Shown piece after piece: positions 1 through 30,274 of a DNA stretch of 30,274 nucleotides (positions are counted from its first letter, which is position 1; every line of letters begins with the position of its first letter). The DNA lies in IMG/VR virus record IMGVR_UViG_3300008012_000105, positions 1 to 30,274 of that record; one strand, given 5' to 3'. Below the pieces are notes generated by a model, which searched no databases, was not told where the DNA came from, and was given only the letters and a program-made list of their open reading frames with translations. This stretch comes from a virus. The translations under genes and the position numbers were made by a program.

Positions 1-47
1 GTAATAACACGTTCTCCTGTTTGGAGCACAACAATAGATGTAGCCAT
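1..47 (-). CDS. 5' end of an Sm-like (LSm-fold) protein, cut by the window edge
   Basis: Only the first 15 codons are present, beginning ATG at 47 and running off the left edge. The visible peptide MATSIVVLQTGERVI has the opening pattern of the two other Sm-like proteins in this window: a short hydrophobic strand, then S/T-G-E, then V/L-I. The ORF follows the hsp20 terminator, and no clear Shine-Dalgarno is visible; AT-rich sequence lies directly upstream. Family assignment rests on one short motif and is therefore tentative. Confidence 0.45.
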   Translation of the reverse strand, partial: MATSIVVLQTGERVI

Positions 48-82
48 AGTTTATACGAAATGGATAATAGTATGATAACACA

Positions 83-125
83 GAAAAAGAGGGGTGTCAA
101 CTGGATTTGGCCAGTTACCCCTCTG
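83..125 (-). terminator. Intrinsic terminator after hsp20
   Basis: On the minus strand there is an outer 8-bp perfect stem (88-95 with 117-124) and an inner 6-bp perfect stem (99-104 with 111-116). They are separated by a small bulge and closed by a 6-nt loop, and a run of five U follows (84-88). It lies about 30 bp after the hsp20 stop. Confidence 0.85.
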
Positions 126-156
126 TCTGCGCCGACGATATTTGGGTCGCAGTTAT

Positions 157-594
157 TTATTCTAACAGCAATTCCTTTGCTGTGTCTGCAATAGAATATG
201 TCACCTTCTTCTGATGATCGGGAATAATTTTCTTCAGCGAAATACGCAATAAACCGTCCGCAAATGCTACATCAGACACACGCAGATCATCAGATAGTTG
301 CCATGTATTTAAGAAAGATCTCTTTGATAATCCTTTGTGGAGATACTCGACATTAGGATCTGTCTTCGTATCTTTGCTGGCAACTCGGAGAATGTTTGAT
401 TCAGTAGATACTTCGATCTCATCTTTTTTAAATCCCGCCAAAGCGATTTCAATTTCGTAATTAGCGGTGTCATGCTTGATTAAATTATAGGGAGGATAGT
501 TTTTATTATGACTCGTCATCGATTCGAGTCTGTGGAAAACATCATCCAATCCCACATAGAAGGGAGAGTAAACGTCCCAAGCGTATTTATTCAT
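157..594 (-). CDS. hsp20: Small heat shock protein, Hsp20/alpha-crystallin family
   Basis: This is a 145-residue small heat shock protein, expected to hold unfolding proteins as an ATP-independent chaperone in the infected cell. The alpha-crystallin core is recognisable from YEIEIALAGFKKDEI through to the C-terminal DGLLRISLKK, which matches the family's G-x-L motif. I chose the ATG at 594 (MNKYAWDVYSPFY) because AAGGAG lies just upstream; a longer reading from 648 would run back into the leader. Hsp20 genes are common in T4-like cyanophages, where they have been proposed to protect host photosynthetic membranes or to help virion assembly. Here the gene stands alone between two terminators, so it is likely transcribed as a single unit. 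Confidence 0.93.
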   Translation of the reverse strand: MNKYAWDVYSPFYVGLDDVFHRLESMTSHNKNYPPYNLIKHDTANYEIEIALAGFKKDEIEVSTESNILRVASKDTKTDPNVEYLHKGLSKRSFLNTWQLSDDLRVSDVAFADGLLRISLKKIIPDHQKKVTYSIADTAKELLLE

Positions 595-653
595 TGATAG
601 TCTCCTTGAGTAAGCGAGAGTTGTTAATGGACCCATTACGGCATCCACTACTA

Positions 654-659
654 ATTATA
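654..659 (-). promoter_or_regulatory. Candidate -10 box (TATAAT) for hsp20
   Basis: A perfect TATAAT on the minus strand sits 60 bp before the hsp20 ATG and just after the regA terminator. No -35 match is found at 17 or 18 bp, since that position falls in the terminator stem. If active it may need an activator or another polymerase form. Confidence 0.4.
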
Positions 660-668
660 ATCGAACAT

Positions 669-694
669 AAAAAAAGCGGGGTGTTGAGCCCCGC
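669..694 (-). terminator. Intrinsic terminator after regA
   Basis: A GCGGGG/CCCCGC stem (676-681 with 689-694) with a 7-nt loop is followed on the minus strand by seven U (669-675). It lies 16 bp after the regA stop and closes the replisome operon. Confidence 0.92.
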
Positions 695-709
695 ACATTT
701 TTATTCGGT

Positions 710-1132
710 TTACACTTCTGTTTTCTTTCGACCGATGTTGTACTTGGACTCAAGCGTCCATTCATCCTTATCTTTAAAAGCAAGAACTTTAATTTGATTG
801 AGAGGTGCTACATCTTCAATAGCAGTAGCATCAACAATAGCAACCAGTCCCCAGTCTGATAGCAATTGTGCAATACGATTGCGTCTTTGTAAATCATTCA
901 AAGTAAAGTTTGTCTTCTTACCATCAAGAGCAAACAGTTCTTTAAAGTGTACAATATAATATCTACCCTGTTTGTGAAGGATATGACAGGATTGATATAG
1001 TTTACGTTCTTTACGAGAAGCAACGCCGATACGAGTGAGTGTCTCACGAACCTTTAGAAAGTCATCTGGTTCGGACAAACTCACTTCCACCATGTCAGAG
1101 GGTTGCCACTGTACTTCAATTTCAGTTGTCAT
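710..1132 (-). CDS. regA: RegA translational repressor
   Basis: In T4, RegA is an RNA-binding repressor of early mRNA translation that acts at ribosome binding sites, including those of the 44, 45 and rIIB messages. The 140-residue product carries the family core: DFLKVRETLTRIG, LYQSCHIL, YYIVHFKELF and a tail with EWTLESKYNIGR. T4 RegA aligns from M14 here, so this protein has about 13 extra N-terminal residues. I kept the ATG at 1132 because AGGCGG precedes it and it overlaps the gp62 stop (ATGA), while no ribosome site precedes M14. It sits downstream of gene 62 as in T4, and a terminator follows. Confidence 0.95.
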   Translation of the reverse strand: MTTEIEVQWQPSDMVEVSLSEPDDFLKVRETLTRIGVASRKERKLYQSCHILHKQGRYYIVHFKELFALDGKKTNFTLNDLQRRNRIAQLLSDWGLVAIVDATAIEDVAPLNQIKVLAFKDKDEWTLESKYNIGRKKTEV

Positions 1133-1509
1133 CTTTGTCCGCCTGTATCTAATAGTTTTTTAATCTCATCTAATTCAGAATTCGTGAGAATCCTCAATGC
1201 AGCGACGGCTTTGTTATGGCTATAACCATAATATTGCTTCACCAATTCAAGATGCTCAAGAGTTTCTTTTCTCACCCACGGCGTAAAACGCTTTCTAGGC
1301 TTCAAACTATTTATGTAAAAGTCATATTGCATCTTCTTATCTAACTGATGATACTTGTTCATCTCGTTAGCAAAAAGAATGCTATCAGTAAAACCAGACA
1401 GACATTTGTTGATAATAAAAGGAGGATACTTTTTTACAGCATCCTGATTATCATCAAGTAGATTCTTTTTTGATTGATTAATACTATAAAGATAGTCCTT
1501 TAGTTCCAT
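1129..1509 (-). CDS. 62: Clamp loader small subunit gp62
   Basis: In T4, gp62 is the single non-ATPase subunit of the gp44/gp62 complex that opens gp45 and places it on primed DNA. This 126-residue protein starts with MELKDYLYSIN, contains PPFIINKCLSGFTDSILFANEMN, a T4-like N-terminal signature split here for length: PPFIINKCLSG then FTDSILFANEMN. It is clearly shorter than T4 gp62 (187 residues), which is usual in cyanophages. Its stop overlaps the regA start, and its ATG overlaps the stop of the 47-residue ORF upstream (TAATG), so translation is probably coupled. Unlike in T4, gene 44 is not adjacent but about 2.1 kb upstream. Confidence 0.93.
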   Translation of the reverse strand: MELKDYLYSINQSKKNLLDDNQDAVKKYPPFIINKCLSGFTDSILFANEMNKYHQLDKKMQYDFYINSLKPRKRFTPWVRKETLEHLELVKQYYGYSHNKAVAALRILTNSELDEIKKLLDTGGQR

Positions 1510-1652
1510 TATTTAAATACAGCAGTCACACCAAGAACTTTGGCATTAGGATTACGTGCCAGGGCAACCTCCCTGGCTTCTTGATAGTTGCGAGCGATCA
1601 CCTCTTCGGTGAAGACCTGACCTGCAACGTAGAGTTTCACTTCACACTTCAT
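1509..1652 (-). CDS. Small hypothetical protein, 47 residues
   Basis: This ORF is below the usual size cut-off but is well supported by layout: its ATG overlaps the end of dam by 11 bp and its TAA overlaps the gp62 ATG (TAATG). The product begins MKCEVKLYVAGQVF and ends LGVTAVFK, with a central EEVIARNYQEARE stretch and NPNAKV. The pattern beta strand, beta strand, helix, beta strand suggests a compact alpha/beta fold. Hypothetical proteins of this kind occur in cyanophages; I do not know its role. Confidence 0.75.
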   Translation of the reverse strand: MKCEVKLYVAGQVFTEEVIARNYQEAREVALARNPNAKVLGVTAVFK

Positions 1653-2487
1653 AATTTAAAAGGACGAGTTCCTTGCGAGACGCTTGATCTGTATTATAAC
1701 TCCCCACGGAGCGCATGGTGTAAGTGTGTGCAAATTCTGCTACTGTCCACCCTTCGAACCTTTCTTTAACAAGATTAGACGAGTTGTAAGATATGCATTG
1801 AGGACCAATAAAACGGTCACAATCAGCAGCAAAGGTGTCATGATCGAAGCACTTGTGCATACTACCTCGCCTTCCGTATAAGTTAGATTTAATATCATAG
1901 GGCGGGTCGAGGTAAGTGAAGGTGTCTCGATCGTCGGTAAGTAGCTCTTCATAAGATAGGTTAGTAATTTTCCAATTCTTAATCATCAACGAGAAGTCTG
2001 GGAGTCTATCAATGCCTCGCATTGAGAAATTGCTCTCTGAAGCCTGCTTTGAGAAAGATGAGGATTCAGTGAGACCAGAAAAAGAGCACTTGTTAATAAC
2101 GTAAAAAGCAACAGCACGAGATAGATTGGATTGATCACCTTGTGTTCCATTTAGATAGTCCTTTGATTGCTTAAACAATACTTCTGCAGATGTAGGATCA
2201 CAGTGAATATACTTTAGCTGCACAAGTTGATCTCTCATCTCACGACCGTGATCTCTCAACTCACACCAGAAGTTATAGAGAGGTTCATATAAATCGTTGA
2301 CCCAGATATCCAATTTAGGATACCTTTTAGACACTTCAATTGCTACGCTGCCACCACCCAGAAAAGGCTCACGATACTCCGTTGCCTGGGAAAGGTCTGG
2401 GAGGAATCGGAACAGGTTTGCCAGTGCTCTGCTTTTCCCCCCTGGGTAGCGGAGTGGTGTCTTCAGTGATTTTAAAGTTTGGGTCAT
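1642..2487 (-). CDS. dam: DNA adenine methyltransferase (Dam, D12 class)
   Basis: This 281-residue enzyme is expected to transfer a methyl group from S-adenosylmethionine to the N6 of adenine in DNA. Motif I-like YPGGK is at residues 14-18, the SAM-binding motif PFLGGGS around 41-47, and catalytic DPPY at 194-197, in the order of the D12 class that includes E. coli and T4 Dam. The only usable ATG leaves 13 residues before YPGGK and has no clear ribosome site, so initiation may depend on translation of the upstream 86-residue ORF, which overlaps it by 119 bp. It could protect phage DNA from restriction or mark replicated DNA; no restriction partner is visible. Confidence 0.93.
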   Translation of the reverse strand: MTQTLKSLKTPLRYPGGKSRALANLFRFLPDLSQATEYREPFLGGGSVAIEVSKRYPKLDIWVNDLYEPLYNFWCELRDHGREMRDQLVQLKYIHCDPTSAEVLFKQSKDYLNGTQGDQSNLSRAVAFYVINKCSFSGLTESSSFSKQASESNFSMRGIDRLPDFSLMIKNWKITNLSYEELLTDDRDTFTYLDPPYDIKSNLYGRRGSMHKCFDHDTFAADCDRFIGPQCISYNSSNLVKERFEGWTVAEFAHTYTMRSVGSYNTDQASRKELVLLNYEV

Positions 2488-2629
2488 GATATTTGAGGTA
2501 TTCCCAGAAGGTCATTTTCATTTCTTTCTGCGTCATGCCACAATGTGCAGCTGCAGTAGGTAAGTTCATTGTAGCATGAAACAATCCTTCGTTTGATTCT
2601 TTCACGTTTTCAGGTGTGGTCTTCTTCAT
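2369..2629 (-). CDS. Hypothetical protein, 86 residues, overlapping dam
   Basis: Starts MKKTTPENVKES. The ATG at 2629 has a good GGAG six bases upstream, and the start overlaps the preceding ORF by 20 bp. The first 55 residues look like a folded domain (HATMNLPTAAAHCGM, FWEYLKYHDPNFKI). The remaining 30 are proline-rich and low in complexity (PIPPRPFPGNGVS), and this tail is the part that overlaps dam. I do not recognise a named family. The tail may exist only because the dam reading frame constrains it. Confidence 0.7.
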   Translation of the reverse strand: MKKTTPENVKESNEGLFHATMNLPTAAAHCGMTQKEMKMTFWEYLKYHDPNFKITEDTTPLPRGEKQSTGKPVPIPPRPFPGNGVS

Positions 2630-2816
2630 CGACTTCTCCAGCAAATTCAAATTCTTCGATATCACTAGCAGGAACTTCATATTCACCAGCAACCAAGTAC
2701 CAATGATGACCAGCTCTTTCACCAAGATACTTCATTTGATCTTCGGGAAAGCTGTTCTCACGCATTGCTGCCTGAATCTTAAGGTGAATAAGTTCTTCTT
2801 GGGTTGGTACTTTCAT
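2610..2816 (-). CDS. Hypothetical acidic protein, 68 residues
   Basis: The product begins MKVPTQEELIHLKIQAAMRE, has a central HHWYLVAGEYEVPA strand-like segment and ends in a very acidic tail (FEFAGEVDEEDHT). The ATG overlaps the stop of the Sm-like gene upstream (TAATG). No family is recognised; position and coupling make it a real gene of the inserted block between 62 and 44. Confidence 0.7.
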   Translation of the reverse strand: MKVPTQEELIHLKIQAAMRENSFPEDQMKYLGERAGHHWYLVAGEYEVPASDIEEFEFAGEVDEEDHT

Positions 2817-3100
2817 TAGAGAACAAGTTGCTTTTTAGGAGTAATGAGAGTAGAGAAGATACCTTCATATTGCTCCGCAATATTAGGATTTGGTTCTACA
2901 ATATAGACTGTATAGTCCCGTGGAACAGTGAATTCAATATCCTCTTTGGATAGAGGAGACCATGGAGCAAATCCCAATTGTCCTTGACCTTGAGGAACTG
3001 CTACGAGAGCATTCCCAATAGTAATTTCAGTATCAGTCTCGTTAATGAGATCGCAAATTACGTCCTCGCCAGAACGAAAGCGCACAAGTTTAGTGTTCAT
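2816..3100 (-). CDS. Sm-like (LSm-fold) protein
   Basis: This 94-residue protein opens with LVRFRSGEDVICDLI, followed by a second strand (TEITIGNALVAV). That is the layout of the Sm1 motif: strand, S/T-G-E, V-I, then a hydrophobic 'nA' turn. An Sm-like protein of putative cyanophage origin has been solved structurally (PDB 3BY7, as I recall), and this looks like the same kind of protein. Such proteins form rings and often bind RNA; the role in cyanophages is unknown. AAGGAAA precedes the ATG, which overlaps the oxygenase stop by 11 bp. Family call is from pattern only. Confidence 0.62.
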   Translation of the reverse strand: MNTKLVRFRSGEDVICDLINETDTEITIGNALVAVPQGQGQLGFAPWSPLSKEDIEFTVPRDYTVYIVEPNPNIAEQYEGIFSTLITPKKQLVL

Positions 3101-3623
3101 TTATTTTCCTTAAGTGTTGTTTCCACGGAACAGAATACTGTCCCCTACTTCTATTGTAAAATAGAAATGCGTTAGCATGATACTGACCCATAAAAGGATC
3201 ACGACCATGTTCTGCCGTCATACCATTGTATATCATTGCGTCCCCATATGTCAAGGTAACGTAATTTTTATTTCCACTTGGATCTCTTACCCATATATCC
3301 CATGGTTCATCAGATGATAGATGAACCGTGATTGCTATTTCACTTTCCAATCTGTCTACATGTGGCTTGAGAATATTGCCATTGTAATACACCCTACCGT
3401 AGCAGTACGTAGGCAATACTTTTTCACCAAGTATCCAATTCACTTCTGGCGTCTTCGCAACCAGCAGTTCTAGGAAAGAAATGTATCCAAAGTTTTGGCG
3501 ATTGCCATCTTCGTTTACTTCAACATACTTTTCACAGTAGTCAATATATTCTTTCCCTAAATCCTGTGCTTCCTGTGAATCTAGGAATCCACGAAGAACC
3601 TTATAATTATTACTTAAACTCAC
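3090..3623 (-). CDS. 2-oxoglutarate/Fe(II)-dependent oxygenase (prolyl-4-hydroxylase-like)
   Basis: The 177-residue product has the iron-binding triad pattern of the double-stranded beta-helix oxygenases: H88-x-D90 (KPHVDRLES) and a distal H139 (AEHGRDPF), between strands AITVHLSS and DAMIYNG. These enzymes hydroxylate protein side chains, nucleobases or small molecules using 2-oxoglutarate and O2; several are found in each T4-like cyanophage and their substrates are unknown. The only usable start is GTG at 3623, within the end of gene 44, with no strong ribosome site, so translation is probably coupled to gp44 at a reduced level. Confidence 0.8.
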   Translation of the reverse strand: MSLSNNYKVLRGFLDSQEAQDLGKEYIDYCEKYVEVNEDGNRQNFGYISFLELLVAKTPEVNWILGEKVLPTYCYGRVYYNGNILKPHVDRLESEIAITVHLSSDEPWDIWVRDPSGNKNYVTLTYGDAMIYNGMTAEHGRDPFMGQYHANAFLFYNRSRGQYSVPWKQHLRKINEH

Positions 3624-4557
3624 AACTCATCATAACTTCAGTAAGACATGCTAGTAGGTTGATCTCTTGGTCAGCAACAAAGGCAATCTGATACTGATAC
3701 TTTGCCAGGATCAGAACAGCCTCTGGAATAGATGCGCCTTTGAGGTTTTCATACAAGCAGTCATAGATCTTACGGATGACAATGTTAGGATCATTGTCAA
3801 TGTTTTCCACAACCCACTTACGAACCGTGGTGAACTCTTTGTTCTTCATAGACCTGACTAGATCATTGACTGATACGTCAGCAATATCAACCAAGATTGA
3901 CGTATCGATCTTACCAGTAGCAGCATGACGCTGACACTCATTGATCAGACGACGCCAGTCAGGATAGTAACGTTGAATCAACTTGACAAGAATCTTGTCC
4001 TCGCACTCAACATCATTCTCCTTCAGAATTTGCTTGAGTCGCATGAAGAACTGACCCTGCAGTTCCATCTTGGCTTCGTTCTTGACACGAAAGTCCACCA
4101 CCGTGCATCGAGAATGCAGCGGTTCAATGATCTTGTTTGGGAAGTTGCAGGTGAAGATGAAGCGACAGTTGCTGTGAAACTCCTCCACCGCCGCCCTCAA
4201 GGACAGTTGCACGTCATTGGTGGTGTTGTCTGCCTCATCAATGATAACGACCTTGTGGGGCGCTCCAGAGGCGAGAGAGACGGTGCTAGCGAACTGCTTG
4301 ACCTTGTTCCGCACCGTGTCTAGGAAACGACCCTCGTCGGACCCGTTGATGACGATATAAGACGCACCAATCTCCTCACAGACTGCCCTGGCTACAGTAG
4401 TCTTACCAACACCAGCAGTACCTGCTAGCAACAGGTTTGGAATCTCACCTTGTTCTAGGAATGCCTGAAAAGATTCTTTGATATTCTTGGGCAGAATACA
4501 GTCCTGCAGTTTGCGAGGTCGATACTCTTCGACCCAAAGGAATTTTTTATTCATCAT
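3610..4557 (-). CDS. 44: Clamp loader ATPase subunit gp44
   Basis: This 315-residue AAA+ ATPase would, as in T4, form a tetramer with one gp62 and load the gp45 clamp using ATP. Walker A GTAGVGKT spans residues 46-53, Walker B VVIIDEAD 103-110, and the trans-acting Arg motif SRC is near 149-151. The N-terminal WVEEYRP is the usual clamp-loader opening. Length matches T4 gp44 (319 residues). The start is a double ATG (4557 or 4554) inside the end of the upstream gene, giving coupled translation. Confidence 0.97.
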   Translation of the reverse strand: MMNKKFLWVEEYRPRKLQDCILPKNIKESFQAFLEQGEIPNLLLAGTAGVGKTTVARAVCEEIGASYIVINGSDEGRFLDTVRNKVKQFASTVSLASGAPHKVVIIDEADNTTNDVQLSLRAAVEEFHSNCRFIFTCNFPNKIIEPLHSRCTVVDFRVKNEAKMELQGQFFMRLKQILKENDVECEDKILVKLIQRYYPDWRRLINECQRHAATGKIDTSILVDIADVSVNDLVRSMKNKEFTTVRKWVVENIDNDPNIVIRKIYDCLYENLKGASIPEAVLILAKYQYQIAFVADQEINLLACLTEVMMSCEFK

Positions 4558-5020
4558 TAAGTAATTCTACAGGCTCAAAAATTTCATCCATAGATCCATG
4601 CTTAAACACAGACTCTGGATGATTCATAATACTACCACGAAAATACTCGCCAAGTCCATCAGACTTTACGGTATAAAACATAGTTTTTTTCTTTTGTTTA
4701 CACCACTCAATAGCAAAGAGTAGTGCAGCTCCATCAATTTTACCACTAAAGTCGGCAGTAAGAGTGACAAATTTCTTTTGTTCTGTCATCAAGAACCCAA
4801 CCTTATCTGGTCGCATCCATTCTGGCAAAGTCCACTCTTTCAACCAAGCACATCCATAGCTATCACATATTGGAGGTCGTGATAGATCGTCATAGATGCC
4901 ACAACCATGTTCAACAACGTGAGGACAAGGATGCTCTGGATATACTTTATGTTCGTTGATCTTAACTGTTAAAGTTCCGCGACAACATAAAGTACATCCA
5001 CCACATTCTTTTATGTTCAT
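4547..5020 (-). CDS. YkgJ-family cysteine-cluster protein (zinc/iron-chelating domain)
   Basis: The 157-residue protein has a dense N-terminal cysteine cluster: Cys 6, 9, 12 and 13 (CGGCTLCC), then Cys 32, 40, 52 and 57. This is the signature of the YkgJ/UPF0153 family, thought to hold zinc or an iron-sulphur centre. The rest (DKVGFLMTEQKK, GAALLFAIEWCK) is a mixed alpha/beta region. It sits exactly between the sliding clamp and clamp loader genes, with its start overlapping the gp45 stop (TGATG) and its end overlapping gene 44. A link to replication is suggested only by position. Confidence 0.8.
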   Translation of the reverse strand: MNIKECGGCTLCCRGTLTVKINEHKVYPEHPCPHVVEHGCGIYDDLSRPPICDSYGCAWLKEWTLPEWMRPDKVGFLMTEQKKFVTLTADFSGKIDGAALLFAIEWCKQKKKTMFYTVKSDGLGEYFRGSIMNHPESVFKHGSMDEIFEPVELLNDE

Positions 5021-5688
5021 CAGGGTTCAAGTGCAATATAGTATTTCAATTCAATACTCTGGTGAATCCACTCCGTAATACCTCCAGAAGCAACGTTTAC
5101 TTTGTAGTTACCTGGGTGTAGACGAAGGTTCTCAACTTTCATAGAGATGTCAAACTCACCAGTGCTCTCACCACTTACAGTTTGACTGTATACATTACCA
5201 GTATCATTCTCTTTGTCACACAGATCAAGATTGATCGTACCATCAGAAGAAGCTCGGAATGCTAGATCTGGTAAATCATACACCGCAGATGCTTTCTGAA
5301 GTGCAACTAGATCTTCGTACTTAACAACAAAACTAAAGTCAGTTCCAGGAAACTTAACGGTAGTTTCTGGTGCAGAACTCAAAGTAATCTCTGGGTTTGA
5401 GAAATAATACTTTGCTGAACGACCATTACCACGAATGGTAACATAATTTTCATTGTCAAACTGTAGAGCCGCATCATCAAAGAGAGACAATCCAGCAAGA
5501 AATTGGTTCAAATCATAGATACCAAAAGTTTGAGGGAAAGCTTCTTCGCTTTTATATTCAGCAATAGCATTCTGACCAACACTAATGGTCTTGAGTACAG
5601 TGCCTTCCCGAATAAGGATAGAACTATTGATTGTGCAAAAGTTCTTGAGAATGTCGCGAGTTTGTTTAGAAAGGATCACTGTGCTCAT
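5020..5688 (-). CDS. 45: DNA polymerase sliding clamp gp45
   Basis: At 222 residues this is close to T4 gp45 (228). It starts MSTVILSKQTRDILKNF, and the alternating strand pattern (FDNENYVTIRG, AKYYFSNPEITL, FSFVVKYEDL) is typical of the two-domain T4 clamp. gp45 forms a trimeric ring that holds the polymerase and also acts as the mobile activator of late transcription together with gp55. The start overlaps the upstream DUF3310 gene (ATGA). Confidence 0.96.
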   Translation of the reverse strand: MSTVILSKQTRDILKNFCTINSSILIREGTVLKTISVGQNAIAEYKSEEAFPQTFGIYDLNQFLAGLSLFDDAALQFDNENYVTIRGNGRSAKYYFSNPEITLSSAPETTVKFPGTDFSFVVKYEDLVALQKASAVYDLPDLAFRASSDGTINLDLCDKENDTGNVYSQTVSGESTGEFDISMKVENLRLHPGNYKVNVASGGITEWIHQSIELKYYIALEP

Positions 5689-5972
5689 TGGTTGTAGTGT
5701 TCAGTAACGTTGGTTTTGTCGGAGAAGTGAAGAAGAAGCAACCCATAGTGCAGGATCTTGATGATGTCCCGACGAGCGGTGCCCTTCTTATCATATCGAG
5801 AAGCATACTTGAGGATGTTGCTTCGGCAAAATGCCTCTGCATCACCACATGCTTCGATCAAGTCTAACGTTTGAATACTGTCATTGCCAGCAGAGTAATG
5901 TTGATTATAGGTTCCAGAAATATAGTCACGTAGCTCTTGGAGTAGAGCGTCTTCATTGTATTTGAAAGTCAT
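5685..5972 (-). CDS. DUF3310-like protein
   Basis: This 95-residue protein has the DUF3310 pattern: NQHYSAG, then LDLIEACG, then an aromatic/Cys segment AFCRSNILKYASRYDKKG, then a C-terminal helix IIKILHYGLLLLH. DUF3310 proteins are frequent in phages and are sometimes labelled nucleotide kinase by linkage; no kinase motif such as a P-loop is present here, so I do not adopt that name. It is coupled by ATGA overlaps at both ends, directly before gp45. Confidence 0.75.
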   Translation of the reverse strand: MTFKYNEDALLQELRDYISGTYNQHYSAGNDSIQTLDLIEACGDAEAFCRSNILKYASRYDKKGTARRDIIKILHYGLLLLHFSDKTNVTEHYNQ

Positions 5973-6142
5973 TTATCCCAGATAAAGTCAATGTCATTAT
6001 GATAGCATTCAATGATGGAACCGTCAATCTTTCTGACGAATAGAATGAGGTTTTGTCCACCAAGAATTTTAACGGTCTGCCCGTCTTTGAGGCGGGCAAG
6101 GTGACCTACGTATCCGTGAAATTCAATCTGCGGTTTCTTCAT
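5969..6142 (-). CDS. Hypothetical protein, 57 residues
   Basis: The product MKKPQIEFHGYVGHLARLKD... ends NDIDFIWDK and looks all-beta, with a KDGQTVKILGG turn resembling a small SH3/KOW-type barrel. I chose the ATG at 6142, giving a 20-bp overlap with the end of cobS; a longer frame to 6214 would run deep into cobS. Its stop overlaps the next start (ATGA). No specific function is recognised. Confidence 0.7.
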   Translation of the reverse strand: MKKPQIEFHGYVGHLARLKDGQTVKILGGQNLILFVRKIDGSIIECYHNDIDFIWDK

Positions 6143-7220
6143 TAGCGTTCTCATCGATTTTGTCGTAGAGTTCAATAAAGGAAGTCTTGGTCTCGTCATC
6201 GAAACGATTGACACAGACTTCGATTGCCTTCATGCGCTTTCCGAAGATCGAGAAAGCACGGACAATGTGGGTGAGGCGACGGGTAGAGATAACTTCATCA
6301 ATACCACCGTCATTAAAAGTTTTACGAATAACTTCTGCCCAGGTAGCAAGTTTAGCACAGAACTCATCATCTTGGCAACCCAGTTGTTCAGCAAGTTTCT
6401 CAAGAATCTTGGTCTCAACAGCGGGAGTAGGATACTCCTGCTCGAAGGTCAAAGCAAAACGCTCAAGGAATGCTTCGTTGAGAACATTGGTGCCAATGAA
6501 ACGACCGTCGTCACTACCCTTACCTTTGGTATTGGCTGTAGCGATAACATTGAAACCAGCAGCGGGTTGAACATAACGACCAGTCTTTTTCAGAAACACA
6601 CCTTTGCCTTCAAGAATGGATTGGAGACAAAGGATCTTGTTGGAAGCAAGGTCAACCTCATCGAGTAGCAAGATTGCACCTCGTTGGAGTGCTTCAATGA
6701 CAGGTCCGTTATGCCAAACAGTTGCCCCATCCACAAGGCGAAAGCCACCAATAAGATCGTCTTCATCAGTTTCAATAGTAATGTTGACACGAATCAGTTC
6801 ACGATCCAGTTGGGCACATGCTTGCTCCACAGAGAAAGTCTTACCGTTACCAGACAGACCAGTGATAAAAGTCGGGTAGAAGAGACCAGATTTGATGATC
6901 TTCTTTACGTCAGCAAAGTTCCCGAACGGGACATAAGTGTCGTCCTTGAGAGGAACGAGGTTCTGTTCTTCCCGCTCGGTAATAGCAACAGCAGGAACAG
7001 CCGCAGGAGCATTATAGGTCTGCTCAAGTTTCTCTTGAACAGTCAGATTCCAAGTACCACGGCGGACATAGAAATCACGCAGACGCTTTACCGCAGTCGG
7101 ATACGTAACTCCAAAGTGATCTGCAGCAGAACGAACAGCATCAGCATTGATGTCGTTACCATAAGTTTCGGACAGATAAGAGGTGAGTTGAGTAGTGGTC
7201 AGTTCAGAACGAGCGGGCAT
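6123..7220 (-). CDS. cobS: CobS-like AAA+ ATPase
   Basis: This 365-residue MoxR/CobS-type AAA+ protein carries Walker A GLSGNGKT (about residues 121-128), Walker B AILLLDEVDLAS, and a sensor region FNVIATANTKGKG. In bacteria CobS works with CobT and CobN to insert cobalt into the corrin ring of vitamin B12. cobS is a hallmark gene of T4-like cyanophages, and a role in B12 supply has been suggested but not shown. I prefer ATG at 7220 (MPARSELTTTQL) over 7292 because a promoter-like pair lies between them. The N-terminal 60 residues form a small helical region before the ATPase. It lies directly after the CobT-like gene. Confidence 0.92.
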   Translation of the reverse strand: MPARSELTTTQLTSYLSETYGNDINADAVRSAADHFGVTYPTAVKRLRDFYVRRGTWNLTVQEKLEQTYNAPAAVPAVAITEREEQNLVPLKDDTYVPFGNFADVKKIIKSGLFYPTFITGLSGNGKTFSVEQACAQLDRELIRVNITIETDEDDLIGGFRLVDGATVWHNGPVIEALQRGAILLLDEVDLASNKILCLQSILEGKGVFLKKTGRYVQPAAGFNVIATANTKGKGSDDGRFIGTNVLNEAFLERFALTFEQEYPTPAVETKILEKLAEQLGCQDDEFCAKLATWAEVIRKTFNDGGIDEVISTRRLTHIVRAFSIFGKRMKAIEVCVNRFDDETKTSFIELYDKIDENANEETAD

Positions 7221-7241
7221 TGGTTGGTTGCGTATGAAGTA

Positions 7242-7270
7242 ATTATAGGGCAAGGGAGTGGTGATACCAA
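7242..7270 (-). promoter_or_regulatory. Candidate sigma-70 promoter for cobS
   Basis: On the minus strand there is TTGGTA (7265-7270), a 17-bp spacer and a perfect TATAAT (7242-7247). The box lies in the 68-bp gap between the CobT-like stop and the preferred cobS ATG, about 21 bp before that ATG. The -35 matches four of six consensus bases. Confidence 0.55.
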
Positions 7271-7288
7271 CCCCGAGTGGACAGTCTG

Positions 7289-9424
7289 TCAAGCGACATA
7301 CTGGATAAAGGAGTTGAGCAGTTTCTTGTTTGTGGACTTGCTAGCAAGCATCTTCTTGAATGCTCGCGTGATCTCTGCTTTCTTGGCACCAGATTCAACT
7401 TCAAATTCAGTGTCAGCAGACAAAGAATTATTCGATAGTGCATAAAGAGCCGTGAATGATTTGGGATCAGGAATGATCGCAGACTTCTCTTTCTTCCACT
7501 GCTTTTGTACATCAGCATACTTCATGCTGTTGCCATAAACAGAAACAAAGTTAGACAGTTGTGATGCGCTACCGATACGAAAACCAAGAACATTTACACC
7601 AGGGTTACGATCTCGAACTTGCTGGATAAAGTTGTTAGTGGATACACCATAGTATTCGGTCTTGCTGTAAGTGATTCCTGTTTTGCGATCACGGAGAATG
7701 CAACTTTCAGTGCGACGAGGACGAATATAATACTCATCTTTGTACTCACTATAATACTTACGACCATAAGTGCTCATGCAAGATTCACCATCAGTCAAGA
7801 TACACACGTTAACTTTCTGAAGATCATTCTGCTTTTTAAATTGAGGAATGATGTAGTTCAGCATGACAACAGCTTCATTAAGAGGAGTGCCAGACAGACC
7901 GATACCAGGGGTAGTTTGATACGAGACGTATTGAATGTAAGCATACGCTTCGCGGAACAAGTTGTAGCACATCCGTTCATAATCTTTGGAGTTAGAACGA
8001 GAAGACACAAAGTTCATCAGATGGAACTGGTCCTTGTGCAAAAAGACTTTGTTCTCTTCACAACCCCTGCTCTCAAAATATTCATCATCATTGTGGTTAT
8101 CAACTACCTGACCATTTGCACGGCGGACAGGATAGTAGTCATTGGTAAACGCATAGACTTCAAAAGGGATCTGAACTTTCTTGCAGAAAGCAGTCATGTT
8201 TAAGACTTGCTTTACTGCTGCAAGAATATCATGTTGCATTGATCCAGACCAGTCAAGGAGGAACAACAAACCATGGTTCTTACCATCAGTCACTACAGTC
8301 ACTTTCTTGAAGATGTCTTCAGAATACTTATAAGTATGAAGCTTTGAAGTATCAAGAACACCAGTTTTAGATTCTCCAGAACGAGCATAAGCGTCAGCAG
8401 ACTTACGGCACTCAAACTCTTTAACAAGATAGTTTACCTCTTTCTGCGATTGCTTTCTGAACTCACGATAAGCATCTTGTACTTCTATGTATCCAGCAAA
8501 GTCCTCATTTCGCTCAAGAAATCCCTTGGAATAAGAATCAATCCAGTCATGAACTTCAGTCCAGTCAGCGACATAATCAGGAAGATTAACGCTGTCAGGA
8601 ATCTCGATGTAATTGTTGTTACCAGACCAGCGATCAGTAAATCCTTTTGCGTTCTCATCAAAAGCACGTTGGGTGCGAGACTCCTCTTCATCCATATGCT
8701 CACCACCTTCAGGTGCGCTGCTACCTTGCGGCACAGATTCTCCACCATCAGATTTTTCGTTTTCACTCTCACGACGCTGCGCCTCATCCAGCATCTCTTC
8801 ATGAGTCATAGTGTCACCATCAGAACCTTCAGGACTCTGACGTTGGGATTGCATCTCTTCAGGAGCAGGTTCCTGAACCTTTTCTTTCTTGCTGTAATTA
8901 TAAATGTCAACAGCAATTTGCAGGGCTTCCTCAAAAGTTTCGCAGTCATCGATGCGAGGAAGGAACTGACGCTCATCTGATTCAAAAGGAATCATGGCAG
9001 AAGCACCAATCTTATAGTTCAGATTGATACGATCAATCAAGCTGAAGGTGTTGAGATCTTCGTCAGCGATCTCAAAGAAATCTCTCTCATGCAGTTCTTT
9101 GTAACCACCAGCGAAAGAACGACGGAGACCAGGATACTTGCGCTTCATCAGCTTCTCAATGCGAGCATCCTCAACCACGTTGATGAAGTCCATAGGACAG
9201 TCAGCAACGTTCCTCCAATCTTCATTAGGGGTGAAGAGAGCGTGACCAACCTCATGCCCCACCAAGAGGTCATAGACGATGTTAGATGCCTTGTCCCAAT
9301 TAGGCAAGGTAAGCACACGGGTGTCCACATTGAACTGTGCTGTAGAACAGTTGCGGTGCTCAACAATCAGGTTCTCGGTTGCCAGCAAACGGGCAAGGTT
9401 ACCTTTGATTGCTTGGGTGGTCAT
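7289..9424 (-). CDS. CobT-like protein with HExxH motif and VWA domain
   Basis: 711 residues in three parts. The N-terminal 180 residues contain HEVGH (57-61) and a downstream NVVEDARIEKLMKRKYPG, a combination that looks like a zinc metallopeptidase (HExxH plus a later Glu). Residues about 185-252 are an acidic, Ser/Gly/Glu-rich linker, as in CobT proteins. The C-terminal half starts with KTGVLDTSKLHTYKY and has a von Willebrand A domain with MIDAS motif DWSGS at 391-395. AAA+ (CobS/MoxR) and VWA proteins usually act as pairs, and cobS follows directly. Cyanophage homologues have been called either peptidase or CobT. A terminator precedes the gene, so it has its own promoter (a TATACT box lies at 9449-9454). 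Confidence 0.85.
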   Translation of the reverse strand: MTTQAIKGNLARLLATENLIVEHRNCSTAQFNVDTRVLTLPNWDKASNIVYDLLVGHEVGHALFTPNEDWRNVADCPMDFINVVEDARIEKLMKRKYPGLRRSFAGGYKELHERDFFEIADEDLNTFSLIDRINLNYKIGASAMIPFESDERQFLPRIDDCETFEEALQIAVDIYNYSKKEKVQEPAPEEMQSQRQSPEGSDGDTMTHEEMLDEAQRRESENEKSDGGESVPQGSSAPEGGEHMDEEESRTQRAFDENAKGFTDRWSGNNNYIEIPDSVNLPDYVADWTEVHDWIDSYSKGFLERNEDFAGYIEVQDAYREFRKQSQKEVNYLVKEFECRKSADAYARSGESKTGVLDTSKLHTYKYSEDIFKKVTVVTDGKNHGLLFLLDWSGSMQHDILAAVKQVLNMTAFCKKVQIPFEVYAFTNDYYPVRRANGQVVDNHNDDEYFESRGCEENKVFLHKDQFHLMNFVSSRSNSKDYERMCYNLFREAYAYIQYVSYQTTPGIGLSGTPLNEAVVMLNYIIPQFKKQNDLQKVNVCILTDGESCMSTYGRKYYSEYKDEYYIRPRRTESCILRDRKTGITYSKTEYYGVSTNNFIQQVRDRNPGVNVLGFRIGSASQLSNFVSVYGNSMKYADVQKQWKKEKSAIIPDPKSFTALYALSNNSLSADTEFEVESGAKKAEITRAFKKMLASKSTNKKLLNSFIQYVA

Positions 9425-9459
9425 GGCTTCTCTTGCGTTGATGCCTATAGTATATACGC

Positions 9460-9484
9460 AAAAAGGGGAGTCCGAAGACCCCCC
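9460..9484 (-). terminator. Intrinsic terminator at the end of gene 46
   Basis: On the minus strand, GGGG-G-GTC, a TTCG loop, then GAC-T-CCCC (9465-9484, with one G-U pair) is followed by a U run (9460-9464). The stem begins within the gp46 stop codon TAG. The UUCG tetraloop is a known highly stable loop. Confidence 0.9.
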
Positions 9485-11214
9485 TATGCCGCTTCTGCAA
9501 CTGTCTCTCGGACAACAGAATAGTTTTTTACTTTCTCACATTGTAGAGTTCTATCAAACTTTCCGTCAAGATTTTCTTTGTGAGAGATCACAAACACATT
9601 AGTATCATCATCAAAATTGCGAAGGATCCATCCCAATTCACCAGTGCCATTCTGATCTAATGAGCCATCAAAGATCTCATCTAATATGAGGATGTTAGTA
9701 TCAACGCTATTCTTAAGTTTAGCAACAGCACGCCAAGTAAGCAGAAGAGCGATATCGATACGAGCTTTCTCTCCCTCGCTGAAGGATTCGTAAGAGAACG
9801 TATCCCTGTATCTTGACTTGATTGTTTCTTCAAAGTTCTCGTCCAGCGCAAAGTTGACATAGAAGTCCATGTTCTGAAGGTACTGGTTGATGAGTTTGTT
9901 CATCACGGGAAGATATCTCTTGATGATCCTGGTTTTGATTCCATTATCTTTCAAGAGTTGTGACGCTGCAAGAAGTGTGTCACGTTCTTCTTTGATCTCG
10001 GAGATCTGTTTCTTCAGTTTCAGGTATTCTTCCTGCAAGTATTTTAACTTCTCGTCTGCTTCTGAAGAATCTGATTTATTATTTCTTAATAATTCAATCT
10101 GATCCATCAGGTCTTTGACTTGCAACTGAATGCGTGTGATGGTAGAGTTTGCTATTGCAATATCAGAATTAACTTTGTTGATAAGTTTAGATGTTTCGAT
10201 ATATTTTGATTCTCTTTCTTCCTCAAGTTTAATAGCAATATCCATTTCATCAAAGCCCTTGTTTAGTTCTTTGATGGAGTCCATGATAGTGGTAATTCTA
10301 GCATCCTTCAACTCTTCTGTAATTGACTGACTACAAGTAGGACATGTAGAGTTGTGCATAAAAAACTCATGTTCTTTTTTATGCGTAGAAAACTTTTGTT
10401 GAATCTTCCCCTTTAAAGTGTTTAACTTTTTAAGTTTTGTTGGTGTATAAGAGTTGGTTTCTAAATCTTTAGAATATTTTTCACTTTCTACGTTAAGGTT
10501 GTTAACAATTTCAATAGTTTTTTCTTCTTCTGCTAACAAAGAAGCAATGGCATTCTGTTTTTCAACAACCGTCTCTTCGTTTTTCTTGCTGATGTGTTCG
10601 ATGTATTGTTTTTGCATCAGAATTTTTTCTTCAGCAAGATTAGATTGATAGTCAATCTGTTTCATCTCATCAGTAGACATCTTCACCTTGTCTTTCAACA
10701 CGGTGTTCATTACAGAGAAGATCTGAATGTCAAGAATGTCTTCAATGATGTCCCTACGTTGAGCGATAGGAAGACGCATGAAAGGAACAAAGGTACTACT
10801 TCCTAGTACCACAATCTGGGTAAATGATTTATAGTTCATCTTGAGAATGTTAGTCTCAAGTTGTTTTTGATAATCATTCGTCGTACTTGATTGATCAAGC
10901 ATCTGACCGTTCTGATATATCTCAAAGACACCAGGCTTAATACCACGAACTACTTTAAAGTCGTTCTTTGCAATATTAAACTCGATCTCAACCAGACAAT
11001 CCTTTTGATTGATGCTATTCACCAGCATCGGTTTGTTGATCTTACGGAAAGGTTTTCCAAAAAGTGAGAACGTCAGTGCATCTAGAATGGTAGACTTGCC
11101 TGCACCATTAGCACCAATAATTAAGTTTGTTTTTGAAGCAAGCAAATCAATTTCGGTGAATACGTTTCCAGTGGACAGGAAATTTTTCCAACGAAGTTTT
11201 TTAAAGACAATCAT
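9484..11214 (-). CDS. 46: Recombination exonuclease ATPase subunit gp46 (Rad50-like)
   Basis: 576 residues, close to T4 gp46 (560). The ABC/SMC-type head is split: Walker A GANGAGKST at 34-42 near the N-terminus, and signature SFSEGEKARIDIALL plus Walker B ILILDEIFDGSLD near the C-terminus. Between lies a long coiled coil with a zinc hook CPTC at 291-294. With gp47 it forms the Mre11/Rad50-type complex that resects double-strand ends for recombination-dependent replication and host DNA breakdown. Its start overlaps the DUF3110 gene (ATGA). Confidence 0.97.
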   Translation of the reverse strand: MIVFKKLRWKNFLSTGNVFTEIDLLASKTNLIIGANGAGKSTILDALTFSLFGKPFRKINKPMLVNSINQKDCLVEIEFNIAKNDFKVVRGIKPGVFEIYQNGQMLDQSSTTNDYQKQLETNILKMNYKSFTQIVVLGSSTFVPFMRLPIAQRRDIIEDILDIQIFSVMNTVLKDKVKMSTDEMKQIDYQSNLAEEKILMQKQYIEHISKKNEETVVEKQNAIASLLAEEEKTIEIVNNLNVESEKYSKDLETNSYTPTKLKKLNTLKGKIQQKFSTHKKEHEFFMHNSTCPTCSQSITEELKDARITTIMDSIKELNKGFDEMDIAIKLEEERESKYIETSKLINKVNSDIAIANSTITRIQLQVKDLMDQIELLRNNKSDSSEADEKLKYLQEEYLKLKKQISEIKEERDTLLAASQLLKDNGIKTRIIKRYLPVMNKLINQYLQNMDFYVNFALDENFEETIKSRYRDTFSYESFSEGEKARIDIALLLTWRAVAKLKNSVDTNILILDEIFDGSLDQNGTGELGWILRNFDDDTNVFVISHKENLDGKFDRTLQCEKVKNYSVVRETVAEAA

Positions 11215-11489
11215 TCTAGATCAATCGGCGGAATAATAAAATCATCAACGGTTATTATAGCATACCTATGGTTTCTTTGTTCACAGGCTGCAACAATAAG
11301 TTCTCTTTCTATTTCAACTAACTGCAGATTTGGTCCCTCTTCATCTTCTATAAGTTGTATAGCATAGCGTTCCGCATCATCTTGACACTCAAAAATAGGA
11401 ACTATTTTTTCTCCAGTATCCTTATCTATGAGAGAAAACACACCCTCTGGGTGGTCAACAAGTGTCAAGATGTACGTAGCGTCTGTCAT
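11211..11489 (-). CDS. DUF3110-like protein
   Basis: This 92-residue protein has strands at the N-terminus (YILTLVDHPEGVFSLID) followed by IFECQDDAERYAIQLIEDE and ELIVAACEQRNHRYAII. That layout matches DUF3110, a small family mostly known from cyanobacteria (a 'DDA-RYA-LLE' helix followed by 'I-EFC'). It is coupled on both sides (ATGA) and lies between the two subunits of the gp46/gp47 nuclease. The function is unknown, and the gene may have been acquired from the host. Confidence 0.72.
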   Translation of the reverse strand: MTDATYILTLVDHPEGVFSLIDKDTGEKIVPIFECQDDAERYAIQLIEDEEGPNLQLVEIERELIVAACEQRNHRYAIITVDDFIIPPIDLE

Positions 11490-12529
11490 ACCATCTCACA
11501 GCTTTCAATATATAGGTTCCTCATGAGTTTTTTGAGTGAGGTTTTGTCTACGGATATCTCCACCTCATCGATATATTCGTTCAGAAGTGTGAGGGTATCT
11601 TTCACTTCAATGTCAGCATCATCGGTTTGATCCTCACTCACAAGAGTCTCAACAACTTTGATATCATGTACACCAGCAGCATACAAAGAATCAATCATTG
11701 TTTCGAACCTGTAGTAGTCTCTCTTTTCTTCTACAACTACTTTAACAAAAGTATCTTTGTACTCGGTGTAATCAAGAACCATGTCTTTATCTACATCATT
11801 GTAGTACACCTTCTTGAAAATCTCATATGGATTCTTGACTCTAGTCAGTCTATTTGTTTTGGGTTGCCACAGATGAAATCCACGCTCATCCTTGTAATCA
11901 TTCCAGAACATCTGGTAAGGATTACCTAGGTATGTGATGTTGCCCTTGCTTGACTTGTGATGATAGTGACCAGAGAAGACTTGTTTGAAGTCCTTATAGA
12001 TAGAAGGATCATGTCCGTGCTCCATCTTAAGCCCAGGTGTTACTTCGAAACCGTCAAGTTCAAGGTGTCCCATGACAATTTGTGCATCTGTTTGTTGGAG
12101 ATGTTCCATCGTCGATGCTTCGTTCTCCCTGTTGATCCAAGGGACAAAACAAACTTTCGTACCCTCAATAGTAACAGTAGTAACCTCATCGTAGACACGA
12201 ATATTATCATAGTCACCTAGCAATAAGTCAGGAGAGTTGATGGAGTTTGTGTTCTTGTAGTACACACAGTGGTTGCCCAAGATTGTATGCACTGTGATGC
12301 CCATTTCATTCAGGCGATCAAAGTAGTGAGTACGAACACGATTCCATACATTAAAGTCAATACCTTTACGGTTGTCAAATGTGTCGCCCAGGTCGATGAT
12401 CTCTTTGATACCTTTCTTCTCTAGCGTAGGAAAGAAGACATCATCATAGAACTTTTGGAAGTAATTCCAAAATGCCAGACTACCCTTACGACCGTCTAGA
12501 TGTTGATCAGTAATCAATGCTACAGTCAT
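11486..12529 (-). CDS. 47: Recombination endonuclease subunit gp47 (Mre11-like)
   Basis: 347 residues (T4 gp47 is 339). The metallophosphoesterase motifs are in order: D8-Q-H10 (ITDQHLDG), GDTFDNR (D49), GNH (85-87), and later GHLELDG and GHYHHK. This is the nuclease partner of gp46. The start overlaps the gp55 stop (ATGA), placing recombination and late transcription in one message. Confidence 0.97.
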   Translation of the reverse strand: MTVALITDQHLDGRKGSLAFWNYFQKFYDDVFFPTLEKKGIKEIIDLGDTFDNRKGIDFNVWNRVRTHYFDRLNEMGITVHTILGNHCVYYKNTNSINSPDLLLGDYDNIRVYDEVTTVTIEGTKVCFVPWINRENEASTMEHLQQTDAQIVMGHLELDGFEVTPGLKMEHGHDPSIYKDFKQVFSGHYHHKSSKGNITYLGNPYQMFWNDYKDERGFHLWQPKTNRLTRVKNPYEIFKKVYYNDVDKDMVLDYTEYKDTFVKVVVEEKRDYYRFETMIDSLYAAGVHDIKVVETLVSEDQTDDADIEVKDTLTLLNEYIDEVEISVDKTSLKKLMRNLYIESCEMV

Positions 12530-13017
12530 CGGTTCATTCTTGTCTCAATGTTTTCTTTGATGCTACCCATGTCGGCATAAGAAGCATTCATACCAGCCAT
12601 ATCACCTTCGTATGTTTCTGTGTACATAACTTCTTGGTGACCAGATCTCTCAAGAATTTTACTCTTAATTTCTAGTTGGCGTTTTTCTTTCTGAATGCGG
12701 CGAAGGAAAGCGTAGTAGATAATTTGTGTGAAGTAGGCAAAAGGATTGGAAGACTTCTCTGGATTAAAATTGTCAATATACTGTAGGCAATTTTCAATGC
12801 CGTCACAGATCATGTCCTCTCGGAACATGTAGTTAACAAAGTTTGGTTTGTAAGACAGGTGTGTAGCAATCTTCAGGAAACATTCACCAATGTAATTTGG
12901 TACAAGCGGTTTCGATTTACCTTTCTTTTTAGCAAGCTCGACCTTACGTTTATATTCCACTATTGCTTCGAGGAACTCTTTGTTATTAACGTAGTATTCG
13001 GTCTTTGCCTTTGCCAT
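12526..13017 (-). CDS. 55: Late-transcription sigma factor gp55
   Basis: The 163-residue product (T4 gp55 is 185) has the T4-family core MFREDMICDGIENCLQYIDN, followed by NPEKSSNPFAYFTQIIYYAFLRRI, here split for length: NPFAYFTQI then YYAFLRRIQKE. This resembles sigma-70 region 2, which melts the promoter -10. gp55 directs host RNA polymerase to the phage late boxes, assisted in T4 by gp33 and gp45. It is the first gene after a strong host-type promoter, consistent with early or middle expression. Confidence 0.94.
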   Translation of the reverse strand: MAKAKTEYYVNNKEFLEAIVEYKRKVELAKKKGKSKPLVPNYIGECFLKIATHLSYKPNFVNYMFREDMICDGIENCLQYIDNFNPEKSSNPFAYFTQIIYYAFLRRIQKEKRQLEIKSKILERSGHQEVMYTETYEGDMAGMNASYADMGSIKENIETRMNR

Positions 13018-13039
13018 CTAGTTGCTATTTGCTAACAAC

Positions 13040-13068
13040 AGTATAACTCGATTCTGTAATTCTGTCAA
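13040..13068 (-). promoter_or_regulatory. Near-consensus sigma-70 promoter before gene 55
   Basis: On the minus strand: TTGACA (13063-13068), a 17-bp spacer, TATACT (13040-13045). The -35 is perfect, the -10 differs at one position and the spacing is optimal. It lies 23 bp before the gp55 ATG in the only sizeable gap (110 bp) of this region, and would drive 55, 47, the DUF3110 gene and 46. Confidence 0.85.
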
Positions 13069-13127
13069 TAGCTTGACAAAAGACCTAAAACCTAATAGAA
13101 TAACTCTGTAAGGGTTCAAGAGACATA

Positions 13128-13523
13128 CTAGCTTTTATTAAATAGAGCTTCTAATTTCTTTTTAGTTTCTTCTACAGAACCAAGGTATCCCATCTCTCTA
13201 GAGATTTCATTTGTTTTTGATTCTGGTTCATCAGAATTAATATTGTTTACATTCATCAAGTAATATACTTTGACTCTCTCATCTAATTCGGAGATAGTTA
13301 GTACCTTATCCATTTGAATAATAAACATGTCATCATAAGAAGAAGCAATCCATTCTTTTAATGAGAATCCATCAATTTGTTTTCCAGATTTTTTTGATGT
13401 CACTCTGTCAACTAGTAAAGGATTCTCCACTAATAAAGAATCCTCATCTACCATGTAACAGACTTTAGAGATTAATTCTTCTCCAGATGATAGTTTTATC
13501 GTTGCATAAAATTCGTCTTCCAT
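13128..13523 (-). CDS. Sm-like (LSm-fold) protein with extended tail
   Basis: This 131-residue protein opens with YATIKLSSGEELISKV and continues DSLLVENPLLVDRV. The strand, S-G-E, L-I, strand, 'NP' turn pattern matches the Sm-like protein at 2816-3100 and cyanophage Sm-like proteins in general. Residues from about 90 on are a charged, probably helical tail (EETKKKLEALFNKS). AAGG lies upstream of the ATG, two bases after the uvsW stop. This is the last gene before the gp55 promoter. RNA binding would be expected from the fold but is not shown. Confidence 0.65.
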   Translation of the reverse strand: MEDEFYATIKLSSGEELISKVCYMVDEDSLLVENPLLVDRVTSKKSGKQIDGFSLKEWIASSYDDMFIIQMDKVLTISELDERVKVYYLMNVNNINSDEPESKTNEISREMGYLGSVEETKKKLEALFNKS

Positions 13524-13525
13524 TA

Positions 13526-14986
13526 TTACCTTAAATCTACTTTTACTGTTTCATACTTAAAATTTTCTTCCTGGTAGATTGCAATCCTTTCGTAAAGGTG
13601 TTTAAGTGTATAGTTTTCTCGACGACCAGAGATGTCGTCTGCAATATCATAGAGAGTAGCGATTTCTTTTCCTTCTCCCTTCCTCAATACACGACCTATG
13701 CTCTGTAGGTTACGCACTCTTGACTTGGAAGGTGATGCGAAGATGATGTTGTGCAGTCTCCTGATATTAATACCAGTGCTGAATGTTCCATAAGAAGCAA
13801 TGATCACTGCATTGTCTTCTTTTTCTGTAATGAGTCTGACAGCTTCACGATCTTCAATGTCAGTGCCGCCGTGTACGAAAAATACTTTTCTTTCATTACC
13901 AACACTATTATTTATGAGTTCAAAAAGTGGTTCACCGTGCTTCTCCACATAGTTGAATAGCACCAGTGTATTACCACCGATGTCATTAACAAGATTCTTA
14001 ATTAGATTGTTTCTTTTTTGATGAGTTACAATGTATTCCATTTCAGAATGGAAGTCTGCAAAATGCTGATACTCATGTTTACACACCAGAACTTTGATCC
14101 TGAAGTTTGACAGATAACCCTTCTTGATAAGATCGTCAGTCTTTGTGACTTTTTCACAAGCACCAAAGAGACCCTCTAGGACCCACTTGTGTGTCTTACT
14201 ACCATCTAGTGTACCTGTAAACCCAAAACGATACTTGGCATTATGAAGCTTGGTCATGATTCCTGTGAGGGACTTCGACTTAAATAAGTGTGCCTCATCT
14301 CCGATAACACAATCAATGTCATCAAAGTATCTCTTTGGGAATTTGTAGATGGACTGCCATGTTGAGATAACAACTGGTTTGTCAGTATTCTTATCTTTGC
14401 CCGAATATATGGTATGACAGTGTTCGTCGGCGGACCATCCATAGTCTTTAAAATCCTTGATCATCTGCTCCACTAGTGAAGTAGTAGGAACTACGAGCAG
14501 AATCTTTTTACCTGTTGCAACATAGTATCTTACGATACTGTAGATCATGAGTGACTTACCAGATCCTGTTGGTGACAAGAACAAACCTCTGTTATTTTTG
14601 AGGGCTTGATAAACTGTGTTGTACTGATAGTCTCTTGGTTTATATTTAGAGATCTTATCCATGAAGACCTTAACACCACCAGGAGATACTAACTGGTTTG
14701 GTTCTTCTACGTCACCATACCAATCATTACTTTCATACTTAATCTGATATCTACGTTCCTTACACCACTCTTTAAGGTGTGGCAGCAGACCATTGTACAG
14801 TTCTCCTGTAGCAGGAGAGTACAAGTGAATCATCCCATCCCAGTATCTAAAGCGTGGTTGTCTTTTTAAAAACTTTGCTTCTGGCAGCTCAAAAGAAAAA
14901 TAGTCTGCTAACTCTCTATGTACGTGTGGTTCTGAATTAACTGTTAGATAAACTTCATTCTTCTTCTTGACGACGATGTTAGACAT
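13526..14986 (-). CDS. uvsW: DNA/RNA helicase UvsW
   Basis: 486 residues of a superfamily 2 helicase. Walker A PTGSGKS lies near residues 139-145, followed by DEAH (VIGDEAHLFKS), the SAT-like FTGTLDG, and motif VI SIGRVLRKGEG. T4 UvsW unwinds branched DNA and R-loops and shifts replication from origin to recombination-dependent mode. I use the ATG at 14986, overlapping the uvsY stop (TGATG), rather than the adjacent GTG. It is co-transcribed with uvsY. Confidence 0.95.
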   Translation of the reverse strand: MSNIVVKKKNEVYLTVNSEPHVHRELADYFSFELPEAKFLKRQPRFRYWDGMIHLYSPATGELYNGLLPHLKEWCKERRYQIKYESNDWYGDVEEPNQLVSPGGVKVFMDKISKYKPRDYQYNTVYQALKNNRGLFLSPTGSGKSLMIYSIVRYYVATGKKILLVVPTTSLVEQMIKDFKDYGWSADEHCHTIYSGKDKNTDKPVVISTWQSIYKFPKRYFDDIDCVIGDEAHLFKSKSLTGIMTKLHNAKYRFGFTGTLDGSKTHKWVLEGLFGACEKVTKTDDLIKKGYLSNFRIKVLVCKHEYQHFADFHSEMEYIVTHQKRNNLIKNLVNDIGGNTLVLFNYVEKHGEPLFELINNSVGNERKVFFVHGGTDIEDREAVRLITEKEDNAVIIASYGTFSTGINIRRLHNIIFASPSKSRVRNLQSIGRVLRKGEGKEIATLYDIADDISGRRENYTLKHLYERIAIYQEENFKYETVKVDLR

Positions 14987-15462
14987 CACGCACTCCCGTT
15001 AATAAATTTTTCCCATTCAATAGCACTCTTGATAGCAAAACCTCGGTTAGAGATCTGGCGCATTACTTGGTCTAGGTAGTACAACATTTGGTCAATGTAT
15101 TTGACTTTGGCTTCTAGGTTGATAATTTCGTCATCTGATTCCAGATAGATTTTCATCTTTTCTGAAGTCTTGATACTTGCCCCAAACGGTTTTTCGGCGT
15201 ATACTCTTGCGTCAGCTTCGCCACCGTAATATTCTCGTTTATCTTTTACAAGTCTGCGAACCTCAAACTCTAAAGAAGTTTTAATTTGTGAGAGGTCTGT
15301 GTAATGGTTTAAGTATTTATTGTGCTGGAAAGGGATCTCTAATGCGAGCTTTGCGAGATCCTCTGTGTATTCCTTGTTTTTAAATTGGAAATCAATTTGT
15401 GTATCTTGTGCCCACTCTTCCTTAATTTTCTGGAAGCGATTATGTAGTTGATCAAATTTCAT
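14986..15462 (-). CDS. uvsY: Recombination mediator UvsY
   Basis: 158 residues (T4 UvsY 137). The diagnostic C-terminal stretch SNRGFAIKSAIEWEKFINGSA corresponds to SRGFAIK...FEAG in T4; cited here as SNRGFAIK and WEKFINGSA. The DKREYYGGEADARVYAEK segment also matches. UvsY loads the UvsX recombinase onto gp32-covered single-stranded DNA. It overlaps its neighbours by ATGA and TGATG on either side. Confidence 0.9.
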   Translation of the reverse strand: MKFDQLHNRFQKIKEEWAQDTQIDFQFKNKEYTEDLAKLALEIPFQHNKYLNHYTDLSQIKTSLEFEVRRLVKDKREYYGGEADARVYAEKPFGASIKTSEKMKIYLESDDEIINLEAKVKYIDQMLYYLDQVMRQISNRGFAIKSAIEWEKFINGSA

Positions 15463-15974
15463 AGAATCCTGAAGTTCTTATCACGTAAAGTATAGCGTGT
15501 ATACTTAAAGGTCACATTAGCAGTAAAGAAATCGATGTCGTTTACACTGGCATCGAATGATAGTTCTGTTAGAGATACTGGAAACAGTCTCTCAAAATCG
15601 ATAAAGAAATTAGCGTTGTGATTTGATGTAGAGATTTGTAATTGACCAGCGGAATAACCCTCTCCCTCCACATCTCCATCTCTATCAGCATTTCCGTTAT
15701 CGCGAATCCAATTCCAGATAGAAGAATAATTTACCATGTCTTCATCTACGATAAAACGAAGCTGAAGATCGCCATAAGTTACTCCACCACCAGCAATAAT
15801 TGGATACTCCCTGAACCTTGTAGGTACTTGAGTAACCTGCGCGGATACATCAGGGAGATTGACTGCTTGGCACAAGAAATCTACAGCAGCAAATCTTTCA
15901 AGCTTCAACTTGAAACCTACTGGTGTTAGGTAGTTTCTATTTACTAACTGTTCCTTGTACCAATCGGCAGACAT
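15459..15974 (-). CDS. Tail-tube-fold structural protein, probably gp3 tail completion protein
   Basis: 171 residues with the T4 gp19-family layout: an N-terminal PVGFKLKLERF strand, FLCQAVNLPDVSAQ, then a TRFREYPIIAGG loop, LQLRFIVDED and an IWNWIRDNG helix. The same order (LCKSAALPASN, VPFRGRTV, W-x-x-T-F-F-N) is seen in gp19 at 21991-22614. Position between the head genes and uvsY and the length point to gp3, which caps the tail tube in T4; a gp19-like accessory tube protein is the alternative. A CTAAATA late box overlaps the upstream stop codon. Confidence 0.7.
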   Translation of the reverse strand: MSADWYKEQLVNRNYLTPVGFKLKLERFAAVDFLCQAVNLPDVSAQVTQVPTRFREYPIIAGGGVTYGDLQLRFIVDEDMVNYSSIWNWIRDNGNADRDGDVEGEGYSAGQLQISTSNHNANFFIDFERLFPVSLTELSFDASVNDIDFFTANVTFKYTRYTLRDKNFRIL

Positions 15975-15995
15975 GTCAACTTCCCAAGCTACTAC

Positions 15996-16002
15996 TATTT
16001 AG
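15996..16002 (-). promoter_or_regulatory. Late promoter box CTAAATA before the gp3-like gene
   Basis: CTAAATA on the minus strand, 22 bp before the ATG at 15974 and containing the TAA stop of the upstream gene. It resembles the T4 late box TATAAATA and the other boxes in this window. Confidence 0.6.
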
Positions 16003-16640
16003 CAGTCGTTGAAAACTTGTCCTACTTGAGATCCTAGTTCTGATCCAGCCTTCTGACCCAACAATAGAGCCCATCCACCTGCTAACCATCCGATGTAAGG
16101 TATGTTCATCACAGCAGGAACAGCAACACCAGCAGCGAGAGCACTACCCGCCATAGCACCTTGTGACCGAGCTCCAGCGTCCGCGATTAAACATTCTACT
16201 TGTTTCGCAGACTTTCCCTCGGAGTTTGCATCACCTCCAAGGTTACGGGTTCCTTCTCTGGTATATTGATCGCGACGATATTCCAATCTTTTTTCCGTGC
16301 CACCTCCAAACATTCCTCTCTTCTCTTTATTGAGGTCAAGAGATCTTTCTGATTCTAAAACTTTGGGATCATCTGAACGATATTCAATCTCATATCCATC
16401 TTTGCCAGCTTTAATTTTGTAAGATGAATATGGTCCTCTTGGAATATTAATTGTAGGAACTGGTTGTACTTTTTCTTGTGGTCTCAAAACATAACCCAGA
16501 AGTCCAATGTGAGATACACCAATCAGAGCACCTAATGCTAGTGCCGCTATTTTTATTGGCGATCTTTTATTTGTTGGTGTTTCTGTTGCTTTTTTTGCTG
16601 CCTCTGCTGCCTGCGCTTCGCGCTCTGCTGCTGTTGCCAT
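15999..16640 (-). CDS. Hypothetical membrane protein with glycine-zipper C-terminus
   Basis: 213 residues from the ATG at 16640 (an earlier ATG at 16652 adds four residues). The N-terminus is Ala/Glu-rich and helical (AEREAQAAEAAKK). It is followed by one transmembrane segment of about 24 residues (IAALALGALIGVSHIGLLGY). A charged middle region (ESERSLDLNKEKRG) leads to a C-terminal region rich in Gly and Ala (MAGSALAAGVAVPA, IGWLAGGWALLLG, then GSELGSQVG) that looks like a membrane hairpin or glycine zipper. It has its own late box and lies directly after the capsid terminator, so it is expressed late. Holin-like, virion-bound or entry roles are possible; none is supported by a recognised family. 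Confidence 0.75.
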   Translation of the reverse strand: MATAAEREAQAAEAAKKATETPTNKRSPIKIAALALGALIGVSHIGLLGYVLRPQEKVQPVPTINIPRGPYSSYKIKAGKDGYEIEYRSDDPKVLESERSLDLNKEKRGMFGGGTEKRLEYRRDQYTREGTRNLGGDANSEGKSAKQVECLIADAGARSQGAMAGSALAAGVAVPAVMNIPYIGWLAGGWALLLGQKAGSELGSQVGQVFNDC

Positions 16641-16667
16641 GATTCTAAACATGATACGAGCCAGAAT

Positions 16668-16674
16668 TATTTAG
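16668..16674 (-). promoter_or_regulatory. Late promoter box CTAAATA before the membrane protein
   Basis: CTAAATA on the minus strand, directly after the U run of the capsid terminator and 27 bp before the ATG at 16640. It restarts transcription after termination. Confidence 0.65.
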
Positions 16675-16676
16675 AC

Positions 16677-16704
16677 AAAAAAAGACCCCCCTTGCGGGAG
16701 GTCT
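16677..16704 (-). terminator. Strong intrinsic terminator after the major capsid gene
   Basis: On the minus strand, AGACCTCCC, loop GCAA, GGGGGGTCT forms a 9-bp stem with one G-U pair (16683-16704), followed by seven U (16677-16683). It is 22 bp after the gp23 stop. Confidence 0.95.
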
Positions 16705-16726
16705 GTGGGAAACCTGAAGTGATGGA

Positions 16727-18145
16727 TCACATGAGGTTGATAACTTGTACTCTTCTGTAGTACATGTTTGCATTTGCCGAGAGGGTTTCGCCATCGGGGG
16801 TGCCGTTGTATGCACCGTTGGTGGTGACGAATGGGTTCGATACCATGCCGTAACGAGTCTTGAAGCCAATCTTGGGCTGGAAGGTGTTAGGATCGATCGA
16901 ACGAACCATCTGGAGGGGAACATATGGGCAGTAGAATAGACCTGCGTCATATGGTGAAGTACCCTTATAACCGATAACATAGTAGTGCTTATCGGAAAGG
17001 TTAGCAGCATAAGGATCAACATAGACCTTGATGCGACCGTTGATAGTACCGACTGAAAGGTTACCAGTGTCATCAACCTGACCGATGGAAGGACCACCAG
17101 CACCGTTGAGACCTGAAGAGTAGTCAAGTACACCAGCCATTGCGAGTGCAGAAGCAACGTCAGCTGAACAGATCAGGAAGTTGCCCTTTCCTCTACGAGT
17201 GTCTTGGGCGATAGCGTTAGCGTCACGCTCGATTTGGAAGAGAAGACCTTTGAACTTCTCAACCGACCAACGACCGTTGGAGTCAACGTCGAGGTCAAAT
17301 ACGCCAGGGGTTGCTACGTTGTTTTGAGCACCTTTCTTTGCAACGGTGTAGACGGTACGAACGACTTCACGGTTGATTTCTGCGAGAACTTCGCTAGACA
17401 GGATGTTAGCAAGTTCTTGCTCTGCATCTAGACCGTGGATCGCCTTGAGGTCTTGTGCGAGTTCTAGGGTGTACTCTGCTTTGAGTGCTCTGGACTTCGC
17501 GGTTACCGAGGTCTTCTCGATGCTGAAGGACATTTCGCGGAACAGTCTGTTCGCTTCGCCCATCTTCTCAAGATCTTCGCGGGGCATTCCACGACCTACT
17601 TCATATGCGTTAGCAGCAGGTGCTGCATCGTTGAGCAGAGCAGGGTTGTTGCCTTCAGAATCGCCACCAACACCAGCACCAGTTCTAGGTGTGTAAGCGC
17701 CAGCGGTTGCATCGTAAGATGCAGAGAATCCAGTGTCAGGCTCGTTGAAGAGTGCCTCTTCGCCTTGTAGACCTTCGTAGCGTGAACGCATTGCGAAGAT
17801 TAGTCCAGTAGGACCTGACATTGGTTGAACGCCACAAACGTCATATGCCATTAGGTTAGGCATTGCACGACGGACGAGGCTGATTAGAACGGGATCGAAA
17901 CCAGCAAGTCCAGTTGCGTTATCTGCGCTGTTGCCGAGAGGTGCGCCAGAACCTAGTCCACCAGAGGTAGATAGTGAGTTGACAGCAACTTCGTTTAGCA
18001 TTCCACGCTCTTCGCGTAGAAATCTTTCTTGGTTTTCCAGGAGAACAGAGGTAACAGCCTTCTTATAACGGTCAGTAATTGGCGAAGCCATTTCGTGACC
18101 TAGAACAGGCGACCACTTTTCCTGGAGTCTTTCTGCGTTAAACAT
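16727..18145 (-). CDS. 23: Major capsid protein gp23
   Basis: 472 residues (T4 gp23 521). Hallmarks are LVRRAMPNLMAYDVCGVQPM, quoted as RRAMPNL and DVCGVQPMSGPTGL, then FAMRSRYE, and the C-terminal VRSIDPNTFQPKIGFKTRYG, quoted as FQPKIGFKTRYG. It forms the hexamers of the head lattice. LNE at residues 50-52 lies where T4 gp23 is cut by the gp21 protease (after L/I-x-E), predicting a mature protein of about 420 residues. A GGAGTAAAA ribosome site precedes the ATG, and a TATAAATC box lies upstream. Confidence 0.98.
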   Translation of the reverse strand: MFNAERLQEKWSPVLGHEMASPITDRYKKAVTSVLLENQERFLREERGMLNEVAVNSLSTSGGLGSGAPLGNSADNATGLAGFDPVLISLVRRAMPNLMAYDVCGVQPMSGPTGLIFAMRSRYEGLQGEEALFNEPDTGFSASYDATAGAYTPRTGAGVGGDSEGNNPALLNDAAPAANAYEVGRGMPREDLEKMGEANRLFREMSFSIEKTSVTAKSRALKAEYTLELAQDLKAIHGLDAEQELANILSSEVLAEINREVVRTVYTVAKKGAQNNVATPGVFDLDVDSNGRWSVEKFKGLLFQIERDANAIAQDTRRGKGNFLICSADVASALAMAGVLDYSSGLNGAGGPSIGQVDDTGNLSVGTINGRIKVYVDPYAANLSDKHYYVIGYKGTSPYDAGLFYCPYVPLQMVRSIDPNTFQPKIGFKTRYGMVSNPFVTTNGAYNGTPDGETLSANANMYYRRVQVINLM

Positions 18146-18172
18146 TTTTACTCCGAGTGTTTTTTGAAAAGG

Positions 18173-18180
18173 GATTTATA
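18173..18180 (-). promoter_or_regulatory. Late promoter box TATAAATC before gene 23
   Basis: TATAAATC on the minus strand matches the T4 late box TATAAATA in seven of eight bases. It lies 27 bp before the gp23 ATG, just after the gp22 stop. Confidence 0.65.
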
Positions 18181-18183
18181 TTA

Positions 18184-19344
18184 TCAGGAATTCCAGCGGT
18201 TGATTGCGTTGAGGTAAGCCGCCATTGCTGGGGATACTGCCTCGCCTTCTACTGGGGTTTCATCGGTAACTTCTGCCTTTGGAGCAGAACCCGAGGGGAA
18301 GTATGACTCGCGGAGAGTTTTTAGTTTCTCTGCGAACTTCTCTTCTGTCTCGAACTCTACGCCTTCAGCGAGAGAAGCGAGTTTGTCTTTCTGGGTGTCT
18401 GCCAGACCTTCTGAAACAATGTTCAGAACTACAGTTTTTGCAGACTCATCAAGACGACCTTGAAGTTTCACATTTGCTTTGACCTGTTCGTCAAGGCGTT
18501 CCTCCATCTTACGAAGATCTTCAGTCAGACCCTCAACGACATCAACTTTGTCGTCGGGGATATTAATGTAATGCTCTTGGAAGAGATTCTTAAGTCCAGC
18601 AATGAAATCTTCAGTGATCTCATTACGGATGCCGCGATCAACTGCGACTTGGTTCTCTTCTAACCATGCGCCGATAGCATACTTAACGGTGCCACCAACT
18701 TCTTCAGCAAGTTCTGCTTTAACTTCAGATACTTGCTCATTGAGACGAGTTTCAAACTGCTCTTCGAGTTTATTCCACTCTTCAGAGAGCTTGGACTTGA
18801 CTGCTGCCTCAAAAATTGTCGTTGCTTTTTCTTTGAACTCTTCAGAAAGTTCGGTTCCTTCGGTGAGTGCTGCAACGTCTGCACTCATGTCAAGTGATTC
18901 AAAGGAAGGCTTGATGGGATAAGAAACGTCAGGACCAGTCTTTGTTCCATATGATACGTTTGTGCCAACAGAGGGTTGTGCGTTCATACCAGTAGACTCA
19001 CCAGCTCTTTGCTGGGGATCACCACTGACTGGATTAACAGGAGCAGCTGCTTTAGCGCCAGGATTATCCTCGCCCTCTTCGTTACCATCTGGACGTGGAC
19101 CACCGTTGTCGGTGATCGACTGTTGTGCGCCATAACCGTTTACAGCGTCAGTACCGATAGAACCTTTTCCTTCTGCACTGCCACCTTTGGAGTTTACTTC
19201 TGTCTTTGATTGACCAGAAGCACTATGTGTACCACCACCAGGAATAACGGATGCGGAAACAGTTGGCATAGGATCGCCAGCTTCTACAACCAAACCTGAT
19301 TCGGTTACAAACTCCTCAAATTTTTCCTTTAACATATCTGACAT
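18184..19344 (-). CDS. 22: Prohead scaffold core protein gp22
   Basis: 386 residues, larger than T4 gp22 (269). The first ~40 residues are helical (MLKEKFEEFVTESG). Residues about 30-145 are Gly/Ser/Pro/Asn-rich and probably disordered. The C-terminal 240 residues are Glu/Lys-rich helices with coiled-coil character (EEWNKLEEQFETRLNEQ, LRKMEERLDEQVKAN). The scaffold shapes the prohead and is later degraded by gp21. Identity is from position between 21 and 23 and from composition; the long low-complexity insert is the unusual part. Confidence 0.9.
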   Translation of the reverse strand: MSDMLKEKFEEFVTESGLVVEAGDPMPTVSASVIPGGGTHSASGQSKTEVNSKGGSAEGKGSIGTDAVNGYGAQQSITDNGGPRPDGNEEGEDNPGAKAAAPVNPVSGDPQQRAGESTGMNAQPSVGTNVSYGTKTGPDVSYPIKPSFESLDMSADVAALTEGTELSEEFKEKATTIFEAAVKSKLSEEWNKLEEQFETRLNEQVSEVKAELAEEVGGTVKYAIGAWLEENQVAVDRGIRNEITEDFIAGLKNLFQEHYINIPDDKVDVVEGLTEDLRKMEERLDEQVKANVKLQGRLDESAKTVVLNIVSEGLADTQKDKLASLAEGVEFETEEKFAEKLKTLRESYFPSGSAPKAEVTDETPVEGEAVSPAMAAYLNAINRWNS

Positions 19345-19383
19345 TTGAGTTTCCCCGTAAATTTCTGATAATTATTCTATGAT

Positions 19384-19391
19384 TATTTATT
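19384..19391 (-). promoter_or_regulatory. Late promoter box AATAAATA before gene 22
   Basis: AATAAATA on the minus strand, 39 bp before the gp22 ATG and five bases past the gp21 stop codon. Confidence 0.6.
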
Positions 19392-19395
19392 AATA

Positions 19396-20040
19396 TTAGA
19401 GATTTGAGAGGAAGTGCTCAAACACCTGTAGTGTTCTTGCTTCCAACTCTCTTCTCGATGATTCATTAATGTGTCTTTGATATTTAGCAACAGTTTTCTC
19501 CTGGAGAATACCGTTGTCCCATACCCATTCCTTACCTTCCATAATGCCGTTTACAAATGCATCAGGGGCGGAAGGATCTGCAACAATATCTGCTGCAGTT
19601 GCAAGCATGAAATCATCCATGACATAGTTAGCATTTTCTTGGCGATCAATACTACCCATACCACGGGAAGAAACTCCTAACTTCACACCTTCCTCAAGCA
19701 GGGACTTCGCAATGCTACCCATTGGTGTAGCAAGAATCTGTGCCTTGCCAATGAAGTTATTGCCTTCTGCTTTCAGAGATGTAATTCTGTGTGACACACG
19801 ATCAAGATTCACAGTTGGTCCATCGGGATGTCCAAGCTCTCCCAGAGCACGTCCTGTTTTGACGTACTCTTCGTTGTAACGATTAACTTCCTTTTCTAAA
19901 ACAGAGAAAGGATAGATGCGACCGTTACGATTCTTGATTTCGGATTGCAAGAATACACCCTCAATGTAGAGGTTCTTCTTACCATCCTTTTCCTCGGTAA
20001 GGATTTGGATGTCCTCGATGTTTTCTGTGATAAGTTTCAT
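19396..20040 (-). CDS. 21: Prohead core protease gp21
   Basis: 214 residues (T4 gp21 212). The S77 serine protease motifs are visible: His in GELGHPDGPTVNLDRVSH (H71) and the catalytic serine in LGVSSRGMGS (S124 or S125), with RNGRIYP near the N-terminus. It cleaves scaffold and capsid proteins during head maturation. The ATG overlaps the stop of the 64-residue ORF upstream (ATGA). Confidence 0.96.
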   Translation of the reverse strand: MKLITENIEDIQILTEEKDGKKNLYIEGVFLQSEIKNRNGRIYPFSVLEKEVNRYNEEYVKTGRALGELGHPDGPTVNLDRVSHRITSLKAEGNNFIGKAQILATPMGSIAKSLLEEGVKLGVSSRGMGSIDRQENANYVMDDFMLATAADIVADPSAPDAFVNGIMEGKEWVWDNGILQEKTVAKYQRHINESSRRELEARTLQVFEHFLSNL

Positions 20041-20231
20041 TCTTCTGCCGATGGTTCGTCCCCAGTAGGTTCATCAAAATATGATGAGGCTACTGTTTGT
20101 TTGTACGTGTCGATAACGTCGGATGCCTTTGAATAAAGATAGTCATTGATTTTATCCAACGCTTCTCCGCGTTTTTTGTCTGCGATTAGATCAACAATGT
20201 CAACCAATTCAGATTCTAATGGTGTATCCAT
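20037..20231 (-). CDS. Small acidic prohead core-like protein (gp67/68 position)
   Basis: 64 residues, highly acidic, starting MDTPLESELVDIVDLIADKK with a helix and then KINDYLYSKASDVIDTYK. T4 has genes 67 and 68, small prohead core proteins, between 20 and 21, and this ORF occupies that place. Its stop overlaps the gp21 start. Sequence similarity to gp67/68 cannot be judged at this length, so the role is inferred from position. Confidence 0.65.
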   Translation of the reverse strand: MDTPLESELVDIVDLIADKKRGEALDKINDYLYSKASDVIDTYKQTVASSYFDEPTGDEPSAEE

Positions 20232-20258
20232 ACTATTAAAATTATCCGTAGATATGTA

Positions 20259-21956
20259 TTATTTATTAGACTTTGGTTTTGAAGCGGTGGGAGCGGGATT
20301 TAATTTTTCCATCTCTTTCGCTTTTTCCAGTTCACGATCCGCAGAATCAGATGCCTGCTGCGCTGTAATCTCTGGTTGATAAGCAGAGTTTTGCTTGTCC
20401 ATCATGTCCAGAGTATTAACATCAACAGGATCAATTGCCATACCTGAATCAATATCAGAACGCATCTGCTTATCAATTTCTTTATACTCTTTCTCTGTTT
20501 GCATAAGAATTTGACGACGGATATACTCCGAAGAGAAATACTTTCCAACAAAAGGATCCATCTGTGTAACGAGAGTGATGCGCTGCATCATCATCTCTTG
20601 TTCCTTTAGTTCATTAAAGTGATTGTCAAACAGGAAGTCATACTGGATATGCTCTTCCATCTCATCCCAGTCATCGGGTGTGATAATACCCTTGAGGATC
20701 AGTTGAGTCTTTAGAATATCGTGGAAGAGTGAAGAGAAACGCTTGCGGAGACGACCGATGAACTTACTAAACTTCAGTTCGTCGCGCAGAATCTCTGTGG
20801 TCTTTCCAAGGTTGAATGCCTTGTTATCGTCTGTCAGACGAGATGGTGGCAGGTTTAGGGAGTTGTATAGTTTCTTTCTGAAATACTCAACGTCCTTAAG
20901 TTCGCCAAGGTTCTGTCCGCCAGGTAGAGTAGAGATCTCTGTTCCTCTACCACCTTCGCGGCGAGGTAACCAGAAGTCCTCAAGCATACTCATATGCTTT
21001 TTGTCATCACGAATTTCCCCAGTGGCAGCATCGTAAACAAGCTTGTTGCGATAACGCGCCATCACATCGCGGAGATACTGCTCCGCTTTTACTTTAGGTA
21101 GATTGCCGACATCGATGTAAAAGATCCTACGTTCTGGAGCACGGGACAATCTGTAGATAACAAGACTGTCTTCAATCATGCGGAGTTGATTGAGAGACTT
21201 GATTGCTTTGTGTAAGAAACTCAACTGATACTTTTTGTTCAAATCCATCACACCAGAGTTACAAGTGGCGATAGAATCAGAAGCAATTTTAATACCATTG
21301 TTGGTCGAGAAGTCTGATGCACTATTGCTAGGCATACCCATCGAACCAGAGAATCCTTTGGGATTGTAGAGATAGTAATCTACATAGTCGCCCCAATCAT
21401 ATTCTAATGCCGTGCCTCGTACCAGATTGGGATTAGCAGCAGCAGTTGGATTGGTGATCTTTTGGCGAACCTTGCGGATCTTTAGTGGATCAATGTAGCG
21501 CAGTTCGAGAATACCTTTTTTGGGGTTGTCTAAATCTACTACTTTGTGGTAATATGTACGACCATCAACATACCAATTACGAATAATCTGGTGAGCATTT
21601 TTGTCGAAGTTGATCATCTTTTTGATACGATCAAATTCATCTCTAATCTTTTTCTTGACGCCTGCTCCGATGTCAAGATTAGACAGTTCAATCTCAACGG
21701 GACTATCATCAGCATCGCTGACAACAAACTCGTTCACAATCTCGTCGATAGCAGTATCGACTTCTGGATGAAGTGACATGTCGCGATATCTTTTGATGAG
21801 TTCATACTCATTCTTGGAGACACCTTCGACATCTACGTATGTACCAAAATAGCCACCTGCTACGGTGGCTACGCTGTCATCACTATTAGGAGGGATAGGG
21901 GATTGACCCCTATCCTCTTTTCCTTTGTTGATTAGAAAACCAAACAGTTGACTCAT
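20259..21956 (-). CDS. 20: Portal vertex protein gp20
   Basis: 565 residues (T4 gp20 524). Characteristic stretches are EYELIKRYRDMSLHPEVD with DTAIDEIVNE, VDGRTYYHKVVD, RIFYIDVGNLPK, and the DFWLPRREGGRGTEISTLPGG loop, quoted as FWLPRREGGRGTEI. The portal ring forms the DNA entry channel and the head-tail joint. The C-terminus is Lys/Ala/Pro-rich (LNPAPTASKPKSNK). A late box lies 29 bp upstream, overlapping the gp19 stop. Confidence 0.98.
   Translation of the reverse strand: MSQLFGFLINKGKEDRGQSPIPPNSDDSVATVAGGYFGTYVDVEGVSKNEYELIKRYRDMSLHPEVDTAIDEIVNEFVVSDADDSPVEIELSNLDIGAGVKKKIRDEFDRIKKMINFDKNAHQIIRNWYVDGRTYYHKVVDLDNPKKGILELRYIDPLKIRKVRQKITNPTAAANPNLVRGTALEYDWGDYVDYYLYNPKGFSGSMGMPSNSASDFSTNNGIKIASDSIATCNSGVMDLNKKYQLSFLHKAIKSLNQLRMIEDSLVIYRLSRAPERRIFYIDVGNLPKVKAEQYLRDVMARYRNKLVYDAATGEIRDDKKHMSMLEDFWLPRREGGRGTEISTLPGGQNLGELKDVEYFRKKLYNSLNLPPSRLTDDNKAFNLGKTTEILRDELKFSKFIGRLRKRFSSLFHDILKTQLILKGIITPDDWDEMEEHIQYDFLFDNHFNELKEQEMMMQRITLVTQMDPFVGKYFSSEYIRRQILMQTEKEYKEIDKQMRSDIDSGMAIDPVDVNTLDMMDKQNSAYQPEITAQQASDSADRELEKAKEMEKLNPAPTASKPKSNK
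20260..20267 (-). promoter_or_regulatory. Possible late box AATAAATA at the gp20 stop
   Basis: AATAAATA on the minus strand overlaps the last codons and TAA stop of gp20, 29 bp before the start of the gp67/68-like ORF. Part of the match is forced by the Asn-Lys-stop codons, so this one is less certain than the others. Confidence 0.4.
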
Positions 21957-21984
21957 GATTAATTAAACAGTACCCTTGATGTAC

Positions 21985-21992
21985 TATTTATC
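21985..21992 (-). promoter_or_regulatory. Late promoter box GATAAATA before gene 20
   Basis: GATAAATA on the minus strand, immediately following and partly overlapping the TGA stop of gp19, 28 bp before the gp20 ATG. Confidence 0.65.
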
Positions 21993-22614
21993 AGGCTTCA
22001 ATTCTGATGCCGCTGCCTGCTGGGTCTTCTGATGCACCACTAGTGATTGCGCTAGTGGAAGGATCTACTGCCTTCCAATATGAATACTGGAACTCAACTG
22101 TGAATTCTTCGATCTGATCGTTGCTGTCATAAGCAAGATCAATTTGAGAAACGCTAGTTGGGAAAGCGTGAAGTAGATCATACTGACGTAAGACACTACC
22201 AGCTTCAGTGCTGTCTTTACGCAGTTGCTTGACACCCAATGTTGCCATGTAACCTTCGCTATTGTTTGGTTTAAACAGTGGCGAGTTGTTGGTTTCGTGA
22301 GTGTTGATTTGCTCCAACCACTTCTCGAAGTAAGCGCGAAGCTTGAACTCTCTGTCGTTGAAGAATGTTGCAGACCATGTATCGAAAGTGCGATCACCAG
22401 CAATCTTGACTGTTCTTCCTCTGAAAGGAACCTCAATCACTCCCAGGTTTGATGCTGGGAGTGCTGCGGACTTACAGAGGAGGTTTACTAAATCTAGATC
22501 ATCGCTCTTCGGTGCGTTTGCCAATGTTTGTGGCCAATTAATATCGACCGCAAACATATTAGGCTTAACGCCTTCACCAATTTTAGTTAGAAAATCGTTT
22601 AATTTAGTTGCCAT
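21991..22614 (-). CDS. 19: Tail tube protein gp19
   Basis: 207 residues (T4 gp19 163). It begins MATKLNDFLTKIG and has LVNLLCKSAALPASNLG, VPFRGRTVKIAGDRTF, WSATFFNDREFKLR and YFEKWLEQIN, the classical tail-tube order. The protein forms the rigid inner tube through which DNA passes. AAGAGG precedes the ATG. It sits in the 18-19-20 order of T4. Confidence 0.96.
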   Translation of the reverse strand: MATKLNDFLTKIGEGVKPNMFAVDINWPQTLANAPKSDDLDLVNLLCKSAALPASNLGVIEVPFRGRTVKIAGDRTFDTWSATFFNDREFKLRAYFEKWLEQINTHETNNSPLFKPNNSEGYMATLGVKQLRKDSTEAGSVLRQYDLLHAFPTSVSQIDLAYDSNDQIEEFTVEFQYSYWKAVDPSTSAITSGASEDPAGSGIRIEA

Positions 22615-22636
22615 TTTAGTTTACCTCTTGTGTGTG

Positions 22637-22642
22637 ATTATA
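22637..22642 (-). promoter_or_regulatory. Candidate -10-type box TATAAT before gene 19
   Basis: TATAAT on the minus strand in the 28-bp gap between genes 18 and 19, directly after the gp18 stop TGA (TGATATAATC). It resembles a degenerate late box more than a sigma-70 promoter, as there is no -35 match. Confidence 0.35.
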
Positions 22643-25066
22643 TCAGCGACCGACTACTTCAGCAAACGTGACACCAGTCTTCGTTGCTGTGAAGGTTACG
22701 GTGATGTAGTTAATTGAGCGAGTTGGCTTAACGAAGAGTTCAGCGACAAACTCGTTACGATCAATTACATCTGGGGTGTTGTTGGACTCATCACATACCA
22801 CAAGGAAATCAGTTACGCCGCGACGTGCCTGAACTTCTGCCAGGTAGCTGTTAACAGCAGAGGCAAAAGCAGAACGAGTTGTCGCGTCGTTTTGCTCAAA
22901 TAGAACTCCTTTTGCGAGATCACCAACTCTCTTCTCAAGATTGAGGAAGAGACGACGAACGTTGATACGATCGAACGCGGAAGGTGATGCAAGAGCAGTC
23001 TTGTCTCCAAACAGAGTGACTCCACTACCAGGGAAAATAACCACAGGGTTAATTCTGTTCATGTAGAGTTCGTCTCTGTCTGCTTTGCTTGGATTGTAAG
23101 CAAGCTTGATTGCGTTGCGAAGTGAACCTCTGTTGACGCCAGCAGGTGAATACCAGTCATCTAGGAGAGCTGAAGTGTTAACGCAAAGACCTGCAACGTC
23201 ACCGTTGCAAGGGATGTAGCGGTACTTATCGTTGAAACGATCGTAGTAATACTTATAACCGCTATCAAATACTGCATATGAAGTAGAAGTCATTCCGTTG
23301 AAGAAGTTCAGTGTGTTCTCCTTCTGTTGGAATGCTGTGAGGACACCAGCACTACCTACTTGGTTTGCTTTATGTGGTGAAACAAAAGCAACACAGTCTT
23401 TTCTTGCAGCAGCAATAGAGATTACTTTATTTGCTTTTGCTTTTGTATCAGTCTCGGTTGAGAGAGAACCTCCCATTAGAATAAAGTTGATATCAACTAG
23501 TTCTGTATCCGCAAACTCATCAAATGCAGTCTCAATTTCCGATGCTGTATAAGCATAATCATCAGCACCACCTTGTAGTGTTGCTTCTAACTTACCAACC
23601 AATTGGAATGCATCTCCAGAAGTTAGAGCACTGGAGTCTGAACCTAGTGCTACACCAGCACCAGAACTAGAAGGATTCCAAGTAGCAGCAGGAGCAGTGC
23701 CATTGAAGATAGCAGTTGATTGATCGTTGATTAAATCTTTGAAGTAGTTAGCAGCATTTTCTGCACTTCTACCATCAGAGAGTTTTGAACCATAGAGGAC
23801 TCTTTCAACGACTGTGTTAGCAGCACCGCTGTATACACCAGTTACATCAACAACAGCAACGTGAATCTCGTCATACTTAAGACCTTTTTCTTCAGCATAC
23901 TGCGAAGTGCCAGGACGAGGACCGATAGCCGATAGAGTAAGACCAGTTGATCCGATCTGGGTTGTTGTGTACCAATCTCTTACAGCAGAGATAGTAATTT
24001 GACCGTCAACTACAGTTGCAATTTCGAATGTAGCATCTCCACCGCCACCAGCAATAGTGATGGTATCTCCAACTACATAACCTACACCAGCGTTGTTGAT
24101 GACTGCAGTTGTAACTCCGCCCTCTACTGTAGCTACAGTAAATGTTGCGTTGTTATCACCAGCATCGATCGTCAGTGTATCACCAACAGTATAACCAGTA
24201 CCACCATTATTAATAGCGATGCTAGTTACAGAACCAAGAGTTGCAACTACGTCTACAGTAGCATTAGATCCCGTACCACCACTTGTTGCTAATCCAGTTT
24301 GGGTGAGGTAAGAACTACCACCAGAACCACCAGAAATAGTAAGAATATTACCAACACTAACTGTAGTGTCAACCGTTAGACCAGCACCTTGACCGCCAGT
24401 GGTAGCAACTGCTGTAGCTGACTGATAACCAGTACCAGCAACAAATGTTCCAATAGTTGCCGTAATACCAATTTCTGGTGAATCTAGAGAATCGGATGTA
24501 GTTAGTCTAGATGTGGGGTCATCAAGAATAACAGCAGCCGTCTTACTTGCTGCATCCCACGAATAAACAGTACCAGTTTTTCCACCAACAAAAGTCAGCG
24601 TATCGCCCATAGCGATTGAAGCTGGGGTGTTGGATAGAGTTACATACTGATCAGCACCACGGTCAACAAAAACAACCTTAAGATCATTTGCCCATGTACC
24701 TGCAGATCTTGCTACGAGGAAATTTCCGTTTCCGTTACCCGCGTCCCAGTCGTCATCATTTCTAACAACGACTGCTGCTCCAGTATCGGTTGCGCTATTT
24801 ACTCCAGTGGCAGCACGTACCACATTTAACCTTCCGCCATAGTTGAGGAATTCTGAAGCAACGAACCAATCTTCTGCATTTTGTTCAGCAGGAGCACCAA
24901 AAATAGAAAGAAGTTCTTTCTGTGAACTGATGGATGTTGGCTTTCCAATAGGACCCTTTTGAAAAGTTGATGCAACACCAGCAGTAATTGTGGATGCGCC
25001 GACGATAACAGCATTAGATAAGTCGCGTTCCTTTAGAACGATTCCAGGCGAGACTTGACTTGCCAT
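22643..25066 (-). CDS. 18: Contractile tail sheath protein gp18 with repeat insertion
   Basis: 807 residues (T4 gp18 659). N-terminal sheath features are SPGIVLKERDLSN and FQKGPIGKPTSIS. The C-terminal attachment region is also typical: VNTSALLDDWYSPAG, NPVVIFPGSGVTLFGDKT, FDRINVRRLFLNLEK and ITVTFTATKTGVTFAEVVG. Between about residues 204 and 360 it carries four glycine-rich tandem repeats (listed separately), which account for most of the extra length. The sheath contracts to drive the tube into the host. CAGGAGTT lies before the ATG, with a late box 38 bp upstream. Confidence 0.97.
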   Translation of the reverse strand: MASQVSPGIVLKERDLSNAVIVGASTITAGVASTFQKGPIGKPTSISSQKELLSIFGAPAEQNAEDWFVASEFLNYGGRLNVVRAATGVNSATDTGAAVVVRNDDDWDAGNGNGNFLVARSAGTWANDLKVVFVDRGADQYVTLSNTPASIAMGDTLTFVGGKTGTVYSWDAASKTAAVILDDPTSRLTTSDSLDSPEIGITATIGTFVAGTGYQSATAVATTGGQGAGLTVDTTVSVGNILTISGGSGGSSYLTQTGLATSGGTGSNATVDVVATLGSVTSIAINNGGTGYTVGDTLTIDAGDNNATFTVATVEGGVTTAVINNAGVGYVVGDTITIAGGGGDATFEIATVVDGQITISAVRDWYTTTQIGSTGLTLSAIGPRPGTSQYAEEKGLKYDEIHVAVVDVTGVYSGAANTVVERVLYGSKLSDGRSAENAANYFKDLINDQSTAIFNGTAPAATWNPSSSGAGVALGSDSSALTSGDAFQLVGKLEATLQGGADDYAYTASEIETAFDEFADTELVDINFILMGGSLSTETDTKAKANKVISIAAARKDCVAFVSPHKANQVGSAGVLTAFQQKENTLNFFNGMTSTSYAVFDSGYKYYYDRFNDKYRYIPCNGDVAGLCVNTSALLDDWYSPAGVNRGSLRNAIKLAYNPSKADRDELYMNRINPVVIFPGSGVTLFGDKTALASPSAFDRINVRRLFLNLEKRVGDLAKGVLFEQNDATTRSAFASAVNSYLAEVQARRGVTDFLVVCDESNNTPDVIDRNEFVAELFVKPTRSINYITVTFTATKTGVTFAEVVGR
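23987..24457 (-). repeat. Four tandem glycine-rich repeats inside the tail sheath gene
   Basis: Residues about 204-360 of gp18 contain four units of about 38 residues. The last two are the clearest: GGTGYTVGDTLTIDAG...ATFTVATV and AGVGYVVGDTITIAGG...ATFEIATV. Earlier units keep the glycine turns but lack the VGDT core (GTGYQSAT, GGSGGSSY). The two best copies are spaced 114 bp apart on DNA. Confidence 0.8.
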
Positions 25067-25103
25067 GTTTAACTCCTGTAAGTTACCAAACTTGATCTAA
25101 AAA

Positions 25104-25111
25104 TATTTATT
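25104..25111 (-). promoter_or_regulatory. Late promoter box AATAAATA before gene 18
   Basis: AATAAATA on the minus strand in the 85-bp gap between the zinc-module ORF and gp18, 38 bp before the ATG. This box is in noncoding sequence, so its match is not forced by codons. Confidence 0.7.
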
Positions 25112-25151
25112 ATTTCCAATCGCTTGAGTGGGGAAACAATGCATGAACACA

Positions 25152-25379
25152 TTACCAGTCAGGATATTCCCATTTATCGAAAACTGCATTAGTCATCCTA
25201 CTCAATACTATTCTTTTTTTGGTGCAGTCTTTACACTCGTAAGAATATGCTGAAGAAGAAGTTCTATCTTTGCGAGTTCTATAAAAATCTACAAGAAGAT
25301 CTTTCTTGATACCACAAGTCCTACATTTCCTTTCTTTAAAAATAAGATGGTCTAAATCAAAAAGATCTCCTACATCCAT
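25152..25379 (-). CDS. Stand-alone zinc-binding module (CxxC...CxxC)
   Basis: 75 residues from the ATG at 25379, which overlaps the gp17 stop (TAATG); a GTG at 25391 would add four residues. KCRTCGIKKDLLVDFYRTRKD and SYECKDCTKKRI form a two-pair cysteine site with a conserved F-Y and CK-C spacing. This is the zinc module often found at the N-terminus of phage HNH and endonuclease VII-type nucleases. No HNH residues follow, so a nuclease activity is not supported. It sits between gp17 and gp18. Confidence 0.75.
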   Translation of the reverse strand: MDVGDLFDLDHLIFKERKCRTCGIKKDLLVDFYRTRKDRTSSSAYSYECKDCTKKRIVLSRMTNAVFDKWEYPDW

Positions 25380-27028
25380 TAGATGCTCCACATATAACTA
25401 ACGTCTTCCTGTGTGTCACCATATTCCCAAACAGATCCTTGATCTACAAATCCATCATCACCTTCCAATCCAGTAGTGATAAATCCAAATGGTGACATGT
25501 CTTGTTCAATCTGATTACGTTGTTCGTCATAGATACGCTTGCGAACATCGTTGTCAGTCATCTCTTTAAAGTAATCTTGCTGTACAAGCCATGCAAAAAT
25601 TACCATACACATTACTAGGTCATCGTGGAATCCTTCATCAGCTTCAAAGGATTGCTTCTTCTGAATGAACGTAGTAAGTTCGTTAATAATTTCATAGTCA
25701 TTGAAGATGAGTTTGTCATCCTCTACGATCTGCTTGAGGTTGGCACATCCAACCTTCTTCACAGTCACGCTCATCTTCACACCCAACTGGGTCTTGGTTC
25801 CAGAGAATCCATGCCCCACAATCTGCCCTGCACGCCCTCTCATGGCGCACATGAGCACGTTAGGATATTCTAGGTCATAATTTAGAATCGACGCCACAGA
25901 GTCTCCTACGTCGTTCACCTCGCACAAAACCCATGCATTATTGTACGCTCTCGCAACGTCATTAATAATGTTTGGGAACAACATAGGCTTAACCTCATTG
26001 TTCCTATATTTTGCTACTACCCTATATGGAACCGTAGTAATGTCATAAACAATGAAAGCAGAATAGTCTCCGCCAATGCCGCGACTAACATCAACTGTAA
26101 AAAGATACTCGTTACCGTTCTTTGGTTCTTCATAAATGTCGAGTCCATTACTACGCTTCACTGGGTCAATGAATGTGAGTGCTCTCAACTTTGCAGCCGA
26201 GATCAATGTGTCAACCGATCCAAGGAACTCACACTCAAACTCTTGTGTGAACTGTCTCTCGGATGTGTTCTTGATTGTTTCTTCTTTCCACTTATCATCT
26301 CTGCCTGGCACCTGTGACCAGTGTACTTCCGACCACGTATATCCGTTCTTACCATTCTGTGCATCAGTCCACAACTTGTAGAAGTGGTTCATACCCTGTG
26401 GGGTAGAAATGATAATTACTTTCGTGCTTTTACCAGAAGTAATAGTAGGATAAACAGAGGCAAAGAACGATTCAGCGATGTGATTAGGGACGAACGCGAA
26501 CTCATCGAGGAAGATGATATTGAACGACATGCCTCGGACAGCAGACGCAGATGTAGAAGCTGCCAATATCTTACTGCCATTTTCCAACTCCATGCTACCT
26601 TTGTTCCATGATATCACGCCTTGCTGAATCCATTTTGGTAGATTTTCGTAAGCAGTCTGTAGACGACCGAGCAAATCCCTTGCGGTACTTGCTTTGTTGG
26701 CGAGAATACCAATGTTAACGCTGTCATTAAACAACGCATAATGCAACAAATACGAAACCACCGTCGTAGACTTTCCAGTCTGACGAGGTAGCTTCGCAAT
26801 GTTAAATCTATTTTTGTGGAAGTTCCAAATTAACTCCTCTTGGAAATCCCACATCTTGAATGGCACCAGACCTTCATCGAGTGAAACGATCTGTACATAA
26901 TTCTTGGTGAAGTATACTGGATCTTTAGCACACTTCACATACTCTGCAATTTGTTCCTTGGTAAAGTCCTGCTGGACGTTTGCTTTCTTTAGAAGCGGAT
27001 TGCCAAGATAAATCTGATCAGATGCCAC
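25379..27028 (-). CDS. 17: Terminase large subunit gp17
   Basis: 549 residues (T4 gp17 610). The packaging ATPase domain has Walker A LPRQTGKSTT at about 80-89 and Walker B NIIFLDEFAF at about 170-179, with the coupling motif IIISTPQG after it. The nuclease domain has the catalytic Asp in FTVDVSRGIGGDYS (D313) and the late acidic pair HDDLVMCM. It pumps DNA into the prohead and cuts the concatemer. The start is GTG at 27028: an in-frame TGA lies five codons upstream and the next ATG is at residue 59, beyond conserved sequence. No good ribosome site is visible. Confidence 0.97.
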   Translation of the reverse strand: MASDQIYLGNPLLKKANVQQDFTKEQIAEYVKCAKDPVYFTKNYVQIVSLDEGLVPFKMWDFQEELIWNFHKNRFNIAKLPRQTGKSTTVVSYLLHYALFNDSVNIGILANKASTARDLLGRLQTAYENLPKWIQQGVISWNKGSMELENGSKILAASTSASAVRGMSFNIIFLDEFAFVPNHIAESFFASVYPTITSGKSTKVIIISTPQGMNHFYKLWTDAQNGKNGYTWSEVHWSQVPGRDDKWKEETIKNTSERQFTQEFECEFLGSVDTLISAAKLRALTFIDPVKRSNGLDIYEEPKNGNEYLFTVDVSRGIGGDYSAFIVYDITTVPYRVVAKYRNNEVKPMLFPNIINDVARAYNNAWVLCEVNDVGDSVASILNYDLEYPNVLMCAMRGRAGQIVGHGFSGTKTQLGVKMSVTVKKVGCANLKQIVEDDKLIFNDYEIINELTTFIQKKQSFEADEGFHDDLVMCMVIFAWLVQQDYFKEMTDNDVRKRIYDEQRNQIEQDMSPFGFITTGLEGDDGFVDQGSVWEYGDTQEDVSYMWSI

Positions 27029-27050
27029 AACAATACTAGTTCACTACTGG

Positions 27051-27058
27051 TATTTATT
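27051..27058 (-). promoter_or_regulatory. Late promoter box AATAAATA before gene 17
   Basis: AATAAATA on the minus strand, 23 bp before the GTG start of gp17. It includes the TAA stop of the upstream ORF. Confidence 0.6.
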
Positions 27059-27302
27059 CTGCTGGATGATCCTGTTCCAGTTCCTCAAGTCTTTTTTTCC
27101 AGGTGACGCCACCATCTTGCCCTCGGCAAGGATTGATACAAGTGTCATCACCAAGCTTATTGCACACCAGACCAGCAAGATCCAACTCATTTCCTTTCTT
27201 TCCTGTGCCAGACCAATAGTGCTGTCCGTTGATCCACAAAGCACCACACTTGGGACATTCTTTCCTTTCTATGGAAAGGTCGGACATCTCTTTGTCGTTC
27301 AT
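27054..27302 (-). CDS. Hypothetical zinc-site protein, 82 residues
   Basis: The product has CPKCG at about residues 16-20 and later CNK and CINPC, with QHYW between them, a likely zinc site with four or more ligands. The C-terminus is charged (WKKRLEELEQDHPAE). It overlaps the small membrane protein gene upstream (ATGA) and ends in the late box of gene 17. The family is not recognised; a nucleic-acid role is possible only by analogy with other small zinc proteins. Confidence 0.72.
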   Translation of the reverse strand: MNDKEMSDLSIERKECPKCGALWINGQHYWSGTGKKGNELDLAGLVCNKLGDDTCINPCRGQDGGVTWKKRLEELEQDHPAE

Positions 27303-27511
27303 TTGTCATACTCCTTGAGGAACTTTTCAAAGTTGTTGGTGTCCTTAATAAGTTGCCTCTTAAGTTTCCAACCCATCCACTTCATCTGAAGTCGGATGAA
27401 CGCATATCTAATTTGTAGATCCGCGTAAGCAAAGATCTTCAAGGTTTCATCTACGCCAGCAATCGCTACTAATATGGCAACGAACACTACCAGCATATAA
27501 AATCCGTACAT
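27299..27511 (-). CDS. Small membrane protein, 70 residues
   Basis: An N-terminal transmembrane segment (MYGFYMLVVFVAILVAIAGV) is followed by an amphipathic, basic helix (RLQMKWMGWKLKRQLIKD). GGAGT lies seven bases before the ATG. A TATAAT inside an inverted repeat lies directly upstream. No family is recognised. Confidence 0.75.
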   Translation of the reverse strand: MYGFYMLVVFVAILVAIAGVDETLKIFAYADLQIRYAFIRLQMKWMGWKLKRQLIKDTNNFEKFLKEYDK

Positions 27512-27523
27512 ATTGTAACTCCA

Positions 27524-27551
27524 TGCTACACAGATTATAAGCTATGTAGCA
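27524..27551 (-). promoter_or_regulatory. TATAAT framed by a 7-bp perfect inverted repeat
   Basis: TGCTACA (27524-27530) and TGTAGCA (27545-27551) form a perfect inverted repeat around 14 bp containing TATAAT on the minus strand (27534-27539). It lies 13-40 bp before the ATG at 27511 in a 104-bp gap. A second TATAAT is at 27566-27571. Neither has a good -35. The dyad could be an operator or an RNA hairpin near the ribosome site. Confidence 0.5.
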
Positions 27552-27615
27552 GAAAATAGTGTTACATTATATTACGATTTAATAAGTATATCTTTACATG
27601 CTGATAATATATTGA

Positions 27616-28077
27616 TTACTCAACGAGAGTTCCGTTGGTACGTCTGATTTCTCGTAGTTCTTCAAAGTTCTTTTGCTTGGTTCCACCATCGTATGCCCAA
27701 GCGTAGCCTTCTGTAATCATTTGCTCATTGAGGGAGAGTTCGGCGTCTCCAATGTAGAGCCACCCGAGAAGACGCCCATACTTGCCCATACCACCAACAA
27801 GTTCAGTGCGAATAACGAGATCATTGTCGCCAGAGATAGCACCTTCAAGCTTGTCCTTAAGCCAGTTGGTTGCGTCATATCCCAGTGCTTTTTCTTCTAG
27901 GTCTTTGGTTCTTTTCTCTGGCGTGTCCACACCAGCGACTCTAACTCTTTCTTTTTTATAAAGGTCAAAACCTAGATCGATCGTGACATCGATCGTGTCT
28001 CCATCCAGCACTCTATCTATGCTGATCACTCGGAAGTTGTAACAACTCTTCCGACTCGGGGGTGTCATTGCTCCCAT
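27616..28077 (-). CDS. Staphylococcal-type nuclease (SNase/thermonuclease family)
   Basis: About 153 residues from the ATG at 28077. The fold signature is clear: RVLDGDTIDVTIDLGF, then VRVAGVDTPEKRT, then KYGRLLGWLY and LNEQMITEGYAWAYDGG. The catalytic set of the family (Asp, Arg/Glu in V-D-T-P-E, Arg in Y-G-R) is present. It may degrade host DNA or RNA, or act in the periplasm; no clear signal peptide is visible. The start is uncertain, because ATGs at 28116, 28077 and 28068 all lie inside the upstream membrane ORF and none has a well-placed ribosome site. Confidence 0.88.
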   Translation of the reverse strand: MGAMTPPSRKSCYNFRVISIDRVLDGDTIDVTIDLGFDLYKKERVRVAGVDTPEKRTKDLEEKALGYDATNWLKDKLEGAISGDNDLVIRTELVGGMGKYGRLLGWLYIGDAELSLNEQMITEGYAWAYDGGTKQKNFEELREIRRTNGTLVE

Positions 28078-28207
28078 ATTCTTGTTTATCAATTCCCAGT
28101 ATATAGGCGACAACATAAAAGACCCCGATTAGGAGTAATACGATCGAGAAGATCACACTCCACACAGGGTCATTAACATCAGTCAGTGGACGCAAGAATA
28201 AGTTCAT
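28013..28207 (-). CDS. Small membrane protein, 64 residues
   Basis: One long transmembrane segment (VWSVIFSIVLLLIGVFYVVA) lies between a short N-terminus and a polar, acidic tail (NDTPESEELLQLPSDQHR). The start overlaps the upstream stop (ATGA). Its 3' part overlaps the nuclease gene by at least 56 bp. No family is recognised. Confidence 0.65.
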   Translation of the reverse strand: MNLFLRPLTDVNDPVWSVIFSIVLLLIGVFYVVAYILGIDKQEYGSNDTPESEELLQLPSDQHR

Positions 28208-28428
28208 GGATTCTTTGGATCAATTCCTAAACTAATTAGGTATTTAATCCACCAGTCTGGATCTTTTCGTTTCCATTCTGGAACATCTCTACCTTGCTCT
28301 GAATACCATTCATACAGAGCATCATTGATAGTCTGTGCGATCTCCAAATTCTTCTTCCTCCGCATCAACGTCTGCATATGGATTTTCCAAGAAGGGTCCT
28401 CGTTCTCGTAGAGGTTCTTTTCTGACAT
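28204..28428 (-). CDS. Hypothetical protein, 74 residues
   Basis: A soluble, tryptophan-rich small protein (MSEKNLYENEDPSWKI, YEWYSEQGRDVPEWKRKDPD, WWIKYLISLG). A strong GAGGAG site lies eight bases before the ATG although the start is inside the preceding gene, supporting real translation. Its last four bases overlap the next start. The function is unknown. Confidence 0.72.
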   Translation of the reverse strand: MSEKNLYENEDPSWKIHMQTLMRRKKNLEIAQTINDALYEWYSEQGRDVPEWKRKDPDWWIKYLISLGIDPKNP

Positions 28429-28531
28429 AATCAGTCTCCTCGTTTACTGCTTCAATCCAAACAGCAAGTTTCATCACTATGAAAATAATTGCTAATGGAG
28501 TAAAGCAACCAATTAGAATGATTGGATTCAT
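28322..28531 (-). CDS. Small membrane protein, 69 residues
   Basis: An N-terminal transmembrane helix (ILIGCFTPLAIIFIVMKLAVW) is followed by a charged, very acidic tail (ADVDAEEEEFGDR). AGGAG lies seven bases before the ATG. The last 107 bp overlap the 74-residue ORF in another frame. Both have good ribosome sites, so I keep both. No family is recognised. Confidence 0.68.
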   Translation of the reverse strand: MNPIILIGCFTPLAIIFIVMKLAVWIEAVNEETDYVRKEPLRERGPFLENPYADVDAEEEEFGDRTDYQ

Positions 28532-28689
28532 TTGTGGCTCCTATGAAAAGGTTCCCAGTGCTCCCATCTATATTTATGAACTGCCCACATTCCTAGGATG
28601 GGAACAAAGACTAAAGCAAAAGACATTACTGCTAGAGCAAGTGGATTCTCCATAGTATGTCTAACGAATAATTGTACGTGATGTATCAT
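28528..28689 (-). CDS. Small membrane protein, 53 residues
   Basis: Starts MIHHVQLFVRHTMENP at the ATG overlapping the zwf stop (ATGA); a longer reading to 28779 would lie within zwf. There is one transmembrane segment (LALAVMSFALVFVPILGMWA) and a His/Trp-rich tail (YRWEHWEPFHRSHK). The stop overlaps the next start. No family is recognised. Confidence 0.65.
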   Translation of the reverse strand: MIHHVQLFVRHTMENPLALAVMSFALVFVPILGMWAVHKYRWEHWEPFHRSHK

Positions 28690-30059
28690 GCTGGATAATC
28701 CCAAACAGTTATCATGTGTGTTTTGTACTCTGGACCCCATCCACCACAGTAGATGTAAGGGACAGTACGAATTGGACAACTATCACCAGTACACAGAAGG
28801 TCATCTACAATCCTCCAACTTTCCATAACTTCATCGACATGGACAAAGTGCGATTGGTCTCCATTTATAGCATCATAGAGGAGTTTTTCATATCCGTCGA
28901 TTGCTCTATCTTGGGGGTAGTCGTGAGTGAGTGTAGCCAATTCAAGATTATCATTGAGCCCAGGAGATTTAATATCCATCCTAATGTCAAGATGAGGATT
29001 AGGCTGTAGACGCATGACAATACGATCGTTGATTTCACCTTCATAGAGTTTTAGCGGTGGTGCTTTAAGTTTGATTACTACCTCCACACATTGGTATGGT
29101 AGTTTCTTTCCTGTCATTACGTTAAAAGGAACTCCTTCCCAACGCCAGTTATCGACGAATAAAGTACCAGCAAAATAGGTAGGAGTACCACTGTTAGGAT
29201 CAACGCCCTCTTCGTTACGGTAGCCATCGTATTGTCCAAGAATAATGTTCTCTGATAGTCTAGTAGCGGATAAAACTTTTGTCTTCTCTCTTCTGACTTC
29301 TTTTGCTGACATTTTGCTTGGAGGATCCATAGCAATCAATGCCAGAACTTGCAGAATATGATTCTGTAGCATATCTCTGACAGCACCAGCGGTCTCATAA
29401 TACTGGGCACGACCCTCACAACCAATGGTCTCCGAAGCAAAGATCTGCACTTCTTCTACATACTGGCGATTCCAGAGTGGTTCAAGAAGAATATTACTAA
29501 ACCGTGTAGCAAGAATATTATTGACAGTATCTTTGCCGAGATAATGGTCAATGCGATATACTTGTTTCTCGCGTAGACATCTAGCAACCACAGTTGATAG
29601 ATGATCAGCAGATTTATAATCGTGCCCAAAGGGTTTCTCAATAACAACACGCGAGAGTTCTGGGTTGTTGAGGAGTCCTGCTTCTTTGAGATTGATGATA
29701 GCATTCTCATATCGTTCTGGGGGTACGGATAAGAAGTAAGTTGAATCATCTGCATCTGGTAGATTTTTCAATGACTCTGGATTATCCAGATCAGTGCTAA
29801 TCCAATCCAGACGATGGAGAAAGTCTTCAGGATACTCTCCCAAAGATTCCACCCATGTTTGTTTAGCAATTGCTCTGCGAGATGTCCCTACAATCACAAG
29901 ATTAATTGGAAGTAAATCTTTCTGATGTAGTTTATACAGAGCAGGGATTAGTTTTTTCTTTGCCAGATCTCCAGTAGCACCGAAGATTACTATCTGGTAA
30001 GTAAGTATTTCAGTGTGCGGTTCCGTTTCCATCATAGTCGTCCGAGTCGTAGTAGTCAT
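28686..30059 (-). CDS. zwf: Glucose-6-phosphate dehydrogenase
   Basis: 457 residues. It oxidises glucose-6-phosphate to 6-phosphogluconolactone with NADP+, the first step of the oxidative pentose phosphate pathway. The NADP site is IVIFGATGDLAKKK (G27 onwards), the substrate site RIDHYLGK lies at about 169-176, and VIEKPFGHD just before it. Cyanophages carry pentose phosphate genes, which are thought to raise NADPH and pentose supply for nucleotide synthesis during infection. I chose the ATG at 30059 (AAAAGGTGATA upstream); 30035 or 30032 are alternatives. The first 50 bp overlap a small membrane ORF. Confidence 0.96.
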   Translation of the reverse strand: MTTTTRTTMMETEPHTEILTYQIVIFGATGDLAKKKLIPALYKLHQKDLLPINLVIVGTSRRAIAKQTWVESLGEYPEDFLHRLDWISTDLDNPESLKNLPDADDSTYFLSVPPERYENAIINLKEAGLLNNPELSRVVIEKPFGHDYKSADHLSTVVARCLREKQVYRIDHYLGKDTVNNILATRFSNILLEPLWNRQYVEEVQIFASETIGCEGRAQYYETAGAVRDMLQNHILQVLALIAMDPPSKMSAKEVRREKTKVLSATRLSENIILGQYDGYRNEEGVDPNSGTPTYFAGTLFVDNWRWEGVPFNVMTGKKLPYQCVEVVIKLKAPPLKLYEGEINDRIVMRLQPNPHLDIRMDIKSPGLNDNLELATLTHDYPQDRAIDGYEKLLYDAINGDQSHFVHVDEVMESWRIVDDLLCTGDSCPIRTVPYIYCGGWGPEYKTHMITVWDYPA

Positions 30060-30141
30060 TATCACCTTTTCGTATCCCGAAATATACCGTGGCCAGTACA
30101 AACGGTATTGCAATCCATTTGAGTGCTTCACCTAACATCAT
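30010..30141 (-). CDS. Small membrane protein between gnd and zwf, 42-43 residues
   Basis: Two adjacent ATGs (30141, 30138) start MLGEALKWIAIPFVLATVYF, a single transmembrane helix. A basic IRK and an acidic, Tyr-rich tail follow (DNDYYDSDDYDGNG). The start overlaps the gnd stop by up to 14 bp and the 3' part overlaps zwf by 50 bp in another frame. It is too short for standard gene finding, but the membrane segment plus coupling makes it convincing. Confidence 0.7.
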   Translation of the reverse strand: MMLGEALKWIAIPFVLATVYFGIRKGDNDYYDSDDYDGNGTAH

Positions 30142-30274
30142 GACCACCAAACATTGCTCTCATACCATTTAGAACCTTGGCTGCGAAAGCACCAAGACGG
30201 CGCGACTCAAAACGTGCCCACAACGCACTGCTGATGACAGGAGCGGGTACGCCAAGATCCACAGCAGCGTGAAC
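30128..30274 (-). CDS. gnd: 6-phosphogluconate dehydrogenase, C-terminal end (partial)
   Basis: The last 48 codons are present; the rest lies beyond the right edge. The peptide AAVDLGVPAPVISSALWARF, followed by AKVLNGMRAMFGGH, matches the C-terminal region of phage and bacterial 6-phosphogluconate dehydrogenase (A-x-x-G-V-P-x-P-x-x-x-x-A-L). The enzyme converts 6-phosphogluconate to ribulose-5-phosphate with NADPH formation, the step that follows zwf and its lactonase. The two genes are neighbours in one operon. Confidence 0.88.
   Translation of the reverse strand, partial: VHAAVDLGVPAPVISSALWARFESRRLGAFAAKVLNGMRAMFGGHDVR

Follow-up and report, generated by a model that had tools for sequence, protein, structure and literature searches.

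LSm-fold paralogues linked to the replication genes of a T4-like cyanophage, and a candidate clamp-binding tail on one of them

Background

What do Sm-like proteins do in a T4-like cyanophage, where copies of them stand beside the replication genes? The structure of a phage Sm-like protein has been available since 2008 and no job is known for these proteins. Literature searches for functional studies of cyanophage Sm-like proteins, methylamine utilization, DUF6561 and 3BY7 returned none.

The stretch analysed here, referred to as the window, is a virus record of 30,274 bases from a marine T4-like cyanophage, and its nearest annotated genome is that of Synechococcus phage S-CAM3. All window genes discussed lie on the minus strand (Table 1). 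An earlier note on this DNA had claimed two, probably three, Sm-like proteins. The three open reading frames exist and encode homologous LSm-fold proteins, here called p471, p527 and p431, and the neighbours named for them were also correct, i.e. after uvsW, between gp44 and gp62, and after hsp20, respectively.

The LSm fold of these proteins is not new, since they have been annotated already; the UniProt name of p471 from S-CAM3 is 'Sm-like domain-containing protein'. What is new here is the anatomy: the linkage of the paralogues to replication genes, and the tail of p471. The literature found describes neither the paralogue set, nor the gene linkage, nor this tail.

Table 1. Positions of the LSm paralogues and associated features in the window
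Feature	Position	Strand	Description	Basis
p431	1..47	minus	LSm paralogue, first 15 codons; gene cut by the window edge	PHROG_431
Promoter ahead of p431	72..100	minus	sigma70-type, TTGACA-17-TATCAT, TG before the -10	11/12 consensus, pattern match only
p527	2816..3100	minus	LSm paralogue, 94 aa	PHROG_527, 3by7 clade
gp44	3610..4557	minus	clamp loader, upstream neighbour of p527	
gp55	12526..13017	minus	late sigma factor, C-terminus ..MGSIKENIETRMNR without the T4 clamp-binding motif	
Promoter between p471 and gp55	13040..13068	minus	sigma70-type, TTGACA-17-TATACT	pattern match
p471	13128..13523	minus	LSm paralogue, 131 aa	PHROG_471, Pfam Sm_like, T4-GC 139
p471 C-terminal tail	13128..13193	minus	MGYLGSVEETKKKLEALFNKS, holds the clamp-motif-like LEALF	conservation in relatives
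uvsW	13526..14989	minus	helicase, immediately upstream of p471	

Protein families and fold

Structure models cover p471 and p431, p527 was assigned by sequence, and a fourth paralogue, p483, was assigned by profile. p471 matches PHROG_471 (E=8.3e-42) and passes the cut-off of Pfam Sm_like PF16243 with 41.7 bits against 29.4 (E=1.4e-10); this Pfam model was matched at E<=1 by all 27 p471 members scanned. The label 'methylamine utilization', the only functional label present among p471 relatives, was discarded; nothing found supports it. p527 matches PHROG_527 (E=4.6e-30) and PDB entry 3by7, the latter at E=1.1e-7 as a single sequence and at 5.7e-14 as a profile. No match of p527 to PF16243 was found, and DUF6561 was matched weakly and below the cut-off (E=0.024).

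The start codon of p431 is at 47-45, 15 codons before the window end. In six near-identical contig loci (e.g. L049 and L068) the first 120 window bases are unchanged and p431 is complete with 132 aa (13054-13452 in L049); the p431 homologue matches PHROG_431. In p431 proteins close to that of the window, the short element A-[DE]-T-G-[FMV]-V-P is retained after an Ala/Glu low-complexity stretch (e.g. residues 117-124 in L049). This element, possibly another partner-binding tail, is missing in more distant p431 proteins.

The fourth paralogue, p483 (PHROG_483/DUF6561, 84 aa), begins in relatives before the 3' end of p431 is reached and uses another frame; its position is just beyond the window edge, outside the window. 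In S-CAM3 the full 84-aa frame (L003:31934-32188, NC_031906 159933-160187) starts within p431, although only the last 42 aa are annotated in the record.

Profiles of PHROG_471, 431, 483 and 527 match each other's members, so the relation among the four families is homology and not chance. Alignment of family pairs by hhalign gave E-values of 1e-6 to 4e-4 in five of the six pairs, all but p471/p483, with modest probabilities and shallow alignments; the family relation rests on the cross-family HMM matches, the tree and the models rather than on hhalign. Four groups were obtained in the tree, with 3by7 placed within p527 and a weakly supported p431 group (42/0).

AlphaFold2 gave both p471 (mean pLDDT 80.6) and p431 (mean pLDDT 78.9) the five-stranded, strongly bent barrel of solved LSm structures. 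The best PDB match for both is 3by7, with a TM-score of 0.80-0.89 by target, and eukaryotic Sm/Lsm chains come next; p527 joins the same fold through its sequence match to 3by7. Matches in the structure search extend to other large phages, e.g. Atu_ph07, phiRSL1 and BcepSauron. Homology and predicted fold are thus directly supported. Neither Pfam LSM (PF01423) nor Hfq (PF17209) was matched at E<=1 among 74 members of the four families.

Gene order, overlaps and distribution

The paralogues sit tightly against replication genes, in the arrangements uvsW-LSm, gp44-LSm and, with overlaps, LSm-LSm-gp43. In each of the eight genomes measured, uvsW and p471 either overlap or lie almost end to end; S-SSM7 has an extra gene inserted between the two. 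The order uvsW-p471-gp55 is kept in cyanophages, in pelagiphage HTVC008M and in Sinorhizobium phage phiM12. The annotation of P-HM1 (L132:907-2386) shows uvsW as two ORFs that overlap, so that either the gene is split or the sequencing introduced a frameshift.

In relatives p431 runs on into p483 and gp43, and the overlaps in eight genomes are 4-53 nt for p431/p483 and 1-47 nt for p483 and the DNA polymerase gp43. P-HM1 has a second p431 copy plus one inserted gene. In ACG-2014f (NC_026927) gp43 was matched in two pieces, 125226-126656 and 127184-128227, with about 530 bases between them, as though an inserted element had split the gene. gp44 and p527 are directly adjacent in S-CAM3 and Syn9, and a 2OG-type gene intervenes in the window. 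Synteny and overlaps are likewise directly supported by these comparisons.

A promoter element similar to that between p471 and gp55 is found in the same spacer of S-CAM3, S-PM2, Syn9, P-HM1 and HTVC008M. Because it is kept across cyanobacterial and SAR11 phages, the late sigma gene gp55 may have an early-type start of its own. At the other end, a hairpin with a T-run after hsp20 (AGAGGGGT...ACACCCCTCTTTTT, 72-135, minus strand) overlaps the TTGACA of the p431 promoter, and promoter and terminator appear to share bases. Between gp46 and gp47 the window encodes an extremely acidic protein of 92 aa (11211-11489, minus strand, net charge -16, pI 4.08); the same interval holds a small gene (T4-GC 142) in related cyanophages too.

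Among 11 cyanophages of this kind tested, p471, p431 and p483 occur in all and p527 in four. No LSm family member was found in T4, KVP40 or the divergent cyanophage S-TIM5. HTVC008M and phiM12 have one LSm copy each, exactly between uvsW and gp55, and both copies group with p471, that of phiM12 on a long branch. Position and grouping of these single copies suggest that p471 is probably the ancestral locus and the oldest of the paralogue set, the others being later duplications.

The C-terminal tail of p471

p471 consists of the LSm barrel (residues ~4-79), a helix (82-96), a disordered linker (~97-110) and a conserved C-terminal tail (111-131). The tail has the consensus G-Y-[LI]-G-S-V-x-[ED]-x-[KR]-K-x-L-E-x-[LI]-[FY]-[KN] and was modelled as a helix with modest confidence. 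A pattern of [LF][DE]x[LI][FY] within the last 18 residues is present in all 106 unique p471 relatives, compared with 0.33% of shuffled tails. The conservation is directly observed, with an entropy of 0.90 bits at LEALF versus 2.77 bits in the variable, low-confidence linker.

All 106 tails thus end in a hydrophobic-acidic motif, and the linker before it is disordered in the model, which is the layout of a T4-type sliding-clamp client. In T4 the clamp motif ends three proteins: gp43 (SLDFLFG), gp55 (SLDFLYE) and gp33 (TLDFLL). The motifs of gp33 and gp55 follow a linker and connect RNA polymerase with the clamp gp45; activation requires that of gp33 (PMC7892883). Cyanophage gp43 ends similarly, in SLEFLFG or TLDFLFA. 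The scan of the last 15 residues covered the 235 genes that encode 120 aa or more in eight cyanophage regions, and the strict motif was found only in p471 (six of the eight regions) and in the DNA polymerase gp43 (four of the eight). In the two regions where p471 is without the strict motif, FEKIY is found.

The two T4 tethers themselves look different in cyanophages. The clamp motif was absent from gp33 in all 11 cyanophages, and even a looser version was absent from 81 of 87 unique gp55 sequences, the six carriers being T4 and HTVC008M-type. A review sees no evident clamp binding by gp33 of S-PM2, and says that a hydrophobic C-terminal motif is retained in gp55 homologues (PMC2988020). The LSm protein of HTVC008M is without the motif and gp55 of that type carries the looser version; no clear motif was found in p471, gp55 or gp33 of phiM12. 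The reciprocity of the motif between gp55 and p471 may reflect one evolutionary event. A likeness between the tails of p471 (MGYLGSV) and gp55 (DMGSI) was too short to use.

The match of p471 to the clamp motif is post hoc and concerns a short degenerate motif, as it was noticed after about a dozen C-termini had been inspected. Conservation also extends upstream, to GYLG-S-V, and the tail may therefore be some other binding element, or a larger one.

Interpretation

The reading that we prefer is that the replication-linked LSm-fold proteins would form small rings holding mainly proteins rather than RNA. Each subunit of a p471 ring would carry a flexible tail with K-x-x-L-E-x-[LI]-[FY] at its end, so that the ring would present several of them. 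T4-type DNA polymerase, gp33 and gp55 attach to gp45 with peptides of this kind. Through its tails p471 could bind gp45 and bring the clamp to the machinery of the adjacent genes, which may be gp55-RNA polymerase, coupling late transcription to replication, or UvsW acting on forks that have stalled. p431 and p483, whose genes overlap each other and gp43, would probably make a mixed ring that assists the DNA polymerase, and p527 would be an optional copy beside the clamp loader.

We give a probability of about 0.4 to the reading in which p471 forms an LSm ring, contacts gp45 with its tails and acts in clamp-dependent late transcription or in fork repair. That p471, p431 and p483 form rings, that the clamp is bound, and that late transcription is involved at all, we infer. 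The hypothesis of a clamp-binding tail is new as far as the literature was searched.

One extension goes further, and we regard it as unlikely: the clamp tether of cyanophage late transcription would have moved from gp33 and gp55 to a separate LSm-fold ring, p471, whose tails link the clamp to gp55-RNA polymerase. If so, a new kind of co-activator would couple late genes to replication.

The same rings could hold replisome or recombination complexes together without touching the clamp, with the p471 tail binding UvsW, RNA polymerase or another partner. The tight overlaps with uvsW and gp43 are consistent with this, as is a conserved tail longer than a minimal clamp motif, and an LSm ring acting as protein adaptor has a precedent in Synechocystis Hfq, which acts by binding the pilus ATPase PilB1 at its C-terminus (PMC4390875). 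We consider this possible and somewhat unlikely, since it leaves the specific match to the clamp motif of the polymerase unexplained.

Rings of Hfq-like chaperones would instead bind phage or host RNAs. The earlier note had placed such a layer of post-transcriptional control beside RegA, with ring-forming paralogues for different RNA targets or with hetero-oligomers. Rings are indeed probable, given the pentameric rings of 3by7 and TIP60, and a p431/p483 hetero-oligomer is plausible from the overlap of the pair; the RNA part is not supported. The LSm fold itself would suit it. Of 12 Prochlorococcus strains whose sequences were available in 2008, 10 have no Hfq, MED4 among them (PMC2518516), so a phage-borne Hfq-like protein could be useful. 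Some p471 members also have PRKH or KRDH at the L5 position where Hfq has YKH.

Against this, all four families are acidic, with a median pI of 4.5 (p527), 5.1 (p471), 4.2 (p431) and 4.3 (p483), compared with 9.99 for residues 1-70 of E. coli Hfq. The L3 stretch, which contacts RNA and lines the pore in known rings, is 38-44% Asp/Glu, with loops placed by alignment and not by structure. In place of a basic pore and rim with conserved L3 and L5 contacts, acidic cores were found; in the alignment-placed L5 loop the basic residues are not conserved, and they are missing in p471 of the window. The profile searches for LSM and Hfq described above, and an Rfam scan of the window at gathering thresholds, which found no RNA element, point the same way. 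Some eukaryotic LSm subunits, in mixed rings, are acidic, and acidity alone therefore leaves room for RNA binding. With these observations together, we consider RNA chaperones very unlikely.

Least probable of all is a role in the virion or its assembly, as rings in capsid or tail. The pentamers would suit such a role, as would the position of p471, which closes the capsid/tail gene block. It is opposed by p431, p483 and p527 lying among replication genes and by the main text of a cyanophage proteomics study, where T4-GC 15 and 190 are the only cyanophage-core virion proteins given by name (PMC3037559).

With the tail and the gene neighbours of p471, the job of phage Sm-like proteins becomes open to a concrete test. 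Should p471 bind gp45, this would explain how replication and late transcription are coupled in T4-like cyanophages despite gp33 and gp55 without the T4 motif, and an LSm ring would serve as clamp adaptor instead of RNA chaperone.

Comparison with known systems

The closest known structure is 3BY7, a cyanophage-type Sm-like protein that is also the pentameric part of the designed TIP60. It is of one family with p527, and its fold is like that of the p471 and p431 models. 3BY7 is a single protein, and the phage of the window adds a paralogue set, gene linkage and the p471 tail. Pfam PF16243 (Sm_like), Pfam PF20198 (DUF6561) and PHROG_471, 431, 483 and 527 contain these proteins, as separate families without function.

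With Hfq and the Sm/LSm RNA-binding proteins the phage paralogues have the five-stranded LSm barrel in common. They differ in being acidic, in the acidic L3, in having no match to the profiles, in having no N-terminal helix in the model, and in their extra tails.

With the T4 tethers gp33 and gp55, p471 shares a linker followed by a C-terminal hydrophobic-acidic motif of the type L-[DE]-x-[LF]-[FYL]. Unlike them, p471 has no sequence relation to either protein, its motif would sit on an LSm ring, and its binding to the clamp is proposed from the tail.

Follow-up and report, generated by a model that had tools for sequence, protein, structure and literature searches.

The window, meaning the whole stretch of DNA analysed here, is a 30,274-base IMG/VR fragment from a virus of marine cyanobacteria. 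It encodes a CobT-like protein next to a CobS/MoxR-like AAA+ ATPase, and genes of DNA replication, recombination and late transcription flank the pair. The genes relevant to the analysis are as follows.

3610-4557, minus strand: clamp loader, downstream of cobS (PHROGs 168 and 223 for the loader/clamp pair)
5020-5688, minus strand: sliding clamp, downstream of cobS (same PHROGs)
6123-7292, minus strand: CobS/MoxR-like AAA+ ATPase, partner gene (AAA_5, 67.2 bits, cut-off 22; PHROG 249, E = 1.1e-140 from residue 26)
7289-9424, minus strand: CobT-like gene, 711 residues (translation; PHROG 459 'peptidase', E = 2.5e-274 over residues 1-711; conservation in 82 sequences)
9484-11214, minus strand: gp46 recombination nuclease, upstream of cobT (PHROGs 77 and 100 for the gp46/gp47 pair)
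11486-12529, minus strand: gp47 recombination nuclease, upstream of cobT (same PHROGs)
12526-13017, minus strand: late-transcription sigma factor (gp55-like), upstream of cobT (PHROG 234)

The region 7289-9424 is a single open frame on the minus strand, and the plus strand there is full of stops on translation. The preliminary description of this DNA gave no strand, and we assigned the minus strand because of these many stops. The cobS frame as called starts at a TTG codon and overlaps the cobT stop; it probably begins instead at the ATG of residue 24. PHROG annotation also places UvsW- and UvsY-like genes upstream of cobT, and both clamp-loader subunits and a RegA-like translation repressor downstream of cobS. 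The closest annotated relative, Synechococcus phage S-CAM3, has the identical order gp47-x-gp46-'peptidase'-'CobS'-clamp. From a reading of the open reading frames, genes for capsid and tail proteins seem to lie elsewhere in the window.

The family (PHROG 459, INPHARED 'peptidase') has a match in 463 phage records, and the gene is quoted as part of the cyanophage core genome (PMC8651126). Among 17 annotated relatives (one chelatase locus and one unannotated locus having been excluded), 15 have replication, recombination, repair or late-transcription genes within a few kb and none adjoins any B12 gene other than cobS/cobT; the tallies come from reading annotation tables by eye, with no control set. 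Replication genes are clustered in phages in any case, which weakens such neighbourhood counts. Relatives in phage-plasmids and IncC-type plasmids, some of the latter not phage-like, also adjoin replication or recombination genes.

The 711-residue protein consists of an N-terminal zincin-like domain, an acidic linker and a VWA domain, in that order, with the following features.

8870-9424, minus strand: zincin-like N-terminal domain, residues 1-185 (AlphaFold2 model with pLDDT 87.6 and pTM 0.83; fold matches)
9242-9256, minus strand: HEVGH, residues 57-61 (H57, E58 and H61 invariant in 82/82)
9155-9181, minus strand: NVVEDARIE, residues 82-90, with E85 or D86 as candidate for the third metal ligand (invariance in 82/82)
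8621-8878, minus strand: acidic linker of low model confidence, residues about 183-268 (full-length model, pLDDT below 50)
7421-8287, minus strand: VWA domain, residues about 380-668 (best structural matches to the NorD VWA and the midasin MIDAS domains)
8240-8254, minus strand: MIDAS motif DWSGS, residues 391-395, with T513 and D545 (residue invariance)

The MIDAS residues D391, S393, S395, T513 and D545 are invariant in 27/27 sequences. The best match of the VWA domain is that of NorD (9qhd_G, Z 14.1 over 207 residues, 3.6 A), and the MIDAS domains of midasin come close (8ql1_C, Z 13.6; 6qtb_A, Z 13.0), with generic VWA domains scoring lower, at Z 11.8 and less. The full-length model is poor (pTM 0.54) and says nothing on the relative placement of the two domains. 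Two marks of a MoxR/VWA pair are found in the window, namely an AAA_5-type ATPase beside the VWA gene and a VWA fold with the MIDAS pattern D-x-S-x-S...T...D. Across the family, an AAA+ gene is present on the same strand no more than 1.6 kb away in 162 of 183 loci. The preliminary description had proposed an HEVGH motif at residues 57-61 and a later NVVEDARIE, an acidic linker leading to a MIDAS-containing VWA domain with DWSGS, and a neighbouring CobS AAA+ protein; all of these were borne out, the second-helix motif being found at residues 82-90 of the translation and the neighbour being a MoxR-type AAA_5 gene.

An HExxH motif in isolation is only a hint, as 358 of 20,000 shuffled versions of the window protein also contain it; its significance comes from conservation. 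H57, E58, H61, N82, E85, D86, R88 and E90 are invariant in 82/82 sequences, i.e. the window and 81 loci, one of which (L081) is the window itself, leaving 81 independent sequences; the patterns used to retrieve these loci did not contain HExxH. Conservation of the motif across cyanophage homologues had been set beforehand as a test, and it came out in its favour. In 16 divergent N-domains (15-39% identity to the first row), the H, E, H, N and D are again invariant in all 16, and E85 is found in at least 90% of them, with phage ICP2 as the exception. After tblastn searches, 18 distant relatives were retrieved from phage and plasmid records; 15 of them harbour HExxH. The remaining three, from Pseudomonas phage nickie, Stenotrophomonas phage BUCTxx99 and an Acinetobacter plasmid, retain both the AAA+/VWA pair and E58 (SEISK, REVST and QEVAK). 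Catalysis, if any, would thus be dispensable in such lineages, and the retention of E58 without the histidines hints at a structural role for it. E58 is also found in 44/44 non-redundant relatives selected for H57 and H61. HExxH is partly circular in 30 genome-contig loci, which were retrieved with patterns containing HEV(G/A)H or N..ED; such loci make up 25 of the 65 rows of the N-domain family alignment and enter the 44 relatives, so that 82/82 for close and 15/18 for distant relatives are the less biased counts. Four of seven viral-contig scans for relatives returned none or one.

For residues 1-185, an AlphaFold2 model based on 65 family sequences shows a helix, three strands, the HExxH helix (residues 48-64) and an acidic helix (residues 78-96). 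The preliminary description had called for a structure prediction to see whether the candidate ligands meet around a metal; as far as helix placement goes, the two consecutive helices that bear HExxH and E85/D86 correspond to a zincin layout. Foldseek ranked minimal metallopeptidases first in the PDB (abylysin, jannalysin and selecase, followed by ArdC). Of its best 11 rows, the top three and six in all are minigluzincins or selecase and two more are ArdC; all Foldseek E-values are 0.1 or worse (4jix_B has probability 1.00 at E 0.17). The best VIA-align match, jannalysin over 98 residues, has a Z of 7.4, below the caution line of 8 and therefore weak in isolation. Among the best 50 VIA rows, however, we take 44 to be zinc metallopeptidases or inactive relatives, including Wss1, IrrE/PprI, BlaR1 and M1, M4 and M32 enzymes, going by entry titles and in part by what the entries are known to be; 9dt5_C, 6row, 3iuk and the Mycobacterium tuberculosis regulator rows 6cyj, 6cyy and 6d2s were not counted as zincins. 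It is the agreement among rows together with HExxH, rather than the Z value, that argues for a predicted zincin.

Sequence searches were less informative. The family members scanned matched no Pfam peptidase family, and a PDB sequence search with the single protein found no relative. A profile search of the PDB yielded only AcrIIA26 (E 0.0013), on the second helix, and the AcrIIA26 paper reports a novel fold. We considered a combination of a DUF2201_N putative metallopeptidase with a VWA domain and rejected it, the window having no PF13203 match. Neither the NorD N-domain nor DUF2201 is among the fold matches listed for the N-domain, which excludes nothing. Predicted viral structures matching the N-domain include phage 'CobT' and VWA proteins, among them two from haloarchaeal tailed viruses. 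The minigluzincins (jannalysin, abylysin), selecase, ArdC, Wss1 and IrrE/PprI thus resemble the window protein in fold ranking and in the layout of HExxH helix and acidic helix; unlike it, they have no VWA fusion. The model and the conservation together support the earlier proposal of an HExxH zincin-like N-domain.

The identity of the third metal ligand is less clear. The preliminary description had named E85, which is not supported as such. A non-redundant set of 62 N-domains has D86 in 44/44 of the sequences with HxxxH versus 2/18 of those without, and E85 in 43/44 and 18/18, respectively. As D86 is lost together with HxxxH, it is favoured as the ligand, with E85 as a structural residue. 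Fifteen of the 18 HxxxH-less rows belong to the authentic CobT lineage, so the comparison amounts to about four loss events, D86 being lost in three and E85 in none; the histidine columns are gapped in six to eight of those 18 rows, and the lack of HExxH was judged from the sequences as printed. A distance of 24 residues between H61 and E85 points instead to E85, as it equals that of H205 and E229 in ArdC (derived from HE202xxH and E229; motif positions as given in the available part of PMC7213743). The strict gluzincin motif (E,H)xx(A,F,T,S,G), from the same source, is absent at E85, where the window reads E85-D-A-R88. In the 44 relatives, the six commonest residues at position 88 are R (19), F (13), Y (4), M (3), W (2) and N (1), and F would fit the motif in those 13. 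From the residue patterns, the third ligand may be D86 rather than E85.

We then compared the protein with cobaltochelatase CobT, with which the preliminary description had contrasted it. The window protein lies below the Pfam CobT thresholds (PF06213, 9.4 bits versus 26.1; PF11775 not reported). By HHalign, however, HExxH N-domains align with ten authentic CobT N-domains with a probability of 95.8 and an E-value of 7.4e-9 over 122 columns, two of the ten authentic rows being limited to the second half of the domain. At E <= 0.1, 28 of 65 family members match Pfam CobT, and three of eight CobT-like proteins scanned are HExxH proteins above the PF06213 cut-off of 26.1, at 95.2, 57.5 and 32.6 bits; the chelatase control also exceeded the cut-off. 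The first of these, from the coliphage-plasmid Cyrano, reaches 95.2 bits with the N-terminal model and 275.9 bits with the VWA model, and the second, from Roseobacter phage CRP-810, 57.5 and 136.1 bits. A Pfam CobT match above cut-off is found in 19 of 20 element-carrying genomes, and in several it is the HExxH protein itself. When the HExxH N-domain profile was run against 289 genomes sampled from the class of an alphaproteobacterium, nine matched; by eye, two have HExxH and seven are chelatase-type CobT proteins without it.

These HHalign, Pfam and profile matches indicate that the chelatase and phage N-domains are one family, of which the chelatase copy has no site; the authentic CobT clade is without the metal site that most phage copies retain. 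The contrast drawn earlier was therefore not clean, in that the N-domain is homologous to, rather than foreign to, that of true CobT; what does distinguish them is the site itself, absent from true CobT. CobT (PF06213/PF11775) and the window protein share the N-domain homology, the acidic linker, the VWA domain with MIDAS and the adjoining CobS. They differ in HExxH, in the window's scores below the Pfam cut-offs and in the frequent absence of CobN from phage and carrier genomes.

The pair is most likely a MoxR-VWA remodelling machine with a metallopeptidase or metallopeptidase-like domain, not a cobalt chelatase. The preliminary description had leaned the same way, and its preference is upheld. 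Our account builds on the domain layout, the conservation, the zincin resemblance of the N-domain, the homology to CobT and the repeated change at the site, all computed here. The CobS-like MoxR-type AAA+ protein would form a ring, with the CobT-like VWA protein as its co-factor, whose N-domain would be an intact zincin, the HExxH and the acidic ligand (D86 or E85) lying on successive helices. On the model of NorQD, the VWA domain would plug into the AAA+ ring and its MIDAS would grip the target. ATP hydrolysis could then pull on the acidic linker, the target being remodelled near the metal site and there cleaved or bound in a metal-dependent manner. Cleavage by the N-domain is likely in our view. 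The target is probably a replication, recombination or late-transcription protein, because the genes lie between gp46/47 and the sliding clamp. Taken as a whole, the proposal that an AAA+ ring and a VWA co-factor with a zincin N-domain remodel, cleave or metal-dependently bind such a phage target has about an even chance of being correct.

NorQ/NorD is among the closest known parallels. According to the available parts of PMC13036017, the VWA finger of NorD enters the AAA+ pore, its N-domain binds AAA+ subunits of the ring and its linker is twisted and stretched. The N-domain is described as unconserved among MoxR-associated VWA proteins and suggested to be the source of target specificity (PMC9976466, in part). 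NorQ/NorD thus shares with the window pair a MoxR AAA+ protein, a VWA co-factor, an N-domain and a long flexible linker, in addition to the NorD VWA being the best PDB match. It differs in that HExxH is not mentioned in those parts of the two papers and in that its target is a membrane nitric oxide reductase.

NorD also motivates an alternative in which the metal site is not proteolytic: the N-domain would bind or hand over a metal, or use it structurally or as a sensor, and the pair would remodel its target as NorQD does for iron insertion. We regard this as unlikely but worth keeping in view. The closest VWA relative is indeed a metal-insertion co-factor (PMC13036017, in part), and E58 is retained in lineages without the histidines. 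In ArdC, the protease site is dispensable for the known function (PMC7213743, in part), which calls for caution on cleavage here as well. Against it, a purely structural site needs no glutamate, although E58 accompanies the histidines in all 44 HxxxH relatives; the absence of the NorD N-domain from the listed fold matches also speaks against it without excluding anything.

A virion assembly or maturation machine, in which the pair would chaperone and trim structural proteins, has a slightly smaller chance still. It was proposed in 2021 for group 2.2 jumbo phages, in which a MoxR protein is paired with a metallopeptidase-vWA protein (PMC7824862, in part). By description, that architecture is the same as in the window, i.e. 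a MoxR AAA+ protein next to a vWA protein whose N-terminal domain is a metallopeptidase. Cyanophages belong to group 2.1 there, CobT is not mentioned in the text searched, and the two are likened by architecture alone (example ASV44728.2). Capsid and tail genes seemingly present in the same window would suit a virion role, but the pair is flanked by gp46/47 and the clamp rather than by virion genes, and its relatives in phage-plasmids and IncC-type plasmids, some of them not phage-like, sit beside replication and recombination genes. The remodelling or processing machine put forward in the preliminary description stands as an idea and is not new as an architecture, having been described in other jumbo phages.

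The reading current for cyanophages is that phage CobST acts as a cobaltochelatase helper, raising cobalamin synthesis together with host CobN. PMC8651126 (in part) proposed that phage CobST hijacks host CobN and called 'peptidase' a mistaken name, and PMC13390420 (in part) repeats the cobalamin-helper reading. The homology to CobT and CobS is real, and Synechococcus elongatus has a member of the CobN/ChlH family, which our search recovered there and in four other controls. The same search found no CobN in the window, as the preliminary description had noted, and none in 15 of 15 phage records. CobN is also missing from 10 of 20 bacterial genomes with the element, a set that includes draft and MAG assemblies. 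In a sample of 99 genomes from the order to which a Xenorhabdus genome belongs, 88 have no CobN. It is well established that E. coli K-12, a possible host for Cyrano-type elements, has no CobN. Hijacking is possible in cyanobacterial hosts, but with CobN missing from many carriers it cannot be general to the family; a simple cobaltochelatase reading was rejected on the same grounds. Both proteins of the window score below the chelatase models: its CobS reaches 71.2 bits with the PD_CobS equivalog TIGR01650 (cut-off 558.55) and its CobT stays under the PF06213 threshold. The authentic CobT clade, moreover, is without the metal site kept by most phage copies. We therefore consider the helper reading improbable. 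Finally, a chance motif or pseudo-enzyme, with HExxH coincidental on a helical scaffold, is barely credible: shuffles do produce the motif, but conservation down to 15-39% identity largely rules this out, and the fold matches are of zincin type.

If the remodelling-machine reading is true, the vitamin B12 'auxiliary metabolic gene' label found in print, under which the gene is counted in virome studies (PMC13390420, in part), is wrong, and a conserved remodelling or processing machine has been overlooked. The clashing names 'peptidase' and 'CobT' would be reconciled, the protein being a CobT relative with a protease-type site. PHROG 459 and the INPHARED 'peptidase' are its own family, so that databases already use the name that PMC8651126 (in part) calls mistaken, as an annotation without a function test.

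The new part of this work is the link of the metallopeptidase-vWA architecture to CobT, along with the inferred disappearance of the site from chelatases; neither a CobT-HEXXH link nor such a loss was found in the literature searched, most subscription journals lying outside it. We tentatively propose, at somewhat less than even confidence, that CobST of aerobic B12 synthesis derives from a phage or plasmid MoxR-VWA-metallopeptidase machine whose metal site was lost en route. CobT would then be a retired protease subunit, with the ancestral machine still running in many mobile elements. Such a descent would give the cobaltochelatase motor an origin open to testing, and H57/E58/H61 with D86 or E85 form a defined site to mutate. 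Loss is preferred over gain because a zincin scaffold is unlikely to have preceded its motif. In a tree of 42 partner CobS proteins, which is unrooted and has long branches, the HExxH label needs four changes, at least three of which well-supported branches make unavoidable. The seven rows of authentic CobS form a clade that is sister to two marine phage CobS proteins whose CobT carries HExxH (support 98/98).

Proteins that combine an HExxH motif with a VWA domain are also encoded next to DUF3150 proteins on IncC-type and other plasmids.

L090 (plasmid locus), 1516-4674: HExxH-VWA protein adjoining a DUF3150 protein
L099 (plasmid locus), 2645-6082: HExxH-VWA protein adjoining a DUF3150 protein
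L100 (plasmid locus), 1062-4276: HExxH-VWA protein adjoining a DUF3150 protein

The DUF3150 neighbour in L090 matches PF11348 with 298.7 bits. The stretches retrieved for these three loci showed no MoxR gene, and the plasmid arrangement is perhaps a variant using a different partner. Among cellular genomes, the Caulobacter vibrioides control matched the CobT family and gave no match to the CobN family. A cellular CobT of this kind, lacking CobN, would be consistent with a function other than cobalt chelation in certain bacteria too.

Two phage relatives require comments on their annotation or reading frames.

L089 (coliphage Cyrano), 2965-5073: CobT-like gene annotated as dimethylbenzimidazole phosphoribosyltransferase
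L097 (Pseudoalteromonas phage vB_Psh_XG4), 2851-5108: CobT-like region with its parts in separate frames

As the name CobT is also given to a second, unrelated enzyme, the Cyrano label looks like a name collision. In vB_Psh_XG4, one frame harbours the N-domain part, with an HEVSH motif, and the other the VWA-type part, indicating either a split gene or a sequencing error.

The N-domain family profile also matched the anti-CRISPR protein AcrIIA26 (PDB 9zq6_B; E 0.0013) over the NxxEDxxIE helix, at about residues 75-115 of the family. AcrIIA26 was described as a novel fold in its own paper. This match may reflect chance or a borrowed helix.

Two other genes of the window deserve mention.

3090-3623, minus: 'ferrochelatase' by PHROG match
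28686-30131, minus: dehydrogenase family 4941 (E 4.2e-251)

By its sequence, the former product looks like a 2-oxoglutarate/Fe(II) oxygenase. The latter reads as a glucose-6-phosphate dehydrogenase-like gene.
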